In this document: positions 1 to 64,000 of the stretch, piece by piece | Layout: each line of letters begins with the position of its first letter | How positions within the stretch are numbered: position 1 is the stretch's first letter | The notes under the pieces: generated by a model | What the model saw: only the letters and a program-made list of their open reading frames with translations | Database searches by the model: none | Told to the model about the DNA's origin: nothing | Source of the DNA: Onishia taeanensis | GTDB taxonomy: Bacteria; Pseudomonadota; Gammaproteobacteria; Pseudomonadales; Halomonadaceae | Reading direction: 5' to 3' | Assembly (NCBI RefSeq): GCF_003268885.1 | Contig: NZ_QLSX01000014.1 | Span: 1 to 64,000 of the forward strand | DNA length: 64,000 nt | Made by a program: the position numbers and the translations under genes

Positions 1-213
1 CAGGGTGCGCAGCTGACTGGCCAGCGAATGACGGATGCGCAGCGGGTGGCGTCGATCGACCAGGTTGTCCTCCAGCGCCTCGATCACGCCGCTGTTATCG
101 AGGGCTTCACGCAGCAGCAAGGCACCGCTGTCGCTGGTAGCACGCTCGCCGCTGAGCTGGACGTTGACGGAGCCGTTGCAGGACGGCGACCAGGTCGTTA
201 GGGTTTCACCCAT
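1..213 (-). CDS. IS1380-family transposase, N-terminal part (runs off left edge)
   Basis: The first 71 codons of a minus-strand gene are present; the rest lies outside the window. The ATG at 213 has an AGGAGG ribosome site about 10 nt upstream. The visible protein reads like the start of IS1380-group DDE transposases: a short lead, then a stretch with SDSGALLLREAL and a basic segment ending RIRHSLASQL. These enzymes cut and join element ends during transposition. The element end should lie between 214 and about 290, only a few tens of bases from the stop of the next gene, but I could not identify the terminal repeat by eye. Family assignment is from pattern memory of the N-terminus only. Confidence 0.7.
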   Translation of the reverse strand, partial: MGETLTTWSPSCNGSVNVQLSGERATSDSGALLLREALDNSGVIEALEDNLVDRRHPLRIRHSLASQLRTL

Positions 214-291
214 GGCGGTTGGTCCTCCTGAATCAGGTTCTGCCAGGAACTTTCTGATTTATCAGCAGGATACCAACCGCCATCTTCATTT

Positions 292-1383
292 TCAGGGCTG
301 CCCGGTGAATATCAGGGGGTCCTGATCGACGTAGCCCTGGCGCATGTGACGGACGCCGTTTTCCAGATGGAAGGATGTGCGCCCATGGAGCAGGCGGTAG
401 TTGTCCATGATCAGCATCTGGCCGGCTTCGAGCTTGATGTTCAGGGTCAGGGCTTCGGACGTGATCAGCCGGTAGAAGGCCTGGCGTGCGGCGTAATAGC
501 GGCGCAGTTCAGCACCGGGCCGGGCCGAGACGCGCTCGGTACGGTTCGAGAAGCGCACCCGCATCAGGTGGTCCTGGCCGTCGAGTTCGATCAGCGGGCC
601 TTCGCTTTCAAGGCGAGTGGTCTCGTCGTGATAGCAAAACCCCGGCGTCACGCGGGTCAGGCAGGCGAAGGCCTCCGGGTCTTCCTCGCGCAGGCGCTGC
701 GCCGCGCTGAAACCGTCGACCAGGGTGTTGTCCCCGCCGCCGGCGGCGTTGGCCAGGCAGTGCAGCCAGACAAACCCCGGGATAGGATCGCGATAAGGGT
801 TGTCGGTATGGGGTTCGAGCCCGCGCTGGGTCATGGTCAGGTCATAGGCATTGGCGACCGATTTGACGTCGGCGACGCCGCCCCAGTTGGTCCGCCGCAG
901 CGGGCCGATGCGCGCCATCAGGGTCTGCATGCCTTCCGCTTCGTCAGGCACTCCATCCACCCGCACGAAGCCGAAGCGATGCAGATTTTCCAGTAGCTCG
1001 AGCAGGGCGCCGTCATCGTTTACCGCTGCGGAAAAAGCGCTGTGGGGAATATCACTCAAGCGTGAATCCCACAGACGACGCTCGGCGAATTCGTCGCTCG
1101 GCGTGACTTCTTCGTTCAGGGCCGCCAGAGAAAAGCAGCTTTGGTGACCGTCGCTGAAACGAATATCGAGCCGGTCGCCTTCGGCAGTGGCCGTAAGGAT
1201 CGCCAGGTCCAGCGGCAGATCGGCGGCCTCGATCAGGCGCTGTCCGGTCTGCGGGTCGAGCGTGTCGGCATCCGGGGTGCGCTCTCGCAGCCACAGGGCA
1301 TCCAGCTCGAGATCCTTCCCGTCGTAGTGGAGGTGAAGCTGCTGACCGTCGGCTGACTGGCTGAGATGACCGCTGATGCTCAT
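292..1383 (-). CDS. Gamma-butyrobetaine hydroxylase-like 2-oxoglutarate/Fe(II) dioxygenase (copy 1)
   Basis: A 363-residue protein of the TauD/BBOX type: an N-terminal DUF971-like domain (about residues 8-90), then the jelly-roll dioxygenase domain. The iron-binding HTD is at residues 192-194 (GLEPHTDNPYRDP), the distal His is in LLHGR (about 333), and a C-terminal Arg for 2-oxoglutarate follows. The family hydroxylates trimethylammonium substrates such as gamma-butyrobetaine (to carnitine), trimethyllysine or trimethylaminoethylphosphonate, so the exact substrate is open. The N-terminal zinc Cys cluster of animal BBOX is absent. It is very similar in layout and sequence to the 30832-31983 gene. 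It is divergent from a GlxA-type regulator that probably controls it. Confidence 0.85.
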   Translation of the reverse strand: MSISGHLSQSADGQQLHLHYDGKDLELDALWLRERTPDADTLDPQTGQRLIEAADLPLDLAILTATAEGDRLDIRFSDGHQSCFSLAALNEEVTPSDEFAERRLWDSRLSDIPHSAFSAAVNDDGALLELLENLHRFGFVRVDGVPDEAEGMQTLMARIGPLRRTNWGGVADVKSVANAYDLTMTQRGLEPHTDNPYRDPIPGFVWLHCLANAAGGGDNTLVDGFSAAQRLREEDPEAFACLTRVTPGFCYHDETTRLESEGPLIELDGQDHLMRVRFSNRTERVSARPGAELRRYYAARQAFYRLITSEALTLNIKLEAGQMLIMDNYRLLHGRTSFHLENGVRHMRQGYVDQDPLIFTGQP

Positions 1384-1437
1384 GACACTGGGTTCTCCGT
1401 TGGGGGGCGATGGCCCCGTTGCTTGAGGACTAGGGAC

Positions 1438-1448
1438 TTACCCTAACG
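1438..1448. promoter_or_regulatory. Conserved box TTACCCTAACG in divergent promoter (copy 1)
   Basis: The 121-bp gap between the dioxygenase (ends 1383) and the regulator (starts 1505) holds TTACCCTAACG, 57 nt before the regulator start. The paralogous divergent gap carries TTACCCTAGCG at 32119-32129, 58 nt before its regulator start. The box sits beside TAGGG, giving TAGGG-N5-CCCTA (1431-1445). It is a likely binding site of the GlxA-type regulators, inferred from conservation between the duplicates. Confidence 0.5.
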
Positions 1449-1504
1449 CCGGCCTGTGGCGGCTATTTGATTTTTTTCGCCTTATTCATGATATAAATGG
1501 CCCC

Positions 1505-2533
1505 ATGCCCGATACCACTTGGCCCTATGTAAGGCCCGATTCGCCCCCGTTGCTGGCACCTGATGATGCTGAGCTCACCCTCAACGTGTGGCTGGTGCCC
1601 AGGTTCTCGATGCTGACGCTGTTCTGTCTGCTCGAGCCCCTGCGGGTCGCCAACCGGTTCGGTCGTGACCTCTTCGCCTGGCGGCTGCTGTCCTCCGACG
1701 GGCAGGCGGTGGTGGCCAGCAACGGCGTGCGTATCGATGTGGATGGGCGGCTCGATAGCCTGTGTCAGGATGCTCGTCGGGATCATCTGGCTTCGGAGAG
1801 TCGCCTGATGGTGGTGGCGTCCTACGAACCGGAAGCCACCGTCGAGGCCGAAGACCGGGCGGTGCTGAGGCGGCTCGCGGCTCATGGGGCCTGGCTGGGA
1901 GGGCTCGACACGGCGCCCTTCATCCTGGCCCGGGCCGGGGTGCTGAATGGCTATCGGGTGGCCATGCACTGGGAGAGTGTGCCGGCCTTTCGTCAGGAGT
2001 TCCCTGAGCTTGTGGCGAGCTCGGCGCTCTACGAATGGGAGTATGACCGCCTCACGGGGTCGGGGGGCGCGGCCGGCATCGATCTGATGCTGTCATGGGT
2101 CGAGCGGCGCTATGGGCCGTCACTGGCCGATGCCGTGGGGCGACAGATCGGCTATCAGCGAGGCGAGGGTACTGCAACGAGCCGCGAGCGCCGCGGTGAT
2201 CCGTCGCTGCCGCGCAGCGTGGTGCGGGCCCTGGCGGTAATGGAGGCCAACCTGGCGCAGGCGCTGGATATCCCCGAGATCTGTCGGCTGGCGGGGCAGT
2301 CTCAGCGTCAATTGACGCGCCAGTTCGCCGCCCACTTCGGCGAGACCCTCAAGCAGTGCTATCTCGGCATGCGCCTAGACCTCGCCCAGCGCATCCTCGC
2401 CGATAGCTATTCCAGCGTGACCGAGGCGGCCTATGCGGCCGGTTTTTCTCACCTGGCCCACTTCTCGAGGGCCTATCGCCAGCGTTTCGGCGAGCCGCCT
2501 CGCGCCACGGCGATGCGCGGGACCAAGTCCTGA
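1505..2533 (+). CDS. GlxA-type AraC-family transcriptional regulator (copy 1)
   Basis: A 342-residue regulator with an N-terminal DJ-1/class I glutamine-amidotransferase-like domain (about residues 25-200) and a C-terminal AraC double helix-turn-helix (about 235-335, ending in an FSRAYRQRFGEPP segment). This architecture is typical of GbdR/CdhR, the activators of glycine betaine and carnitine catabolism in pseudomonads. It is divergent from a betaine-type dioxygenase, so it probably senses a trimethylammonium compound and controls that gene. It is a close paralogue of the regulator at 32187-33191; both share a start like WPYxRPDSPPLL and the phrase VWLVPxFSMLTLFCxLEPLRVANRFGR. The ATG at 1505 matches the paralogue N-terminus; no strong ribosome site is visible. 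Confidence 0.88.
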   Translation: MPDTTWPYVRPDSPPLLAPDDAELTLNVWLVPRFSMLTLFCLLEPLRVANRFGRDLFAWRLLSSDGQAVVASNGVRIDVDGRLDSLCQDARRDHLASESRLMVVASYEPEATVEAEDRAVLRRLAAHGAWLGGLDTAPFILARAGVLNGYRVAMHWESVPAFRQEFPELVASSALYEWEYDRLTGSGGAAGIDLMLSWVERRYGPSLADAVGRQIGYQRGEGTATSRERRGDPSLPRSVVRALAVMEANLAQALDIPEICRLAGQSQRQLTRQFAAHFGETLKQCYLGMRLDLAQRILADSYSSVTEAAYAAGFSHLAHFSRAYRQRFGEPPRATAMRGTKS

Positions 2534-2622
2534 CGTCAGGCCGAGGCAGGCATGGGGTGACGAGTCGCGGGCCGTGTCGTGTCTGGCAGCGCTAGGTAGA
2601 GGCGTCCGGGTTGCCCGCTTAG

Positions 2623-3243
2623 TCAGTGACGGCGGGCGCACAGGGTGAGCAGGTCGTCGGCGAGATCGTCGGCAAGCTCATGGAGCTCGGCGGCGCTGAT
2701 CGGCCGTTCGGCGTGGGCGCGCAGGCCCATGACTATCGCCTGATAGCGGCGTGCCAGGCGAGCCGGCTGCCCAGCAGAGGCGTTGTCTGTTCGTTCCTCG
2801 ACCAGTTCACCGGCGTCACGGGCGGCCTCGAAGACCTGCGTGAAGCGCGCCGCCATGCCGTCCAGCAGCTCCTGGGCGAGGCGGGCGTTGGCTTCCTCGG
2901 CTCCAAGTTCCAAGAGCGTCTTCACCAGCAGGCAGGCGTGGCAGGGGCGTTGCATGTCGCGAAGGCCGCCGAGGGTTCGCAGGTAGTCGGCCAGCCCGCC
3001 CAGCGGCGAGGGGTTGGCGGCCAGCGTGCGCTCGAGCTCCACCAGCCCCTGGCGGCCATAGCGTGCGAGTACCTCGCCAAACAGCCGCTCCTTGCTGCCG
3101 AAACTCGCATAGATGCTGCCCGGACGCATGTCGAGCGCACCTTCGAGATCCTTGAGCGAGGCGGCGTGATAGCCCTTGCGCCAGAACAGGGCAAGGGCCT
3201 GATCCAGGGAATGCTGGCGGTCATGGCGAGTCTGGCGTGGCAT
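2623..3243 (-). CDS. TetR/AcrR-family repressor
   Basis: A 206-residue TetR-type repressor. The N-terminal helix-turn-helix is clear (DQALALFWRKGYHAASLKDL, then GSIYASFGSKERLF, about residues 12-52). The C-terminal part carries the CHACLLVKTLLELG segment seen in TetR proteins of the YxaF/LmrA-like group. The open frame extends upstream to 3414, but that extension is a repeated FERSLK peptide created by the palindromic operators. I therefore start at the ATG at 3243 (MPRQTRHDR). The gene is divergent from the AhpD-like gene at 3446, and three operator palindromes lie between them, so it probably represses itself and that gene. Confidence 0.88.
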   Translation of the reverse strand: MPRQTRHDRQHSLDQALALFWRKGYHAASLKDLEGALDMRPGSIYASFGSKERLFGEVLARYGRQGLVELERTLAANPSPLGGLADYLRTLGGLRDMQRPCHACLLVKTLLELGAEEANARLAQELLDGMAARFTQVFEAARDAGELVEERTDNASAGQPARLARRYQAIVMGLRAHAERPISAAELHELADDLADDLLTLCARRH

Positions 3244-3280
3244 GAAGCGTCCTTTCGACCGTAAGTCGGCCGGATGAATC

Positions 3281-3386
3281 TTGAGTGAGCGCTCAAATTT
3301 TATCTTGAGTGATCGCTCAAAGCCAGTTAGCCTGAGGACACATCTACGGCAGGTAGCGTCATGTCCTGATTTGAGTGATCGCTCAA
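3281..3386. promoter_or_regulatory. Three TetR-type operator palindromes
   Basis: Three 16-bp near-perfect palindromes, TTGAGTGA(G/T)CGCTCAA, lie at 3281-3296, 3305-3320 and 3371-3386, in the gap between the divergent TetR gene and the AhpD-like gene. The first two are 24 bp apart start to start and the third is 66 bp further. The half-site TTGAGYG is typical in form of TetR operators. Binding by the adjacent repressor is inferred from position. Confidence 0.8.
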
Positions 3387-3445
3387 AAATGAGCTCGGCG
3401 CTTCTCTGCTCCATCTATTCGTGACCCAAGGCAACGAGGTAATAC

Positions 3446-4000
3446 ATGAGCTCCTATACCCTGCACGACAAGACCACGGCCCCCGCGGAAAGCCAGCCGC
3501 TGCTCGAGAATTCCATCAATGCCTTCGGCATGATCCCCAACCTGCACGCAGTGATGGCCGAGGCGCCGGGCCTGCTCGAGGGCTATCAGCAGCTGCACCA
3601 GCTGTTTATCGACTCGAGCTTCGATGCCGACGAGCTGACCGTGGTCTGGCAAACCATCAACGTCGAGCACGAGTGCCACTACTGCGTGCCGGCGCATACC
3701 GGTATCGCCAAGTCGATGAAGGTCGACGATGCGATCACTGAGGCGCTGCGTAACGAGACGCCGCTGCCCAGCGACAAGCTTGAGGCGCTGCGCACCTTCA
3801 CTCTGGCCATGGTGCGCAATCGTGGTGAGGTCGATGCCTCCGCGGTCAACGACTTCCTGGCCGCCGGCTATACTCGCCGTCAGGTGCTGGAAGTGGTGCT
3901 GGGCCTCGCCCAGAAGGTGATGAGCAACTACACCAACCATCTGGCCGAGACGCCCGTCGATGAGCCGTTCAAGGCCTTCGAATGGCACAAGGTGAGCTGA
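3446..4000 (+). CDS. AhpD-like carboxymuconolactone decarboxylase family protein
   Basis: A 184-residue protein of the AhpD/CMD fold. The redox motif CHYC is followed by VPAHT at about residues 75-83 (EHECHYCVPAHT), the Cys-x-x-Cys...His signature of peroxidase-related alkylhydroperoxidase D-like proteins. Such proteins act as small thiol peroxidases or partners in hydroperoxide removal in the cytoplasm; the substrate here is unknown. It is a single-gene unit divergent from a TetR repressor with three operators in between, which suggests induction by a small, possibly electrophilic or oxidising, compound. A strong terminator follows at 4051. Confidence 0.85.
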   Translation: MSSYTLHDKTTAPAESQPLLENSINAFGMIPNLHAVMAEAPGLLEGYQQLHQLFIDSSFDADELTVVWQTINVEHECHYCVPAHTGIAKSMKVDDAITEALRNETPLPSDKLEALRTFTLAMVRNRGEVDASAVNDFLAAGYTRRQVLEVVLGLAQKVMSNYTNHLAETPVDEPFKAFEWHKVS

Positions 4001-4050
4001 TCCGCGCCTGGGCGAAAACGTAACGCTCAGGCTCTGGATCAGGAACAAGA

Positions 4051-4078
4051 AAGGCCCGCTCTAAGGAGCGGGCCTTTT
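4051..4078 (+). terminator. Rho-independent terminator after the AhpD-like gene
   Basis: A perfect 11-bp stem, AAGGCCCGCTC - TAAG loop - GAGCGGGCCTT, followed by a short T run. It lies 50 bp after the stop at 4000. Confidence 0.85.
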
Positions 4079-4127
4079 GCATGGGTGGGCCTTTTGCATG
4101 GGTGGGCCTTTTGCATGGGCGGGCCTT
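4070..4127. repeat. 17-bp tandem repeat fused to the terminator arm
   Basis: Three tandem copies of GGGCCTTTTGCATGGG(T/C) at 4070-4086, 4087-4103 and 4104-4120, plus a partial fourth copy. The first copy begins inside the 3' arm of the terminator, so the terminator arm itself has been multiplied. Confidence 0.85.
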
Positions 4128-4169
4128 GGTCGGCCGCCCTTTTTGCTACGGTCAGCCCGATGACCTGGC

Positions 4170-4673
4170 TCAGGAGGCGTAGGCTCCGGCCGCATAGGTC
4201 AGCTCGTAGCTGTGGCTGTAGATCTCGAGGATATTGCCGAACGGGTCTTCCATGTAGACCATGCGGAACGGCTTCTCGCCTGGGAAGTACTCGCGCACCG
4301 GCATGCGCTGCTTGCCACCGGCGGCCACGATGCGCTCGGCGAGGCCTTCCACGTCCGGGTCCTGGACGCAGAAGTGGAAGACACCGGTCTTCCAGTACTC
4401 GAAGTTGTTCCCCGGGGTTTCTTGGCCCTTGAACTCGAACAGTTCGACACCGACCCGGTCGCCGGTGGACATGTGGGCGATGCGGAACGAGCCCCAGCCC
4501 GGGCCGAACACATCGGAGCACATCACGCCGATGGCGGAGTCGTCTTCGACGATGGTGGTCGGCTCCATGATCACGTACCAGCCGAGGACTTCGGTGTAGA
4601 ACTTGAGGGCGGCTTCGACGTCGGGGACTGAGATGCCGATGTGGGAAAAGGTGCGGGGATAGACCTGGCTCAT
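4170..4673 (-). CDS. VOC-family (glyoxalase/bleomycin-resistance fold) protein
   Basis: A 167-residue protein with the two paired beta-alpha-beta-beta-beta modules of the vicinal oxygen chelate superfamily. The first module opens with FSHIGISVPDVEAALKFYTEVLGW and the second carries FHFCVQDPDVEGLAERI, ending with the metal-ligand-type MEDPFGNILEIYS. Members are lyases, dioxygenases or isomerases; I cannot name the substrate. It is divergent from a LysR regulator at 4782 with an operator between them, so it is probably the target of that regulator. Confidence 0.82.
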   Translation of the reverse strand: MSQVYPRTFSHIGISVPDVEAALKFYTEVLGWYVIMEPTTIVEDDSAIGVMCSDVFGPGWGSFRIAHMSTGDRVGVELFEFKGQETPGNNFEYWKTGVFHFCVQDPDVEGLAERIVAAGGKQRMPVREYFPGEKPFRMVYMEDPFGNILEIYSHSYELTYAAGAYAS

Positions 4674-4739
4674 GGTGATGTCTCCTGCCGGTAGGCGAAG
4701 GGAAGTGAACGCTTTCCATGCTAGGCGCCGCCGGCCATA

Positions 4740-4772
4740 ATCATAACCACCATGCCGTTATGATCATGATAA
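4740..4772. promoter_or_regulatory. LysR-type operator (interrupted palindrome) plus overlapping palindrome
   Basis: ATCATAAC-N9-GTTATGAT (4740-4764) is a perfect 8-bp inverted repeat containing the T-N11-A form of LysR sites. A second near-palindrome, TTATGATCATGATAA (4758-4772), overlaps its right arm and ends just before the regulator start. This arrangement is typical of a LysR recognition site and its autoregulatory site between divergent genes. Confidence 0.75.
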
Positions 4773-4781
4773 GAGATGCTT

Positions 4782-5666
4782 ATGCTTCAGCCCCAGTGGC
4801 TGCGTACCTTCGAGGCGCTGGTGGAGCTTGGCAACTTCACCCGCGCCGCCGAGCGCCTGGACCTGACGCAGGCCGCGGTCAGCCAGCACATCAAGCACCT
4901 GGAGGCCCGGCTCGGGCAGCTGGTGCTGCGCCGGCCTCGTGGCCTGGAGCTGACCCCGGCGGGGCATGCCCTGCTCGACTACCAGCGGGAAATGCAGGCG
5001 GCCGACCAGCGCCTCACGCAGCGTCTGGCGGGCGATGATGCCAGCCAGGGCGAGCTGTCGCTGATCACGCCGGGCAGCATCGGTCTGGCCATCTATCCCC
5101 ATCTGCTGGCGCTGCAGCACGAGGCGCCGGGGCTCGCCATTCACCATCGCTTCGCCCCCACCGCCGAGGTCATCGACGCCGTACTGAATAATCGCGCGGA
5201 AGTGGGGCTCGCCACCCAGCGCCCGGAGGACCCGCGCCTCGCGGTGTCGCTGTTTGCCAAGGAGGCGCTGGAGCTGGTGGTGCCGGCGGGCGTCGAGATC
5301 GCCGGCTGGGATGATCTGGAAAGGCTCGGCTTCATCGACCATCCCGACGGCCATGACATGGCCACCCGGCTGCTGAGCCGGCGCTTTCCCGGCAACCCAG
5401 GCGTTGGGCGGCTGCCCCGTCACGGCTTCACCAACCAGATCGGGTTGATCCTTGCGCCGGTGGCCCAGGGGCTCGGCTTCAGCGTGCTGCCCCGCTTTGC
5501 CCGGGAGGCCTACCCGCATCCCGAGGCGGTCCGGGTCGTCGAGGGCGAACCGGCGGTGGTCGATACCCTTTGGCTCCTGCACCGGGCCGAGTGGCCGCTG
5601 TCGGCCCGGGCCCAGCGCGCCGTCGAGCGGCTGAAGGCCCGGCTGGTCAGCGCGCCGTCAGCCTAG
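4782..5666 (+). CDS. LysR-family transcriptional regulator
   Basis: About 294 residues. The N-terminal winged helix-turn-helix is clear (LRTFEALVELGNFTRAAERL, then a helix with AAVSQHIKHLEARLG), followed by the periplasmic-binding-protein-like effector domain. I place the start at the ATG at 4782, which has AAGAG 6 nt upstream; an in-frame ATG at 4776 is possible. It is divergent from the VOC gene with a LysR-type operator in the gap. Its 3' end overlaps the convergent glutaminase gene by 9 bp. Confidence 0.88.
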   Translation: MLQPQWLRTFEALVELGNFTRAAERLDLTQAAVSQHIKHLEARLGQLVLRRPRGLELTPAGHALLDYQREMQAADQRLTQRLAGDDASQGELSLITPGSIGLAIYPHLLALQHEAPGLAIHHRFAPTAEVIDAVLNNRAEVGLATQRPEDPRLAVSLFAKEALELVVPAGVEIAGWDDLERLGFIDHPDGHDMATRLLSRRFPGNPGVGRLPRHGFTNQIGLILAPVAQGLGFSVLPRFAREAYPHPEAVRVVEGEPAVVDTLWLLHRAEWPLSARAQRAVERLKARLVSAPSA

Positions 5667-6599
5667 CGGCGAGAAGCCGATGCCTTCGACAAAGCCCTCG
5701 AGGGCATGGCGACCGGCGATCGAGTTGCCGTAGCCGTCCAGGCGCGGCGACCACACGCAGATGCTCATGCGCCCGGGCAGGATGGCGATGATGCCGCCGC
5801 CCACGCCGCTCTTGCCGGGCAGGCCGACCCGCCAGGCGAAGTCGCCGGCGGCGTCATAGAGGCCGCAGGTCAGCAGCAGGGCATTGAGCTGGCGGGTCTC
5901 CACCGGCGAGACCACCCGGCTGCCGTCCAGCGGATTGACGCCGCGGTTGGCCAGGAAAGCCACGCTTTGCGCCATCTCCACGCAGTTCATCGCCACCGAG
6001 CAGCCATGGAAGTAGGTATCGAGCACCGTCTCGACGTCGGCGTGCAGGTTGCCGTAGGCCTTCATGAGATAGGCCAGCGCCGCATTGCGGGCCTTGTGAT
6101 CCATCTCTGAGCGGGCCACCCGCTCGTCGAAGCCGATGTCGTCGCTGCCTGACAGTCGCCGCAGATGTTCGCGCAGGGTGTACTGGGTCGACACGATCCG
6201 CGATACCAGCAGGTCGGTGACCAACAGCGCGCCGGCGTTGATGAAGGGGTTGCGCGGCACGCCCTGTTCGACCTCGAGCTGCACCATTGAGTTGAAGGCC
6301 TGCCCCGAGGGCTCGCGGCCCACTCGCGACCAGATCTCCTCGGATTCGAGACGCTGCATGGCCAGCACCAGCGCATGCACCTTGACGATCGATTGGATCG
6401 AGAAGCGCGTGTGGGCGTCACCTGCGACCTGCACCCGGCCGTCGACATGACAGACCGCAATGCCGAAGTGATCCGGGTCGACCTCGCCGAGGGCGGGAAT
6501 GTAGTCGGCGACCTTGCCCTCATTGAAGCAGCGAGGGGCGTCCTTGCTGAGGCGGTCCAGCAGTGCCTGAAGGGCATCGTGATCAAGGTCGGCGGTCAT
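5658..6599 (-). CDS. glsA: Glutaminase
   Basis: A 313-residue protein matching bacterial glutaminase over its full usual length. It hydrolyses glutamine to glutamate and ammonia in the cytoplasm. The beta-lactamase-like Ser-x-x-Lys pair is S70/K73 in FSIQSIVK, and conserved blocks such as PRNPFINAGALL and LPGKSGVGGGI are present. The ATG at 6599 has an AGGAG about 10 nt upstream. It converges with, and overlaps by 9 bp, the LysR gene. A 13-bp direct repeat lies just upstream (6623-6661). Confidence 0.93.
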   Translation of the reverse strand: MTADLDHDALQALLDRLSKDAPRCFNEGKVADYIPALGEVDPDHFGIAVCHVDGRVQVAGDAHTRFSIQSIVKVHALVLAMQRLESEEIWSRVGREPSGQAFNSMVQLEVEQGVPRNPFINAGALLVTDLLVSRIVSTQYTLREHLRRLSGSDDIGFDERVARSEMDHKARNAALAYLMKAYGNLHADVETVLDTYFHGCSVAMNCVEMAQSVAFLANRGVNPLDGSRVVSPVETRQLNALLLTCGLYDAAGDFAWRVGLPGKSGVGGGIIAILPGRMSICVWSPRLDGYGNSIAGRHALEGFVEGIGFSPLG

Positions 6600-6622
6600 G
6601 TAGCCAGGGCTCCTCTTTTTTA

Positions 6623-6661
6623 GAACGGTTGGTAAGAACGGTGCGAAAGAACGGTTGGCAA
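6623..6661. repeat. 13-bp direct repeat upstream of glsA
   Basis: The core GAACGGTTGG/GAACGGTGCG recurs at 6623, 6636 and 6649 with exact 13-bp spacing, between the glutaminase start and the transporter promoter region. Confidence 0.7.
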
Positions 6662-6779
6662 GGGTGGCAGAAATCGGTCGAAATGACTCATCAAAAAGAG
6701 GCGCATGAAACGCCCGAAAAGGCTGGGCAGTCTAGCCGATCCGGCAACGCTTCGATATTGAGCGGGCGTTCAGTGACAT

Positions 6780-6808
6780 TTGAAGACCGACCGATGCGCC
6801 GGTATACT
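6780..6808 (+). promoter_or_regulatory. Sigma-70 promoter upstream of the BCCT gene
   Basis: TTGAAG (6780-6785), a 17-bp spacer and TATACT (6803-6808) form a near-consensus sigma-70 promoter facing the transporter gene at 7077. The remaining stretch 6662-7076 contains only a short leader ORF (6893) and nothing else I recognise. Confidence 0.7.
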
Positions 6809-6892
6809 GCGCGGTTTTTCCAATCGGCTACCCGATTCCCGCTGGCCCTTGCAGGCCACTCCATCCGCCCCCTCGCCACGTCAGGAGGCTCC

Positions 6893-6928
6893 GTGAACGA
6901 AAGTCCCCTCTCGCTCGCGAACACGTAA
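6893..6928 (+). other. Possible 11-residue leader peptide
   Basis: GTG at 6893 opens an 11-codon frame (MNESPLSLANT) ending in TAA. A perfect AGGAGG lies 5 nt upstream, the best ribosome site in the region, and the ORF lies about 80 nt downstream of the predicted promoter. It ends about 148 nt before the transporter start, so it could be a regulatory leader ORF. Function is inferred only from position. Confidence 0.35.
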
Positions 6929-7076
6929 CACTGCTCTGACATCGTCATCCCCGATCGTCTATCAGTGATCGCTCTTCTGACGCCATCGGCGTTGAAATAC
7001 TCGCTCATCCCGAATGCCATGCTTGCGGCTCCCGCTCGCCTGGACGACGTGATGACATCCCAACCAAAGGCTCCCC

Positions 7077-8660
7077 ATGACCCAACCTGACCATTCCATT
7101 CCATCAGAGACCAGCACCACCGGTTCGCGCCTGGGCGACCCGGTGGTGCTGGTCTTGAGCGTCGGCTTCATCGTCGCCTTCGTTGCCCTGTCGCTGTATG
7201 ACATCGACATGGTCGCCAACGGCATCAGCGCCGGTTTCGCCTGGACCGCTCGTACCCTTGGCTCCTACTTCCAACTGCTGCTGCTGCTGACCTTCTTCAT
7301 CGGCATTGGCGTTGCCATGTCGCCGGCCGGTGCCGCCAAGGTGGGCAATCTTCAGCGCCCGGAGATCAGCACCTTCAAGTGGCTGTCGATGATCATGTGC
7401 ACCCTGCTCGCTGGCGGTGGCGTGTTCTTCGCCGCCGGTGAGCCGGTCTATCACTTCGTGGTCACGCCGCCGGCCTTCGACACCGAAGCGGGCACCGTTG
7501 ATGCTGTCGCCGGCGCCCTGGCCCAGTCCTTCATGCACTGGGGCTTTCTGGCCTGGGCGGTGCTCGGCACCCTGACCGCCGTGGTGATGGCGCATGCCCA
7601 CTACGTGAAGGGCCAGCCGATGCAGCCGCGCACCCTGCTCACCCCGGTACTCGGCGAGCGCCTGATGAGCGGCCCGCTGGGTGGCCTGGTTGACGCCCTG
7701 TGCGTGATCGCCGTGGTCGCCGGTACCGTGGGTCCGATCGGCTTCCTGGCCACTCAGGTCAGCTTCGGCCTGCATGAGCTGTTCGGCCTGCCGCAAGGCT
7801 ATGGCACTCAGCTGGCCGTTCTGGCCGTGCTGGGCGCGATCTACGTCACCTCGGCGATGACCGGTATCCATCGCGGTATCCAACTGCTCAGCCGTTTCAA
7901 CGTCTTCCTGGCGCTGGCGATTGCCGCGGTAATCTTCGTCTTCGGCCCGACCCTGTTCCTGACCGATGCCTTTACCCAGGGCTTTGGCACCTACCTGAGC
8001 TCCTTCTTCTCGATGGCCACCATGACCGCCGAGACGGCGCCGGCCTGGTGGATGAAGTGGTGGACGGTGTTCTTCTTTGCCTGGTTCATCGGCTACGGCC
8101 CGCTGATGGCGATCTTCGTTGCCCGCATCTCGCGTGGCCGCACCATCCGCCAGATGATTCTTGCCGTGGCGGTGATGGCACCGGTGGCCACTACCGTATG
8201 GTTCACCCTGCTGGGCGGCTCGGGCATCTTCTACCAGCTGACCGGCGTGATCGACCTGACCGAAGCGCTGAACAACTTCCAGTTCGACGTGGCGACCCTG
8301 ACCGTGGCGCAGGCGCTGCCGGGTGGCTCGCTGATGGCGCTGGCGATCCTGCTGCTGACCACCATCTTCGTGGCCACCACCGGCGACTCGATGAGCTACG
8401 CGATCTCCGTGGTGGGTGCCGGCCATGACGCGCCGAACCCGCTGATCCGCGCCTTCTGGGGCATCGCCATGGCGATCATGGCGGCGATCCTGCTGTACAT
8501 GGGCGCCGGCCAGATCAGCGCGCTGCAGCAGTTCATCGTGATCACCGCCATCCCGGTGTCGCTGGTGCTGCTGCCCTCGCTGTGGACTGGCCCGAAGGCC
8601 GCCTACGCGATGGCGCGCGAGCAGGGGCTGATCGACCAGCCGCGCACGCGCGAAGCCTGA
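7077..8660 (+). CDS. BCCT-family transporter
   Basis: A 527-residue membrane protein with about 12 hydrophobic segments and the betaine-carnitine-choline transporter signature ending ARISRGRTIR (about residues 340-358). The Trp-rich segment before it reads WWTVFFFAWFIGYGP instead of the usual WaWWisWsPF form, so this is a divergent subfamily member whose substrate may not be betaine. BCCT proteins bring zwitterionic quaternary or related amines into the cell using sodium or proton gradients. It is a single gene with its own promoter upstream and a terminator downstream. Confidence 0.88.
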   Translation: MTQPDHSIPSETSTTGSRLGDPVVLVLSVGFIVAFVALSLYDIDMVANGISAGFAWTARTLGSYFQLLLLLTFFIGIGVAMSPAGAAKVGNLQRPEISTFKWLSMIMCTLLAGGGVFFAAGEPVYHFVVTPPAFDTEAGTVDAVAGALAQSFMHWGFLAWAVLGTLTAVVMAHAHYVKGQPMQPRTLLTPVLGERLMSGPLGGLVDALCVIAVVAGTVGPIGFLATQVSFGLHELFGLPQGYGTQLAVLAVLGAIYVTSAMTGIHRGIQLLSRFNVFLALAIAAVIFVFGPTLFLTDAFTQGFGTYLSSFFSMATMTAETAPAWWMKWWTVFFFAWFIGYGPLMAIFVARISRGRTIRQMILAVAVMAPVATTVWFTLLGGSGIFYQLTGVIDLTEALNNFQFDVATLTVAQALPGGSLMALAILLLTTIFVATTGDSMSYAISVVGAGHDAPNPLIRAFWGIAMAIMAAILLYMGAGQISALQQFIVITAIPVSLVLLPSLWTGPKAAYAMAREQGLIDQPRTREA

Positions 8661-8730
8661 TCGACGCAGACGAACGCGTCGCTGCTTAGACGCTGCTGTT
8701 TGCCACGGCGTTTGTCAGCGAAGCGTGATA

Positions 8731-8761
8731 AAAAGCCGGCCCCGAGGGGCCGGCTTTTTTT
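8731..8761 (+). terminator. Rho-independent terminator after the BCCT gene
   Basis: Stem AAGCCGGCCCC - GAG - GGGGCCGGCTT followed by a run of T, 70 bp after the stop. Confidence 0.9.
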
Positions 8762-8810
8762 ATGGCCGCCACTTGGGGCTTGGCCGGGGTGACGGTCACT
8801 GGGGCAGGGA

Positions 8811-8881
8811 CTTAAGAGAGGGGCTTAAGAGAGGGGCTTAAGAGAGAAACTTAGCCGAGGGGCTTGTGAAGGGACTTAAGG
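8811..8881. repeat. 13-bp degenerate tandem repeat
   Basis: CTTAAGAGAGGGG occurs twice perfectly (8811, 8824) and then in decaying form (8837, 8850, 8863, 8875) in the gap before the TauE-type gene. Confidence 0.8.
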
Positions 8882-8962
8882 CGCTACTTTTACGCCTTGC
8901 CGTGAGGCGCAGCGGCGGGTCTTGATATAGTGGTGAGCCCTATAGGCCATCGGACGGCGACC

Positions 8963-9724
8963 ATGCCCCTGCTCGATCTGCTCTCTCCTTTGCCTGCCGG
9001 GCTCAACCTGGGCCTGGTGGCGCTGTCGATCCTGACCTCGATGATCTCGGCGAGCGCCGGCATCGGCGGCGGCACCCTGCTGATTATCGCCATGGCGCAG
9101 GTGATGCCGGCAGCGGCGCTGATTCCGGTGCATGGCATGGTGCAGCTGGGCTCCAATGCCGGCCGCGCCAGCATGACGTGGCGCCATATCGACCGCCGGG
9201 TGATCGCCGCCTTCCTGCCCGGGGTGGTGCTTGGCGCCTTGCTTGCAGCCTGGCTGCTGGTGCGCCTGCCTTCGGGCGTGCTGGAGCTCACCATCGCCGG
9301 CTTCGTGCTGTTCTCCTGCTGGGGTCCGACGCCACCGGCCCGGGCGCTGGGGCGCGTTGGCACTATGCTGGCCGGTGCAGTGACTACCCTGCTGTCGAGT
9401 CTGGTGGGTGCCAGTGGCCCGCTGGTCGGCTCCTTTATCAAGCATTCCCAGTCCGAGCGAATGGCGCGAGTGGCGACCTTTTCCGCCTGCATGAGCCTTC
9501 AGCATCTCACCAAGGCGTTCGTGTTCGGCGTGGCCGGCTTCGTTTTCCATGACTGGCTGGGGCTGATGGTGGCAATGATCGCGGCGGGGCTCGCTGGCAC
9601 CTGGCTCGGCCTGCGCCTGCTCAAGCGGCTCAGTGAGGCGCACTTCGACGGGCTCTTCAAGTGGGTACTGACCCTGCTGGCGCTGCGTCTGGCCTGGCTC
9701 GGCGTCGAGCGGTTGCTGGGCTGA
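8963..9724 (+). CDS. TauE/SafE-family membrane permease
   Basis: About 253 residues with roughly eight hydrophobic segments and the TauE/SafE (DUF81) hallmark ISASAGIGGGTLL near the N-terminus, with a second related half starting around LVGASGPLVG. Family members export sulfite, sulfoacetate or other organic anions; the substrate here is unknown. I prefer ATG 8963 (MPLLDLLSPL) over an upstream GTG at 8930 because the membrane segment starts soon after. It is convergent with the MarR gene only 23 bp away. Confidence 0.82.
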   Translation: MPLLDLLSPLPAGLNLGLVALSILTSMISASAGIGGGTLLIIAMAQVMPAAALIPVHGMVQLGSNAGRASMTWRHIDRRVIAAFLPGVVLGALLAAWLLVRLPSGVLELTIAGFVLFSCWGPTPPARALGRVGTMLAGAVTTLLSSLVGASGPLVGSFIKHSQSERMARVATFSACMSLQHLTKAFVFGVAGFVFHDWLGLMVAMIAAGLAGTWLGLRLLKRLSEAHFDGLFKWVLTLLALRLAWLGVERLLG

Positions 9725-9747
9725 TGAGCCTAAGTTCCAGATGCCTC

Positions 9748-10236
9748 TCAGCTGCTTTCAAGTTCGTGCAAGAACTGTTTCAGCAAACTGTCCAATTGAG
9801 CGCGCTGCTCGTCGGTAAGAACCCCGGCCAGTGTTTCCTGCGTCTCAACATGGGCGCTAACCGCTTCGTCGATAAGCTCGCGCCCTTGCGGGGTGAGGGA
9901 AATCAGGAAACCACGCCCGTCCTCGGCATTCCGGACCCGCTCGACCAGACCGGCTTTTACCAGTTGGTCGATACGGTGCGTCATCGTGCCCGACGTGACC
10001 AAGGTCGATGCCATCAGGTCGCCAGGAGAGAGCGCATAGGGCGAGCCTGACCGGCGCAGGGTGGCCAGAACATCGAAGCCTGCAGCATTCAGGCCGTATG
10101 CGGACCAGCTCTTTTCCATGGCACGCATTAGCAACTGGTGCAGCAACTTGATCCGTCCGATCGTGCCCATGGACGCAACCTCAAGGTCGGGTCGCTCTTG
10201 TCGCCATTGCGTAAGAATTTTTTCTATATGATCCAT
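9748..10236 (-). CDS. MarR-family repressor
   Basis: A 162-residue regulator with the MarR winged helix-turn-helix: the recognition region LMASTLVTSGTMTHRIDQL and the wing RVRNAEDGRGFLISLTPQG are typical. It is divergent from an EamA-type exporter, and two perfect palindromes lie in the gap, so it probably represses both itself and the exporter until a ligand binds. Base composition of this gene and its neighbour is somewhat less GC-rich than the flanks, which could indicate a separately acquired pair. Confidence 0.88.
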   Translation of the reverse strand: MDHIEKILTQWRQERPDLEVASMGTIGRIKLLHQLLMRAMEKSWSAYGLNAAGFDVLATLRRSGSPYALSPGDLMASTLVTSGTMTHRIDQLVKAGLVERVRNAEDGRGFLISLTPQGRELIDEAVSAHVETQETLAGVLTDEQRAQLDSLLKQFLHELESS

Positions 10237-10259
10237 GCCGCTTAGACTTCCACGCGCTT

Positions 10260-10304
10260 ATCTTGACGTCAAGATTTCGGAGTAATATCTTGAACTCAAG
10301 ATAT
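10260..10304. promoter_or_regulatory. Two MarR operator palindromes
   Basis: ATCTTGAC/GTCAAGAT (10260-10275) is a perfect 16-bp palindrome. ATATCTTGA-AC-TCAAGATAT (10285-10304) has perfect 9-bp arms around two central bases. Both share TCTTGA/TCAAGA half-sites. They lie in the 83-bp gap between the divergent MarR and EamA genes; the second is just upstream of the EamA ribosome site. Confidence 0.85.
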
Positions 10305-10319
10305 GTTCCCGGAGGGACG

Positions 10320-11279
10320 ATGATGACGAGCGTGTCCACAAACAAACCTGAGCGCATCAGGACATGGTTACCCGCACTGCTAAGCCTCTTGTTCGGCGGA
10401 GCGCTGTTGGGTCTATCGACCAATCTGGCCAAAGTGGCGAGTGAGGCGCGCCTGCCGCCTTTGGCGATTCTGTTTTGGTCAATCGTCGGGGCAGCACTGA
10501 TTTTGCTCGCGCTGGCCGCGCAACGTCGGAAGCTACCGCCAGTTAACGCTCGTACGCTTGAATACTACTGCGTGTCTGCGCTGGTAGGCGTGGCCGGCCC
10601 CAATCTCATCTTCTTCTCGGCGGTTCCGCATGTTGGAGCCGGCTTCGTCGCTCTCATCATCACATTGCCGCCGCTTCTGACCTATGTCGGTGCACTGGCA
10701 CTCAAACTGGAAGTGTTCAAGGCGATACGTGCCACGGGGGTGGCGGCGGCCTTGGCAGGCGCCGGCGTTTTGGCTTCGGAAAAGCTGGCCTCGCCCGATG
10801 CAGATGTCTTCTGGACACTGCTGGCGCTTGTCGGGCCGGTCCTGCTGGCCATCGGCAATCTGTATCGCACACTGCGTTGGCCCCAAGGCGTATCCGGCGA
10901 TGCACTGGCGCCGGGCATGCTAGTGGCTGCCGCCATGATGTTGCTGTGCGCCGGATTCTTGCCAGGATTCTCGCTGGCGATACCGATGGAGCAAGGCCTA
11001 TCGTTCGTCCTGATCGCTATACAGTCCGCAGTTTTCGCTGGCATGTTCTTGTTGTTGTTCCTGTTGCAGAAAACAGGCGGGCCGGTCCTGCTGAGCCTGC
11101 TGGGATCTGTCGGTGCCCTTGTAGGCGTACCCGTCGCCATATTTCTACAGGGCGAAGCGCCCCCTGGGGGGCTGTTATTCGGTGCTGTTCTGATTGCCGC
11201 CGGCGTTATCCTGCTCACGCTTGGCAATAATCAGCGGGTTAACCCAAGCCCTTACCACCACGAAAGAAAAGCCGGATGA
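10320..11279 (+). CDS. EamA/DMT-family exporter
   Basis: About 319 residues with ten hydrophobic segments in two homologous halves, as in EamA (drug/metabolite transporter) permeases. Conserved features include GLSTNLAK near the first helix and VGPVLLAIGNLYRT opening the second half. Such proteins export amino acids, metabolites or drugs. The start is the ATG at 10320 (or 10323), just after GGAGGG. An in-frame upstream extension to 10263 runs through the operator and is not real. The gene is under an adjacent MarR repressor, so it is probably induced by its substrate. Confidence 0.85.
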   Translation: MMTSVSTNKPERIRTWLPALLSLLFGGALLGLSTNLAKVASEARLPPLAILFWSIVGAALILLALAAQRRKLPPVNARTLEYYCVSALVGVAGPNLIFFSAVPHVGAGFVALIITLPPLLTYVGALALKLEVFKAIRATGVAAALAGAGVLASEKLASPDADVFWTLLALVGPVLLAIGNLYRTLRWPQGVSGDALAPGMLVAAAMMLLCAGFLPGFSLAIPMEQGLSFVLIAIQSAVFAGMFLLLFLLQKTGGPVLLSLLGSVGALVGVPVAIFLQGEAPPGGLLFGAVLIAAGVILLTLGNNQRVNPSPYHHERKAG

Positions 11280-11457
11280 AAATCGCTGGATATGAAGTCA
11301 CCGGTCAAGTTGGCAGCCGTATTGCCCTGGCGAAGGGGGGAGCACGTTCGGGCCCGGCTATTTGCGTAGTTGGGCGTAACTGATCGACGCCAGTGAAGAC
11401 GGTCACGCTGTTCTGCTTGATCAGGCCAAGGCGCTGAGATCAGTTCCCGATACCTAG
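11276..11457 (+). pseudogene. Possible gene remnant coupled to the EamA stop
   Basis: An ATG overlapping the EamA stop (ATGA) opens a 35-codon frame (MKIAGYEVTGQVGSRIALAK...) that stops at 11383. The next frame continues with a protein-like stretch (IDASEDGHAVLLDQAKALR) and stops at 11457. Together these look like the N-terminus of a decayed gene, perhaps a fumarylacetoacetate-hydrolase-type or other small-domain enzyme, but I cannot assign it. The rest of the gap to 11510 shows nothing. Confidence 0.3.
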
Positions 11458-11510
11458 GTGCCTGTTGTCCTGGTTCTCGGTGCTTGGGTTCTCTTTTCGA
11501 TCACCAAGCG

Positions 11511-12680
11511 TTAGCCGCCCCGGGCATAGACACAGCGCCCCGCCACATAGGTCTGCTGCGGGGTGAGGGTGCGATCGAGCAGGGTCACATCGGCATCGAA
11601 GCCCACGGCCAGCCGGCCCTTGTGACCGTCGAGCCCCAGCACCCTGGCCACGTTGCCCGAAATCAGCTCCAGCGCCTGATCCAGCGTCAGCACCTGTTCG
11701 TGTACCAGGCGCCGCCAGTCGGCGATCAGGGTGGCGTTGCCCGCCACTCGCATGCCGATATAGCCGCCCTGGGCGTCGAACTCGGGCAGGCTGCCATTGC
11801 AGTCGGAACTCATGGTGATGTGTTCGACCGGCACGCCACGTCGCAGCAGTCGCGCCACCGCGCCGAAGCCGGTCAGGTCGTCTTCGTCGGCATCGTCGAA
11901 GGCGGTCACATCCACGCAGGCCTTGAAGGTCAGCGCATAGTCGGCGGCCTCTTCTAAGAGGTCGCGATGGCGGTTTACATGGGTGGGAATCACCTGCTCG
12001 GCGGGAATTTCGGTCTCGGTGAGCAGCCGGCGCAGCGGCTCGAGCCCCCGCGCGCCGTCGCCGATATGGAAGTGGCAGATGCCGCGCTTGCCGGCCAGCA
12101 TGGCGCCGACCCTCACCTCGCTGACCAGCCGCTCGATCTCGTCCTGCCGGGGTTGGCTCGAACGGTGATCCGAGATCGCGATCTCACCCAGGCCGATGAC
12201 CTCGGGAATCCAGGCCAGGTCGCGTTGCAGGTCGCCGGTGAGGGTCGGCGGCGGCACGCGATAGGACCCGGTGTACATGTAGGCGGCGATGCCCTCGGCG
12301 CGCAGCCCACGCACCTTGGCCAGCAGGTCCGCCGGCGAGCGGCTGATGCCGTCGGTGCCGAGCACCCCCACCACGGTGCCGATGCCCATGGCGGCGATCT
12401 GGTGGGCGGTGATCTCCGGGCAGCGAGATCCGCAGCCGCCTTCGCCGCCCCCACCGGTCACGTGCACGTGCTGGTCGATGAAGGCAGGCACGGCGATCAG
12501 CTCCGGCGCCTCCACGACCTGCACCGGCCAGCCTGCCGGCACGTCCAGGTCATGCCCCAGCGCGGCGATGCGACCGCCGGCGATCAGGATCTCGTTGGCC
12601 TCGAGCAGCTCAGGAGCCTGGATGCTGCCCACGCGCAACAGGGTCAGTAGTCCCGCATCCGGGGAAGGGCCGGTCAGCAT
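11511..12680 (-). CDS. iadA: Isoaspartyl (beta-aspartyl) dipeptidase
   Basis: A 389-residue amidohydrolase-superfamily enzyme with the IadA hallmark FIDQHVHVTGGGGEGG (metal ligands H71 and H73) and later conserved blocks (GEIAISDHRSSQP, THVNR, MSSDCNGSLPEFD). It cleaves beta-aspartyl dipeptides. Its position directly after cyanophycin synthetase (7-bp overlap) and cyanophycinase fits a specific job: splitting the beta-Asp-Arg dipeptides that cyanophycinase releases into Asp and Arg. It is the last gene of the cphB-cphA-iadA operon. Confidence 0.92.
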   Translation of the reverse strand: MLTGPSPDAGLLTLLRVGSIQAPELLEANEILIAGGRIAALGHDLDVPAGWPVQVVEAPELIAVPAFIDQHVHVTGGGGEGGCGSRCPEITAHQIAAMGIGTVVGVLGTDGISRSPADLLAKVRGLRAEGIAAYMYTGSYRVPPPTLTGDLQRDLAWIPEVIGLGEIAISDHRSSQPRQDEIERLVSEVRVGAMLAGKRGICHFHIGDGARGLEPLRRLLTETEIPAEQVIPTHVNRHRDLLEEAADYALTFKACVDVTAFDDADEDDLTGFGAVARLLRRGVPVEHITMSSDCNGSLPEFDAQGGYIGMRVAGNATLIADWRRLVHEQVLTLDQALELISGNVARVLGLDGHKGRLAVGFDADVTLLDRTLTPQQTYVAGRCVYARGG

Positions 12681-15418
12681 GGGCGGTTGCCTCGTGAGGT
12701 ATGGGGGGGATGGGTTTTTTCAGCGGGGTTTTCCCCCTCAGGGGCTTTATCTGTAGGGGGCGGGCTATCTGCTGCGCTGACGCTTTGCTCTGAAGTGTCC
12801 TTGGAATAGTCCTGGGCAGGCGCCTTGAGGCGTTCCTTGAGGCGCTCAAGTGTTCCTTCAATATCATCGATCAGCAGCACCAGCAGGTCGCCGTCGCTGG
12901 CTTCCTCGAAGGCTCGGTCGATGGCCTGCTCCTCTTCCAAGACGAGTTCGGTGTGACATGCTCGCGGCACTGAGGCGGCGCCGTCGCGCAACAGGCCGCC
13001 GGCTTCCCCCGGGGGGCGGCCGCGGGCGTCGGTCTCGCAGAGGATGACGACATCGAGCATCGCGGCCAGCCGCGCGCCCAGCTCGAAAAGGTCCTCATCG
13101 CGGCGATTGCCCGGGGCGCTGGCCACGCCGATGCGTCGCTTGGCGGGTAGCGCGCTGACCAGTTCGGCCAGTGCGTCGAGAGCCGGCACGTTATGCCCGT
13201 AGTCGATCAGCACCTTGAGGCCAGCGGCCTCGATCAGGTTGGTGCGCCCGGGGTTCTGGCTGGGCGTCGGGTGGAAGGTGGACAGGCCCATGCGGATATC
13301 GGCAGGCGACAGCCCCAGGGCAAAGGCCGCGGCGCTGGCGGCCAGGGCGTTGGCGACATTGAAGCGGGCGTGGCCCTCGAAGGTGATCGGCACGTCGGCG
13401 ACGGGGATGACCTCGGCTTCGACCCGGCCCTGACGCATGACCAGGTTGCCTTGGTGGACAGTGAAGGCCACCCCCTGATTGTGAACATGCTGACGAATGG
13501 CCCGTGAATCCGGGTTCAGGGTAAAGAGAATGCTGTCGCCCCGCGCCCATTCCAGGGCGGCCAGCACCCGTGGGTCATCGGCATTGATGACGGCGGTGCC
13601 CTCCGGGCGGATGGCGTCGATCACCACCGACTTGCAGCGCGCCAGTTCGTCGAGGGTATGAAGGTCATGCTCGCCGAGATGATCGCTTGCGATGTTGAGC
13701 AGCACGCCCACGTCGCAGGCATCGAAACCGAGCCCGCGGCGCATGATGCCGCCCCGCGCCACCTCGAGTACCGCGCACTCCACCGTGGGCTCGCGCAGCA
13801 CGATCGTGGCCGCCAGCGGGCCGCTGTAGTCGCCGCGCATGATGACGTGGCTGTCGATCTCGATGGCGCCGGTGCAGGCCATGCCCACCTTGCGGCCCAC
13901 CTGGCGCAGAAGATGCGAGAGCAGGCGCACCGTGGTCGTCTTGCCGTTGGTGCCGGTGACCGCGACGATGGGGATGCGCGCATCGCTGCCGCTGTCCGGA
14001 AACAGCATGTCGATGACCGGCTGGCCGACATCCCGGCCCTGGCCGTGGGTGGGCGACAGATGCATGCGAAAGCCGGGCCCCGCGTTGACCTCGACCACGG
14101 CCGCGGATTGCTCCTCCAGCGGGCGAGTCAGGGTCTCGGCGAGCAGGTCGATGCCGATGATGTCGAGTCCAATGAGTCGCGCGATGCGCTCCGCCACATA
14201 GCGCACCTCCGGGTGCACATCGTCGGTCACGTCGGTGGCGGTGCCGCCGGTGCTCAGGTTGGCGGTGGGCTTGAGGAAGACGATCTCGTCTGCGGCAATC
14301 ACGCTCTCAAGGTTCAGATGCTGCTGACTGATCATCCGCCGCGACTGCTCGTCCAGCTCGATCTGGGTAAGCAGATTCTCATGGCCAACGCCGCGTCTTG
14401 GGTCGGCGTTCTCCCGGTCGATCAGTTCCTTGAGCGTGGCCTTTCCATCGCCGACCACATGGGCCGGACGTCGCCGGGCGGCGGCCACCAACTGGCCATT
14501 AATAACCAGCAGGCGGTGATCCTCGCCGCTGATGCACTGCTCGACGATCACCGAGTGATGGCGTCGAGCGGCGATGTTGAAGGCGTCGCATAGCGCCTGG
14601 TCGTCCTCGACGCTGGTGCTCACGCCTCGACCATGGTTGCCGACCAGCGGCTTCACCGCCAGGGGGTAGCCGATGCGCCGCGAGACCTCGAGCGCCTCAT
14701 CGACGGTGGAGCACACCTCGCCCTTGGGCACCGGGATGCCGGCATCGCCGAGCAGCTGCTTCGTCCATTGCTTGTCATCGGCGATGCTGTAGCCAATCAG
14801 GTCTGTTTGGCAGGTCACGGTTGCCTGAATGCGCTGCTGGCGGTGGCCATGGCCCAGTTGGAGGTAGCTGCTGTCGTCGGTGAGGCGCATATAAGGAATG
14901 CCACGACGCTCGGCGGCCTCGATGATTGCGGCGGTGGAGGGCCCCAGCATGTGCGCGTCGCGCACCACCTTTAGGCGGTCGATGATCGCCTGAATGTCGA
15001 TCTCGAGGCCATGGAAGAGGCGGCGGACCAGCTCGACGGCCTCCACGCCAGCCGCCAGGCCGCTGGCCTCGTCGCGGTAGCGGTAGACGACGTTGTAGAT
15101 CCCGGCATCATAGCTGTCGATGGTTTTGCCGTAGCCCACCGAGAAACCGATCAGGTTCTGCAGCTCGATTGCCACATGCTCGACCACGTGACCGGCCCAG
15201 GTGCCTCGTGCCAGGCGCTCCAGGAAGCCGCCGGGGCGACCGACCGAGCAACGGTGCCCCTGCAGAGTCGGCAATAGCTCGCTGAGTCGCTCGGCGATGC
15301 CGGGCACGGTGTCGCTGGGGCGGTGCTCCAGGTCACCGATGTCCAGGCGCATGAAGATGGTCAGATAGCGGCTGTAGTAGTTGGGGCCGCGCAGTGCGCG
15401 GTGCTCGAGAATATTCAT
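12674..15418 (-). CDS. cphA: Cyanophycin synthetase
   Basis: A 914-residue protein with the full CphA1 layout: an N-terminal CphA domain (about 1-160), an ATP-grasp domain (about 200-470) and a C-terminal Mur-ligase-like domain with the P-loop VTGTNGKTT (about 490-500). It polymerises Asp and adds Arg to the beta-carboxyl to make the storage polymer cyanophycin in the cytoplasm. The last 50 or so residues form a low-complexity Pro/Ser/Lys tail of the kind made by short repeats in the DNA (RLKERLKAP). The start overlaps the cyanophycinase stop by 4 bp, so the genes are translationally coupled. Confidence 0.95.
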   Translation of the reverse strand: MNILEHRALRGPNYYSRYLTIFMRLDIGDLEHRPSDTVPGIAERLSELLPTLQGHRCSVGRPGGFLERLARGTWAGHVVEHVAIELQNLIGFSVGYGKTIDSYDAGIYNVVYRYRDEASGLAAGVEAVELVRRLFHGLEIDIQAIIDRLKVVRDAHMLGPSTAAIIEAAERRGIPYMRLTDDSSYLQLGHGHRQQRIQATVTCQTDLIGYSIADDKQWTKQLLGDAGIPVPKGEVCSTVDEALEVSRRIGYPLAVKPLVGNHGRGVSTSVEDDQALCDAFNIAARRHHSVIVEQCISGEDHRLLVINGQLVAAARRRPAHVVGDGKATLKELIDRENADPRRGVGHENLLTQIELDEQSRRMISQQHLNLESVIAADEIVFLKPTANLSTGGTATDVTDDVHPEVRYVAERIARLIGLDIIGIDLLAETLTRPLEEQSAAVVEVNAGPGFRMHLSPTHGQGRDVGQPVIDMLFPDSGSDARIPIVAVTGTNGKTTTVRLLSHLLRQVGRKVGMACTGAIEIDSHVIMRGDYSGPLAATIVLREPTVECAVLEVARGGIMRRGLGFDACDVGVLLNIASDHLGEHDLHTLDELARCKSVVIDAIRPEGTAVINADDPRVLAALEWARGDSILFTLNPDSRAIRQHVHNQGVAFTVHQGNLVMRQGRVEAEVIPVADVPITFEGHARFNVANALAASAAAFALGLSPADIRMGLSTFHPTPSQNPGRTNLIEAAGLKVLIDYGHNVPALDALAELVSALPAKRRIGVASAPGNRRDEDLFELGARLAAMLDVVILCETDARGRPPGEAGGLLRDGAASVPRACHTELVLEEEQAIDRAFEEASDGDLLVLLIDDIEGTLERLKERLKAPAQDYSKDTSEQSVSAADSPPPTDKAPEGENPAEKTHPPHTSRGNRPC

Positions 15419-16263
15419 AGTGTGTTCGCCAGCACGGCTTCGAGCGCCTCGGGGACCAGGTAGCGTCGCGCCCCGAGATCGAAACCGTGGCCGCTGACCA
15501 GGGCATGCAGAATCATGTGCTCGATGGCTACCGGCTCTCCCATCGACAGCTCGGCGATATTGGAGCTCGCCAGATCACGGCTGTCGATCAGGATGACGTG
15601 CCCCGAGCCGATCGCCTCGATAATGCCGTGAGGGTGGATGATCACGCCGGCATCCTCGCCGATGCCCACGCCCAGGTGCTCGGGGTTGCTCGCGCCGACC
15701 TCCATCAGGCGTGTGAAGCGGCCGCGCTCGAGGAAATGGCTGTCGATGATCAGTCCCTCGGCAAGTCCCAGGCCGAAGGTCATGTTGACGGCGCCCTTGC
15801 GCAGCGCATCCGCGGCGGCACCGTTGTAGATCATGGTGCCCGGCATCGCCGCGGCACCGGCACTGGTGCCAGCCACTACCGCACCGGCCGCCAGGCGCTC
15901 GCGAATGGCCTGCAGCGTGGCCGAGCCGCCCATCACATGGGTCAGGCGCAGCTGGTCGCCGCCGGTGAAGAAGACGACGCCGCTCTGCTCGATCAGCCGC
16001 ACCGTTTCGGGGTGCCCTGCCTGCTGGCGGTCCTTGATGTCCAGCGAATGAATGCGGCTCGCCCCCAGGCGCGTGAAGGCCGCCTCGTAGTCGGGCAGCA
16101 CCTGGTCGGGGATGCCGCTCGCCGTGGCGATGACCGCAACCTCATGGTTATCCGCAGGGGCCAGGGCAAACACCCGCGTCAGGATTTCGAGGTCCGAGGT
16201 TCTGTCCTCGGCCCCTCCGATGGCCACCAGATGGCCGGATACCGAGCCGAGAGAAGCAGTCAT
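15415..16263 (-). CDS. cphB: Cyanophycinase
   Basis: A 282-residue peptidase S51 family member. The catalytic nucleophile is S134 in the elbow AGTSAGAAAM, with the conserved FFTGGDQLRL block before it. It cleaves cyanophycin to beta-Asp-Arg dipeptides. It is the first gene of the operon and is followed by synthetase and isoaspartyl dipeptidase, so synthesis, depolymerisation and dipeptide hydrolysis are encoded together. AAGGA precedes the ATG at 16263. The 12-bp repeat array 16326-16397 lies just upstream. Confidence 0.93.
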   Translation of the reverse strand: MTASLGSVSGHLVAIGGAEDRTSDLEILTRVFALAPADNHEVAVIATASGIPDQVLPDYEAAFTRLGASRIHSLDIKDRQQAGHPETVRLIEQSGVVFFTGGDQLRLTHVMGGSATLQAIRERLAAGAVVAGTSAGAAAMPGTMIYNGAAADALRKGAVNMTFGLGLAEGLIIDSHFLERGRFTRLMEVGASNPEHLGVGIGEDAGVIIHPHGIIEAIGSGHVILIDSRDLASSNIAELSMGEPVAIEHMILHALVSGHGFDLGARRYLVPEALEAVLANTL

Positions 16264-16325
16264 GGTCCTTTCGTCGCCAAGCGACGCTTTTGAGAAAGTG
16301 GTCTAGATCACTCTCGAGTTGGCTC

Positions 16326-16397
16326 TTGAGCAGGGACTTGAGCAAGTGCATGAGCAGGTTCTTGAGCAAGTGCTTGGGATGGCGCTTGATAAGGCCG
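16326..16397. repeat. 12-bp tandem repeat array upstream of cphB
   Basis: Six 12-bp units related to TTGAGCAAGTGC start at 16326, 16338, 16350, 16362, 16374 and 16386. The array occupies the promoter-side gap of the cyanophycin operon. The rest of 16264-16679 contains no gene I can support. Confidence 0.85.
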
Positions 16398-16679
16398 CGA
16401 AAAGCGGCTGAGCACGTTCGGACGCGATGCGCGCACGGGTCATAGATCGCGCGGCGTTGTACATGAAGCTTAGCTGTTTATTCAGCGTAGTTTATTCAGC
16501 ATAGTCGTCGTCAGGCTTCACACCCCGTCGATGGCTTGCTCCTCTCGAGAGAGCCCGCCATGATGAGTGATCCTTGCTCATGGCGATCTTCAGCCGATCT
16601 CTTCATCAGCCCAGTATCAGCCCAGTCTCCTCGCCACCCCATTCCCGATGAATCCAGTCTCTTGATCAGACCTCTCGCC

Positions 16680-17717
16680 ATGCATTCCGCTCACTCCAGC
16701 TTTTCACCTTCAAACGCGTCTTCCTCAGGCCCTGTTTCCTCAAGTTCTGTTTCCGCAAATCCGGGGCCCTCAAGTACCCTGCCTGAGCGCTTGGGTTTCC
16801 TGCTGCTGCCGCGCTTCTCGATGATGGCCTTCTTCTCGGCGGTGGAGCCGCTGCGCATCGCCAATCGCATCAGCGGGCGGCCGCTGTTCGACTGGACGCT
16901 GATCAGCGAGGACGGCGGCCCGGTGACTGCTTCCAACGGCATGACGCTGCTCGCCGACCAGTCCATCGAGGCCGTCCATCATCTGCCGACGCTTGCCGTC
17001 TGCAGTGGGTTTGATCCCGAGGCGCACCAGAGCCGCGCGATCACCCGCTGGCTTAACCGCCTGGGGCAGGGCGGCTGCGTACTCGGTGGGCTGGATACTG
17101 GCTGCTTCGTGCTGGCCGCAGCAGGTTTACTGAAAGGGGAGCGGGTGACCCTACACTGGGAGAGCCTGCCGGCATTTCGCGAGCGCTTCCCATCGATTGC
17201 CACCAGCGATGAGCTGTTCGAGCTCGGCGTGCGGCGGTTTTCCTGTGCGGGGGGCGCCGCGGCCATGGACATGGCGCTGGAAGTGATTGCCCGCCGTCAC
17301 GGCCAGGCGTTGGCTATCGACGTCTCCGAGCAGCTGATACATGAGCGCATGCGCACCCGCCGCGACCAGCAGCGCATGACCCTGGCGCGGCGCCTGGGCA
17401 CCCATCGGCGGCATCTGGTCGATGCCGTGGCGCTGATGGAGCGCCACCTGGAAACGCCGTTGACGCTTGCGGCGGTGGCCGAGCGCAGCGGTGTGTCCTC
17501 CCGCCAGCTACAACGCCTCTTCGAACAGGAACTGGGCTCGACGCCCCGGCGGTGGTACCTGCGACTGCGCCTCGAGCGCGCCCGCCAACTGCTGGCCGAG
17601 ACCGATCTGGATATCCTTTCCGTGGGGCTGGCCTGCGGCTTCACCAGCGCCTCGAGTTTCTCGCGGGCCTTTCGCCAGCACTTCGCCAAGACCCCGCGCC
17701 AGGTGCGCGAGGAATGA
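16680..17717 (+). CDS. GlxA-type AraC-family transcriptional regulator
   Basis: About 345 residues from the ATG at 16680; the frame is open back to 16536, and other ATGs at 16560/16563 are possible. After a Ser-rich low-complexity lead made by a 15-bp DNA repeat, the GATase-like sensor domain begins at RLGFLLLPRFSMMAFF, and the AraC double helix-turn-helix ends with GFTSASSFSRAFRQHFAKTP. It is closest within this window to the regulator at 34572-35621 and resembles GbdR/CdhR-type betaine/carnitine regulators. Its last 38 codons are duplicated at 18903-19019 on the other side of an inserted cargo. Confidence 0.85.
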   Translation: MHSAHSSFSPSNASSSGPVSSSSVSANPGPSSTLPERLGFLLLPRFSMMAFFSAVEPLRIANRISGRPLFDWTLISEDGGPVTASNGMTLLADQSIEAVHHLPTLAVCSGFDPEAHQSRAITRWLNRLGQGGCVLGGLDTGCFVLAAAGLLKGERVTLHWESLPAFRERFPSIATSDELFELGVRRFSCAGGAAAMDMALEVIARRHGQALAIDVSEQLIHERMRTRRDQQRMTLARRLGTHRRHLVDAVALMERHLETPLTLAAVAERSGVSSRQLQRLFEQELGSTPRRWYLRLRLERARQLLAETDLDILSVGLACGFTSASSFSRAFRQHFAKTPRQVREE

Positions 17718-17875
17718 GTGGGCTGCCCCCCTCCAGCGTCACTACCGTCGATGTGGACGAGACGATCTCTCGACGGGCTGCGTTTAGCTCTGCTTCATGT
17801 TGGAAGGTGGGTCGAGAAAATACCGGGGCTCCCGTTTTTGACTCTATGCTGTAGTCCAAAATACATAACGCTCGC
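17601..17875 (+). repeat. Left-flank repeat, copy 1
   Basis: The last 117 bp of the regulator gene plus about 155 bp beyond its stop, ending TAGTCCA...TAACGCTCGC (17866-17875). It matches 18903-19207. The coding part is about 90 percent identical by eye; the non-coding part shares blocks around GTTTAGCT and GTTGGAAGGTG and the same end sequence. Confidence 0.85.
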
Positions 17876-17922
17876 TTCAAGTGCATGGTGAAAATAAATT
17901 ACTTTGCAGGCGCTTGTTAATA
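17863..17922 (-). other. attC-like recombination site 1
   Basis: Read on the minus strand it begins TTAACAAGCGCC, overlapping the stop of the cargo gene, and ends GCGAGCGTTATG about 55 nt later. This resembles the TAACAAACGCC...GGGCGTTAT ends of Vibrio-type attC repeats. It marks the edge between the cargo and the left-flank repeat. The match to strict RYYYAAC/GTTRRRY core sites is imperfect, and folding was not computed. Confidence 0.4.
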
Positions 17923-18420
17923 ACTGACATGGTCAATACGGTCAAGCAATTTCAATACAGTTTCTGCAAAAAGCTCAAGGCTTAAGTTTAATGTCCAGGC
18001 CCTTTTTCTATTAGTGCCTTTAAGCTGGAAAGATATTTTTACATCGCTATCTAATAAATTCTTCGGGAATATTGGCTTGGTAACGCTATCGGCATGAATG
18101 ATCTTATCACATATATCCTTAATAGTTACTGGTTTGACTATTAGCTCATGATCCTCGTAATATCCGGCTACCATCGTTTCCACCGGAATGGTTATATTCT
18201 CGATTGATTCTTGGTACAGGTTTATTCTTATAGCTACAGCAAGTCTCAGTAAGTGACTTGATAACAAGCTATGCAGTATAGACTTCGTCTCTATCGTAGG
18301 ATTTGAATATGTTTCGCTACCGAAAATGGTGCTACTCGTTAAGTCTAACCCGTGACATAACAAGCATAGCCGCCTTATTTCATCAAATTCTTGCTTGTGC
18401 TTATCTAAAACATCTTCCAT
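17917..18420 (-). CDS. Unrecognised cargo protein of the accessory island
   Basis: A 167-residue protein (ATG at 18420, MEDVLDKHKQEF) coded in AT-rich DNA unlike the flanking genes. It is mostly predicted helical in its first half, with LLSSHLLRLAVAIRINLYQ as the most distinctive stretch, and then has a charged C-terminal half. I do not recognise the family. No signal peptide or membrane segment is evident. It lies alone between a conserved leader (18442 onward) and an attC-like site that overlaps its stop, exactly the layout of a gene cassette. Given the neighbouring DUF262/HEPN pair in the sister copy, a defence or toxin role is possible but unproven. Confidence 0.6.
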   Translation of the reverse strand: MEDVLDKHKQEFDEIRRLCLLCHGLDLTSSTIFGSETYSNPTIETKSILHSLLSSHLLRLAVAIRINLYQESIENITIPVETMVAGYYEDHELIVKPVTIKDICDKIIHADSVTKPIFPKNLLDSDVKISFQLKGTNRKRAWTLNLSLELFAETVLKLLDRIDHVSY

Positions 18421-18441
18421 GAGAACTCTTAAAGCTATATA

Positions 18442-18868
18442 AGGTATTGGGTTGCACGCTCTTTTATTGCTTTGAACGCGCGTGTGCATTCAAGATATTA
18501 TCTTGCACACCCTAGGGTGATCAATTATTTGATATTCATGAAACTATCCATGGTGCTGCAAGCTATGCAGGATTCGCGTGGTTGCGCAACATCCTGCGAT
18601 AGGTCACCATATGGCACGGCGACACAGGCCCAGACAATGAGCACCCTCGCCTTCCTCTACCGGCATGTAATGAACAACCACTGAAAGATACTGGTGAATT
18701 CTCATACGGAACACAACCTCGCCGGCTGTTGGTGCTGCCGTATGAAGAAGTGGTGAGTGTTGAATATGTTATTTGGCCATTGGGCGGCACGGTCATTGAG
18801 CCTGGCTGGTGACTGAGAGCGGCTCGCCCAGGCGGGGGGCGGGTTTCGAGATAGGTCTTGAGAGCCAC
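18442..18868 (-). repeat. Right-flank repeat, copy 1 (with aldehyde dehydrogenase 3' remnant)
   Basis: This gene-free stretch matches 21402-21830. Both copies, read on the minus strand, end with AATACCT next to the cargo. Both contain GTTCAA/TTGAA blocks, a shared CTATGCAGG...TCGCG segment and the string CTACTGAAAGATACTGG or its variant. Both finish in aldehyde dehydrogenase C-terminal coding sequence. It is probably a decayed duplicate of the region behind the dehydrogenase gene. Confidence 0.75.
18830..18868 (-). pseudogene. Aldehyde dehydrogenase C-terminal remnant
   Basis: Reading on the minus strand gives ALKTYLETRPPPGRA, matching the C-terminus GLDAYLETRYVTRPA of the intact dehydrogenase at 21782-23224. 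Only about 13-15 codons remain. Confidence 0.65.
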
Positions 18869-18902
18869 ACGGCTAGTATGCGTCCGCTATCTGTTTACCG
18901 GC

Positions 18903-19019
18903 ACCGATCTGGATATTCTTTCCGTGGGGCTGGCCTGCGGCTTCACCAGCGCATCGAGCTTTTCGCGCGCCTTTCGTCAGCACTTCGGCAAGACCCCGCG
19001 CCAAGTGCGAGAGGGTTGA
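18903..19019 (+). pseudogene. C-terminal remnant of the GlxA-type regulator
   Basis: 38 codons plus stop, beginning TDLDILSVGLACGF and ending TPRQVREG. They match the last 38 residues of the 16680-17717 regulator at all but two positions. No start or upstream coding remains. It is the left boundary of the second locus copy and directly follows the dehydrogenase remnant. Confidence 0.9.
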
Positions 19020-19207
19020 GTGAGATTAGACACTTCGCGTAACAATCGTCGGTGTGAGATGGCCTCTCGGCGGGGGCTGTGTTTAGCTTTGGTCCACGTT
19101 GGAAGGTGAGCCGAGGAGGGGGCAGCACTGGTCCTTCTGACTCAAGCGTGTGGTTCAAAGTGATGCCGTTGCTCTATGGATCCTAGTCCAGTATGTGTAA
19201 CGCTCGC
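18903..19207 (+). repeat. Left-flank repeat, copy 2
   Basis: Second copy of 17601-17875. It includes the regulator remnant and about 190 bp of following sequence, and it ends with the same TAGTCCA...TAACGCTCGC edge (19198-19207) next to the second cargo. Confidence 0.85.
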
Positions 19208-19571
19208 AATAAACGGCGCGAGAAATGAGCGTCCAGTGTCCCTTGCCTGCGCTGTTTAAATTTTTTTAGGTCTCCTAAAAAGCCGCTCTTGTACCCCAAG
19301 TGCTTTAATTCTTTGAATGCCCTACTATAAGCTAGTATCGTGATGCAGATAACTCTGATGGGAAAGATAACCAGTAGTATGGTGATGATTGCCATGAAAT
19401 AGCTGTATGCGACTTTAGCCAGCCAGGCAACTAAAAAACATAAGCGAGGTTGAAAGGAATAACGGCATACACCAAGGGTGATTCTCGAAGAAATAGTATG
19501 ACGATCGCGTTGATGGTAATGGCCAGTAGAAAAGTGATGCTGACATACTTGATCGGTAAAGCTAGTTGCAC
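19183..19571 (-). pseudogene. Small membrane protein, apparently frameshifted
   Basis: A GTG at 19571 opens a 46-residue hydrophobic frame (KYVSITFLLAITINAIVILF...) that stops at 19431, just after a run of six T on the minus strand (19433-19438). Shifting frame at this run continues into a second hydrophobic then basic sequence (MAIITILLVIFPIRVICI, then FKELKHLGYKSG) that stops at 19183. Together they read like one protein of about 125 residues with three membrane segments. The break could be a real mutation, a sequencing error in the homopolymer, or slippage. The family is not recognised. The end of the frame runs through attC-like site 2. Confidence 0.5.
19195..19260 (-). other. attC-like recombination site 2
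   Basis: On the minus strand it runs from TTTAAACAGCGC to GCGAGCGTTACAC, about 66 bp. Its right end is nearly identical to that of site 1, and its edge coincides with the end of left-flank repeat copy 2. The core-site match is imperfect. Confidence 0.35.
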
Positions 19572-19615
19572 AGCAGGCGATCAGCTGAATCGTTTTAATT
19601 ATTTTAAATCCAGTA

Positions 19616-19690
19616 GTTTAACGCTGGTATAACGGGCCGGCCTGTGTGGCGCAGCGGAGCAAACCGGTCCCGTTGATGCATTGGTTAAGT
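19616..19690 (-). other. attC-like recombination site 3
   Basis: This is the best of the three sites. On the minus strand it starts ACTTAAC (fits RYYYAAC) and ends GTTAAAC (fits GTTRRRY), 75 bp apart. Inside are the paired blocks AACGGGACCGG and CCGGCCCGTT, which can form the stem with a mismatch. ACTTAAC overlaps the stop codon of the HEPN gene. The core sites and paired arms are visible; recombination activity is inference. Confidence 0.55.
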
Positions 19691-20311
19691 GCGATTTGCT
19701 GCGATATTTTCAGCGGCCACATCTAAAATATCTTGATAATTTTGTAAGATAGTCCTAGATGTATTAGTCGGGTGCAACTGTACAATGAACTGCCCAACAG
19801 TTGTATTGCTCACCTGACTACCTAGCACCCTACTTGCCAATGCATCTAGTTGATGCTGAGTTGTGCTGCTCAAATGCGCAGCAGCGTTTCTAATCGTTTT
19901 AAGGTCAGCTAGCTCAGTTGTGATTGACGATATATTTGTCGAGAAAGGCTCCCCGTCCTCAAAATATAATTTTGAGAGCCGCTTCACTATCTCATGATTG
20001 GCCCAGTCAACATATTTCTGAGTGCCAATCAATATTTTCAGCGCGTGCCCCCTATCATTGGGTGTGACGAATTTATTTACGTAGGTGCCATTCGTTGAAA
20101 CTTCACCAACAAGATATTTTGCAAACGTGTCTTCGACAAATGACTCCCAGAATATAAACATCTTTAAGAAAGCTGAAGATACTATAAACTCTTTCTGGTC
20201 TTCGCTGAATATATCATTTCCACTGGGGTCTGTATCGTATGCCTTTTGAGTAATCGAGTTGATTTCAGAAACGCCTGACCTAAAGTTGGTAACAGAATCA
20301 GATAAAGACAC
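19685..20311 (-). CDS. HEPN-domain protein (RX4H RNase motif), MAE_28990/RiboL-PSP-like
   Basis: A 208-residue protein, AT-rich relative to flanking genes. An N-terminal helical part with FIFWESFVEDTFAKYL (about 52-66) is followed by the HEPN active-site motif R141-NAAA-H146, the R-x4-H signature of HEPN ribonucleases. HEPN proteins of this type are common toxins or effectors in anti-phage and toxin-antitoxin systems. It starts with GTG at 20311, 3 nt after the DUF262 stop, with GGAG inside the end of the DUF262 gene, so translation is coupled. Its stop overlaps attC-like site 3. RNA cleavage is predicted, not shown. Confidence 0.75.
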   Translation of the reverse strand: MSLSDSVTNFRSGVSEINSITQKAYDTDPSGNDIFSEDQKEFIVSSAFLKMFIFWESFVEDTFAKYLVGEVSTNGTYVNKFVTPNDRGHALKILIGTQKYVDWANHEIVKRLSKLYFEDGEPFSTNISSITTELADLKTIRNAAAHLSSTTQHQLDALASRVLGSQVSNTTVGQFIVQLHPTNTSRTILQNYQDILDVAAENIAANRT

Positions 20312-20314
20312 AGT

Positions 20315-21370
20315 TCACTCCGTCAGGACTCTAGAAATATATTCACTTCTTCGAATTCGAACGGCTTTATCTGTTGTCGCCCTGCGGCAGTCTTCAAGAA
20401 ACTGCCTTTCATCACGATTTAGCCGATCCTTCTCTTCTTCTTCGAAGATATAATCAATTTTCTCTAATCTTTGCGATGCCCTGGCATAACCTATCGACGC
20501 AATGCTCTCCCTATGAGATTCCATGTTTGGAACTCCATATTCCATATGGAATATGGACATAAAAAGGGAGTAAAAAACATGGGGTCTTCTAAACTCACGT
20601 TTCTTCAAGTTGTCGCCAAAAAGCTCTCCTATAATAAAGAGTATATTTTGGAATTTTGCTTCCAGCTCTTCTGTGTCGTAATCAAAATCCTTTTCGTAAA
20701 ACTCGTAGTACTTTTTGATCTGCTTTTTTGACTGTATTCCCTCAATCATTCCAATTATGAGGTCGGCAGCCATTTGCACATCATTCATCCTCAGGACGTT
20801 TTGCTCCGTAATGATTCGGTTTTCCGTCCAAAAAGAGTAATTCAAGTGCGCCAACCGGTCCGCTGTCGTTTTAAATGGTCCGAAGTGATTGGCGTTAATT
20901 TTTTCTTGCTCATTCAATGTTACTGCGTAGGAGTTCAGCCTACTAAAAACATCCAAAACATCGGGGTCTGACATATTGACGAGAAGGTCAACTGATATTT
21001 CATAATTTAGAATGTCGCTTTGGATGTTTTCATCAACTTCATTCAATTGGCTAAAATATAGCCCTCCGTACTCTTTGTTATGCCTCTTGCTTATTCTAAA
21101 TCCATCTTTCATAAAGGATAAAATTGTACGCAAACGTTGCTGTCCATCGACCACTTCCCTGATGGATTTTCTTGTTTGAGGGTTGAGTTTTTGTCTAATA
21201 AAAACCTTAGGTATAGGCTTGCCGCTTACGATCGTATCCATTAGATACGATCTGGCTGTATCAGTCCAAACTGATCTTCTTTGGAATTTTGGTGATAGCT
21301 CGAGCTGATCGTTCTCATGCCACTCTAGAAAGTCATTAATACTATAGGTTCTTGAGTCAAAATTTTTCAT
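20315..21370 (-). CDS. DUF262 domain protein (ParB/Srx-like NTPase fold)
   Basis: A 351-residue protein. The N-terminal DUF262 region has the PKFQRRSVW segment (about 27-35) and the hallmark VVDGQQRLRTILSF (about 73-86), seen in GmrS-type and related defence proteins, where the DGQQR motif is needed for nucleotide-dependent function. The C-terminal half is helical and charged, with no HNH/DUF1524 nuclease motif, unlike full-length GmrSD. The nuclease role may instead be supplied by the coupled HEPN gene 3 bp downstream. The ATG at 21370 follows GGAG by 8 nt. The low GC content suggests acquisition by transfer. Confidence 0.82.
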   Translation of the reverse strand: MKNFDSRTYSINDFLEWHENDQLELSPKFQRRSVWTDTARSYLMDTIVSGKPIPKVFIRQKLNPQTRKSIREVVDGQQRLRTILSFMKDGFRISKRHNKEYGGLYFSQLNEVDENIQSDILNYEISVDLLVNMSDPDVLDVFSRLNSYAVTLNEQEKINANHFGPFKTTADRLAHLNYSFWTENRIITEQNVLRMNDVQMAADLIIGMIEGIQSKKQIKKYYEFYEKDFDYDTEELEAKFQNILFIIGELFGDNLKKREFRRPHVFYSLFMSIFHMEYGVPNMESHRESIASIGYARASQRLEKIDYIFEEEEKDRLNRDERQFLEDCRRATTDKAVRIRRSEYISRVLTE

Positions 21371-21401
21371 CAAATCTCCGAATTTTTATCATTCATTTAA
21401 C

Positions 21402-21830
21402 AGGTATTAGACTGCATGCTCGCTTACTAGATTGAACACTAATGCGCGTTCAATAATGTTGTCTAGCGCGCCATCTTTTTTGCCTAGCCAATTAATAGAT
21501 ATAGAAGTATTGGTATAAAACTGCAGCCTATGCAGGGGTCGCGTGCCTGCGTGTTTTGCCGGAACACCCTGCGGTCGGTCGCCCTATGACGCGGCGACAC
21601 AAGTCTAGGGACTCAGCGCTCTTGTTCCGCTATCGGCCTGTACTTGAGCCACTACTGAAAGATACTGGCGAATTCCCTCACGCAACACAACCTCGCCGGC
21701 TTTTGCCTGACGAGGTTGTGATGTGTGCTGAATGAGCTAGGCAGAGAGGTGGCCCGGGCAGGTGCCTGAGGGCGGTTTGCCTCAGGCGGGGCGGGTGACG
21801 TAGCGGGTCTCAAGGTAGGCATCGAGGCCT
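21402..21830 (-). repeat. Right-flank repeat, copy 2 (leader and aldehyde dehydrogenase 3' end)
   Basis: Intact counterpart of 18442-18868. It covers the non-coding stretch 21402-21781 and the last codons of the dehydrogenase. Immediately after its edge toward the cargo is GTTAAAT on the minus strand (21395-21401), a GTTRRRY-type core, so this end resembles an insertion (attI-like) point. No other gene is visible in it. Confidence 0.7.
21686..21720 (-). terminator. Stem-loop after the aldehyde dehydrogenase gene
   Basis: A perfect 10-bp inverted repeat CACAACCTCG...CGAGGTTGTG with a 15-nt loop, about 60 bp beyond the dehydrogenase stop. No clear T run is present, so termination is only possible. 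In the duplicate at 18700 the right arm is decayed. Confidence 0.4.
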
Positions 21831-23224
21831 GCACGCCCGAGCTCGCGACCGATGCCGCTTCTCTTCATGCCGCCCCAGCCGAGCCCTGGTGGCGCCACCT
21901 GGTAGCTGTTGCACCAGACATTGCCGGCGGTGAGTCGGCTCGCCAGGGCTTCGGCTCGCGCGGCATCGCCTGCGACCACGGTGGCGGCCAGGCCTAAGTC
22001 GCTGTCGTTGGCGAGCGCCACCGCTTCGTCGTCGTCCTTTACGGCTCGCGCGCACAGCACCGGGCCGAAGATCTCTTCACGCCACAGGCGGCTTGTCGCG
22101 GGTACATCACGGAACACGCGGGGGGCGACGAAGTAGCCTTGGGCGGGCAGGGCTATCGCATCCGCCGTGGTGGCAACCAGCCCTTCGCCTTCGGCAATCG
22201 CCAGGTAGGCATTCACCCGCTCACGCTGGGCGGCGTTGACCAGCGGACTGAGCGTGGTGGTCGCAAGCTGGGGGTCGCCGGCACTTAGCTCGACTATGGC
22301 GGCGTTCAAGCGCTCAAAGAGCGCCTCGGCGATGCTTTGGTGCACCAGCAGTCGCGAGGTGGCCGAGCACATCTGGCCGGCGTTGTAGCAGAACCCGGCC
22401 AGCACCAGCTCACAGGCCAAGTCGAGGTCGGCGTCTTCGGTGACCACAATCGGCGACTTGCCGCCAAGCTCCAGCGACACGTTGCGGGTGCCCCGGGCGG
22501 CGGCAGCCATCACCGCTTCGCCGACGGCATTGCTGCCGGTGAAGGAGAGTTTGTCGACGCCAGGGTGGCCGGTAAGCGCCGCGCCTACGTGTTTGCCATC
22601 GCCGTGCACCAGGTTGAAGACCCCGGCCGGCAGGCCAATCGCCAGGGCGATCTCGGCCAATGCCTGTTCCGGCAGCGGCGTCACTTCAGAGGGTTTGAAG
22701 ACCACCGTGCAGCCGGCGGCCAGCGCTGGGGCGAGTTTCCAGGCGCTGCTGACCAGCGGAAAGTTCCAGGGTGTGATCAGCCCGGCCACGCCGGCCGGGT
22801 CCTGATAGCGGCGTGCGATCAGCCCGGGTTCGCCGGTGTCCACCGCTTCGCCCTGGCGAGCCTCCAGGCGGCGGGCCTCGCCGGCGTAATAGCGATAGCA
22901 GGCAATGGCATCGGACAGATCCTGCTCGGCCTCGGCACGGGGTTTGCCGTTGTTGCGGCTGGAGAGTGTCTCGAGCTCATCTCGGCGGGCCTCGAGCGCG
23001 CCGGCCAGGGCGTCGAGGTAGTCGCCGCGCGCCTTGCCGCCGATCGCCCGCCACTCAGGCAGGGCGCGACGGGCGGCGCTCACCGCGGTGTCCACGTCCT
23101 TCGCCGAGCCTTCCGTGACCTCGGCAATGACGGTCTCGCGGTAAGGGTCGGTGACCGCCAGGCGCTGATCCCCGCGACTCGCGACCCAGCGGTTGTCAAT
23201 GAAGTGGTGCATCAGTTCTTGCAT
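21782..23224 (-). CDS. Aldehyde dehydrogenase (betaine/aminoaldehyde type)
   Basis: A 480-residue NAD(P)-dependent aldehyde dehydrogenase: TPWNFPLVSSAWKLAPAL cofactor region, general base Glu in SLELGGKSP (about 255), and catalytic Cys in FCYNAGQMCSATS (about 289). It resembles betaine-aldehyde and omega-aminoaldehyde dehydrogenases. As the last gene of an operon with AruH- and AruI-like enzymes it probably oxidises the aldehyde made by the decarboxylase (4-guanidinobutanal or a trimethylammonio analogue). I choose ATG 23224, which has GGAG 8 nt upstream; ATG 23212 is an alternative. Its 3' end is the right border of the duplicated insertion locus. Confidence 0.88.
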   Translation of the reverse strand: MQELMHHFIDNRWVASRGDQRLAVTDPYRETVIAEVTEGSAKDVDTAVSAARRALPEWRAIGGKARGDYLDALAGALEARRDELETLSSRNNGKPRAEAEQDLSDAIACYRYYAGEARRLEARQGEAVDTGEPGLIARRYQDPAGVAGLITPWNFPLVSSAWKLAPALAAGCTVVFKPSEVTPLPEQALAEIALAIGLPAGVFNLVHGDGKHVGAALTGHPGVDKLSFTGSNAVGEAVMAAAARGTRNVSLELGGKSPIVVTEDADLDLACELVLAGFCYNAGQMCSATSRLLVHQSIAEALFERLNAAIVELSAGDPQLATTTLSPLVNAAQRERVNAYLAIAEGEGLVATTADAIALPAQGYFVAPRVFRDVPATSRLWREEIFGPVLCARAVKDDDEAVALANDSDLGLAATVVAGDAARAEALASRLTAGNVWCNSYQVAPPGLGWGGMKRSGIGRELGRAGLDAYLETRYVTRPA

Positions 23225-23964
23225 GGGGCCTGCTCCTTGCCGCGAACCGGCAGCCAGCGGTGGCGCGTCGGCTGCATGCCGGGGAAGTGGCGCTCCACCT
23301 GTCGCAGCACCAGGGTCAGCACCATGGTCATCGCCAGATAAATGCCGGCGATCAGCATCAGCGGCTCGTACACCAGGAAGGTCTCGTCGCGAATGATGTT
23401 GGCGGCCTGCAGCAGGTCCATCAGCGCGATGGTCGAGACCAGCGGCACGGATTTCAGCAGCAGGATCATCTCGCCGGTCAGCGTCGGCAGGCATAGCTGG
23501 ATGGCGCGGGGCAGCCACAGCCGGAAGAAGACCTGGAAAGGCGACATGCCAAAGGCTCGGCCGGCCTCCCGTTCGCCGGGCGGCACGCTGAGCAGGGCAC
23601 CGCGCAGCACTTCGCCGGAGTAGGCGCCAACGCTCAGAATGAAGGTCAGGGCGCCGTAGAAGAAGGGATCGCGCAGGATCGGCCAGATGAGGCTGTCCTG
23701 CACCCCGGGTATGCCTTCCAGCAGGCGGCCGACGCCGTAGTAGAAGAAGAACAGCTGCACCAGCAGCGGCGTGCCGCGCATCACGGTGGTAAAGCCATGA
23801 GCGAACCAGGCCAGCGGACGAGGGCCCTTGAGGCGTGCCATGGCGACGGCCACGGCCAGAATCAGGCCGCCTACCGCGGAGACGGCGACCAGCCACAGGG
23901 TGTTGACGAAGCCTTCGAGCAGATATTCCTGATAGAAGGGATCGGCGAGCCAGGAAAAGTCCAT
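23212..23964 (-). CDS. Polar/basic amino-acid ABC transporter permease (HisM type)
   Basis: A 250-residue inner-membrane protein with about five membrane segments and the permease EAA-type loop (GALLSVPPGEREAGRAFGMSPFQVFFRLWLPRAI). The true start is ATG 23964 (MDFSWLADPF), which follows a perfect GAGGAGG; the longer frame to 23994 overlaps the preceding gene. It pairs with the 23966-24679 permease, the binding protein and the ATPase to form one importer of the HAAT family. The dehydrogenase start overlaps its 3' end. Confidence 0.88.
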   Translation of the reverse strand: MDFSWLADPFYQEYLLEGFVNTLWLVAVSAVGGLILAVAVAMARLKGPRPLAWFAHGFTTVMRGTPLLVQLFFFYYGVGRLLEGIPGVQDSLIWPILRDPFFYGALTFILSVGAYSGEVLRGALLSVPPGEREAGRAFGMSPFQVFFRLWLPRAIQLCLPTLTGEMILLLKSVPLVSTIALMDLLQAANIIRDETFLVYEPLMLIAGIYLAMTMVLTLVLRQVERHFPGMQPTRHRWLPVRGKEQAPCKN

Positions 23965-23965
23965 G

Positions 23966-24679
23966 TCAGGCCTCCTCGGGTGCGGGCTGGCCACGGCGCA
24001 CGTAGCGCTCCAGGCGCGCGAAGAGCGCGGTGGAGGTCAGGGTCATCAGCAGGTAGATGACGCCGGCGGCGGCGTAGAACAGGAAGTGGGCCCGGGTGCT
24101 GGCGGCGGCCTGCTGAATGGTGAAGAACAGCTCGCTGAAACCGATGACGCTGATCAGGGCGGTGTCCTTGATCAGGATCAGCCACAGATTGGACATGCCG
24201 GGCAGGGCGTTGGGCAGCATGGCGGGAATCACGATGCGGTGAAAGCGCGCCCAGGTGGAGAAGCCGAAGGCGTCGGCCGCCTCTAGCTGGCCCTTGGGAA
24301 TGGCCAGGATGGCGCCGCGCAGTACCTCGGTCATGTAGGCGCCCTGGACGAAGGCCAGCACGCCAACGGCGGTAACGAAGCCATTGATGGCGATCTGGCC
24401 AGGCAGCCCCATGGCGTGGATCAGCGCGGTGAGCGCCTGAGAGCCTGCGTAGTAAAGCAGGATGATCAGCAGCAGTTCGGGGACGGCGCGAACCGCCGTC
24501 GAGTAGGCGGTGGCCAGGCCGCGCAGCGGGGCCCAGGGGCTTAAACGCGCGCTGGCGCCGATCAGGCCCAGCACCAGGCCGATGGCATAGGCCAGTACGG
24601 CGATCTCAAGGGTCGTCAGGGCACCCTGGAGAATGGGGCCGGCCCAGTCGAGCAACCCCTCTTGGGAAACCGTGTTCAT
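23966..24679 (-). CDS. Polar/basic amino-acid ABC transporter permease (HisQ type)
   Basis: A 237-residue inner-membrane permease with the HAAT-family loop RGAILAIPKGQLEAADAFGFSTWARFHRIVIPAML and about five membrane segments. Its start at 24679 (MNTVSQEGLLDW) is preferred over the upstream frame because the AAGGA lies ahead of it and the extension is not protein-like. It forms a heterodimeric channel with the neighbouring permease. The two are nearly adjacent on the same strand. Confidence 0.87.
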   Translation of the reverse strand: MNTVSQEGLLDWAGPILQGALTTLEIAVLAYAIGLVLGLIGASARLSPWAPLRGLATAYSTAVRAVPELLLIILLYYAGSQALTALIHAMGLPGQIAINGFVTAVGVLAFVQGAYMTEVLRGAILAIPKGQLEAADAFGFSTWARFHRIVIPAMLPNALPGMSNLWLILIKDTALISVIGFSELFFTIQQAAASTRAHFLFYAAAGVIYLLMTLTSTALFARLERYVRRGQPAPEEA

Positions 24680-24763
24680 GGTGTGTCGCGTCCTTGATAA
24701 GACAGGGCGAGGCCGGCAGGCGGCAATGGCCACCTGCCGGGCGAACGTCGTCGAGGACCGGGA

Positions 24764-25531
24764 TCAGGTGCAGATGTCGGTGCCGAAGTATTCCTCGGAC
24801 AGGGTGCTGCAGGTGCCGTCGTCACGGACCTGGGTGATGGCTGCATCAATCTTCGTCTTCAGGGCGTCGTCGCCCTTGCGGATGCCGATGCCCACGCCTT
24901 CGCCGTAGGCCTCGTGGCGCGGGGCGGTGGCCTTGATCTCGTAGCCGTCGGCTTCGTCGCGCTCCAGGAACTCGGTCATGGCGATCTTGTCGGCCAGGAT
25001 CACGTCCAGGCGGCCGGCCAGTAGATCACGATTGACCTGTTCGGCCTGATCGTAGAGGCGGATGTCGCCGACGTTGTCGCGCAGGGCGCGACGGGCATAG
25101 GTGGCGTTGGTGGTGGCGGACTGCACGCCAAGTACCAGACCGTCCAGGCCTTGCGGAACCTCGAGGGCGAGATCGTCGGCGGCCACGAAGGCGCCCGGCG
25201 TGAAGTAATAGGGCTGGCTGAAGTCGATGACCCGTTGGCGTGCCTTGGTGATCGACATCGAGTTCATGATCATGTCGATGCGGCCGGATTTCAGCGACGG
25301 GATGATGCCGCTCCAGCCGGTGGGGGTGATCTCGCATGCCTCGTCCATGGCCTCGCAGATGGCCATACCCAGCTCAACCTCGAAGCCGGTCCATTCGCCT
25401 GAGGCTGAGGTATAGGTGAAGGGCGGGTAGGGCTCGGCAGAAATGCCGATCTTCAGCGGCTCGGCGGCCTGGGCCGTCATACTCAGGCCGAGCGTCAGGG
25501 CGGCGGCGGTCATCATCAGGGTGCGTTTCAT
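24764..25531 (-). CDS. Polar/basic amino-acid ABC transporter substrate-binding protein
   Basis: A 255-residue periplasmic protein with a clear signal peptide (MKRTLMMTAAALTLGLSMTAQA). The family-3 solute-binding signature is visible: GFEVELGMAICEAM, then GWSGIIPSLKSGRIDMIMNSMSITKAR. It is of the HisJ/ArgT/AotJ type that binds Arg, Lys, His or ornithine. With an arginine-type transaminase and decarboxylase in the same operon, arginine or a methylated basic amino acid is the likely ligand. Confidence 0.88.
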   Translation of the reverse strand: MKRTLMMTAAALTLGLSMTAQAAEPLKIGISAEPYPPFTYTSASGEWTGFEVELGMAICEAMDEACEITPTGWSGIIPSLKSGRIDMIMNSMSITKARQRVIDFSQPYYFTPGAFVAADDLALEVPQGLDGLVLGVQSATTNATYARRALRDNVGDIRLYDQAEQVNRDLLAGRLDVILADKIAMTEFLERDEADGYEIKATAPRHEAYGEGVGIGIRKGDDALKTKIDAAITQVRDDGTCSTLSEEYFGTDICT

Positions 25532-25597
25532 TGTGGTCTCCTTGGCTTTTTAAAGCTCTTGTGGGTCTTGCATCAGGGGGGTGTGACATCGGCGCTG

Positions 25598-26401
25598 CTA
25601 GCAAACGGTCGGTGCCACGAAGTGACGACAGCGCTCGTGATCGCTGTCCTCGAAGACATCGCTCGGGGTGCCGGCGACGCCGACGACACCGCGATCGAGA
25701 AATACCACCTGGTCGGATACATCTCGGGCGAAGGCCATCTCATGGGTCACCAGCACCATGGTGCGTCCTTCGTCGGCCAGGCCGCGGATGACGCTGAGTA
25801 CCTCGCTGACCCGCTCCGGGTCCAGCGCCGACGTCGGCTCATCGAACAACAGCAGCCGCGGTTCCATGGCCAGCGCGCGGGCGATCGCTACCCGCTGCTG
25901 CTGGCCGCCGGAAAGATAGGCCGGATAGCTGTCGCGTTTGTCGGCCATGCCGACCCGCTCCAGGTAGTGTTCGGCGAGGGCATTGGCGCGACGCCGTGAC
26001 AGGCCCTTGACCCGCATCGGGGCCTCGGTGACGTTGCCAAGCACCGTGAAATGGGGCCAGAGGTTGAACTGCTGGAAGACCATGCTGACCTTGGCGCGCA
26101 GCCGCTGCAGCTGGCGCCTGTCGAGGCCGACGACGTCGCCCTTGGGGTTGCGGTCGAAGCGAATGGCTTCATCGGCAATCGCTAGTTCGCCGAGGTTGGG
26201 GCGCTCCAGCAGGTTGAGACAGCGCAGCAGGGTGCTCTTGCCCGAGCCGCTGGCGCCGATGATGGAGGTGACGCTGCCCTCGGGGACCTCGAGGGAGACG
26301 TCGCGCAGCACCTCGAGATCGCCGTAGCGCTTGACGAGGTGGCGGGCCTCTACCGCTAGCGTGCTAGAGGCCGACGGAGTGACGTGTAGCGATGATGTCA
26401 T
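25598..26401 (-). CDS. Polar/basic amino-acid ABC transporter ATPase
   Basis: A 267-residue ATPase with Walker A GASGSGKST, signature LSGGQQQRVAIARAL, Walker B LLLFDEPTSALDPE and the switch His in VLVTHEM. It is of the HisP/GlnQ type. ATG 26401 (MTSSLHVTPS) starts 7 nt after the preceding transaminase stop, so it sits within the operon. It powers the importer formed with the two permeases and binding protein downstream. Confidence 0.9.
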   Translation of the reverse strand: MTSSLHVTPSASSTLAVEARHLVKRYGDLEVLRDVSLEVPEGSVTSIIGASGSGKSTLLRCLNLLERPNLGELAIADEAIRFDRNPKGDVVGLDRRQLQRLRAKVSMVFQQFNLWPHFTVLGNVTEAPMRVKGLSRRRANALAEHYLERVGMADKRDSYPAYLSGGQQQRVAIARALAMEPRLLLFDEPTSALDPERVSEVLSVIRGLADEGRTMVLVTHEMAFARDVSDQVVFLDRGVVGVAGTPSDVFEDSDHERCRHFVAPTVC

Positions 26402-26408
26402 AGGCGAT

Positions 26409-27617
26409 TCACTCTGCAGTGGAAAGAGCAGCGGCATCTTCCCGCGCCGCTTCGGCGCAGCGCGCCAGACGCTGGCTGGCCGTGCGCAGACGTTCTTCGT
26501 CGACGGTCAGGCTCAGGCGCACGAAGCCGGCAGCGGAGGGGCCGAAGGCCTCCCCCGACAGCACCGACACGCCCTCGTCGTCGAGCAGGCGGTCGGCGAA
26601 GGTCTGGGAAGAAAGCCCGGTAGCGCGCACGTCGATCATCAGGAACATGCCCGCCGCCGGGGTGATGACGTCGATGGCCGAGCAGTTGGCGAGTGCGGCG
26701 CATACGGCGTCGCGACGCGCCCGGTAGGTCTCGCGCATCAGCTCGCGCTCGGGAAGATCCTGACTGAGGGCATCGCGAGCGGCGTCCTGGATGAACTCCG
26801 GGCAGCCATAGAGCATGCAAAGCGCCAGGTTGGCCATATGGTCGATCAGCTTCTGCGGGCCGAGCACCCAGCCCAGCCGCCAGCCGGTCATGGCATGGGA
26901 CTTGGAGAGGCTGTCGATGACCACGGTGCGGTCGGCCATGACGGGCAGGCTCGCGGCGCAGATGTGTTCGCCCTCGAAGACCAGCTCGGCGTAGACCTCA
27001 TCGGAGATCAGCCATAGGTCATGGCGATGGCACAGCGCGGCAATGGCGGCCCAGGATTTGGCGTCGATCAGCTGGCCGGTGGGGTTGTGGGGGCTGTTGA
27101 GCATGATCGCCCGGGTGCGCGGGGTGATCGCGGCCTCGATGTCGGCGACATCCAGGCGGAAGTCGTCGTCGCCGCGCAGCGGAATGTGCACCATGCGGGC
27201 GCCGGTTGAGCGCAGCACGGCTTCATAGGTGACGTAGCTCGGCTCGGGGACGATCACCTCGTCGTCGGGGTCGAGCAGGCACTGGGCGGTGGCATAGAGG
27301 CCGCACTGGGCACCCGCCATGACGATCAGCTGATCCGGTGTGGCATTGACGCCGTGGGCGCGATACCGCGCGGCGATGGCCTCGCGCAGGTCCTGCTTGC
27401 CCTGAACGTCGGGATAATGGGTGGCGCCGCCGCGCAGGCTCGCCACTGCACTCTCGACGATCGGTGCCGGGGTCGCGAAGTCCGGGTCGCCCACCGACAG
27501 CACCGTGATGTCCTCGCCGGCGGCCTTGCGCGCCAGCGCCCGGTTGTGGATATCCCAGGCGGCGGCGCCTTCGCCGGCAATACGCTCGGTCAGGCGGGAG
27601 AATCGCATCGCCGTCAT
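26409..27617 (-). CDS. aruH: Arginine:pyruvate transaminase-like aminotransferase
   Basis: A 402-residue fold-type I PLP aminotransferase. The opening RFSRLTERIAGEGAAAWDIHNRAL, the block SLSKSHAMTGWRLGW with the PLP Lys, and GVSVLSGEAFGPSAAGFVRL match my recollection of Pseudomonas AruH, which converts L-arginine and pyruvate to 2-ketoarginine and alanine. An AruI-like decarboxylase, a basic amino-acid importer and an aldehyde dehydrogenase in the same operon support the arginine transaminase route. A methylated basic amino acid such as trimethyllysine is an alternative substrate, given the dioxygenase and betaine-binding protein in the operon. ATGA overlap with the preceding gene. Confidence 0.82.
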   Translation of the reverse strand: MTAMRFSRLTERIAGEGAAAWDIHNRALARKAAGEDITVLSVGDPDFATPAPIVESAVASLRGGATHYPDVQGKQDLREAIAARYRAHGVNATPDQLIVMAGAQCGLYATAQCLLDPDDEVIVPEPSYVTYEAVLRSTGARMVHIPLRGDDDFRLDVADIEAAITPRTRAIMLNSPHNPTGQLIDAKSWAAIAALCHRHDLWLISDEVYAELVFEGEHICAASLPVMADRTVVIDSLSKSHAMTGWRLGWVLGPQKLIDHMANLALCMLYGCPEFIQDAARDALSQDLPERELMRETYRARRDAVCAALANCSAIDVITPAAGMFLMIDVRATGLSSQTFADRLLDDEGVSVLSGEAFGPSAAGFVRLSLTVDEERLRTASQRLARCAEAAREDAAALSTAE

Positions 27618-28558
27618 AGGCTGGCCTCCACCGCCGTCAGGGCGTCGTGGCCGTCACGGGTCTCGACGCCCTCGAGGAAGGCGGCCACGCGCTCGGGGTG
27701 GTCGGCCAGCCAGTCATGGGCCACGACGTCGAGGTCGCGTTCCTGAAGGCTGTAGGCGCTGATGAACTCGCTCTGCTCATCGGCCGAGAACACGAACTGA
27801 TCGAGTAGCTGGGTGAGGTTCGGGTTGGCCTCGGCGTAGGCCTTGGAAACGATGGTCTTGACGTCGCTGCGGCCGTTGTCGGGGCCGAAGACGCCTTGCG
27901 GATCGTCGAGGATGCGGGTGTCGTATTCCGGCACCATCCAGTGCGGCGTCCAGCCGTAATACAGCACCCACTTCTGCTCTGCCACGGCGGATTTGACCAT
28001 GGACAGCATGCCCGGCGTCGAGGAGGCCGCGATATCCCAGTCGCCAAGACCGTAGGTATTGGCGCTGATGGCGCCGTCGAGCATGTCGGTGACCGTGGAA
28101 CCACTCTCGATGCTGAAGATGCGGTTGTCGAAGCGCTCTGCCACGTCTGGGTCGGCCAGCTGCTCGGCACTGGTGATGCCGGCCTCATACACGTAGCCCG
28201 GTACGGCGAAGCCCATGCGGGCGCCGTTGACGTTGTTGCCAAGATCGACGATGGCGCCGGCCTGCATGGCGGCGTCGTAGCTCTCCTGCTGCGCGGGCAG
28301 CCAGCCGGCCAGGAAAGCATCGCTGTCGCCGGTTTGCAGGGTGTTGTAGCCCACTGTCGAGCTGAGTTCCTGGATCTCGATGGTATAGCCCAGCGGCTTG
28401 ATGAGCTGCGAGAAAATCTCACTCTTGACGGTCACGCCCGGCCAGGGCGGTACCACCAGGCTGAGGGTGTCGTCCCGGTCGGTGTTGGTGTCGGCGAGGG
28501 CGGGGCCGGCCAGGGCCAGGCTCGCGAGCAGGGTCAGGGTGCTGCGTGACGACTTCAT
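27614..28558 (-). CDS. Glycine betaine/quaternary-amine ABC substrate-binding protein (ProX/OpuAC type)
   Basis: A 314-residue periplasmic protein with a signal peptide (MKSSRSTLTLLASLALAGPALA) and the OpuAC fold. Aromatic positions typical of the quaternary-amine cage are seen in PPWPGVT, FLAGWLPAQQ and YYGWTPHW. It starts at ATG 28558; the longer frame is not protein-like. No cognate ProV/ProW genes are nearby, so it must use a transporter encoded elsewhere or act with the amino-acid importer. A paralogue lies at 61116-62063. The placement between the AruI- and AruH-like genes is unusual and suggests that the operon handles a trimethylammonium compound. Confidence 0.88.
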   Translation of the reverse strand: MKSSRSTLTLLASLALAGPALADTNTDRDDTLSLVVPPWPGVTVKSEIFSQLIKPLGYTIEIQELSSTVGYNTLQTGDSDAFLAGWLPAQQESYDAAMQAGAIVDLGNNVNGARMGFAVPGYVYEAGITSAEQLADPDVAERFDNRIFSIESGSTVTDMLDGAISANTYGLGDWDIAASSTPGMLSMVKSAVAEQKWVLYYGWTPHWMVPEYDTRILDDPQGVFGPDNGRSDVKTIVSKAYAEANPNLTQLLDQFVFSADEQSEFISAYSLQERDLDVVAHDWLADHPERVAAFLEGVETRDGHDALTAVEASL

Positions 28559-28628
28559 GCGTAGACGTCTCCTTATCGTTGTTGTGAGCCGGCAATGCCG
28601 GCCCATGGCGGTTCGAGGCCCCGGGGCG

Positions 28629-30251
28629 TTAGAGCGACGCGGCCCAGGCGGCGGCATCGACCTCAATGATCAGCGGGCTTGCGGCGTCGTCGAGCCGGCC
28701 CAGGGCGTCGTGCAGGCTCGCCGGGTCGGTCACGCTGAGGTAGCGGCAGGCATAGGCCTCGGCCAGGGCACGGAAGTCTGGCGCGGCCAGGTCCACGCCC
28801 AGGTGCGGGATGTCGCTTAGCGACATGTAGCGGCGAATCTCGTCATAGCCGTCGTTGTTCCAGATCACCACGGCGACCGGCCGGCCAAGGTCGCGGGCGG
28901 TGCCAAGCTCGCCGAGCACGAACTGCAGGCCGCCATCGCCGACCAGGGCGACCACCGGCAGGTCGGGCCGTGCCGTGGCGGCGCCAAGGGCGGCGGGCAG
29001 GCCGTAGCCGAGGGTGCCGAAGCCGGTCGCGGCGTTGAACCAGCGGCGCGGGGCCGGCATCGAGGCCAGGAAGTTGCCGGCATAGACCGGGCCCGTGGAA
29101 TCGCCGACCACGATGGCGTCGGGCAGCGCCGCGCGCAGGGTGGCGTAGAGCGGCACATAGGGCGCGAGCTCCTGGTCGTCGGCGAGGGCCAGCGCGCCGC
29201 GCACCTCGTCGGCCCGGTCGGCGCCATTGCGGGCAGAAGCATGCTGCACAGAGGCATCGGCCGGCTGCTGACTCAACTGACTGAAAAGTCCGCGCATGGC
29301 CTGGCCGGCCTCGGCGAGCATGGCCAGGTCCGCCGCCTGGTTGCGGCCCAACTGCTGGGGGTCGATATCGACCCGGATCAGGCGGCCATCGAGCCGGAAA
29401 CCGCCGTCGAATACCAGGTCGTAGTCGGTCTCGCCGATCTCGGTGCCCAGCGCCAGCACCACGTCGGCCTCGGCGGCCAGCCGCCGAGCGGCAGGCAGGC
29501 TTATGGTGGCGCCCAGATCCAGCGGGTGATCCTGACCCAATACGCCCTTGGCGTTGATGGTGGTGAAGGCCGGGGCATCGAGGCGTTCGACCAGTGCCTG
29601 AGCCGCCTCGGGAGCGGCGACGGTGCCGCCGCCGAGCAGCACCAGCGGGCGTTCGGCGTTGGCGAGCCAGTCGGCGGCCAATGCCAGGGCCTCCGGCGCC
29701 GGGGCCGGCGGAAAGACGTGCGCCGGGGAGGGCGAGCCCTCAGGCATCGGTGTTGCCATCACATCGAGCGGGATCTCGATATGCACCGGGCCCGGGCGGG
29801 CGCTCGCGAACACCGCGAAGGCGCGAGCCAGCACTTCTGGCAGTGCCGTCGGCTCATGCAGGGTGTGGCTGAACACGCTGACGCCAGACAGCGTCTCGCC
29901 CTGATGGGGCATCTCGTGAAGCCGCCCCTGGCCGCGGCCCAGGCTGGCGCGTTGGTTGACGCTCGAGATGACGAGCATCGGCACCGAGTCGGCCAGCGCC
30001 TGACCCATGGCGGTGGCGATGTTGGTCATGCCGGGCCCGCTGATGATGAAGCAGGCCGCCGGCTTGCCGCTGGCGCGGGCGTAGCCGTCGGCCATGAAAC
30101 CGGCGCCCTGTTCATGGCGTGGCGTGATGTGGGCAAGCCCGCTGGTGCCCAGGGCGCGATACAGTTCGATGGTATGCACGCCGGGGATGCCGAAGGCAGT
30201 GTCGACGCCGTAGGCCTCGAGCAGGGCGACGAGTTGCTGGGCACAGGTCAT
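28629..30251 (-). CDS. aruI: ThDP-dependent 2-keto acid decarboxylase, AruI (2-ketoarginine decarboxylase)-like
   Basis: A 540-residue three-domain ThDP enzyme: an N-terminal PYR domain with the catalytic Glu in RHEQGAGFMADGYAR, a central domain, and a C-terminal PP domain with the GDG...NN cofactor motif (GDGGLQF, ending IWNND). The opening FGIPGVHTIELYRAL matches 5-guanidino-2-oxopentanoate decarboxylase (AruI) as I remember it. It would convert 2-ketoarginine to 4-guanidinobutanal; an analogue is possible. The start overlaps the HD gene stop (ATGA), so expression is coupled to the dioxygenase/HD pair. Confidence 0.8.
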   Translation of the reverse strand: MTCAQQLVALLEAYGVDTAFGIPGVHTIELYRALGTSGLAHITPRHEQGAGFMADGYARASGKPAACFIISGPGMTNIATAMGQALADSVPMLVISSVNQRASLGRGQGRLHEMPHQGETLSGVSVFSHTLHEPTALPEVLARAFAVFASARPGPVHIEIPLDVMATPMPEGSPSPAHVFPPAPAPEALALAADWLANAERPLVLLGGGTVAAPEAAQALVERLDAPAFTTINAKGVLGQDHPLDLGATISLPAARRLAAEADVVLALGTEIGETDYDLVFDGGFRLDGRLIRVDIDPQQLGRNQAADLAMLAEAGQAMRGLFSQLSQQPADASVQHASARNGADRADEVRGALALADDQELAPYVPLYATLRAALPDAIVVGDSTGPVYAGNFLASMPAPRRWFNAATGFGTLGYGLPAALGAATARPDLPVVALVGDGGLQFVLGELGTARDLGRPVAVVIWNNDGYDEIRRYMSLSDIPHLGVDLAAPDFRALAEAYACRYLSVTDPASLHDALGRLDDAASPLIIEVDAAAWAASL

Positions 30252-30835
30252 GGCGCTGTCGCCTCCTCGCGGATCGCCGGCAGGCCGCCGAACGGGTCTC
30301 GGTTCAGCACGCGCTCGACCATCGGCACGAAGTGGTCAAGCGGCAGGGTGTCGTAGTCGGGGTCGAAGCTGGCCTGATCCCAGTCGTCGCAGAAGCGCAC
30401 CGTGCGCGCATAGGCGGGATGGTCCGCAAATTGCTCGCGTGCGTGGCGATCCAGGCCGAAGAAGTGGCGGTAGTGATAACCCTGAAAGAGCTCGTGGTGG
30501 CGAATCATCCAGGTGTTCAACGGGTCGATGAACGGCTCGAGAATCCCGGCCGCGATCTCGGCATGGTTGGCCGGCGACAGGTCGTCGCCGATGTCATGCA
30601 GCAGGGCGCAGACCACCATTTCCTCGTCGGCACCGTCGCGCAGTGCCCGAGTGGCGGTCTGCAGGCTGTGTTCAAAGCGATCCACCGGATAGCCGTGAGT
30701 GTCGCCTGCCAGGCGGTGAAGGTGCTCGAGCACCCGCCGCGGGGCGTCGGCCACGTAGTCGCGAAAGCGATCATCGATCAGCGCCCACTCGTCGCGGCGG
30801 GCTTCACCGAAATGCCGGAAGCTGGCCTTTATCAT
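30248..30835 (-). CDS. HD-domain protein, PhnZ/TmpB-like putative diiron oxygenase
   Basis: A 195-residue HD-fold protein. Candidate metal ligands are H56, H80-D81 (ALLHDIGDDL), H91, H113/H114 and an Asp near 155 (CDDWDQASFDPDYD). The 24-residue spacing between H56 and H80 equals that between the first His and the HD pair in PhnZ. PhnZ and TmpB are mixed-valent diiron oxygenases that oxidatively cleave a hydroxylated phosphonate, and TmpB works with TmpA, a gamma-butyrobetaine-hydroxylase homologue. Here the gene overlaps the preceding 2OG dioxygenase by 4 bp, so the two probably act in sequence. An ordinary HD phosphohydrolase remains possible. Confidence 0.7.
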   Translation of the reverse strand: MIKASFRHFGEARRDEWALIDDRFRDYVADAPRRVLEHLHRLAGDTHGYPVDRFEHSLQTATRALRDGADEEMVVCALLHDIGDDLSPANHAEIAAGILEPFIDPLNTWMIRHHELFQGYHYRHFFGLDRHAREQFADHPAYARTVRFCDDWDQASFDPDYDTLPLDHFVPMVERVLNRDPFGGLPAIREEATAP

Positions 30836-31983
30836 GCGGCCTCCTCGGCGCTGGCCAGCTGCTGGCGCAGCACCAGACGGCGGCTGGCGGTGCTGTCGCG
30901 ATCCACGTAGCCCTGGCGCAGGTGGCGCACGCCGCCGGCCAGCTCGAAGGCGCGACGACCGTGCAGCAGGCGGTAGTTGTCCATGATCAGCATCTGGCCC
31001 GGATCGAGCTTGAGGTTCAGGGTCAGCTCGTCGGAGGTGATCAGCTGGTAGAAGGCCTGACGGGCGGCGTAGTAGCGCGCCAGTTCCTCGGCGGGCAGTG
31101 CCTCGACGCGCTCGGTACGATTGCTGTAGCGCACGCGGAAAATGCGCCCCTGGCTGTCGAGTTCGATCAGCGGTCCCTCGCTCTCAAGCCAGGTGGTCGC
31201 GTCGCGGTAGCGGAAGCCCGGCGAAACCCGGGTCAGGCAGTCGAAGGCCGCCGGGTCGCGCTCACGAAGCAGCTGGGCCGCCCGGTAGCCGTCGGCCAGG
31301 GTGCTGTCGCCGCCGTCGGCGGCATTGGTCAGGCAGTGCAGCCAGATATAGCCGGGAATCGGGTCGCGATAGGGGTTGTCGGTATGCGGTTCCAGGCCGC
31401 GCTGGGTCATGGTCAGGTCATAGGCATTGGCCACCGATTTGACGTCGGCAATGCCGCCCCAGTTGGTGCGGCGCAGCGGCCCGACACGCTCCATAAGCGC
31501 CTGCATGCCATCCTCTTCGGTGGGCACACCGGAGACCACGACGAAGCCGTTGCGATGCAGCCCCTCGAGCATCTCGAGCAGGGCGGCATCGTCGTCGATG
31601 GCGGCAGCGAAGTCGGCATGGTGTGGCTTGGCCCGTTGCGCATCCCACAGCAGGCGTCCCGGGGCGACGAGGTCATCGGCGCTGGCGCGGTCACTGCCTT
31701 GGCGACTGTCGCCGAGCAGCGCGTCCAGCGGGAAGTGAACGTGGTGACCATCGCTGAAGCGCAGGGCCAGGGCATCGTCGACCAGCTCGGCGCGCTCCAG
31801 GGCCAGGTCGAGCGGCAGCTCGGCGGCCTCGATCAGCCGCTGGCCGGTGAGAGGGTCCAGCGTCTCGGCATCGGGCGCCCGTTCTCGCAGCCATAGGGCC
31901 GCGAATTCGCGGGGCTGTGCGTCGATGTCGAGGAGCAGGCGCTGTCCGTCGGCGGACAGCGTTGCCTTGGCGCTTGTGGTCAT
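30832..31983 (-). CDS. Gamma-butyrobetaine hydroxylase/TmpA-like 2OG-Fe(II) dioxygenase (copy 2)
   Basis: A 383-residue dioxygenase closely similar to the 292-1383 protein: the same N-terminal DUF971-like domain, the iron motif HTD in GLEPHTDNPYRDPIPG (about residue 200), the LLHGR distal His and a C-terminal Arg. It has about 20 extra C-terminal residues. It is the first gene of the ten-gene operon 31983 to 21782 and overlaps the HD gene by 4 bp. The pairing with an HD oxygenase resembles TmpA-TmpB, whereas the family in general hydroxylates gamma-butyrobetaine or similar. The divergent promoter is shared with the regulator at 32187. Confidence 0.83.
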   Translation of the reverse strand: MTTSAKATLSADGQRLLLDIDAQPREFAALWLRERAPDAETLDPLTGQRLIEAAELPLDLALERAELVDDALALRFSDGHHVHFPLDALLGDSRQGSDRASADDLVAPGRLLWDAQRAKPHHADFAAAIDDDAALLEMLEGLHRNGFVVVSGVPTEEDGMQALMERVGPLRRTNWGGIADVKSVANAYDLTMTQRGLEPHTDNPYRDPIPGYIWLHCLTNAADGGDSTLADGYRAAQLLRERDPAAFDCLTRVSPGFRYRDATTWLESEGPLIELDSQGRIFRVRYSNRTERVEALPAEELARYYAARQAFYQLITSDELTLNLKLDPGQMLIMDNYRLLHGRRAFELAGGVRHLRQGYVDRDSTASRRLVLRQQLASAEEAA

Positions 31984-32118
31984 GGCGATGAATCTCCGGG
32001 TAATGCTGAGAGCCTGTTCCTGAGGCTCCTGGGGCGATGTGCTGTACAGATGTGCTGTGGCAGATGCGCTGAGGCGTCATTAGCTCCGTGGCCAGCGGCA
32101 CCGATGACGCGACTCGCT

Positions 32119-32129
32119 TTACCCTAGCG
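32119..32129. promoter_or_regulatory. Conserved box TTACCCTAGCG in divergent promoter (copy 2)
   Basis: It differs at one base from the box at 1438-1448 and sits at almost the same distance (58 versus 57 nt) from the start of the paralogous regulator. It lies in the 203-bp divergent gap 31984-32186 ahead of the ten-gene operon. Confidence 0.5.
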
Positions 32130-32186
32130 GCAGACCGGCCATAGAATTGAACTAAATTAGCCATAAGATTGATATTTTTGGTCAAT

Positions 32187-33191
32187 ATGAATGACTACTC
32201 AGAGGCTTGGCCGTATCCGCGTCCGGATTCGCCGCCGCTGCTCTCGCCCGAGCAGGCCGAGCAAACCCTGGACGTCTGGCTGGTGCCCAAGTTCTCGATG
32301 CTGACGCTGTTCTGCATGCTGGAGCCGCTGCGCGTCGCCAACCGTTTTGGTCGAAACCTATTTGCCTGGCGACTGCGCTCGATGGATGGCCAAGGCGTGG
32401 TGGCGAGCAACGGCGTCTGCATCGAGGTAAACGGCGATCTGGCCTCGGTGCCTGACGATGCCCACCTGATGGTGGTGTCGTCCTACGAGGCAGAGGCGGT
32501 GGTCACGGCCCGGGAGCGAGCCGTGTTGCGCCGCTTGGCGGCCCATGGTGGGTGGTTGGGCGGCTTGGATACCGCGCCCTTCATCCTGGCGCGGGCGGGG
32601 GTGCTGGAGGGCTGCCGGGTGGCGCTGCACTGGGAAAGTGTGCCGGCCTTTCGTCGCGAGTTTCCGCAGCTACGGGTCAGCCGTGAGCGCTTCGAAGCCG
32701 ATGCCACGCGACAGACGGGGGCCGGGGGCACTGCCGGCATCGATATGATGCTGGACCGTATCGCTCGCGATTATGGCCCGGCGCTAGCCGACGCCGTGGG
32801 GCGCCAGCTGGTGCACCATCGCCATGAGGCGTCGTCCGACGATGAGCAGCAGGTGCGCTATGCGGGGCTGCCGCGCAGTGTGGTCAAGAGCCTGGCGGTG
32901 ATGGAGGCCAACCTGGCCCAGGCGCTGCCGATTCCGGAGATCTGCCGGATGGTGGGACAGTCGCAGCGCCAGCTTGCGCGGCTGTTCCTGGCGCACTTTG
33001 GTGAGACGCCCAAGCAGTGCTATCTGGGCATGCGTCTGGACCGGGCGCAGCGTCTGCTCGCCGGCAGCCATTGCCGGGTCACCGAAGCGGCAATGGCCAC
33101 TGGCTTCCAGCAGCTGACGCATTTTTCCCGCGCCTATCGCGCCCGTTTCAGCGAGACGCCCAGCCAGACCGCCGCCCGGGGACCGGGCTAA
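32187..33191 (+). CDS. GlxA-type AraC-family transcriptional regulator (copy 2)
   Basis: A 334-residue protein with a GATase-like sensor domain and a C-terminal AraC double helix-turn-helix, highly similar along its length to the 1505-2533 regulator. I start at the ATG at 32187 because it reproduces the N-terminus and promoter spacing of the paralogue; a TTG at 32169 is an in-frame alternative. Neither has a convincing ribosome site. It is divergent from the dioxygenase that heads the long operon and is its likely activator, in the manner of GbdR/CdhR. Confidence 0.87.
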   Translation: MNDYSEAWPYPRPDSPPLLSPEQAEQTLDVWLVPKFSMLTLFCMLEPLRVANRFGRNLFAWRLRSMDGQGVVASNGVCIEVNGDLASVPDDAHLMVVSSYEAEAVVTARERAVLRRLAAHGGWLGGLDTAPFILARAGVLEGCRVALHWESVPAFRREFPQLRVSRERFEADATRQTGAGGTAGIDMMLDRIARDYGPALADAVGRQLVHHRHEASSDDEQQVRYAGLPRSVVKSLAVMEANLAQALPIPEICRMVGQSQRQLARLFLAHFGETPKQCYLGMRLDRAQRLLAGSHCRVTEAAMATGFQQLTHFSRAYRARFSETPSQTAARGPG

Positions 33192-33259
33192 GCCTCCTCA
33201 GCCCTGTGCCAGCCTCTTTCGCCAGGACGTTTGTCTCAGGGCTCTTCTTTCCGGACGTA

Positions 33260-34492
33260 TCAGGCTTCTGCCGTCAGGCGGCGCCGCCGTTGGGCGCGCT
33301 GCACCATGCGGTAGCGCGAGCGAATCTCGTCGCGCTCCATGTAGCAGCCCTGCAGCCAGCGATGGCCGCTTTGGCCTTCGAAGGCATCCCGGGCGTGCAG
33401 CAGCCGGCGGTTGTCGAAAATCACCAGGTCGCCGGGCCGGTAAGTGAAGCGGATAGCGAAGGCCGGGTCGCGCAACAGCCGCTGGAGCGTCATCAGCGCC
33501 TCATAGGCGGGCTCGATGTCTTCGAAGGCAGCATCCAGTGGGCCCCGCAGGAAGTCGGCGATGCGCACCTCGAGCAGCTCACCCCGGGCGTCGAGGCGGA
33601 TCATCGGTTCGTGCCAGACGTAGTCGGTGGTCTTGGCGGTGTTGGCGTAGCGCCAGCGCACGCGGGTCAGCGTCGCCCAGGCCTGCGGGTAGTGATCGCG
33701 CAGCGCCTCGGCGATGGCGAAGCCGTCGAGCATCACGGCCTGGCCGCCCTCCACGCTGTTCTCCAGGCAGTGCAGCATCTGCAGGCCCGGGTGGTACTCG
33801 CGGGTTGGCAGGTCGACGTGGGGCGGCAGGGCGATGGAGGTGTAGGCGTTGGAGTCCGGGTCCGGCTTGGCCTTGACGTCGAACAGCGCGCCGAAGTTGG
33901 TGGGGCGCATCGGGCCGATGCGCCCGGCAATGGCGGAAAGCGAGCCAGGCTCGGTGGGCAGGTTGCGCAACCGCACCAGCCCCTTGCCGAGCACGCTTTC
34001 GAGTGCCGGGGCGAGCATCGCCTCTTCCGCTTCGCTGTCCGGTGCGGTCTCGAGCAGGCCTGATGCGTCGAGGGTATCGGGCCCGCCGTCCGGGCCACCC
34101 AGCCAGGTCGTGACCGGCACCAGCGGCGCTTCCGGGTCGGCGGCCTTGTCATGCTGCTGGTCATAGTCGTTGGCGCGCAGCCAGCCCGGGTGGAAGCGCA
34201 GTCGACGGTCCTCCGGGGTGAAATCCACGCACAGGGCGCCGGCGGCATCGATCTCGGCGCCGGCGATTTCCGGCCAGGCGGGCAGGCTGGAAAGATCCAG
34301 GATGCGCTCGCGGGTCGCCGGGTTGATGGTGGTGTCGTCGGCGGCGTTCTCGCGCAGCCAGATGCTGTGGTAGCGGCTAACGCGGCCGTCCTTCCAGTGC
34401 ACGGTCAAAAGGCGCGGCGAGAAGGACACGGCGTCGAGGGCAACATCGATAGGCCAGGCATCGTAATCGGGGGTGATCGGCAGGTCGGTCAT
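33260..34492 (-). CDS. Gamma-butyrobetaine hydroxylase (third 2OG dioxygenase)
   Basis: A 410-residue protein closer to classical gamma-butyrobetaine dioxygenase than the other two. The N-terminal domain reads WKDGRVSRYHSIWLRENAADD, the iron motif is HVD in PPHVDLPTREYHPGLQ, and the C-terminal half has FDNRRLLHARDAF and a final Arg-rich WLQGCYMERDE. It would hydroxylate gamma-butyrobetaine to L-carnitine using O2, 2-oxoglutarate and iron. The adjacent carnitine dehydrogenase cluster would then degrade the product. Animal-type zinc cysteines are not visible. Confidence 0.85.
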   Translation of the reverse strand: MTDLPITPDYDAWPIDVALDAVSFSPRLLTVHWKDGRVSRYHSIWLRENAADDTTINPATRERILDLSSLPAWPEIAGAEIDAAGALCVDFTPEDRRLRFHPGWLRANDYDQQHDKAADPEAPLVPVTTWLGGPDGGPDTLDASGLLETAPDSEAEEAMLAPALESVLGKGLVRLRNLPTEPGSLSAIAGRIGPMRPTNFGALFDVKAKPDPDSNAYTSIALPPHVDLPTREYHPGLQMLHCLENSVEGGQAVMLDGFAIAEALRDHYPQAWATLTRVRWRYANTAKTTDYVWHEPMIRLDARGELLEVRIADFLRGPLDAAFEDIEPAYEALMTLQRLLRDPAFAIRFTYRPGDLVIFDNRRLLHARDAFEGQSGHRWLQGCYMERDEIRSRYRMVQRAQRRRRLTAEA

Positions 34493-34571
34493 GAGACTTC
34501 CTCGGCAATGAGTGACGTTGCGTCAGCATGCCAAGACGGGCGGCAAAGAGAGCGTCTGGATTCGACGCCGA

Positions 34572-35621
34572 CTATGCACGATTCGACAGTTCGTGATTCG
34601 AGGGTTCGTGATTCGAGAACGGACTGTTTGAAGAGGCGCCCGATGGCCGACCCCGCAGCGCGCTGGGCGTCAGCCCGTGATGGCGACGAAAGGCCCGGGT
34701 AAAGCTTGAGGCCGAGCCGAAGCCGCAGGCCAGCGCGATCTCCATGACGCTGTGGCGTGTCTCCCGCAGCAGCCGGTGGGCATGATCCAGCCGGCGTGTC
34801 ATATAGATGCGCTGTGGCGAGGTGCCCAGCTGGCGCACGAAGAGCCGCTCCAGCCGCCGCCAGGAAAGCCCAAGCTCGGCGGCGAGCTCGGCGATGCCGA
34901 GCGGCGTATCCAGGTTGGCTTCCATCAGGGCGATGGCGCGGGTCAGCAGCGGGTCTTCGGGCATCAGCGGGTCGCGCCAGACCGGGTCGCGCTGGCGGCT
35001 GGCCGGTCGACGCCCCTGGTCGTGAAGCAGTTGGTCGCACACCCGCTCGGCCAGGTCGTCGCCATGGCGGCGGCGAATCAAATCGAGGCTCATGTCGATG
35101 GCCGAGCTGCCACCGGCGCAGGAGAAGCCCTCGGGCGTCACCTCGTAGAGCGATTCCACGGCGTCGACTCGGGGAAAGCGGGCCCGGAACTCAGGCAGAG
35201 ACTCCCAGTGCAGGGTCACGGTCTGATCATCGAGCAGGCCGGCGGCGGCCAGCACCACGCAGCCGGTATCCATGCCGCCCAGCACGCAGCCTTGTGTAGC
35301 GCGCTCGCGCAGCCAGGCAATCAGCGTGTCGTCGATGGCATCGTCGGGGGCGAAGCTCGAGCAGACGGCCAGGCTCGGGGTCAGAGGGGCATCCTCGAGG
35401 CTATGGTCGGCGTCGAGCGACATGCCGTTGGAGGCCGTTACCGGCCGACCGTCGCGGCTGACTACCTCCCAGTGGAAGAGCGGGCGTCCACTGATGCGGT
35501 TGGCGATGCGCAGCGGCTCGATGGCGGAAAAGAAGGCCACCATGGCGAAGCGCGGCAGCAGCAGGAAGCCGATGGATTCGGGGCTTTGCGCGCTAGAGGT
35601 GAGTCGCATGGGGCAGGTCAT
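34572..35621 (-). CDS. GlxA-type AraC-family regulator (CdhR-like)
   Basis: A 349-residue protein: GATase-like domain opening SIGFLLLPRFAMVAFFSAIEPLRIANRISGR, and C-terminal AraC helix-turn-helix with FGSASSFTRAFRRHHGLTPSAL. The neighbours are gamma-butyrobetaine hydroxylase (79 bp downstream on the same strand) and the carnitine operon, so it is the likely carnitine-responsive activator. The last 15-20 residues (SNSPFSNHEPSNHELSNRA) are encoded by a 15-bp DNA repeat and are probably disposable. The start among in-frame ATGs (35621, 35609) is uncertain. Confidence 0.85.
   Translation of the reverse strand: MTCPMRLTSSAQSPESIGFLLLPRFAMVAFFSAIEPLRIANRISGRPLFHWEVVSRDGRPVTASNGMSLDADHSLEDAPLTPSLAVCSSFAPDDAIDDTLIAWLRERATQGCVLGGMDTGCVVLAAAGLLDDQTVTLHWESLPEFRARFPRVDAVESLYEVTPEGFSCAGGSSAIDMSLDLIRRRHGDDLAERVCDQLLHDQGRRPASRQRDPVWRDPLMPEDPLLTRAIALMEANLDTPLGIAELAAELGLSWRRLERLFVRQLGTSPQRIYMTRRLDHAHRLLRETRHSVMEIALACGFGSASSFTRAFRRHHGLTPSALRGRPSGASSNSPFSNHEPSNHELSNRA
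34578..34622. repeat. 15-bp repeat encoding the regulator tail
   Basis: Three 15-bp units related to GATTCGAGGGTTCGT fall at the 3' end of the 34572 regulator gene and supply its last codons. Confidence 0.7.
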
Positions 35622-35793
35622 CGTCGCAAGAGAGGCGTCGACGAGTGTAGCGCCCAGTCAATCCGTTGCAACACGGCAAGTGAGGAAGAGCCTCCGCGAA
35701 GACGGCGGCCAGGACAGGCCACACATTCGAGCCCAACAGGCAGGCCGGCGACGCAGGCGTCGCCGACCCGTATGGCGCCGGATGCCGGTGGCG

Positions 35794-36252
35794 TCAGCGC
35801 TTGCCCGACGGCAGGCCGATGCGGCGGCCGGCGAGTTCCGGCCAGGTGTCGGCCTGGGGCAGGGTGTCGATGGCCGCGTCCACGGCGCCGGGAAAGGGCG
35901 CGGGACGATCATTGACCGAGTCGATACCCATCAGCATCTGTTCGCTCGAGGCCAGCAGGTTGCCTGCCGTGTCCTGCATCGTGAACAGGACGTGCAGGCG
36001 CTTGGCATCGCGCTCGAGCAGCGTCACGTCGATGCACAGCGCCTGGTGCTCGTGAGCGGCGCGGCGATAGCAAAGATGCGTCTCGAGGGTATAGATGGTG
36101 TAGCCATGCCGCTGGCGGCCCTCTGCATCCAGGCCGATGCGCTCCATCAGCGCCTCGACGCCCAGCGAGAAGGCCCGCGCGTACTCGGCGTCATTCATGT
36201 GGCCGTTGTAGTCGACCCATTCCGGGAGCACCTGTGTGTCGAGCAGTGCCAT
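35794..36252 (-). CDS. cdhB: Betainyl-CoA thioesterase (hot-dog fold)
   Basis: A 152-residue 4-hydroxybenzoyl-CoA-thioesterase-like protein with the family motif WVDYNGHMNDAEYARAF near the N-terminus. It overlaps the stop of carnitine 3-dehydrogenase (TGATG), the third gene of a cdhC-cdhA-cdhB operon. In this pathway the thioesterase releases glycine betaine from betainyl-CoA formed by the dehydrocarnitine cleavage enzyme. The role is inferred from family and operon. Confidence 0.85.
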   Translation of the reverse strand: MALLDTQVLPEWVDYNGHMNDAEYARAFSLGVEALMERIGLDAEGRQRHGYTIYTLETHLCYRRAAHEHQALCIDVTLLERDAKRLHVLFTMQDTAGNLLASSEQMLMGIDSVNDRPAPFPGAVDAAIDTLPQADTWPELAGRRIGLPSGKR

Positions 36253-37223
36253 CAGATGCGTCCTTCCAGGCCTTCGGCCTCGGGCCAGTACTTCTGCACA
36301 AGGTCGAGCAGTTCGACCAGGAAGTCATCGCGGCGGCGGTCGAGTTCGGCGACCGGGCGGCCGGCGGCCTGGTGCTCGCAGCCTTCGACCACCTTGTCGA
36401 TGAGCTCATCGGTGAGCTCCGGTGCTTCGAGCTTGGTCCAGGGCAGCTTCAGTGCTGGGCCGAACTGCTCGAGCATGTGGCGCATGCCCTGCTCGCCGCC
36501 CGCCAGGTGGAAGGTCATGAAAGTGCCCATCAGCGACCAGCGCAGGCCACAGCCATAAACCACGGCAGCATCGATCTCTTCGGTGGTGGCCACTCCGTCA
36601 TTGACCAGGTGCAGGGCCTCGCGCCACAGCGCCTCCATCAGGCGGTCGGCGATATGCCCTTCGATCTCGCGCTTGACCACCAGCGGACGCATTGCCATCG
36701 CCTGGTAGAGCCGCTGCGCGTTGGCCAGATGGTCGGGGCTGGTGGCCTCGCCGCCCACCAGCTCGACCAGCGGCAGCAGATAGACCGGGTTGAAGGGGTG
36801 GGCGACGATCACCCGCCCCGGCGCCCTTGTACAATCCTGTTGCAGGTCCGTGGGCTTGAAGCCCGAAGTGGACGAGCCGATCACCACGTCCGGCGCTGCC
36901 GCGGCGTCGATGGCGGCCAGGATTTCGCGCTTGAGCTCGAGGCGTTCAGGCACGTTCTCCTGGATCAGGTCGGCTCCTTCCACGGCGGCTTCCAGGCTGT
37001 CGACGAAGCTCAGCCGCGCAGGGTCGGCGCCTTCGGCGAGGCCCAGCTTCTCGAGCGAGGCCCAGGCGTTGTCGACGAAGGCGCGGGTGCGCTCGGGGGC
37101 CTGCGGGTCAGGATCGAAGGCCACCACGTCGAAACCACGGGCCAGGGCCCTCGCGATCCAGCCGTTGCCGATGACGCCGGTGCCGATGACGGCCAGTTTC
37201 TTCGTCGAGAGTTGCTGGCTCAT
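36252..37223 (-). CDS. cdhA: L-carnitine 3-dehydrogenase
   Basis: A 323-residue member of the 3-hydroxyacyl-CoA dehydrogenase superfamily. The NAD-binding motif is [16 protein letters not shown] at the N-terminus, followed by [12 protein letters not shown] and [17 protein letters not shown]. It oxidises L-carnitine to 3-dehydrocarnitine. It lies between the dehydrocarnitine cleavage enzyme (ATGA overlap) and the thioesterase, the standard bacterial carnitine-to-betaine set. Confidence 0.93.
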
Positions 37224-38128
37224 GCCTCACCTCCGACGATCTGACCGGTCTTGGGGTCGCGCAGCTTGAGGTGGGCGCGGGTTTCGGCGGGTGTCATGGT
37301 ACGGCCGCCGAGGTTCTCGATGATGCCGGACGCTTTCTCGACCAGGCTTGCGTTGGTGGCCGGTACGCCCTTGCTGAGATACAGGTTGTCTTCAAGGCCG
37401 ACGCGGGCGTGGCCGCCGAGCAGCATCGCCTGAGCGACCATCGGCATCTGGTGACGGCCGATGCCGAAGGCTGCCCAGTTGGCGGTTTCCGGCAGCTTGT
37501 TGCGCATTGCCAGCATGGTCTCGGTGTCGGCCTCGGCGCCCCAGGGAATACCCAGGCACAGCTGGAACAGCGGGTCGCCGTCGAGGAGACCTTCCTTCTG
37601 CAGCTGGCGGGCGAACCAGACATGGCCCAGATCGAAGCACTCGAGCTCCGGTTTCACGCCGGCGGCCTGCACCAGGCGAGCGTGTTCGCGCAGCCAGTCG
37701 GCGGTGTTGATGTAGACCATGTCGCCGAAGTTGAGGCTGCCGCAGTCCAGGGTGCACAGTTCAGGCAGCAGCTCGGCCACCGGCGCGTGGCGCTCGGCCG
37801 GGGTCTGCATGTCGGTGCCCGGGCCGCCGCGGGTCGGGTCCGCGACGTCGGGGATCCAGTCGCCGCCGCCGCCGGCGGTGATGTTCATGACGATGTCGGT
37901 ATCAGACTCGCGGACGCGCTCCATTACCTCGCGGAAGTGCTCGGTGGAGTGGCTGATGCCGCCAGTCTCGGGGTCGCGGACGTGGATATGCGCCACGCTG
38001 GCGCCGGCCTTGGCGGCCGCGATGCAGTCGTCGGCGATCTGCTTGGGGGTGATCGGTACGTTGGGGTTCTTGTCGGCGGTATCGCCGGCGCCGGTAATGG
38101 CACAGGTCAGGATGACATTAGAGTTCAT
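37220..38128 (-). CDS. cdhC: 3-dehydrocarnitine cleavage enzyme (BKACE family)
   Basis: About 302 residues of the beta-keto acid cleavage enzyme family, with the zinc-binding H47 and H49 in [13 protein letters not shown] and conserved [11 protein letters not shown] and [11 protein letters not shown]. It condenses 3-dehydrocarnitine with acetyl-CoA to give betainyl-CoA and acetoacetate. I start at ATG 38128, with GGAG about 10 nt upstream; the longer frame to 38203 is unlikely. It is the first gene of the carnitine operon. The gap 38129-38383 holds 15-17-bp degenerate repeats around 38230-38300 and no gene. Confidence 0.92.
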
Positions 38129-38383
38129 GGTCATCGGCTCCATTGCTGAATATGCCCTTAGTCTCGGCGATGTTAGGCGTTGGATATGTGCGTAAAGCGC
38201 CATTTAATTGATGAAAAGCGTCAGTTATGGCGCCGCGCATGCCGCATATGAGACTGCCCCACACGAGATTTCCCCATGAGAGTGCCGCACATGAGAGGCT
38301 AAACTGAGCTCAGGCTGTGCGAGAAGTACGGCGAAAGGCGCGGCGAGTCATTGGTCATCGAAAGACGTTAAGAGGAGACGGCG

Positions 38384-38887
38384 ATGGGCATGCGGGGCGA
38401 ACGGTGGCGAGGGCGGGCTGTTCTTTCTCGGTTGGGGCGGGTTCCTATGGGACTGGCCCCGTTGGGGCTAGTGCTGATGGGGCTTGTCCTTGTGAGCATG
38501 ATGGCGGGCTGCGCCACGCCCGCTACCCGTGAGGCGCAGGCCATCGAGCTGGTGTCCGGTGAATCGCGCGACGGCTGGCTGGGGCCGGGCGTCGATGTCT
38601 ATGCCTTTACCCTCTCGGCCCCGGCGCAGGTGAGGCTCGAAAGCGAGACGCCGGCCAGCGGCTGGACGCTTGACCCCAACGCCACCCTGTTCGATGCCAA
38701 GGGGCAGGTGGTGGCCCGTGACTGGCGCAGTGGCGAGGGGGAGAACTTCCGCCTGACCCGCGCACTGCCGGCCGGCCGCTGGTATCTGGAGGTCAGCGAC
38801 GGCGGCGGCTGCACGATCATGGCGGAGGACTGCGAGGCCCACCGCCGCTATTCGGTTCGACTAGACGTCGAGACGGTGACGCCATGA
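38384..38887 (+). CDS. Putative lipoprotein with beta-sandwich (pre-peptidase C-terminal-like) domain
   Basis: 167 residues. A long hydrophobic leader ends in a lipobox (MMAGCAT, Cys about 45), so it is predicted to be lipid-anchored in the envelope. The mature part (YAFTLSAPAQVRLESETP..., ALPAGRWYLEVSD) resembles the small beta-sandwich domains that follow secreted peptidases. The leader itself carries a degenerate short repeat (GLAPLGLVLMGLVLV). AGGAG precedes the ATG by 6 nt. Function unknown. The LemA gene follows about 145 bp later. Confidence 0.7.
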   Translation: MGMRGERWRGRAVLSRLGRVPMGLAPLGLVLMGLVLVSMMAGCATPATREAQAIELVSGESRDGWLGPGVDVYAFTLSAPAQVRLESETPASGWTLDPNATLFDAKGQVVARDWRSGEGENFRLTRALPAGRWYLEVSDGGGCTIMAEDCEAHRRYSVRLDVETVTP

Positions 38888-39031
38888 GCCCATAACGCCC
38901 TGAACCCGAAACGCCAGGAGCCGGTAAGACATGAAACGGGACGCGGCCGGGGAGCCGGCTTCTCGCGCCGGCCGCCACCGTGTACCGTGAGAGCAGATTA
39001 TTGGCCAACAAGACGGGGAAGCGAACCAACC

Positions 39032-39649
39032 ATGCAAGCCACACTCGGGGTTACCCCCTACCGGATCGCCTGGCGTTCGGCCATCCTGCTGCTCGTCGCC
39101 ATGCTGCTGACGGGCTGCGGCGTGAACAACCTGCCGACCTATGACGAGCAGGTGAAGTCAGCCTGGTCGCAGGTCGAGAACCAGTATCAGCGGCGAGCCG
39201 ACCTGATCCCCAATCTGGTAGAGACCGTCAAGGGATACGCGCGGCAGGAGCAGGAGACGCTGACGGCGGTGATCGAAGCCCGCTCCAAGGCGACGTCAAT
39301 CCAGGTCGACGAGAGTATCCTCAACAATCCCGAGAAGCTGCGTCAGTTCCAGCAGGCGCAGGGTGAACTCTCCAGTGCCCTGAGCCGGCTGATGGCGGTC
39401 TCGGAGCGCTACCCGGATCTCAAGTCCAACCAGAACTTCCTGGCGCTACAGTCCCAGCTCGAAGGCACCGAGAACCGCATCGCGGTCGCGCGCCGCGACT
39501 TCATCGCCGCGGTCGAGCGCTACAACACCGAGATTCGCACCTTCCCGGGGCGTCTCTGGCATAGCCTCCTGTACAGCGACATGGATCTGCGCGAGAACTT
39601 CGAAGCCACAGCGACCGACGCCGATCAGGCGCCTGAGGTGTCCTTCTGA
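39032..39649 (+). CDS. LemA-family lipoprotein
   Basis: About 205 residues. Signal with lipobox LLTGCGV, then the LemA fold: NNLPTYDEQVKSAWSQVENQYQRRADLIPNLV and KGYARQEQETLTAVIEAR are family hallmarks. LemA proteins are membrane-anchored helical bundles of unclear role, often encoded with TPM-domain proteins as here. ATG 39032 is chosen over the frame start at 38987, which is upstream of the signal sequence. The stop overlaps the next start (TGATG). Confidence 0.9.
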   Translation: MQATLGVTPYRIAWRSAILLLVAMLLTGCGVNNLPTYDEQVKSAWSQVENQYQRRADLIPNLVETVKGYARQEQETLTAVIEARSKATSIQVDESILNNPEKLRQFQQAQGELSSALSRLMAVSERYPDLKSNQNFLALQSQLEGTENRIAVARRDFIAAVERYNTEIRTFPGRLWHSLLYSDMDLRENFEATATDADQAPEVSF

Positions 39650-40398
39650 TGCGGCTGTTCCGGCAACTTCCCGTCGTCTTACTGCTGCTCGTGGCGCTGG
39701 GCGCCCAGGCACAGCAGTCCGAATTCCCGGAGCTCACCGGTCGTGTCGTCGATCAGGCCGACATGCTCGATGCCGCTGACGAAACGCGTCTGACCGAGAT
39801 GTTGGCGGCGCATGAGCAGGCCACCACCGAGCAGGTGGTGGTGGCCACGCTGCCGAACCTCCAGGGGCGCACCATCGAGGAGTACGGCTATCAGCTGGGG
39901 CGCCACTGGGGTATAGGGCAGAAGGGCGAGGACAACGGCGCGCTGCTGATCGTGGCCCGTGACGAGCGCAAACTGCGCATTGAGGTAGGCTATGGTCTCG
40001 AAGGGCGCCTGACCGATGCGCAGTCCTCGCTGATCATCAACCAGGTGATCACGCCGGCTTTCCAGCAGGGGGATTTCGCCCGCGGCATCCTAGAAGGCAC
40101 CCAGGCGATGATCCAGGTATTGGGGGGCGATCCGCTCGCCACCCCGGCTCCGACAGCTGAACAGGGCAAGCAGGGCCCGGATGGTCCGAAGTCGGTGCTG
40201 TTCTTCCTTTTGCTGCTCGCCGTCACCGGGTTCCTGCGCGGTGGTCGTGGCGGTCGCGGACTGCTGGGCGGGCTGCTGCTGGGGGCCGCGCTGGGTGGCC
40301 GAGGCGGCCACGGTGGCGGCGGAGGTCTCGGCGGTGGCGGAGGCTTCAGCGGCGGTGGGGGCGGTTTCGGGGGCGGTGGCGCCTCCGGTGGCTGGTAA
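39649..40398 (+). CDS. TPM-domain (YgcG-like) exported protein
   Basis: A 249-residue protein with a signal peptide, a TPM domain (FPELTGRVVDQADMLDA to GYGLEGRLTDAQSS), a membrane segment near residue 185-200 and a long Gly-rich tail (many GGGG and GGF units). It is coupled to LemA upstream and followed by a second TPM gene. TPM domains have been linked to photosystem repair phosphatase-like activity in plants, but the bacterial role is uncertain. Confidence 0.87.
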   Translation: MRLFRQLPVVLLLLVALGAQAQQSEFPELTGRVVDQADMLDAADETRLTEMLAAHEQATTEQVVVATLPNLQGRTIEEYGYQLGRHWGIGQKGEDNGALLIVARDERKLRIEVGYGLEGRLTDAQSSLIINQVITPAFQQGDFARGILEGTQAMIQVLGGDPLATPAPTAEQGKQGPDGPKSVLFFLLLLAVTGFLRGGRGGRGLLGGLLLGAALGGRGGHGGGGGLGGGGGFSGGGGGFGGGGASGGW

Positions 40399-40425
40399 AT
40401 CCTTTCAAGCGAGTACAGATACCCC

Positions 40426-41043
40426 ATGGCGTTATTGAGCGACAGCGAGCAGCGAAAGGTAGCCGAGACGATAAAGCGAGTCGAGCAGGAGACCGATGCC
40501 GAATTGGTCACCGTGCTGGCCGCCCAGGCCGATGACTACGCCTATATCCCACTGCTGTGGGCCGGCATTCTGGCCCTGGTGGTTCCCGGCGCGATCAACT
40601 ACTTCCCGGGCTGGTGGGACGCCACCACGCTACTGCTGGTCCAGTGGGCCACCTTTGTGGTGGCGGCCCTGGTGTGCCGTAGGCCCTCGGTCACCACCCG
40701 GCTCATCCCCCGTTCGGTTCGCCACTGGCGCGCCGCGAACCTGGCCCGCCGCCAGTTCCTCGAGCAGAACCTGCACCACACCGAGGCCGGCACCGGGATG
40801 CTGATTTTCGTCTCTGAGGCCGAGCGCTACGTGGAAATTCTGGTCGACCGAGGCATTTCCGAGCGTCTCAGCGACGATACCTGGCAGGACATCGTCGCCG
40901 ACTTTACCCGTCACGTCCGCCAGGGGCAGACGGGACAGGGGTTCGTGGAATGTATCGAGTCATGCGGCCAGCACCTCAAGCGTGAGTTGCCCGCCACCCA
41001 CCCGCGCGACGAGCTGCCCAACCGTCTGGTGATTCTCGACTAG
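40426..41043 (+). CDS. TPM-domain membrane protein
   Basis: A 205-residue protein with an N-terminal segment (SDSEQRKVAETIKRVEQETDAELVTVLAAQ), two membrane segments (about 45-90), and then a short TPM-like portion (GTGMLIFVSEAERYVEILVDRGISERLSDDTW). It is the third gene of the LemA-TPM-TPM set, 27 bp after the previous one. Members are usually found together, so a joint envelope function is likely. Confidence 0.85.
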   Translation: MALLSDSEQRKVAETIKRVEQETDAELVTVLAAQADDYAYIPLLWAGILALVVPGAINYFPGWWDATTLLLVQWATFVVAALVCRRPSVTTRLIPRSVRHWRAANLARRQFLEQNLHHTEAGTGMLIFVSEAERYVEILVDRGISERLSDDTWQDIVADFTRHVRQGQTGQGFVECIESCGQHLKRELPATHPRDELPNRLVILD

Positions 41044-41081
41044 CCGAGTCGCTCGCCGTTCACTGGCTACTCATTCTCCAT

Positions 41082-41684
41082 TCAAAAATAGGCGCTGGGC
41101 GGCTGCTCGGCGTCGTCGTTTGGCGTGGCGGCCTCATGGCACTGCCGCGCCGCCCGGTCGAGGGCGATGGCTGCGCCCGGTAGCTGAAAAGTCAGATACC
41201 AGGGTTCAGTGCCGTTCTCGATCTGAAGGCGCAGGGTGTCACCCACGTGCAGTTCGTGCAGCAACCGAAAGGGGGCTGCATTGGTGAAGCTCACGTAGGC
41301 GCCGTTATCGCCGCGCTCCTTGGCAAGCGTCGTCGGCCCGGCGTGGGGCGTGAAGCGGTCGACGCGCAGGGCGGCGTCGGCACTGACGGTCTCGTCGCGG
41401 CTTGCCACCTCGCCCATGTCGACCCGCAGCTCCAGCCGCGGCCGACACTCGGGCGGCGTGAAATCCACAGAAAAGGCGGTGCCCGGCATGTCGTAGCTGT
41501 TGCTGGCCCGGTAGGTGCGCTCCTCGCCGAGTACCAGCGTCATCGACGCCCAGTGGCCTGCCGCCTCGATACCTTGCTGGTTGTACATCAGCGCCATGGC
41601 CGGCGTAGAAAGCCCACCCGCGAGAGTGATGAGCGCCAGGGTTCTCACCTTCAGGGCTCGCAGCTTCTGCGTTTTCTCCTGCAT
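41082..41684 (-). CDS. Putative exported protein of unknown function
   Basis: About 200 residues from ATG 41684: a signal peptide (LRALKVRTLALITLAGGLSTPAMA) and then a beta-rich mature domain with two Cys (ECRPRLELRVDMGEV, near 60; ARQCHEAA near the end). I do not recognise the family. The frame extends to 41813 through a repetitive lead (RALQVRTPQ, QLKTLPLRK) made by a degenerate 15-bp-like DNA repeat, so an upstream start cannot be excluded. It is convergent with the TPM gene 38 bp away. Confidence 0.6.
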   Translation of the reverse strand: MQEKTQKLRALKVRTLALITLAGGLSTPAMALMYNQQGIEAAGHWASMTLVLGEERTYRASNSYDMPGTAFSVDFTPPECRPRLELRVDMGEVASRDETVSADAALRVDRFTPHAGPTTLAKERGDNGAYVSFTNAAPFRLLHELHVGDTLRLQIENGTEPWYLTFQLPGAAIALDRAARQCHEAATPNDDAEQPPSAYF

Positions 41685-41951
41685 TTTTCTTAATGGTAGT
41701 GTTTTTAACTGCATCGCGTTCGACTGCGGTGTTCTTACTTGTAATGCTCTCACTGACAGCGTTGTCACCGCTCGAGTCATCAGGGCCTGCGTGGCGCGCA
41801 TCCTTTCGGTCATTCCTGTCTCCCGTCCAGCTCATCTGCGGTTGATCGTGCGGCCAAGCATACGATATCGCCGCGCAGGGCGGCAGCCCATTGCCCTGCG
41901 TGGGATGGCTTCGAAGGAGGCCGGCATTCGGAAACAAACCGCGATGGCGAT

Positions 41952-41978
41952 TAAAGCTGGCGGCGCTTTTGCCGATAG
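41952..41978 (+). promoter_or_regulatory. Sigma-28 (FliA) promoter for the chemoreceptor
   Basis: TAAAGCTG-N11-GCCGATAG matches the flagellar sigma-28 consensus TAAAGTTT-N11-GCCGATAA closely. It faces the methyl-accepting chemotaxis gene at 42150, giving a leader of roughly 165 nt. Confidence 0.8.
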
Positions 41979-42038
41979 TGCGTTAGCTATTGCCCATTAT
42001 TGCATCGTGCACAAAGGAATTGATGGCAAGGTAATTCT

Positions 42039-42073
42039 TGTACAAAAATTATATATTATTTAGACTTTGTACA
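42039..42073. other. AT-rich inverted repeat in the chemoreceptor leader
   Basis: TGTACAAA (42039-42046) and TTTGTACA (42066-42073) form perfect 8-bp arms separated by 19 AT-rich bases. It lies between the sigma-28 promoter and the start codon; it is a possible regulatory protein site. Nothing else is visible in 41685-42149. Confidence 0.45.
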
Positions 42074-42149
42074 TGTTGGCCTTGTGACCGGGCGAAGGGT
42101 TGTCCACGGTGCATGAGCTTTCTTCGACACGCCAGATAGGAACAGCACT

Positions 42150-43880
42150 GTGAAAACCATTTTTTCGTGGCTGCGGGGAACGACGATACGTGCCCGTATG
42201 ACCGCCGGCTTTGCCAGCGTCCTCTTGTTGATGGTCATCCTGACCGCTGAAGGGGTGCGTGAGGTCAACATGATTGACCACAGCATGAAGGTCATCAACG
42301 ACGTCAACAGCGTCAAGCAGCAGTACGCGGTCGACTACCGGGGCAGCGTCCACGACCGCTCCGTTGCCCTGCGCGATGCAGTACTCATTCACGACGACAC
42401 CAAGCTTGAACCGGTGATCGCCGACATCAGGCGCCTCGAGGGGAACTATCGCGAGGCCGCCGCCGGTATGAAGGAGCTTTTCGCCTCGCGGGACGACATC
42501 ACCGCCGAGGAGCGTAGTGGCCTGGCCGATATCCAGACTATCGAAGCCAAGACCATGCCGTTGATCGACCAGGTGATTGAGCTTCGCCAGACCGGCAAGA
42601 CCGATGCCGCTGAACGGCTGCTGCTTGATCAGGCTGCGCCGGCCTTTACCACCTGGCTCAACACCATCAACGCGTTCATCACCCTGCAGGAGCAGCTCAA
42701 CGAGGCAGAGACCGGCTTTGCTCGTAACATCGCCGAGAATTTCCAGATCACCATGCTGGCCCTGTGCTTCGGTGCCCTGGTGATCGGTGGCCTGGTCGCC
42801 ACGCTGCTGACTAGCCTGCTACTGCGCGAGTTCGGCGCTGAGCCTTATAAGGTCAAGGCCTTCGCAGAGGCCGTGGGTCGCGGTGACCTGACTCGCAAGG
42901 TGACGCTAAAGCCTCAGTATCGCCACAGCATCATGGCGTCTCAGATGGAAATGGCAGCGCAGCTGCAAAGGACCGTACTGGACGTGCGTCAGTCCGCTGA
43001 GTCAGTGGCCACCAACAGCGAGCAGATCGCCGAAGGCAACAACGAGCTGTCGTCGCGCACCGAGCAGCAGGCCAGCTCTCTGGCCGAGACCGCTTCGGCC
43101 ATGGAGGAGCTTGGCAGCACCGTTCAGCAGAACGCCGATAACGCCGTGGAAGCCCGCAAGCAGGCGGCCAACGCCTCGAAGGTTGCCGAGGATGGCGGCG
43201 AAGTCGTCGCCAAAGTGGTGCAGACCATGCGCGATATCGACGGCAGCTCCAACGAAGTGGCCGATATCATTTCGATGATCGATGGCATCGCCTTCCAGAC
43301 CAACATCCTGGCGCTCAACGCCTCTGTCGAGGCGGCACGTGCCGGCGAGCATGGCCGCGGCTTTGCCGTGGTAGCCCAGGAAGTTCGCGAACTGGCCAGC
43401 CGCTCCGCGGCGGCGGCCAAGGAGATCAATACGCTGATCACCGCCAATCGCGAGCGCGTCATTGAGGGCACAGAGCTGGCCTCTCAGGCGGGCAAGACCA
43501 CCGAGCAGATCGTCGCCTCCGTCAAGCGGGTTACCGAACTGATGGAAGAAATCAGCAGCGCCACCGCCGAGCAGAGCGATGGGGTGCAGCAGGCTGGCGA
43601 AGCCGTGAACCAGATGGATCAGGTGACCCAGCAGAACGCCACGCTGGTCCAAGAGAGCGCCACGGCGTCCAACAATCTCAAGGAGCGCGCGCATCAGCTG
43701 ATGGACCTGATGTCGGCCTTCCAGCTTGGCGAAGTCTCGCAGCAGGCTGTTCGGCAAACGTCGGATCGAGCTCTGCCGTCGGCTTCGAGGCAGTCAGGCC
43801 AGCAGCAGGCATCGTCTCATCGCCTGCCGAGTGCCGGTAATCGCGCTCAGCAACGCGAGACCGAGTGGGAAGAGTTCTAA
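42150..43880 (+). CDS. Methyl-accepting chemotaxis protein
   Basis: A 576-residue transmembrane chemoreceptor: TM1 about 17-36, a four-helix-bundle-type periplasmic domain (37-200), TM2 about 205-230, a short HAMP-like linker, and then the cytoplasmic signalling domain with the tip [22 protein letters not shown]. The protein ends in EWEEF, a C-terminal pentapeptide of the NWETF type that tethers the methylation enzymes. A sigma-28 promoter upstream ties it to the flagellar regulon. A terminator follows at 43910. Confidence 0.93.
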
Positions 43881-43909
43881 CGCCGTTGCTGTTCGATGCA
43901 GGCATCACC

Positions 43910-43937
43910 AAACGACCGCCCGAGGGCGGTCGTTTTT
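43910..43937 (+). terminator. Rho-independent terminator after the chemoreceptor
   Basis: Stem ACGACCGCCC - GA - GGGCGGTCGT followed by TTTT, about 30 bp after the stop. Confidence 0.9.
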
Positions 43938-44092
43938 ATGTGGGTAAGGGGCGCTGACATTGGGTAGAGCGGGGTGGGGCGAGAGTTCCTGTGGGACTGA
44001 TGCGGGTGACATGGCCCTGTCATGGGCCAACCTCTAGTATGATCAGCGTGCTGATCGTCGACGTTATTCGACAAAGACGAGGTCAGGGCGCG

Positions 44093-44323
44093 CTAGATGG
44101 ATTGTCCTGCGGTCGGCTGTCCAGTGGCAGGCTGCCCGGCAGTGAGGGCTTGCCGGCGTTTGACCCGCTCCCAGGCCTTTTCATGAAAGAAATAGGCGAC
44201 AGTGTTTACCGCAGGCTCGGTCAGGGCGATGACGCCGCCCAGCACCCAGCTGCCGGTCAGCAGGTAGGTCACCGTGAAGGCTACGGAAAAGTGGACGATA
44301 GCGAAGGTAGCGGTCTTGATCAT
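44093..44323 (-). CDS. DUF2061-family small membrane protein
   Basis: A 76-residue protein (ATG 44323) with two membrane segments; the segment MIKTATFAIVHFSVAFTVTYLLTG followed by ALTEPAVNTVAYFFHEKAW is typical of DUF2061. Function is unknown. The Gln/Pro/Thr tail is low complexity (AGQPATGQPTAGQ). A Fur-box-like sequence about 46-63 bp upstream suggests iron control. Confidence 0.82.
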   Translation of the reverse strand: MIKTATFAIVHFSVAFTVTYLLTGSWVLGGVIALTEPAVNTVAYFFHEKAWERVKRRQALTAGQPATGQPTAGQSI

Positions 44324-44368
44324 GTCGGGGACTCCGTCAAGAGCTCTGGTAAGCGTTGGCCTCACTAT

Positions 44369-44386
44369 AAGAGAGTGATTCTCATT
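44369..44386. promoter_or_regulatory. Fur-box-like site upstream of the DUF2061 gene
   Basis: AAGAGAGTGATTCTCATT matches the common Fur-box form ATGAGAATGATTCTCATT at 16 of 18 positions. It lies next to a TATAGT -10-like hexamer on the minus strand (44364-44369). Confidence 0.6.
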
Positions 44387-44403
44387 TATAAAAACAGTTG
44401 CAA

Positions 44404-44462
44404 TTATCTTTCCCATAGCTCTTGGCTATTAAATCTTGGCGATTAGTGCTTGGCCATTAGCG
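44404..44462. repeat. 14-15-bp degenerate repeat between DUF2061 and the PBP gene
   Basis: Successive units of the type TCTTGGCTATTAA, TCTTGGCGATTAG, TGCTTGGCCATTAG and CGTTTTGCGATG recur with about 14-15-bp spacing. The rest of 44324-44582 has only the Fur-like site. Confidence 0.6.
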
Positions 44463-44582
44463 TTTTGCGATGACTTTTCCATGCCGGGACTCGCGACAGT
44501 GGACAGGCCGGTCGCGATCGGCATACTGAGACTAGAAGCGGTAACATGTTGGAAACAGCAGGGAACTCAGGGGATAACGACA

Positions 44583-45686
44583 ATGCGGGATATAACAACA
44601 AGGCTACCCGCCACCCGGTCACGGCCGTGGCGTGCAACGACACCACTCATGATGAGTGTCTTTATGGGCATGATGCTGATGCTGATAGGGGGCGTGGCAC
44701 AGGCCGATAACCCGCGCTACGCGGGGCTCGTCGCCGACGCGGCGAGCGGCGAAGTGGTCTATGCGGAAAACGAAGAGGCCCGTCGCTATCCGGCCTCGCT
44801 GACCAAGATGATGACGCTCTATCTGCTGTTCGAGGCCATCGAGCAGGGACGGCTGGATATTGATGATGCCTTGCCGGTCTCCACCCATGCGGCCTCGATG
44901 CCGGCCTCAAAGCTGTGGCTGCGCGCCGGCGACAGCATCCGGGTGGGCGACGTCATTCCTGCACTGGTGGTGCGCTCGGCCAACGATGTGGCCGTGGTGG
45001 TGGCCGAGGCCCTGGGCGGCAGCGAAACCGCCTTCGCTCAGCTCATGACCGTTAGGGCACGCAGGATGGGAATGGAGTCGACGCGTTTTCGCAACGCTTC
45101 CGGGTTGCCTGATGATGCCCAGGTCACCACCGCGCGGGACATGGCTACCCTGGCCGTCGCCCTGATGCGAGACTTCCCTGAGTACTACGGCGAATTCTCA
45201 CGCACCGAGTTCGTCTTCCGCGGCAAGCGCCAGCGCGGGCACAATCGGTTATTGAACAACTATCCCGGCGCCGACGGCCTCAAGACCGGCTTCATCCGTG
45301 CCTCAGGCTTCAACGTGGCGACTTCGGCCGTGCGTGACGACCGGCGTCTCATTGCCGTGGTGATGGGCGGCTTCACCTCCCGCTCGCGGGATGAGCATAT
45401 GGCCGACCTGCTCGATCGCGGCTTCGCCCGATTGGGCCTACAGGAGCGCACAGACTGGCTGGCGGATACCGATATTTCCGGCCCCATCGCCTCGCTGCCA
45501 CCCCTTGCCGTTGATCCGAGCCGGGCCAATATGCCGGCTCTGCTGGCCTCGGTGGAAGCCGAGCCTGTCGCTCGTCTGGCGTCCAACGCCGTGGACCCGA
45601 TCCGGGCCCTGATGGAGCGTAACGCCCAGGGGGATGGCGGCAGTGCCTGGGGCTTGCAGAATGCCAGCCAGGACATGGCGCGCTAG
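44583..45686 (+). CDS. D-alanyl-D-alanine carboxypeptidase (low-molecular-weight PBP)
   Basis: A 367-residue penicillin-binding protein of the PBP5/6 (peptidase S11) family. It has a signal sequence near residues 20-41, and the active-site triads S72-x-x-K75 (SLTK), S132-A-N134 and K234-T-G. It removes the terminal D-Ala from peptidoglycan pentapeptides in the periplasm. I start at ATG 44583; the frame extends to 44436 without support. The usual C-terminal membrane-anchoring amphipathic helix is not obvious. A shared terminator follows. Confidence 0.9.
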   Translation: MRDITTRLPATRSRPWRATTPLMMSVFMGMMLMLIGGVAQADNPRYAGLVADAASGEVVYAENEEARRYPASLTKMMTLYLLFEAIEQGRLDIDDALPVSTHAASMPASKLWLRAGDSIRVGDVIPALVVRSANDVAVVVAEALGGSETAFAQLMTVRARRMGMESTRFRNASGLPDDAQVTTARDMATLAVALMRDFPEYYGEFSRTEFVFRGKRQRGHNRLLNNYPGADGLKTGFIRASGFNVATSAVRDDRRLIAVVMGGFTSRSRDEHMADLLDRGFARLGLQERTDWLADTDISGPIASLPPLAVDPSRANMPALLASVEAEPVARLASNAVDPIRALMERNAQGDGGSAWGLQNASQDMAR

Positions 45687-45773
45687 CGAGTTAACCCAGC
45701 CGATTAACGTTAACTAGACCGCCAATGGCTCGCCCAGAGGCGATGCCCTGCAACGAAGAGCCCCGCGCAACGA

Positions 45774-45808
45774 AAAGCCCCCGCCGTGTTCGACACGACG
45801 GGGGCTTT
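45774..45808. terminator. Bidirectional-type terminator
   Basis: AAAGCCCCCG(C)CG...CG(A)CGGGGGCTTT: a long GC stem with A and T runs on both sides, between the convergent PBP gene (ends 45686) and histidine kinase gene (ends 45835). Confidence 0.85.
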
Positions 45809-45834
45809 GCTTTGGGCTTCGCGGAGGGTATCCC

Positions 45835-47355
45835 TCAACTCGCCGGCATGGGGGGAATGGCCTCCTGCGGCAGCACTACCCTGACCCGCAGACCGCCCTG
45901 CGGCGCGCCCTCCAGCGCCAGTTCACCGCCATGACGCTGCACCAGGCGGTCGACGATGGAGAGCCCCAGTCCTGCCCCTGCTCCCGGGCCGGCGCGATGG
46001 AAGCGTTCGATTACCTTGCGGCGCTCTGCGGCCGGAATGCCGGGGCCCTGGTCGTCAACGACCAGTGTGAAATGCGGTGATGCATGGCGTGGGTCAGCTC
46101 CCTTATCCGTGCTGTGCTCTTTGCTGTGCCCCGTGTTTTGAGGGGCGCTGTGCGTCGCGCTCGGGTCGCCATGCGGGGCGGTGCTTGGCTCGACGCTGAG
46201 CGCGACGCGCACGGTTGAGCCCGCCGGGGAATGGTGCAGGGCATTGCCGACCAGGTTCTGCACCAGGGTATCGACGCAGCCGGGCTCGGTGGTGAGTCGC
46301 CAATCCTGAGTCTCGTCGGCGTCGAGCTGAAGTTCCAGCGACGCTTCGCCAGCCAGTGGGGAGAGTTTGGCCAGGGCCTCGCGGGTTTCGCTGAGCAGGT
46401 CGATCCGTTGGCGCGGATGGTCGGCATCCTGATCGGGGTCGAGCCTGGCCAGCGTCAGCAGCTGCGAGACCAGCCGAGTCGCTCGCTCGACGCCGGCCTG
46501 CAGCTGGTCCAGCGACTCCCGGCGGTCGTCGGGCTGGGTGGTGTCGCGAGCGTTCTGGGCATGCAGGCCAAGCACGGCAAGCGGGGTGCGCAGCTCATGG
46601 GCGGCATCGGCAATGAAGCGCTTCTCGCGGGTGCGCAGGTTGCGAATCTGATCGAGCAGTCGGTTCAGCGCGCCGGTAATGGTATCCAGTTCCTGAGGCA
46701 GGGGGGCCAGCATCAGTGGCTGCAGGTTGTGTGGGTCGCGCTCCCGGATCTGTTGCGCCATCCGCGATAGCGGCTTGAGCCCCCAGCCGATCGCCCACCA
46801 CAGCAGCAGCGCCAGCACCGGCAGGCCAACCAGGTCGGGGATCAGGGTACGCAGGGCGATCAGGGTCACCAGTTCGCCGCGCACGTCCTCACGTTCCGCC
46901 ACCACGACCCGAAGCCCCGGTGATGTGGAGTCGCTGGGGGCGGTGAGGGCGAAGATCCGCCACTCGAAGTTGCCGATCTCGGCGTTCTCATAGCCGTCGC
47001 GATGGACCTCCAGCGGCGACTGCGGGGCCCGCGCCGAGCGCAGCAGCAGCTGGTCCTGCTGCCAGACCTGGAACACCAGCTTGCTCTCGTAGCGGTGCCC
47101 TGCCACATTCATGTCGGCGTTGTCGGCGCGCGCCAGGGCACGGTCCAGACTGTCGAGCAGGCCGGCGCGCTGTTCCTGGGCCAGCGGTGCCTGCATCAGT
47201 CCCTGAATCAGCCGGGCGTTCTGCGCCAGGCGTGCATCGAACAGTTCCTCGACCTCGTGGGTGGCATCCCGGTAGCTGGTGATGCCGATGACCAGCATGC
47301 TGGCCGCGAACATCAACAGCACCAGGCCGAGAGTGCGGCGCCGAATCGAGGTCAT
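45835..47355 (-). CDS. Two-component sensor histidine kinase (QseC/PmrB type)
   Basis: A 506-residue inner-membrane kinase: TM1 about 8-27, a periplasmic sensor region, TM2 about 175-195, a HAMP segment, the phospho-acceptor His in FIADAAHELRTPL (about 255), and ATP-binding motifs (NLVGNALHHSP, VDDQGPGIP, GAGLGLSIVDRLVQRHGG). An unusual Ser/His/Thr-rich insert (about 395-430) interrupts the ATP-binding domain. It overlaps the response regulator by 4 bp. Confidence 0.92.
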   Translation of the reverse strand: MTSIRRRTLGLVLLMFAASMLVIGITSYRDATHEVEELFDARLAQNARLIQGLMQAPLAQEQRAGLLDSLDRALARADNADMNVAGHRYESKLVFQVWQQDQLLLRSARAPQSPLEVHRDGYENAEIGNFEWRIFALTAPSDSTSPGLRVVVAEREDVRGELVTLIALRTLIPDLVGLPVLALLLWWAIGWGLKPLSRMAQQIRERDPHNLQPLMLAPLPQELDTITGALNRLLDQIRNLRTREKRFIADAAHELRTPLAVLGLHAQNARDTTQPDDRRESLDQLQAGVERATRLVSQLLTLARLDPDQDADHPRQRIDLLSETREALAKLSPLAGEASLELQLDADETQDWRLTTEPGCVDTLVQNLVGNALHHSPAGSTVRVALSVEPSTAPHGDPSATHSAPQNTGHSKEHSTDKGADPRHASPHFTLVVDDQGPGIPAAERRKVIERFHRAGPGAGAGLGLSIVDRLVQRHGGELALEGAPQGGLRVRVVLPQEAIPPMPAS

Positions 47356-48041
47356 GAGGCGCCGTCACAGGACGTGTCACTCGGCTTGTCGAGCACATAG
47401 CCGATGCCGCGCACGGTGCGAATCAGCCCCGGAAACAGCTTGCGGCGCAGGTGGTGCACGTGGACCTCGATGGCGTTGCTCTCCACGTCTTCGTCCCAGC
47501 CATAGATCACGCTGGCCAGGGTGTCGCGGGTGAAGACGCGGCCCGGATGACTCAAAAATTCCTGCAGCAGGGTGAATTCGCGCCGGGAGAGATTGATCGG
47601 CTCGCCCTGATAACTCACCTGATGTTCGGCGGCATCGAGGCGGATGCCGTGGACCTCGAGGGCGCTGTTTACCTGGCCGTGGCTGCGCCGCAGCAGCGCG
47701 CGCAGGCGAGCCTTGAGCTCAGCGACCTCGAAGGGCTTGACCAGGTAGTCGTCGGCGCCGGCATCCAGGCCGTTGATGCGATCCTCGATGCCGTCTCGGG
47801 CGGTCAGCACCAATACCGGCACCGGGTTATCGCGCCCGCGCAGCTGCTTGAGCAGACTCATGCCGTCGAGCTTGGGCAGTCCCAGGTCGAGGATCACTAC
47901 GTCGAAGGGTTCGCCGTCGTTGAGAGTGGCCAGGGCCGAGCGGCCATCGCCCAGCACATCGACGGTGTAATGTTCGGACTTAAGCGCCAGGCGGATGCCC
48001 GATGCCAGGCTGGGGTCGTCCTCGACCAGCAGTACTCGCAT
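47352..48041 (-). CDS. OmpR-family response regulator
   Basis: A 229-residue regulator with a receiver domain (phospho-Asp D52 in VVILDLGLPKLDG, Lys in DDYLVKPF) and a winged-helix DNA-binding domain (RRKLFPGLIRTVRGIGYVL). It is of the QseB/PmrA type. ATG 48041 (MRVLLVEDD) is the start; the frame continues to 48242 but is not conserved in type. It lies 115 bp downstream of the TPR gene, so the two-component pair may be co-transcribed with the five-gene cluster above. Confidence 0.93.
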   Translation of the reverse strand: MRVLLVEDDPSLASGIRLALKSEHYTVDVLGDGRSALATLNDGEPFDVVILDLGLPKLDGMSLLKQLRGRDNPVPVLVLTARDGIEDRINGLDAGADDYLVKPFEVAELKARLRALLRRSHGQVNSALEVHGIRLDAAEHQVSYQGEPINLSRREFTLLQEFLSHPGRVFTRDTLASVIYGWDEDVESNAIEVHVHHLRRKLFPGLIRTVRGIGYVLDKPSDTSCDGAS

Positions 48042-48156
48042 GCCTGCTCCCTGTAGATCGTGTGAATGGGGCGGCGGTCCGCGCCGGCCGCCAATGACGA
48101 CGCGGCCCTCGTCTGCCGAGGGCCGCGCCTGATGCCAACTCGCCTCCGGTTTCAGT

Positions 48157-48861
48157 CTACGGCAGCTGGTCGAGCAATGCCTGGATCTCCTTGCGACGCC
48201 CGCGATCGGCGAGCTCGCGCCCGGGCCGCGGCGGTGCCTCAAGGGCCTGCTTCAGCGCCTGGCGGGCCTCGGCGTTACGGCCCTGCTGATGCAGATAGTC
48301 GCCCCAGAAGTACAGGCTGTCGATCCCGTCCGGGTTGAACTTCAGCGCCTGCTGCAGGTGCCACTCGGCCTTGTCGTCGTCGCCAAAGGCCAGTGGCCAG
48401 CCCGGCACCTGATAATACAGCGCGCCGAGGCTGGTATATGCCGAGCCGTCGAGGGCCGCCGGATCCAGATCGATGGCGGTTTCCAGGTCGTCTCGCGCGG
48501 CCTTGACCAATGACAGGGCGCCGAGCCCGCCTTTGGCGCCGGCCTCGGTCGAGCGCACGATGCCGGCCCAGATATACAGCTCGGCGGCCTTAGGGTAGCG
48601 GGTCAGATAACCGTCGGCCTCGTGTTCCAGGGTCTCGAGGGCCTTGGCCTGGGCGTCTTCCGGCATCTGATAGTGAATTTCGGCCCAGCGCTGCTGGAGG
48701 TTGTGCACGGCATCCTCGATGTCGGGCGTCATGGCAAAGGCGGGCAGGCTTGCCAGGGCCAGCAGGCCGACAGACAGGACGCCGGTCAATGTGGCAGTGA
48801 GACCGGCGGTGCGCCGGCCATGGCGGGCCTGCGATCGAGCTTGGACGGAGTGGGTGCGCAT
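48157..48861 (-). CDS. Exported TPR-repeat protein
   Basis: A 234-residue protein with a signal peptide (about residues 20-43) and a mature domain of tetratricopeptide-like helices (AAELYIWAGIVRSTEAGAKGG; DLETAIDLDPAALDGSAYTSLGALYYQVPGWP; HLQQALKFNPDGIDSLYFWGDYLHQQG). It probably works as a periplasmic scaffold. It starts 10 bp after the SDR gene stop, so it belongs to the same transcription unit. Confidence 0.82.
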   Translation of the reverse strand: MRTHSVQARSQARHGRRTAGLTATLTGVLSVGLLALASLPAFAMTPDIEDAVHNLQQRWAEIHYQMPEDAQAKALETLEHEADGYLTRYPKAAELYIWAGIVRSTEAGAKGGLGALSLVKAARDDLETAIDLDPAALDGSAYTSLGALYYQVPGWPLAFGDDDKAEWHLQQALKFNPDGIDSLYFWGDYLHQQGRNAEARQALKQALEAPPRPGRELADRGRRKEIQALLDQLP

Positions 48862-48871
48862 AGCGTCTTCC

Positions 48872-49723
48872 TCAGGGCTTGCCGACGAAGCGGCGAATGA
48901 TCGGCAGCTGGCGATGCAGGGCGCGATCGACCACCCGCGGCACGATGGCGTTGAGTCGTACGAAGAGGCCTTCTGGCCAGCCCACCTGGGTCTCCTCGCG
49001 CTGTCCTTCGATGGCGCGGCGCACGGCTCTCGCCACCCGCTCCGGGGTGTCCATGGTGGTGCCCAGTGCCTCGTTCATTGCTTCCACCTCGGGGCTGTTC
49101 ATGGCGGTGCGGGTCGCGCGCGGGGCGACATACAGCACCCGCACCCGAGTATCGGCCAGCTCACGGCGCAGCGCCTGGGAAAAGCCGCGCATCGCGAACT
49201 TGGTGGCGCAGTAGGTGGCCTGCGACGGATAGCCGATGGCGCCGAAGGTCGAGCCGACATTGACCAGTTGCCCCTGAGGGGCGGCCATCAACTGTGGCAG
49301 CAGCTGATGAATCAGCTGCAGGGTGGCGGTCAGGTTGACGTTGATCAGCTCGGCGATGCTGTCGTCGGCCTCGTTCTCGAACAGGCCGACATGGTTGATG
49401 CCGGCCGCGTTGATCAGCACGTTGCAGTCGGCACGCCGCGCCGCCTCGACCAGACGAGCCCGAGCATCGGCGTCGGTCAGGTCGGCGGCCATCACGCTGA
49501 TGTGTTCAGGGTTCTCGGCCGCCAGGGCAGCCAGGGTCTCGGCGTTGCGACCGCTGGCTAGCACCTGTGCACCGGTGGCGGCTAGCTCCTTGACCAGGGC
49601 GCGCCCGATGCCGCCGCTGGCGCCGGTGACCAGGATGCGCTGTGCCGGCCAGCCGCCCTCGAGGGTCGGCTTCCTGAACCAGGGCCTGGACAAGGGCTTG
49701 GACAATCGCTTAGACCAGCGCAT
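48872..49723 (-). CDS. Short-chain dehydrogenase/reductase
   Basis: About 283 residues with the Rossmann motif TGASGGIGRAL, the NAAG-type motif INAAGINHVG, a catalytic Ser in VNVGSTFG and the Tyr-x3-Lys YCATK. It is an NAD(P)-dependent oxidoreductase of unknown substrate. ATG 49723 has GGAG 7 nt upstream and overlaps the diiron gene by 14 bp. The first codons (RWSKRLSKPLSRPW) come from a 12-bp repeat in the DNA. Confidence 0.85.
   Translation of the reverse strand: MRWSKRLSKPLSRPWFRKPTLEGGWPAQRILVTGASGGIGRALVKELAATGAQVLASGRNAETLAALAAENPEHISVMAADLTDADARARLVEAARRADCNVLINAAGINHVGLFENEADDSIAELINVNLTATLQLIHQLLPQLMAAPQGQLVNVGSTFGAIGYPSQATYCATKFAMRGFSQALRRELADTRVRVLYVAPRATRTAMNSPEVEAMNEALGTTMDTPERVARAVRRAIEGQREETQVGWPEGLFVRLNAIVPRVVDRALHRQLPIIRRFVGKP
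49680..49715. repeat. 12-bp repeat at the SDR 5' end
   Basis: Units AGGGCCTGGACA, AGGGCTTGGACA and ATCGCTTAGACC in tandem (49680-49715), straddling the overlap of the SDR and haem-oxygenase-like genes. Confidence 0.75.
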
Positions 49724-50402
49724 CAGCGAGCTCCCGGCTGACATCGCCGCTGCCGCAGGCCGCCTCGACGCCGCGGAACATGGCGCCGTATAGGCGGTAG
49801 ACCATGGCCGCGGTGTCGATCACCGCCGCCAGGTCGTCCTCGTCGAGACGTTCGATGAGCGACTCGAAGAAGGCCATGTGGCCGATATCCAGGCTGCCGT
49901 GGGAGAGCAGGTAGCTAAAGGCCTCCTTGGGCAGGCCGAGGTTCTGCTGGAGCGCCTCGGCGGCCTGGGTGGCCAGCGCCGTACTGGTGCCTTCCAGCAC
50001 CAGCACCATGCCGAAGAAGCCGACCGGATTGTCGTGGGTGATCACGTCGCGCACATGGCCGACCATCAGCCGGGTCGCCGGCGCCAGCGTGGCCGCTACC
50101 ACGGCATCGGGGTCGCCGCCCGCGGCGCGGATGTCGTCGAGAACCCACTGCTCGTGGCCATGCTCCTCGTCGATGTATTCCACCAGGGCATCGCGTAGCC
50201 ACCCCTTGTCGGCGGGCAGTCGAGCGCCGCAGGCCATCATCAAAGGCACGGTGTAGCGCACGTGGTGATAGGCCTGGCCGAGAAAGGCCAGGTATTCGGC
50301 GTGGCTGACCTCGCCGCGCTGGGCGCGCTGCAATAGCGGGATGGCCAGCATGGCCTCGCGTTCGATCTGAGTCTCGGCGAGCAGGCGTTGGTAGGCGCTC
50401 AT
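49710..50402 (-). CDS. TenA-like haem-oxygenase-fold diiron oxidase (HDO family)
   Basis: A 230-residue all-helical protein of the TenA/PqqC superfamily. Candidate metal ligands are E75, H81/H83 (EYIDEEHGHEQW), E137 (LEGTSTALA) and H168-x3-D172-x2-H175 (HGSLDIGH), the arrangement found in haem-oxygenase-like diiron oxidases such as UndA, BesC and CADD. These activate O2 to decarboxylate, fragment or N-oxygenate substrates. Coupling to an AMP ligase (ATGA overlap) suggests action on a carboxylic acid or acyl product. Substrate unknown. Confidence 0.78.
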   Translation of the reverse strand: MSAYQRLLAETQIEREAMLAIPLLQRAQRGEVSHAEYLAFLGQAYHHVRYTVPLMMACGARLPADKGWLRDALVEYIDEEHGHEQWVLDDIRAAGGDPDAVVAATLAPATRLMVGHVRDVITHDNPVGFFGMVLVLEGTSTALATQAAEALQQNLGLPKEAFSYLLSHGSLDIGHMAFFESLIERLDEDDLAAVIDTAAMVYRLYGAMFRGVEAACGSGDVSRELADALV

Positions 50403-51916
50403 GAGGCGGCTCCTGTGGAATAGGAAGAAGGCGTGGCGGACGAAGGCGTCGACGTGACGATCGATGCGGCCTCGGCAGTCAGCCAGTCGCGGTAGGCCTC
50501 GAGCACGGTCCTGCGCCGCAGGCGTCCATTGGCAGTGAGTTGGTCATTGGCCGGGGTAAAGGGCGCCGCGCGCCGCCAGGCGTGCACCCGGGCATAGTCG
50601 GGCAGCCGGGCATTGGCCGCGGTGATGGCCGCGCTCAGGCTGTCATCGTCGGCGCTTGGGTCCCGGGGGACGATCAGTGCCCGGTTGTGGTCCAGCGCTT
50701 CGCCGTGCACCAGGGCCTGGGCGATCATCGGCTGCAGCGTGAGTTCGGACTCGACCCACTGGGGGTCGACGTTGCGACCGTAGGCGGTGATGAATACATC
50801 ACGGCGGCGGCCGTCGAGGTGCAACCGCTCGCCGTCCGGATAAGGCATGAGGCGACCCAGGTCACCGCTTGAATACCAGGTGCCGATGGGAGCTTCGCCC
50901 AGGTAGCCGAGCATGGTGGCCCCCTTGATCTCGACGTCGCCGCTTGTTGAAAGCCGTACCTCGGCATGGGGCAGCGGGCGGCCGACGCCATGAGCCGGCT
51001 CGCCGGGGCGGTTCAGGCACACCACAGAAGCGCACTCCGACAGCCCGTAGCCCTCGAAGACCGGCCAACCGCGCTCTTCTGCCTGGGCAAGCAGCGCCGG
51101 GGCCAGGCGGGCACCGCCCGCCGCAACGAAGGACAGACTCTCGGGCGCCTCGGGCGCGACCGCCAGCAGGGCCTGGAGTAGCTGCGGCACCAGGATCAGG
51201 CTCTGGGGCTTCACGGACTCGATGACCGACATGGCGGTGCGCGGGCAGAAGCCGCTGGCGCCCTGCCAGCCAAGCGTCACGGTGTCTGGGAGGTGGCAGG
51301 TTGCGCCGAGCCATAGCGGCACATAGAGCCCGCCGATGTTCTCGAGCAGGGTGGCCAGCGGCAGCATCGCCAGGTGGCGACAGATGTCGAGGGGCGCGAC
51401 GAGACTGGCAATGCTCTCGGCGACCCGCAGCATGGCCGCGCTATCGAGACACACGCCCTTGGGCGCGCCGCTGGTACCGGAGGTGAAGGTGATCTTGGCG
51501 GTGCCCGCATGCAGTTCGGGAGGCGCGCTGACCGTTCGGGAGGCGATGGCGCCATCGTCGCTAGGGGCGAAGCCGAGCGTGGCCGCCTCGTCGCCGGCGC
51601 CGATCCAGCTATCCAGCCCCGCGCTTGCGACCAGGTGCTTTCGCTGTGACGCCGAGAAGAAGCCCGGCACCGGGACGGCCACCCGCTCATCGCTGAGCAG
51701 GGCGAGATCCCACAGCGCCCAATCGATACCGTTATCCAGCGCCAGGCCAACGCGCCGGGCGTCCAGCGCCGCCAGCCGCTCACGGCGCCGGTCAATCTCG
51801 GCGAGCAGTTCGCCGTAGCTCAACTGTGCCTGCCCGTCGTCCAGAGCGATGCGGTTGGGCCAGGTCCGGGCATGCTCTGTGAGGGCCGCGAGAAAACGCT
51901 GACGTTCAGCGGACAT
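50399..51916 (-). CDS. AMP-dependent acyl/aryl ligase (ANL superfamily)
   Basis: A 505-residue adenylating enzyme with the P-loop ITFTSGTSGAPKG, the A5-type YGLSE, and the hinge region with GDLG and GRRRDVFITAYGRNVDP. It activates a carboxylate as an acyl-AMP, usually on the way to a CoA or carrier thioester. It sits between the T_hemolysin-like gene (11-bp overlap) and the diiron oxidase (4-bp overlap), so these proteins form one pathway. ATG 51916 is chosen over the longer frame. Substrate unknown. Confidence 0.87.
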   Translation of the reverse strand: MSAERQRFLAALTEHARTWPNRIALDDGQAQLSYGELLAEIDRRRERLAALDARRVGLALDNGIDWALWDLALLSDERVAVPVPGFFSASQRKHLVASAGLDSWIGAGDEAATLGFAPSDDGAIASRTVSAPPELHAGTAKITFTSGTSGAPKGVCLDSAAMLRVAESIASLVAPLDICRHLAMLPLATLLENIGGLYVPLWLGATCHLPDTVTLGWQGASGFCPRTAMSVIESVKPQSLILVPQLLQALLAVAPEAPESLSFVAAGGARLAPALLAQAEERGWPVFEGYGLSECASVVCLNRPGEPAHGVGRPLPHAEVRLSTSGDVEIKGATMLGYLGEAPIGTWYSSGDLGRLMPYPDGERLHLDGRRRDVFITAYGRNVDPQWVESELTLQPMIAQALVHGEALDHNRALIVPRDPSADDDSLSAAITAANARLPDYARVHAWRRAAPFTPANDQLTANGRLRRRTVLEAYRDWLTAEAASIVTSTPSSATPSSYSTGAAS

Positions 51917-52700
51917 GGCTGCCCTCCCTCTGGCGGCGGGGCAGCAGGCCCTGCGCCTCGAGGTTGGCATAGGCAAGCGCTAGCGAGCCGCCCATCACCC
52001 AGGGCACCAGGTCATAGTAGCTGCCCCAGGCCTCGCGGCTCTGGGCTGACAGGCGCGTCGGGTCGGCCAGCGCCAGGGGACTCGCGGAAAGCCCCAGTCG
52101 GCGAAAGCCATTGCGCACCGCCGGGGTGGCGGTGAAGACCAGCCAGGCATAGCCCTCTTCGTGCAGCTGCTCGACCAAGTTCAGAATCAGCGCGCGCTGC
52201 AGCCCTGGCCGATTGCAGGCCAAGTTGCCGATTTCGACGATGCTTGAGCGTTCCACCGGTTGGCCGAAGGACTCACTCAGGGACCGCTCGATGGAGGTGT
52301 CGAGGTAGGTCTCGAGAAACAGAGGCGCATTGTCGGCGCACTGGGCGCCGACCGCCGCCTGAGGAAGCTCGCCCTGCCAGAGGCCCAGCAGGCGGGGCAG
52401 GAAGTGGCTGACCCGGGCGCCGTGGTCGCAAGCGAAGCGCTCCCGGATCAGGGTCTCAAGGGCGGATTGCTGATGCCGGTTCTCGGCGATATGCCAGGAT
52501 AGCGGCGCCACTGCCTGCGGCCCTGAGCTGCCAGAAGATCGTTCGGCCGAGCTTACGCCGGGCAGCGGATCGGGCAGGCTGCCGGCAAGGGTACCGGAAA
52601 GAGTTCCGGACGAAGGAGCGGAGAGATTGCCTGGTAAAGTGGCGCCGGGTCGGCCTTCTGGCTGTGCGTCGAGCAGGGGTGTGGCTTGGTGATAGGGCAT
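51906..52700 (-). CDS. Thermostable-hemolysin family protein (GNAT-like fold)
   Basis: About 264 residues. The T_hemolysin domain (from LSWHIAENRHQQSALETLIRERF to the C-terminus) includes FLETYLDTSIE and VEIGNLACNRPG, typical of this family, which has an acetyltransferase-like fold. The name comes from a Vibrio hemolysin and does not prove lysis; as the first gene of a ligase/diiron/SDR cluster it is more likely a transferase. Residues about 25-50 are a Ser/Leu/Gly-rich insert coded by a 12-bp DNA repeat. ATG 52700 has GGAGG 8 nt upstream; ATG 52715 is possible. Confidence 0.8.
   Translation of the reverse strand: MPYHQATPLLDAQPEGRPGATLPGNLSAPSSGTLSGTLAGSLPDPLPGVSSAERSSGSSGPQAVAPLSWHIAENRHQQSALETLIRERFACDHGARVSHFLPRLLGLWQGELPQAAVGAQCADNAPLFLETYLDTSIERSLSESFGQPVERSSIVEIGNLACNRPGLQRALILNLVEQLHEEGYAWLVFTATPAVRNGFRRLGLSASPLALADPTRLSAQSREAWGSYYDLVPWVMGGSLALAYANLEAQGLLPRRQREGSHVR
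52588..52647. repeat. 12-bp tandem repeat inside the T_hemolysin gene
   Basis: Five in-frame units (GGGTACCGGAAA, GAGTTCCGGACG, AAGGAGCGGAGA, GATTGCCTGGTA, AAGTGGCGCCGG) encode the low-complexity insert SAPSSGTLSGTL in the protein. Confidence 0.65.
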
Positions 52701-52797
52701 CAGGGTCGCCTCCATGAGCTTCCCTGACAGTGTGGGTGGCCTGGCTTAACGCCGGCTTAAGATAGTCGCCCTTATTCGAATATTAGCGGGGGGATGT

Positions 52798-53100
52798 TCA
52801 ACAGCGGATATAGCTCCACCCTGCGGCCTGATGCTCGGCCAGGGTGACCACGGCTGCCTCGACTTCCTCAATGCCGGCCGCATTCTCGAGCCCTTGGGCC
52901 GCCAGCGAGTTGCGACACAGCCGCAGCAGCGGGTCGGTGGCCGCATCGGGGGTTTCCAGCGCCGCTGCCACGCCGACGCCGTTGGCCACGATCAGCACCT
53001 CGGCCTCGGGGCGCGCGGCCAGCAGGTTGACGGCATTGCGCCGGGCCCTGGCCAGCGAGGCCGGGGTGGGGGCATGCAGCAGTACGTTAAGGGTCGACAT
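52798..53100 (-). CDS. DsrE-family small protein
   Basis: A 100-residue protein with the DsrE/DsrF-like Rossmann-type fold: NVLLHAPTPASLARARRNAVNLLAARPEAEVLIVANGVGVAAAL, then LLRLCRNSLAAQGL with one Cys. Members act in sulfur transfer or as small redox proteins; this one is unassigned. It stands alone. The gap to 53287 holds a 13-bp repeat, GGTTGATCTAGAG (53178-53203), and no gene. Confidence 0.78.
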   Translation of the reverse strand: MSTLNVLLHAPTPASLARARRNAVNLLAARPEAEVLIVANGVGVAAALETPDAATDPLLRLCRNSLAAQGLENAAGIEEVEAAVVTLAEHQAAGWSYIRC

Positions 53101-53287
53101 GGCGGGACTCCAGGCGTGATGTACAAGCGTAATGTTAAGGCGGGGTAGAAAGGGCTGATAAGGCGGCTGGTCGATATGGTTGATCTAGAGGGTTGATCTA
53201 GAAGGTTGCGAAAGACGGCTCAGAGTGATCGTTGAAGCCGCCCGTTCAAACCGCCTGTTTAAAACCTGGATTCAAGCATTAAGCGCA

Positions 53288-54109
53288 TCAGGAGGATTCA
53301 TCGGCGGCCGAGGTGCCGATCAGGCCTTCTATGCCCTGCACGCACTCGGCGAAGCCAGCGTGCTCGCGGCGCTCTTCCTTGGGCAACGCGACATCGATCA
53401 CATCCACCATGCCGGCGGGGCCGTCGTCCTTCCCACCGCCCAGCACCAGCACTCGGTCGGCCAGCAGCACGGCCTCCTCGATATCGTGGGTGACGAAGAC
53501 GATTGCCGCCTCGCTGCGACGCCGCAGGTCGACGAGCTCGGTTTGCAGGCGCCGCCGGGTGATGGCATCCAGCGCCGAGAAGGGCTCGTCCATGAACAAC
53601 ACCCGGGGGCGCACGGCCAGCGCCCGGGCGATGCCGATCCGCTGCTGCTGGCCGCCGGACAGGGTGTGCGGCCAGCGCTCGGCATAGCCGTCGAGCCCGA
53701 CCAGCGCCAGGGGTTCCAGGGCGCGCTCGCGGCGCTGAGCCCTCGACAGCGCCAGGCCCTCGAGGCCCAGTTCGACGTTGGCACGCACCCGGCGCCAGGG
53801 GAACAGCCGCGGGGCCTGGAAGACCATCGACCAGGCGCGGGTATCGTCGCTGTTGCCGGCGGGAATTTCGACCTGTCCCTCGCGGGGCGCGATCAGCCCG
53901 GCCAGCGCGCGCAAGAGGGTCGACTTGCCGACCCCGGAGGCGCCGACCACGGCCACGAACTCCCGGGGCTGAACCTCGAGATCGACGCCCTGCAGGATGG
54001 TGGTGCCGTCGAAGCCAAGGCTGACACCCTGGGCGCGCAGCACCGCCGAGGGAGACGCGCTCCGAGAGGGCGTATCGTCTTGAGAGGGGGTATCGCTCAG
54101 GGTTGCCAC
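53288..54109 (-). CDS. NitT/TauT-family ABC transporter ATPase
   Basis: A 273-residue ATPase of the SsuB/TauB/NrtD type: Walker A GASGVGKST, signature LSGGQQQRIGIARAL, Walker B VLFMDEPFSALD, switch VFVTHDIEEAV. The first 20 residues (DTPSQDDTPSRSASPS) are low complexity from a short DNA repeat. It overlaps the permease by 13 bp and is the last gene of the binding protein-permease-ATPase operon. Confidence 0.9.
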   Translation of the reverse strand: MATLSDTPSQDDTPSRSASPSAVLRAQGVSLGFDGTTILQGVDLEVQPREFVAVVGASGVGKSTLLRALAGLIAPREGQVEIPAGNSDDTRAWSMVFQAPRLFPWRRVRANVELGLEGLALSRAQRRERALEPLALVGLDGYAERWPHTLSGGQQQRIGIARALAVRPRVLFMDEPFSALDAITRRRLQTELVDLRRRSEAAIVFVTHDIEEAVLLADRVLVLGGGKDDGPAGMVDVIDVALPKEERREHAGFAECVQGIEGLIGTSAADESS

Positions 54110-54858
54110 CGCAGCATCCTCCGTTGCACGACCATGAACAGCGCATCGAACAGCGCATAAAGCCCGGCGATGGTCAGCATGTAGACCACCACGATATCGG
54201 TGGCCAAGAGGCCCGAGGCCTCCATCATGCGCTGGCCGATACCGGGAATGCCGAACAGCTCGGCGGCGACCACGGTCATCCAGCCTTGGCCGAGGCCGGC
54301 GCGCAGGCCGCCGAGGATGCCCGGTGCCGCGGCCGGCAGGCTGACCTTGGCCAGGCGATCCACGAAGCGCTGCTGGCCGAAGGCGATAGCGACCTCGTCA
54401 TAGCCCGGGTCCACCGCGCGCACCGCGCTATAGCTGGTGAAGTAATTGATCCAGAACACGCCGATGCTGATGATGAAGGCCGCCGCGGTGGGATTGACGC
54501 CGAACCAGATGATGGCGAACGGTATCCAGGCCAGCGGCGGAATCGGCCGCAGCAGCCGGGCGAGCCAGGCGTGCAGGGCATTGAAGGTTGGCACCAGGGC
54601 CGCGCCGACGCCGACCATGATGCCGAGCAGCGAGCCGATCGCCACGCCAACGGCGTAGTGCGACAGGCTCGAGCGCACCACCTCGAACCAGATGCCATCG
54701 GCGATCTCCGCCCAGAACACGCCGGGAATGCTCGACGGCAAGGGTACTAGGTTGCCCGGCAGCAGGCCGGCGCGCAGGCTCGCCTCCCACAGGGCAACGA
54801 AGCCGGCCAGGCCCAGGGCGCTGATCAGCAGACGGCGGGGGCGCGACAGCCGAATCAC
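54097..54858 (-). CDS. NitT/TauT-family ABC transporter permease
   Basis: A 253-residue inner-membrane permease with about six membrane segments and the SsuC/TauC loop (RFVDRLAKVSLPAAAPGILGGLRAGLGQGWMTVVAAELFG). It works with the neighbouring ATPase and binding protein. ATGA overlap with the binding-protein stop. Confidence 0.9.
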   Translation of the reverse strand: MIRLSRPRRLLISALGLAGFVALWEASLRAGLLPGNLVPLPSSIPGVFWAEIADGIWFEVVRSSLSHYAVGVAIGSLLGIMVGVGAALVPTFNALHAWLARLLRPIPPLAWIPFAIIWFGVNPTAAAFIISIGVFWINYFTSYSAVRAVDPGYDEVAIAFGQQRFVDRLAKVSLPAAAPGILGGLRAGLGQGWMTVVAAELFGIPGIGQRMMEASGLLATDIVVVYMLTIAGLYALFDALFMVVQRRMLRWQP

Positions 54859-55916
54859 GGCGCGCCGGTCTCGGCGTCGTTGCCCTTGGCCAGTGCGGCG
54901 CTGGCCGCGTCATACAGGCCGGTGTCGAACAGCGCCTCGATATCCACCGACTGGCGCAGGGTGCCGTTGTCGAGCTGGAAGTCGCGCATCACCCGGGTCG
55001 CATCGATGATCGCGTGCGGGTCGCTCAGGTAGTTGGACGACGGCGAGCGCAGCGCGGTCTCGACGGTGGCCAGCGGGACCAGGCGCTTGCCGACGAACTC
55101 GCGCACATGGGGCGCGGCCCGCTCGGGGTCGTCGCGAAGCATGTTGGTGGAGCGGATGTGCAGCGTCATCAGCCGCTGCATCGCCTCGGGGTGGTCCGCG
55201 AGCACTTGCTCCCGAGCGGCCAGCACGGCGCCGGGCTGGTTGGGCAGCATGTCGCCGCCGCGGGCGACGACGCGGGCGCTGTCGTCGCGCTCCTGCACGG
55301 TGGTCAGGATCGGCTCGAGGATCGAGGCGGCATCCACGGCGCCGGCGAGCAGCGCCTGCTGCACCCGGTCGGCGCCCATGGCGACGATGTCCACGCTATC
55401 CAGCGACAGGCCCAACTGCTGGGTCAGGTAGTAGCGCAGCACGGTGTCCGGCACCGAGCCCTTGGGGAAGGTGGCGATCTTGGGCTTGCGGCCCTGGGTC
55501 TTCGTGAAGCGGGCGATGGCGTCCTGGGCGGTGGCGTTCTCGAACTCGCCGGCGAAGTCGCCGCGGGCCACCAAGCCGATCTGTTCCTTGATGCTGGCGG
55601 CGAGCACCTTGAGGGGCACGCCGTTGGCGCGAGCCACCATGGCCGGGCCGATGCCGAAGTACATGACGTCCAGCTCGCCGGAGGCCAGCGCCTGAACCAT
55701 GGCCGGGCCGCTGGAGAAACGGGTCAGCTCGAGATCGAGGCCCGCTTCCTCGGTCCAGCCTTCGCCTTCCATGACGAATAGCTGCGCGACAGGCAGGATC
55801 GGCATGTAGCCGACCTGAAGAGTGGTGACGTCATCAGCGGCTTTTGCATGTGCCAGGCCGGGCAGGGTGAGCAACAAAAGGGCCATGGCGCCCAGATGGC
55901 GGGTGAAGCGCAACAT
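54855..55916 (-). CDS. NitT/TauT-family ABC substrate-binding protein
   Basis: A 353-residue periplasmic protein with a signal peptide ending GLAHAKA and the NMT1/TauA-like fold (LQVGYMPILPVAQLFVMEGEGW, SGELDVMYFGIGPAMVARANGVPLKVLA). It is likely to bind a sulfonate, taurine or related small anion; the sequence alone does not decide. ATG 55916 follows GGAG by 7 nt; the TTG at 55922 is not needed. It is the first gene of its operon. Confidence 0.88.
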   Translation of the reverse strand: MLRFTRHLGAMALLLLTLPGLAHAKAADDVTTLQVGYMPILPVAQLFVMEGEGWTEEAGLDLELTRFSSGPAMVQALASGELDVMYFGIGPAMVARANGVPLKVLAASIKEQIGLVARGDFAGEFENATAQDAIARFTKTQGRKPKIATFPKGSVPDTVLRYYLTQQLGLSLDSVDIVAMGADRVQQALLAGAVDAASILEPILTTVQERDDSARVVARGGDMLPNQPGAVLAAREQVLADHPEAMQRLMTLHIRSTNMLRDDPERAAPHVREFVGKRLVPLATVETALRSPSSNYLSDPHAIIDATRVMRDFQLDNGTLRQSVDIEALFDTGLYDAASAALAKGNDAETGAP

Positions 55917-56013
55917 GAGCAATCTCCGGAAGGCGTAAGGGGCCGCCGATCATATCGGTTGGATCAGTGGCTCGGAAAGTTCTACTAGGACGATTTGCTT
56001 ATAACCATATCAA

Positions 56014-56046
56014 TAAAAAAGACCGCCGCCCCGAAGGGCGGCGGTC
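56014..56046 (-). terminator. Rho-independent terminator after the peroxiredoxin gene
   Basis: On the minus strand GACCGCCGCCC - TTCG - GGGCGGCGGTC followed by TTTTTT, about 90 bp beyond the peroxiredoxin stop. Confidence 0.9.
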
Positions 56047-56137
56047 TGCTGCCAGCGCTCAGCGATCAAGCCGAGCCGGCCGCGCTCAGGCCGCAGGTGC
56101 CGAGATGCCCGGCGAGGCTTGTCTCTTGCCTCAGCCT

Positions 56138-56776
56138 TCAGCCCTTGTTGGGCTGCTTGGTAACACGCAGGTAGGGTTTCTGCTCGTCCCAGCCGTTCGG
56201 GAACAGGGTCTTGGCTTCTTCATTGCTGACAGCGGGCACGATGATGCAGTCATCGCCGTCGCGCCAGTTGACCGGTGTGGCCACCTTGTAGCCGTCGGTG
56301 AGCTGCAGGCTGTCGAGCACCCGAAGGATTTCGTCAAAGTTGCGCCCGGTACTGGCCGGGTAGGTGAGGGTCAGGCGCAGCTTCTTGTTGGGGTCGATGA
56401 TGAAGACGCTGCGCACCGTCAGGGTGTCGTTGGCGTTGGGATGAATCATGCCGTACAGGTCGCTGACCTTGCGATCGGCATCGGCCAGCAGCGGGAAGTT
56501 CAACGCCTGGCCCTGAGTTTCCTGGATGTCGCCGACCCAGGCCTTGTGATCGTCAAGCGGATCCACCGACAGGCCGATCGCCTTGGTGTGGCGTTTGTCG
56601 AACTCTGGCTTGAGGCGCGAGACCTCGCCTAGCTCGGTGGTGCAGACCGGGGTGAAATCCTTGGGGTGCGAGAACAGGATCACCCAGCTGTCGCCGGCCC
56701 ACTCGTGGAAGTGGATCGGGCCGTCGGTGCTGTCTTGAGTGAAGTCCGGAGCGATATCGCCAAGTTGCAGAGCCAT
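56138..56776 (-). CDS. 1-Cys peroxiredoxin (Prx6 type)
   Basis: A 212-residue cytoplasmic peroxidase with the peroxidatic C45 in DFTPVCTTELG and the long Prx6-type C-terminal domain (LRVLDSLQLTDGYKVATPVNW). It reduces hydrogen peroxide and organic hydroperoxides. AAGGAGG precedes the ATG. A single-gene unit with its own terminator. Confidence 0.93.
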   Translation of the reverse strand: MALQLGDIAPDFTQDSTDGPIHFHEWAGDSWVILFSHPKDFTPVCTTELGEVSRLKPEFDKRHTKAIGLSVDPLDDHKAWVGDIQETQGQALNFPLLADADRKVSDLYGMIHPNANDTLTVRSVFIIDPNKKLRLTLTYPASTGRNFDEILRVLDSLQLTDGYKVATPVNWRDGDDCIIVPAVSNEEAKTLFPNGWDEQKPYLRVTKQPNKG

Positions 56777-56908
56777 GCTGTCCTCCTTGGAAGTCTGTGA
56801 TCATCACGTCTTGCCTACCCTCCTATATCAGGGCGAGGAGGCTGGGAAACAAGGCCTACGATAAGCCGATTTCCCATAAAGATATGGTGGAAAATAACGC
56901 GCGCGTCT

Positions 56909-57430
56909 TCAGGGGGCCGGCGCGGCGGCCCCCAGGAAGCGTTTCTGCCAGTAGTCCAGGTCCAGCGAGGTCGTGGTGACCTGTCGTCCGCGTCCTGGGG
57001 CGTGAATCATCTGACCGTTGCCTGCATAGATGCCCACGTGGCTGGCGCGGCTACCGCGGCCGAAGAACAGGAGGTCTCCCGGGCGTGCCGCCTCGATAGG
57101 CGGTAGAGCCCGGTACTGATCATCGGCGGTGCGCGGTACTTGAAGCCCGGCCGCGCGGTAGCTGACCAGCACCAGCCCCGAGCAGTCGAGCCCGTTTGTC
57201 GAGGCGCCGCCCCAGCGATAGGGCGTGCCGAGGGCGTCTCGAGCCTGGTCGAGCACCAGCAGCCGCTCGATGGAGAGCCCGGCGGAGCGATCATCGGTGG
57301 CGAGTTGCTGCCCGGCGCAGCCGGCAAGCAGTGTCAGCACAAGCGATGTCAGCAGAAATCGAGTCAGCAGGAACGGGGTCAGCAGGCCCATCAGCCCGGG
57401 GCGTCGAGAGATAGGAAGAAGCCTTTGCAT
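56909..57430 (-). CDS. NlpC/P60-family lipoprotein peptidase
   Basis: About 173 residues from ATG 57430: a signal with lipobox LAGC38, then the NlpC/P60 domain with catalytic C83 (LDCSGLVLVS), H131 (SHVGIYAG) and a third His/Asn near 143. It would cleave peptidoglycan peptides in the envelope. Upstream, five in-frame ATG-containing 18-bp repeats (57428-57516) would add a HDDMDS-type extension if an earlier start were used; I regard this as untranslated because it would mask the signal peptide. The ATG at 57430 has no clear ribosome site, so the start is not certain. Confidence 0.8.
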   Translation of the reverse strand: MQRLLPISRRPGLMGLLTPFLLTRFLLTSLVLTLLAGCAGQQLATDDRSAGLSIERLLVLDQARDALGTPYRWGGASTNGLDCSGLVLVSYRAAGLQVPRTADDQYRALPPIEAARPGDLLFFGRGSRASHVGIYAGNGQMIHAPGRGRQVTTTSLDLDYWQKRFLGAAAPAP

Positions 57431-57516
57431 GTCGTCGTGCCTGTCCATGTCGTCGTGTCTGTCTATGTCGCCGTGACTGTCCATGTCGTCGTGACTGTCC
57501 ATGTCGTCGTGACTAG
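57428..57516. repeat. 18-bp tandem repeat at the NlpC 5' end
   Basis: Five tandem copies of CATGTCGTCGTGACTGTC or variants at 57428, 57446, 57464, 57482 and 57500. On the minus strand each carries an ATG or ATA in the frame of the NlpC gene. It also touches the end of the ribbon-helix-helix gene (57513). Confidence 0.9.
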
Positions 57517-57806
57517 GCCGGTTGGTGCGATAGCGCTGTCGGCACATTGCCGAGGTGAAGATGAACGGCACAGGCCACTCGCAGCATCGAGGCCAGATTG
57601 GGAACGCTGCCCTTTTCTGCGATGACTTCTCCATAGAGCTTGCTGATGAAGCGCCCGGCCGTCATGCCCTGGTCGCTGGCCAGGCAGTCGAGGATATCCC
57701 AGAACTCGTTTTCCAGCCTGACGCTGGTCACGCTGCCCTGCAGGCGGACCGAGCGGGTAGTGCTTTCGTAGCGCGTGGGATGCGTTGACGCATAAACATG
57801 ACACAT
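57513..57806 (-). CDS. Ribbon-helix-helix domain protein
   Basis: A 97-residue protein of the RHH_4 type: an N-terminal CHVYASTHPTRYESTTRSVRL strand, followed by VTSVRLENEFWDILDCLASDQGMTAGRFISKLYGEV and SMLRVACAVHL. These are small DNA-binding or regulatory proteins. The 3' end overlaps the 18-bp repeat array by a few bases. The gap 57807-58052 shows nothing more. Confidence 0.82.
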   Translation of the reverse strand: MCHVYASTHPTRYESTTRSVRLQGSVTSVRLENEFWDILDCLASDQGMTAGRFISKLYGEVIAEKGSVPNLASMLRVACAVHLHLGNVPTALSHQPA

Positions 57807-58052
57807 GGAAATACCCGCCGCAGAGGATGGTAATTATTTCTACATTAGCTTCGCTCTGCGCAGAGAGCCATGTTGAAGCGCGTAACTGCTACCTTCGGCT
57901 AAGTAGTAATCCGCTGTTACCCCACCCTTCTATTTCAGGCATAGCCTCAGAACAAGATGCCACCACGCCGCTGACATGGTGAGACATCACCGCCTGAGAG
58001 GTCGCCGCGTGATGCCGTGTCCTCACTGTCTGATTCCATGGGGAGAACCGCC

Positions 58053-58619
58053 ATGCCGTCCACATCGCTATCACGCCGCACCTTTCTGAAAACGACCGGC
58101 GGTGCCCTGGTAGGCACGTTGGCCTTCGCCAGTGGGCCTATCGCCCTGCTGGCACCCAGTCGTAGCTGGGCCATGCCGCTCGATGTGCTGGGCTCCCATG
58201 ACGGCGAGGTACTGCTTCAGGTCACTAAACACCTGTTTCCGCACCCTGGCCTCGAGGATGCCGTCTATGCCTTCGTGGTCAAAGACCTGGACCGTGCCGC
58301 CGAGGCTGAGGCGACCCGTACCCTGCTCCAGGGAGGGATCAAGGCCCTCGATGATGATGCCAGCGGCGATTGGCTGGCTCTCGCGACCAATGATCAATAC
58401 CTGCGGGTCGCCTCGCTGTAAGGCACGCCGTTCTTCGAGAAGGTCCGTTCCACTGCCATCGTCTCGCTATACAACAACCCTTTGGCCTTCACCCATTTCG
58501 GCTACCAGGGCGAGGAGGGCGACAAGGGCTATCTCTACAACGGGTTCAGTGATCTGACCTGGCTGCCCGAACCGCCACAGCCCGCCAACGGCTATATGCC
58601 CGGCGAAATGCCGTCCTGA
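58053..58619 (+). pseudogene. Gluconate 2-dehydrogenase subunit 3-like protein, interrupted by an in-frame TAA
   Basis: ATG 58053 has GGGGAG 7-8 nt upstream. A twin-arginine signal is clear (SRRTFLKTTGG), so the protein would be exported folded by Tat. The frame reads through to VASL at 58418, then TAA (58419-58421), and continues in the same frame with GTPFFEKVRSTAIVSLYNNPLAFTHFGYQG and LYNGFSDLTWLPEPP to a proper TGA at 58619. The continuation is typical of the family, so one codon change (probably CAA or GAA to TAA) interrupts the gene. The catalytic GMC subunit follows 47 bp later. Confidence 0.85.
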
Positions 58620-58666
58620 GCCCAAAACAAGACAAAAACAATAAATATAAGTAGAGGAGAGCCATC

Positions 58667-60250
58667 ATGGCCATGACTGACAATCAGACACGCTTCCAGC
58701 ATGACGATGATCACGTGGCAGTGATCATCGGTTCCGGCGCAGGCGGGGGCACCCTCGCTAACGAGCTTGCCCAGCAGGGCATTGATGTCGTCGTTCTCGA
58801 GGCCGGTGCGATTCATACCCGCGACGACTTTCTGGCCGACGAATGGGCGTCCTTTAGCCAGTTGGCGTGGCTGGATCCGCGAACCACGTCCGGCAGCTTT
58901 CGGCTGGCCAAGGATTTCCCTAATCTTCCGGCCTGGATCGTCAAGTCGGTGGGAGGCACCACGGTGCACTGGGCCGGCGCCAGCCTGCGCATTCAACCCC
59001 ATGAATTTCGGGCCCTGAGCGAATACGGCCAGGTCGAGGGTGCCAACCTGCTCGATTGGCCGGTGACCTATGATGAGCTGGCACCCTATTACGCGCGAGC
59101 CGAGGACCGCATGGGCGTTACCCGCACCAATGACATTCCCGGCCTGCCGGGCAACAACAACTTCCATGTGATGTACGCCGGTGCCAAGAACCTGGGATAT
59201 GAATGCGACACCGGACATATGGCGATCAACAGCCAGATCCGCGATGGCCGGGCATCCTGTCAGCAGCGCGGCTTCTGCTTCCAGGGCTGCCGTACCGGCG
59301 CCAAGTGGTCGACGCTTTACACCGAGCTGCCGGCGGCGATCGCCACGGGGCACATGGAGCTGCGGCCCCAGTCACATGTGGCCCACATCGAGCATGATGC
59401 CCAGGGCAAGGTGACAGGCGTGGTCTACTTCGACGCCAACGGGGATCAGCAGCGTCAAAAGGCGCGTCTGGTGGCCGTTGCCGGTAATTCACTGGAAACG
59501 CCCCGGCTGCTTCTCAATTCGGCGTCATCGCTGTTTCCGGAGGGCCTGGCCAATGGCTCTGGCCAGGTCGGGCGCAATTACATGCGTCACACCACTGGCT
59601 CGGTGTACGCCACCTTCGATGACCCGGTGCACATGTATCGCGGCACCACCATGGCCGGGATCATTTCCGACGAAGCGCATCACGATCCATCGCGGGGCTT
59701 TGTCGGCGGCTACGAGATGGAAACCTTATCGCTGGGCCTGCCGTTCATGGCCGCGTTCCTCGATCCCGGTGCCTGGGGTAGCGACTTCGCTGGCGCTCTC
59801 GACCAATACGACCACATGGCCGGCATGTGGCTGGTCGGCGAGGACATGCCCAGGGAAAGCAATCGCATCACCCTGAATGCCGACCTCAAGGATGCCTTCG
59901 GCATGCCGGTGGCCAACGTTCACTACGACGATCACCCCAATGACATCGCGATGCGCGAGCATGCCTATCGCCAAGGCTCGGCGATCTACGAATCGGTGGG
60001 GGCCAAGAACATCTATCGCACGCCGCCCTACCCCTCGACGCACAACCTGGGATCGTGCCGCATGAGCCAGCGCGCCCAGGATGGCGTCTGTAACGGCTAC
60101 GGGCAGAGCCACGACATTCCCAACCTGTTCATCTCCGATGGCAGCCAGTTTACGACCTCGGCGGCAGAGAACCCGACGCTGACCATCGTCTCGCTGGCGA
60201 TTCGCCAGGCCGAGCATATTGGCCAACTGATGAAGGAAGGTGCCATCTAA
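58667..60250 (+). CDS. GMC-family FAD-dependent dehydrogenase (large subunit)
   Basis: A 527-residue flavoprotein with the FAD motif IIGSGAGGGTLANEL, a GMC-type GTTVHWAGASLR segment, and the C-terminal STHNLGSCRMS and TSAAENPTLTIVSLAIR. It resembles gluconate or sorbitol dehydrogenase large subunits that are exported with a Tat-carrying small subunit. The usual cytochrome c subunit is not adjacent. AGGAG precedes ATG 58667. If the partner at 58053 is really truncated, export may fail or be altered. Confidence 0.88.
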   Translation: MAMTDNQTRFQHDDDHVAVIIGSGAGGGTLANELAQQGIDVVVLEAGAIHTRDDFLADEWASFSQLAWLDPRTTSGSFRLAKDFPNLPAWIVKSVGGTTVHWAGASLRIQPHEFRALSEYGQVEGANLLDWPVTYDELAPYYARAEDRMGVTRTNDIPGLPGNNNFHVMYAGAKNLGYECDTGHMAINSQIRDGRASCQQRGFCFQGCRTGAKWSTLYTELPAAIATGHMELRPQSHVAHIEHDAQGKVTGVVYFDANGDQQRQKARLVAVAGNSLETPRLLLNSASSLFPEGLANGSGQVGRNYMRHTTGSVYATFDDPVHMYRGTTMAGIISDEAHHDPSRGFVGGYEMETLSLGLPFMAAFLDPGAWGSDFAGALDQYDHMAGMWLVGEDMPRESNRITLNADLKDAFGMPVANVHYDDHPNDIAMREHAYRQGSAIYESVGAKNIYRTPPYPSTHNLGSCRMSQRAQDGVCNGYGQSHDIPNLFISDGSQFTTSAAENPTLTIVSLAIRQAEHIGQLMKEGAI

Positions 60251-60362
60251 GCTCTTTTCGGACAGCGCCTAGGCCAGCCTGATCATGACACGGGGGTGGA
60301 AGTTGTCCCGGGCCGCCCCCATACCCTACTCAACTGCAACGACTAACTAGAAGGGAGATCCC

Positions 60363-60896
60363 ATGAGCTTTACCGGAGAGCAGCATCCCGGCGTTCAGGC
60401 GCCAACCGCCGAGTCCCAGGGTTTTCGCCTCAACCACACCATGGTGCGGGTCAAGGACCCTGCCAAGTCGCTGGCTTTCTATACCCGCGTGTTTGGCATG
60501 CGCGTGCTGCGCAAGCTGGACTTCGAGGAGCTCGGCTTCTCGCTGTACTTCCTGGCGCGTCTGGAAGACGGCGATGACGTGCCCGAAGACAAGGGGCAGC
60601 GCACCGTCTGGACCTTCAGCCAGAAGGGCCTGCTCGAGCTGACCCACAACTGGGGCACCGAGAACCAGGAGGACTTCGCCTACCACGACGGCAACGCCGA
60701 ACCTCAGGGCTTTGGCCATATCTGCTTCTCGGTACCGGACCTCGACGCCGCCGTTGAGTGGTTCGATGCCAATGAGGTCGAGTTCGTCAAGCGCGCCGAT
60801 CAGGGCAAGATGAAGGACGTGGTCTTCGTCAAGGATGTCGACGGCTACTGGATCGAGATCGTCGAAGCCGCGCGCCTAGCCAACATTGGGGACTGA
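60363..60896 (+). CDS. gloA: Lactoylglutathione lyase (glyoxalase I)
   Basis: A 177-residue VOC enzyme with the two-module glyoxalase I fold: FRLNHTMVRVKDPAKSLAFYTRVFGMRVL, LELTHNWGTE, FGHICFSVPDLDAAVEWF and FVKDVDGYWIEIVE with the metal ligands His, Glu, His, Glu. It converts the methylglyoxal-glutathione hemithioacetal to S-lactoylglutathione. Its length is close to gamma-proteobacterial or yeast-like long forms. AGGGAG precedes the ATG. Confidence 0.93.
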   Translation: MSFTGEQHPGVQAPTAESQGFRLNHTMVRVKDPAKSLAFYTRVFGMRVLRKLDFEELGFSLYFLARLEDGDDVPEDKGQRTVWTFSQKGLLELTHNWGTENQEDFAYHDGNAEPQGFGHICFSVPDLDAAVEWFDANEVEFVKRADQGKMKDVVFVKDVDGYWIEIVEAARLANIGD

Positions 60897-60911
60897 CTCG
60901 AGGGCCGGTTT

Positions 60912-60971
60912 GAGAACGGAGTTGAGGACAGTACTGAGGACTGTGTCGGCGATTGCGTCGGCGACCTAGCC
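60912..60971. repeat. 12-bp tandem repeat downstream of gloA
   Basis: Five units of the form GAGAACGGAGTT / GAGGACAGTACT / GAGGACTGTGTC / GGCGATTGCGTC / GGCGACCTAGCC spaced exactly 12 bp. Confidence 0.75.
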
Positions 60972-61115
60972 AGAACCTAGCCGAAAAGCGTCGGAAGCGC
61001 GCCGCCTCATGCGGGGCGTCTTTGCGACCAACGGTAGATTGGAGTAGCGTTGCGCCGAACCCATTCATGGCATGACCTGCCAAGGATTCATCCCTTGAAC
61101 AATCCCAACCGTCCC

Positions 61116-62063
61116 ATGACTCGCATCCTCGCCAGTGGCCTCGTCGCCGCCCCCCTGGCCCTGCTGCCGGCTCTTGCCTCCGCTGATGAAAGCGCCGAGA
61201 TCCGCTTCGCCACGCCGTCCTGGCCGGGCGTCACGGTCAAGACTCAGCTCGCCGCCGAGCTGCTGACCGCGCTTGGCTATGAGCCCAGCCAGCAGGAAAT
61301 TGGCGCGACTATCGCCTACGAGGCGCTGAACCTGAATGAAGTCGATGCCTTCATGGCGGCCTGGCTGCCCGCTCAGCAGCCAATGTTCGAAGCCTCAATG
61401 GAAAAGGGCACCCTGGTCGACCTGGGCAACAACGTCGATGGCGCCCTGATCGGCTTCGCCGTGCCGCGCTACGTAGCCGAGGCCGGTGTGAAGCAGGTCG
61501 GTGACCTGGACAAGCCGGAGTTTGCCGACAAGTTCGGTCGTGAAATCTTCTCCATCGAAGTCGGCTCCGGCATGAGCGACACCCTCAATGAGGCCATCGA
61601 TAACGATACCTATGGTCTGGGTGACTGGGAGCCGGTGGAAACGTCTACGCCGGGCATGCTCAGTGCCGTCAAGAACGCCATCAACAACGATGAGTGGATC
61701 GTCTTCGCCGGCTGGACGCCGCACTGGATGAACATCGAATACGATGTGGTCTATCTCGAAGACACCGAGGACATGTGGGGGCCGGACGGCGGCGGCAGCG
61801 ATGTGCGCACGCTGCTCAACAAGCCCTACTCCGAGTCGCACCCCAATGCGACCCGCCTGCTCGATCAGATGACCTTCAGCGCCGACGACCAGAGCGCGAT
61901 GATCTACGAGTTCAGCTTTGAAGAGCGTGACCCGGACGAGGTCGCGGTCGAATGGATCAACCAGCATCCTGACCGCATCGAAGCCTTTGTCGATGGCGTG
62001 ACCACCATCGACGGCAAGCCGGCCTGGCCTGCCCTGCAGCAAGCCTTCGACTTCGAGTCCTGA
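61116..62063 (+). CDS. Glycine betaine/quaternary-amine ABC substrate-binding protein (ProX/OpuAC type), orphan
   Basis: A 315-residue periplasmic protein with a signal (ILASGLVAAPLALLPALASA) and the same fold as 27614-28558; shared blocks are PxWPGVTVK, FMAAWLPAQQ, VDLGNNVDGALIGFAVP and FAGWTPHWM. The aromatic residues fit a trimethylammonium cage. It has no adjacent permease or ATPase and is a single-gene unit closed by a terminator at 62104. Confidence 0.9.
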   Translation: MTRILASGLVAAPLALLPALASADESAEIRFATPSWPGVTVKTQLAAELLTALGYEPSQQEIGATIAYEALNLNEVDAFMAAWLPAQQPMFEASMEKGTLVDLGNNVDGALIGFAVPRYVAEAGVKQVGDLDKPEFADKFGREIFSIEVGSGMSDTLNEAIDNDTYGLGDWEPVETSTPGMLSAVKNAINNDEWIVFAGWTPHWMNIEYDVVYLEDTEDMWGPDGGGSDVRTLLNKPYSESHPNATRLLDQMTFSADDQSAMIYEFSFEERDPDEVAVEWINQHPDRIEAFVDGVTTIDGKPAWPALQQAFDFES

Positions 62064-62103
62064 TCGCTCGCTTGCCCTGATCCAAGGGCAGACGCGCAAC
62101 GAC

Positions 62104-62130
62104 AAAGACCGCCTTCGGGCGGTCTTTTTT
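62104..62130 (+). terminator. Rho-independent terminator after the betaine-binding protein
   Basis: Stem AAGACCGCC - TTC - GGGCGGTCTT followed by TTTT, about 40 bp after the stop. Confidence 0.9.
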
Positions 62131-62242
62131 GTGTATCAGTGCTTATTCGTCAGGGCTTGTTCACAAAGGCGAAGCTCGCAGGGCGGTCAAGCAGGGACCT
62201 GTTTTTCAGGCCTGATTCGTTGTGTAGCGAAGGTCACCGCGC

Positions 62243-62605
62243 CTAGCGAAAGGCGATGCGGGTACCGTAGGTCAGCATTTCCTCGGCGGTGATCGGTTGG
62301 CTGGGCACGCCGATCATCTCGTCACCGCACTGGTCGGCCCAGGTCAGCACCCCATGGGTCAGGCCCAGCGAGCCCATCAGGTCGCGGATTGCACCTGTGC
62401 CCTTGAAGGTGCAGACGCTGCCTGACTCGTCGACCAGACTCGATATCCCGTTAGCATGATGGAAGCGCACCGAATAGATGCCATCCATGGATTTGACCTC
62501 GACAATCGGTGACATGCCCTGTTGCAGGGCGTGGGAGAGGCTGGTGATAGTGAACTGCGTCTCGGGCACGGGATAGTCGTCGGTGTAGGTGTCGTCGGCC
62601 GTCAT
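62243..62605 (-). CDS. DUF6482-like small protein
   Basis: 120 residues from ATG 62605: ITSLSHALQQGMSPIVEVKSMDGIYSVRFH and GVLTWADQCGDEMIG stretches resemble the DUF6482 proteins I recall from Halomonas and relatives. No signal, membrane segment or catalytic motif is evident. Function unknown. The gap 62621-62826 shows no gene. Confidence 0.65.
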   Translation of the reverse strand: MTADDTYTDDYPVPETQFTITSLSHALQQGMSPIVEVKSMDGIYSVRFHHANGISSLVDESGSVCTFKGTGAIRDLMGSLGLTHGVLTWADQCGDEMIGVPSQPITAEEMLTYGTRIAFR

Positions 62606-62826
62606 GACGGTAGGCTCCAATAGAAAGATCGTACAATTAATGTAGAGCTTATTGGCTAGGTGTCCAATGCGATGTGAGCCTGTGATGCCAACATTAACGC
62701 CTGCTGATGATTACCAGAGCGCCTATCGCGCGCAACGACCGTCAAATATGTACAAGTTTTGTCCTCGATTGATCCCCTGCTGGCTGGCCCAAGGCTGACG
62801 GCTCGGGGGCGCTCGAGTCTGAGCGC

Positions 62827-64000
62827 CTAGTAGCCGGTCATTTCTAGATAACCCTCCCCCCGCGGCCGGCCGTCGGGGCCCTCAACCGTCACCGCGCCCT
62901 CCCAGTAGGGCACTTGCGTGGTCATCCAGCGGTTAGGGTGGCGTGCGGAGATTGTCAGGTCGATCCCCTGGCCGGGCACTTCGAGTCGCCAGCGGGTGGG
63001 GAGACGCCGGCCGGCCACCGAGCGCTCGGCGATTGGCGTCAGCGAGAGCTCGGTGGGGCCGAGGGGGGTGAGGGTGCCATCGGCGCTGATCAGGCTGCCG
63101 GACAGATAGTCACCGGTATCGCCTTGCGTTTCTCCTCCACCTGCCGCGCCGCCGCGCAGGCGAAAGGCCATCAGCTTGGTGCCATCGGCGAGATGCAGCG
63201 ACAGCCAGTCCCAGCCCTGTTGAGCCTCGCTTAGCAGTTGGCTGCTCCATTCCCGGTCGAGCCATGCCCGGCCGCTGACGCGATGGGTCTCACCGTTGAG
63301 GGTCACCTCACCCTCGGCCCGATAGAAGGGCTGGCTGTAATAGAAGGAACCCTGGCCGTCGGCTGCCTTCTGGCTGAAGCCGGCCTCGCCGTGAGCGACG
63401 AGCGGCCCCTCGGTGGTCAGCGTCAGCCGGTAGTGGGTGACCTCATCCAGGGTGGCGCTAACGCTCAGCTGGCTCAGGGCATCGGTCGAACTTGAGAGGG
63501 TGCTTGCGAGAGTGTTTGGTAGAGCTTTTGAGAGCGTTTCTGAGAGAGCCCCGGTTAGCTGCCAGTCGTCGATCCAGGCGGCGAAGGGCATCGCGCGCAC
63601 CCCTGCCGGGCCGGCAAGGCCCTCCGGGCTGCCTCGTGACAGGCGCTCGGCGACCACATGCGCCTCGTCCCGGGAGACGGCGGCGTGGGCCATCCAGAGC
63701 TGATTCGAGGCCCAGGGGTTGGTCGTGCCTACTGTAGCCTTAGCGTCTTGCTGAGCGGCAGGCGGCGCCAGCGCCTGGCGAAACAGCGTCCACTGCACGC
63801 CCAGCGGCCGGCCCTGCTCATCGTGGAGGTTGGCGGTGAGGTACCACCATTCGGTACGAAAGCCGGGGTGGGCGCCGTGATCCTCGGGAAAGCGCAGCGC
63901 CTGGCCGGGCCTTGCCTGCGTGAAGCCATCGGCCGCGCGGCCAAGGCCCGCGAAGCCGCCGTTCGACGCCTGGGCCGCAGGGGGCGTCGAGTCGCCTGTC
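62827..64000 (-). CDS. CrtC/AttH-like lipocalin-domain protein, partial (continues past right edge)
   Basis: The C-terminal 390 or so residues are visible and the frame is open to 64000. The hallmark FPEDHGAHPGFRTEWWYLTANL and, later, GRAWLDREWSSQLL and GWDWLSLHLADGTKLMAFRLR mark the AttH/CrtC (hydroxyneurosporene-synthase-like) lipocalin family. Members are exported proteins of mostly unknown function, often encoded next to an ABC permease, so the next gene beyond the window may be a FtsX-like permease. A Ser/Leu-rich insert (ALSETLSKALPNTLASTLSS) comes from a 12-bp DNA repeat near 63485-63556. Confidence 0.85.
   Translation of the reverse strand, partial: TGDSTPPAAQASNGGFAGLGRAADGFTQARPGQALRFPEDHGAHPGFRTEWWYLTANLHDEQGRPLGVQWTLFRQALAPPAAQQDAKATVGTTNPWASNQLWMAHAAVSRDEAHVVAERLSRGSPEGLAGPAGVRAMPFAAWIDDWQLTGALSETLSKALPNTLASTLSSSTDALSQLSVSATLDEVTHYRLTLTTEGPLVAHGEAGFSQKAADGQGSFYYSQPFYRAEGEVTLNGETHRVSGRAWLDREWSSQLLSEAQQGWDWLSLHLADGTKLMAFRLRGGAAGGGETQGDTGDYLSGSLISADGTLTPLGPTELSLTPIAERSVAGRRLPTRWRLEVPGQGIDLTISARHPNRWMTTQVPYWEGAVTVEGPDGRPRGEGYLEMTGY
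63485..63556. repeat. 12-bp tandem repeat inside the CrtC/AttH-like gene
   Basis: Units AGGGTGCTTGCG, AGAGTGTTTGGT, AGAGCTTTTGAG, AGCGTTTCTGAG and relatives, spaced 12 bp and in frame, code for the insert LSETLSKALPNTLASTL. Confidence 0.7.

Follow-up and report, generated by a model that had tools for sequence, protein, structure and literature searches.

A tandem stack of two very probable decayed sedentary integrons at a variable locus of Onishia taeanensis

Tandem organization of the interval

The interval between a GlxA-type regulator gene and an aldehyde dehydrogenase gene of the halophile Onishia taeanensis very probably consists of two decayed sedentary (chromosomal) integrons stacked one after the other, judging from the integron parts recognizable in the sequence. 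This reading rests on the homology of the attI-like sites, on relics of the integrase gene intI with a common deletion, on one attC site, on the strand bias of the cassettes and on a content that varies among relatives. In the first-pass annotation of the window, which is the whole stretch of 64,000 nucleotides that was analysed, a unit running from a regulator 3' end through flank and cargo to a dehydrogenase 3' end had been proposed to be present twice in tandem, and blastn and gapped alignment within the window bore this out. By blastn, positions 17578-17816 and 18880-19115 are 80% identical over 241 columns (E 3e-55) and positions 18556-18731 and 21521-21705 are 73% identical (E 2e-26); a third copy of the unit was absent from the window in this search, the remaining matches being paralogous regulators. 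In the gapped alignment, as had also been proposed, the left flanks match out to 17875/19207 and the right flanks from ~18442/21402 into the dehydrogenase 3' end. The anchor genes and repeated pieces are as follows.

16536..17717, plus strand: GlxA-type AraC regulator (DJ-1/PfpI + HTH_18; Pfam), intact, left anchor
17718..17866, no strand: left constant segment copy 1, from the regulator 3' flank to the array end TAACGCTCGC (alignment)
18820..18868, minus strand: aldehyde dehydrogenase 3' remnant (alignment)
18880..19019, plus strand: regulator 3' remnant, 86% identical to the intact gene (alignment)
19020..19201, no strand: left constant segment copy 2 (alignment)
21782..23224, minus strand: aldehyde dehydrogenase, intact, right anchor (Pfam, E 8e-154)

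The dehydrogenase C-terminal remnant is indeed present at ~18830-18868, where ...KTYLETR... reads in a single frame and corresponds to ...AYLETRYVTRPA in the intact gene. The regulator 3' end recurs as described, except that the remnant begins not at 18903 but slightly earlier, at ~18880, adjoining the dehydrogenase remnant. Orthologues of the regulator are 93-98% identical in the five other Onishia genomes compared, and the first 79 nt of left constant segment copy 1 also occur in one of them, G003, whose interval has no regulator-3' unit. Separately, next to an IS30-like transposase gene (L120, named by eye) a stretch of 97 bp matches the left constant segment at 72%, which makes this segment a possible IS30-type IS end.

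attI-like sites and integrase relics

The flanks had been taken as non-coding. Their match holds, but they are not featureless, since the right flank in each copy consists of an attI-like site and an intI relic.

18445..18590, minus strand: attI-like site 1, decayed, CTG|TT core lost (element alignment)
18596..18765, plus strand: intI relic 1, ~codons 60-119 of 321 (tblastn E 1e-5, blastn E 4e-10)
21395..21563, minus strand: attI-like site 2, cassette boundary CTG|TT at ~21398 (element alignment)
21556..21723, plus strand: intI relic 2, ~codons 58-117 (tblastn E 2.6e-4, blastn E 4e-10)

The tandem unit was thus correctly recognized earlier, and what had been overlooked is that it is a decayed integron with attI, intI relic and cassettes; the variation in cargo would then have a known kind of cause, cassette capture. 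As read from these assignments, the putative order of each unit from right to left is intI relic, attI, cassette(s) and left constant segment. Relic 1 has a local score of 44 and relic 2 one of 46; in 300 shuffles for each, the scores did not exceed 20 and 22, respectively. The attI element lies directly upstream of an intact intI in G006, and at least 30 intI matches in the family are preceded by it at a distance of 24-37 bp (hand count among the matches listed). Moreover, CTGTT, the integron exchange point, ends 19 of the 21 aligned element copies, and the sequences diverge from there. The same internal deletion of ~224 nt (within a few nt) is found in both window copies and in Onishia niordana (L039), which argues for descent from one relic and not for two insertions.

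In the genome to which the window belongs (G000), attI-like sites number at least six, and its 30-contig draft yielded no intact IntI, with none over the cut-off and none at E<=1e-40. An intact IntI is encoded by G004 and G006, two of seven Onishia genomes. With respect to the parts of a complete integron, a putative attI, assigned by homology, lies next to the first cassette and an attC scoring 48.5 lies at a cassette end (19616-19690), while the place of a functional integrase gene beside attI is taken only by the relics at 18596-18765 and 21556-21723.

A promoter cassette, a MITE and a structured RNA were considered for the right flank and dropped, as the element is found upstream of intact intI. 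Rfam returned no match for the right flank, and a promoter/terminator scan stayed at chance level (7 promoter-like elements vs 6.5 expected; 3 terminator-like elements vs 3.9).

Cassette genes and attC sites

The cargo is as the first-pass annotation had listed it, a 167-aa protein in copy 1 and a small ORF with HEPN and DUF262 genes in copy 2, all on the minus strand.

17917..18420, minus strand: cassette gene 1, 167 aa, function not assigned (ORF)
19183..19395, minus strand: cassette gene 2b, 70-aa ORF with hydrophobic N-terminus
19616..19690, minus strand: attC between cassettes 2a and 2b (score 48.5 in two scans)
19685..20311, minus strand: HEPN protein, 208 aa, RNAAAH motif at residue 141 (Pfam, motif)
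20315..21373, minus strand: DUF262/GmrSD_N protein, 352 aa, DGQQR motif at residue 76 (Pfam)

Integrons can carry phage defence. The HEPN and DUF262 genes most likely form a cassette of phage-defence or toxin type. The DUF262 protein matches GmrSD_N in Pfam (E 2e-20) and NsnA in PADLOC (4.6e-30). Its HEPN partner, which has no PADLOC match, reaches RiboL-PSP-HEPN at E 7e-6, slightly under the Pfam cut-off (26.6 vs 28.4 bits), and its RNAAAH matches the Rx4-6H motif of HEPN RNases as defined in PMC3710099, where the structure of an integron-associated HEPN domain (3jrt) is also named. Among the literature matches listed, there was no description of the HEPN + DUF262 pair as a cassette. Neither the 167-aa nor the 70-aa protein matched Pfam, and further family and defence searches gave no family match for the 70-aa ORF. 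The predicted structure of the 167-aa protein has a mean pLDDT of 42.8, too low for use. A search of plasmids yielded no relative of this protein and two distant HEPN relatives. CBASS, Lamassu and TIR genes were also seen at attI-fossil sites in Onishia; as they were picked by eye, no enrichment is claimed.

All cassette genes point in one direction, away from attI, in the window and in the same interval of L117, L037, L038 and L039 (cargo genes read). The window has a single clear attC above threshold, and its two array-end sites are degenerate and below threshold. A strict fold scan had placed the 19616-19690 site on the opposite strand and gave three window candidates, two of which were one spurious place on both strands; it was superseded by a second attC scan with a shuffle null. 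There, a score of 45 arose in shuffled sequence 0.005 times per kb (204 kb), and in a relaxed rerun it never did so in 245 kb. The rerun added L215 2025-2129 (50.0) and L173 2173-2119 (50.5) and left the window unchanged. A relative of the 167-aa protein, 51% identical, starts 11 nt behind the former of these sites, in another genus (G589). In the second scan, scores of at least 45 were obtained in 6 of the 14 regions covered and in none of the other 8, which include the same interval in L117, L038 and L039; a match of 44.5 in L038 falls within a coding gene. An attC-like sequence recognized by eye behind the HEPN + DUF262 pair of G466 (L214) was reported by neither of two scans, and beside the pair of G495 (L213) these gave no attC on the gene strand. 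In a MAFFT alignment, the arms of the shortest attC sites remained unaligned.

The same interval in related genomes

The locus had been predicted to be variable, and in four related genomes the cargo is indeed different and the number of regulator-3' units ranges from one to three. Even G005, labelled as the same species, has different cargo between flanks that are 96% and 97.5% identical. Traces of attI/intI occur at the interval in the window genome, G005, BH539 (in only one of three units), As1101 and O. niordana, and were undetected there in G003. A decayed sedentary integron is defined by just this, namely that related species have a remnant of attI, intI or both at a common place in the chromosome.

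Origin of the stack

In the route that we propose, an integron integrase, provided by this locus before its intI died or by another integron in the same cell, would have captured cassettes at attI. A divergent allele of the same locus would have been imported from a relative and joined to the resident one by homologous or illegitimate recombination, not by the integrase; neither cassette set would have been lost, and the joint would have retained a fragment of each flanking gene. We infer that the joining of divergent alleles caused the stacking, and for this step taken alone we consider the chances evenly balanced. The regulator remnant is 86% identical to the gene of G005, 86% to that of BH539, 84% to As1101, 81% to O. 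niordana and 80% to G003, and 86% to the resident gene. None of the sampled donors thus matches the remnant better than the resident gene does, which leaves a foreign donor unsupported, and dating of the duplication from this remnant was not decisive. Of the earlier proposal of two alleles joined head to tail, the tandem units stand, and the data accommodate both joining and a diverged old tandem duplication. The latter, in which the strain's own decayed integron was duplicated and its cassettes later turned over through an integrase in trans, is a possibility against which we lean: the deletion common to both copies, the roughly equal distance of the regulator remnant from the Onishia regulators and the intact IntI of G004 and G006 speak for it, but relic attI sites would have to be used by an integrase supplied in trans. 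It also fits poorly with an analogous stack with a duplicated host gene (HIT) in another genus of the family (L216, G176), where copy B is nearer to the copy of another species, G187 (93.5%), than to copy A (92.6%; A to G187 90.8%), these differences being only 1-3 points over 565 nt. The proposed growth by accretion is plausible.

Regulator 3' ends recur at the unit borders in the window genome, G005 and BH539, with the intact gene leftmost in all three, as would be expected if a mobile element inserted site-specifically at the regulator 3' end and left a copy of that end each time, like islands at tRNA genes or gene ends. The joints nevertheless differ: dehydrogenase ~codon -13 meets regulator ~codon -46 in the window, the dehydrogenase stop region meets regulator ~-13 in BH539, and the intI-relic side meets regulator ~-30 in G005, with the same neighbours in BH539. 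Because the breakpoints differ, this explanation was rejected as very improbable; moreover, Pfam detected no recombinase, such as a genomic island would carry itself, among the six main interval proteins, and the fixed attachment breakpoint of an island is lacking. We regard as similarly improbable a dispersed promoter- or MITE-like repeat that has no relation to integrons. A hairpin core of ~60 nt does occur at many Onishia sites, several of which lack a detected intI relic, and for such hairpin-only copies the integron reading is less certain. The full form, however, corresponds to the sequence that precedes intI; at several sites it is followed by 5' fragments of intI, and same-strand arrays with attC begin at it. 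For full-length copies, this refutes the repeat reading. An assembly artefact or chance similarity, for which nothing was found, is practically negligible in view of copies that differ by 14-27%, E-values down to 3e-55 and similar stacks in G005 (two contigs), BH539 and G176.

Comparison with known integrons

Sedentary chromosomal integrons, such as those of Vibrio and Xanthomonas, resemble the window in having attI by intI, same-strand cassettes with attC and a conserved chromosomal location. The window differs in that only a relic of intI is left, that its two arrays comprise one and three genes, and that parts of the two flanking genes are stacked together with the relic. The intI of Xanthomonas, mostly located next to ilvD, is described as truncated or lost in some lineages (PMC12444791). 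Clusters of attC sites lacking an integrase (CALINs) share with the window cassettes, attC and the absence of a working intI nearby, whereas the window keeps an attI and intI fossil and has one passing attC; by default, IntegronFinder 2 is described as reporting a CALIN from two attC sites. Like attI-ended cassettes and attG sites, the window has cassettes beside attI-type sequences outside their normal place. The attG sites are reportedly insertion sites in such positions, whereas several Onishia sites carry intI 5' relics and are therefore remains of whole platforms, not new insertion points. The attI-type cassettes of class 1 and 2 integrons, with mention of attG sites, are treated in PMC12901181.

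Implications for Halomonadaceae

These loci show a fate of integrons after the death of their integrase, in which attI and intI fossils persist at fixed chromosomal addresses, hold on to cassettes, which are not the same in two strains under one species label, and can be stacked. Such loci would tend to escape tools that depend on two attC sites or on a recognisable IntI. Our literature search found almost nothing on integrons in Halomonadaceae, and the attI fossil is a usable landmark for accessory genes in this family. The tandem pile-up suggests that integron platforms can accumulate even after their own enzyme has died. We tentatively envisage that recombination among relatives repeatedly joins dead-integron alleles end to end, a locus growth without integrase that would stack cassette sets, some with defence genes, together with fragments or copies of flanking housekeeping genes. 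If true, cassettes would go on accumulating after the loss of intI through a second layer, driven by homology.

Structure of the duplicated unit

Within the window, the segment 17578-17816 recurs at 18880-19115 (80% identity, E 3e-55) and 18556-18731 recurs at 21521-21705 (73%, E 2e-26), with both pairs alike in order and orientation. This bears out the first-pass annotation, according to which a unit made of the regulator 3' end, cargo and the dehydrogenase 3' end is present twice in tandem. Its non-coding flanks were also said to recur; matches were indeed found, but the right flank proved to be an attI-like site with a relic of an integron integrase gene (intI). At the joint (∼18868-18880), a dehydrogenase 3' remnant directly meets a regulator 3' remnant. 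The G+C content of the main cargo genes is 37-44% versus 60-68% for the flanking genes.

The DUF262 gene contains a perfect 24-nt palindrome (20534-20557). Four GlxA-type regulators are found in the 64-kb window (1592-2506, 16800-17714, 32280-33170 and 34653-35564), and the other three share 41-54% identity with the regulator studied (16800-17714). The left constant segment (17788-17866) resembles non-coding DNA adjoining an IS30-like transposase gene of the same genome (L120:6447-6543, 72% over 97 bp).

Identification of the attI region and intI relics

Matches to the right flank occur in six of seven Onishia genomes, and a further one in the window's own genome (72% over ∼190 bp) lies upstream of a DUF302 gene. 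When 21 copies of this element were aligned in cargo orientation, a hairpin core was common to them, and 19 ended in CTGTT, the exceptions being window copy 1 and L126. Integron integrases exchange strands at G|TTRRRY. Downstream of CTGTT the sequences diverge, except for one continuation common to 5 of the 21 copies. This continuation, GAACTAAACCGCTTCGCGG..., starts exactly at CTG|TT of attI (L128, L133, L135, L137 and L144), is also present at the contig end of L176, and is perhaps an insertion sequence targeting attI/attC.

An integron integrase above the TIGR02249 curated cut-off is encoded in two of the seven Onishia genomes. Among 275 genomes of the Halomonadaceae, 102 have IntI relatives at E<=1e-40 and 174 have the attI region at E<=0.001, the latter count being based on two first-look candidates scored per genome. 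Because the element lies directly upstream of an intact intI in strain As1101 (G006), and 24-37 bp upstream of at least 30 intI matches in the family (counted by hand among the matches listed), its sequence context identifies it as the putative attI, or intI-upstream, region of a Halomonadaceae integron. A second attI-like subfamily (L166-L169, L134-L140) has only a hairpin core of ∼60 nt in common; the four regions tested (L166-L169) yielded no intI relic, and this subfamily may belong to another integron class.

With the intact attI-intI region of G006 as query, both parts were recognized in each unit.

Matches to the G006 attI-intI region in the window
18456-18588, unit 1, attI match
18596-18760, unit 1, intI piece (63.5%, E 4e-10)
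21396-21563, unit 2, attI match
21556-21698, unit 2, intI piece (65%, E 4e-10)

By tblastn, the unit-1 relic covers IntI residues 71-119 in two pieces (E 1e-5) and the unit-2 relic residues 45-117 (E 2.6e-4). Their local alignment scores were 44 and 46; 300 shuffles of each gave at most 20 and 22, and the reverse strands scored 11 and 16. An integron origin of both units is almost certain. A deletion of ∼224 nt, reaching from the attI side to near intI codon 59, is seen in the alignment at the same place, within a few nucleotides, in the two window copies and in that of O. niordana (L039). Since both units carry this deletion, they go back to a single relic in which the stretch was already missing.

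The interval in related genomes

Comparison of the regulator/dehydrogenase interval in relatives, suggested as a check on the hotspot, revealed a variable locus with single units carrying other cargo. In G005, labelled as the same species and with flanks 96% and 97.5% identical, the regulator is followed by a cassette with a broken gene, an intI-relic trace (3250-3324), a regulator remnant, SDR and GST genes (both named by eye), an attI core, another intI-relic trace and the dehydrogenase. O. taeanensis BH539 (L038) has three regulator 3' ends and, as cargo, an HTH and RelE/ParE-type pair with an EamA gene, then the G005 cassette gene in intact form, then SDR and GST; relic traces are found only adjoining the dehydrogenase. 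As1101 (L037) has one unit with SDR and GST, its dehydrogenase being mostly deleted, and in O. niordana (L039), where a dehydrogenase match was lacking, a single unit carries a 187-aa gene. By their coordinates, L037 belongs to genome G006, L038 (BH539) to G004 and L039 (O. niordana) to G001. In G003 (L118) there is no unit at the interval and the regulator flank directly adjoins a transporter gene, and G002 (88% complete) has no close regulator orthologue (best match 42%). In 77 non-Onishia loci, some shortened by contig ends, a further partial 3' end of the regulator with more than 50% identity was not seen; what was found were full regulator paralogues or, at the ends of loci, N-terminal pieces. 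Within the set compared, the stack at this address is therefore seen only in Onishia.

Origin of the stack

The data agree better with stacking by recombination that does not depend on a fixed site, because the breakpoints differ among the joints between units, no recombinase was found among the interval proteins searched, and pieces of the flanking genes sit inside the stack, which an integron integrase is not expected to carry along. As to what was recombined, the joining of two alleles, as first proposed, has an even chance of being the cause, and an old duplication is a more tentative explanation. Identities of the regulator remnant are 86% with the resident gene and with the regulators of G005 and BH539, 84% with As1101, 81% with O. 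niordana and 80% with G003. It is no closer to the sampled donors than to the resident gene, and a foreign donor is at most a possible source.

Cassettes and attC sites

In the window and at L117 (G005), L037, L038 and L039, the cargo genes of this interval are encoded on the minus strand and face away from attI. We scanned the cassette strand of 14 regions for attC-like sites; as null we used 204 kb obtained by shuffling five of them, in which score 45 was reached 0.005 times per kb. Six regions had a site scoring at least 45.

attC-like sites in the first scan
Window, 19616-19690, score 48.5
L166, score 55.0
L168, score 51.0
L170, score 51.5
L171, scores 62.5 and 46.5
L174, scores 48.5 and 49.5

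None reached 45 in the other eight (L117, L038, L039, L119, L172, L173, L167 and L169). When the scan was repeated with relaxed settings on eight regions (no hit at score 45 in 245 kb of null sequence), the window site was retained and two sites were gained: L173 2173-2119 (50.5), which adjoins a CBASS gene pair, and L215 2025-2129 (50.0). L117, L038, L039, L213 and L214 had none at 45. The sites at the two array ends (near 17866 and 19202) were below threshold in the scans. In G589 (L215), the gene for a relative 51% identical to the 167-aa protein starts 11 nt past the end of the 2025-2129 site. The HEPN and DUF262 pair also occurs in G466 (L214) and G495 (L213) at ∼71% DNA identity; the attC-like sequence that follows HEPN in G466 was recognized by eye only, and none was seen in G495. 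Counting the window's own genome, HEPN has matches in 4 and the 167-aa protein in 2 of 390 genomes of the order.

Directly downstream of an attI site of G005 (L204:3671-6356, contig C1), three consecutive 265-aa ORFs, one matching SBP_bac_11, have identical first 60 residues and represent one cassette repeated in tandem. In class 1 integrons, tandem cassettes are given as rare (28 of 1,685) in the part of PMC12901181 consulted.

Other attI sites and defence genes

At least six attI-like sites occur in the window's genome, two of them at the locus and the others at C5:177559, C5:184871, C10:2792 and C1:519937, the last with the hairpin core only. No IntI was found in this genome above the TIGR02249 cut-off or at E<=1e-40. 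PADLOC matched seven of ten proteins at E<=0.01: one of four from the window (DUF262 as NsnA, 4.6e-30) and all six from elsewhere, which had all been picked for their defence-like look.

PADLOC matches outside the window
L173, window's genome, CBASS cyclase and 2TM effector
L172:1680-5402, G003, Lamassu LmuA/LmuB downstream of an attI-like site, no attC of at least 45 there
L170, G005, two TIR-type genes

Among less selected cargo proteins, 1 of 10 matched (a methyltransferase, mad2, 2e-13), and we do not claim an enrichment of defence genes at attI-like sites. Family membership and intact motifs make a defence role of HEPN and DUF262 moderately probable.

In the window's genome, the CBASS cyclase and its SLATT_4 2TM effector (L173:593-2173, contig C10) are the cargo of a different attI site, with attC sites on both sides (50.5 and 43.5). 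In G005 (L204), a site with the same neighbour gene carries the solute-binding ORFs, and in G004 (L206) such a site carries other genes. A site adjoining a DUF2309-like gene (named by eye) is common to Onishia (L119) and to G176 and G187, a distribution expected for old chromosomal integrons inherited vertically.

Stacks elsewhere in the family

Chromosomal integrons, truncated intI genes and CALINs are well described (PMC12444791, PMC9024848, in the parts consulted); CALINs are reported from hypersaline settings, Halomonas not being named in the portion seen (PMC7923331), and Treponema integrons have been gained and lost (PMC3607928, in part). Among the open-access papers listed, we found none that describes integron relics stacked together with duplicated host flanks; as subscription papers were mostly outside the search, such a description may exist.

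Among 36 genomes picked for showing several attI-region matches, three (G176, G187 and G139) had same-strand attI pairs within 6 kb. In G139, within the 6 kb read, the repeat covers the attI region only and no host gene. In G176, from another genus, an intI relic/attI, cassettes and HIT gene A are followed by an intI relic/attI, cassettes and HIT gene B (named by eye). HIT A and B are 92.6% identical; at the same address, G187 has one readable HIT copy, its contig ending before a possible second, with 93.5% identity to B and 90.8% to A. This second stack, in G176, supports the view that stacking is a recurrent process.
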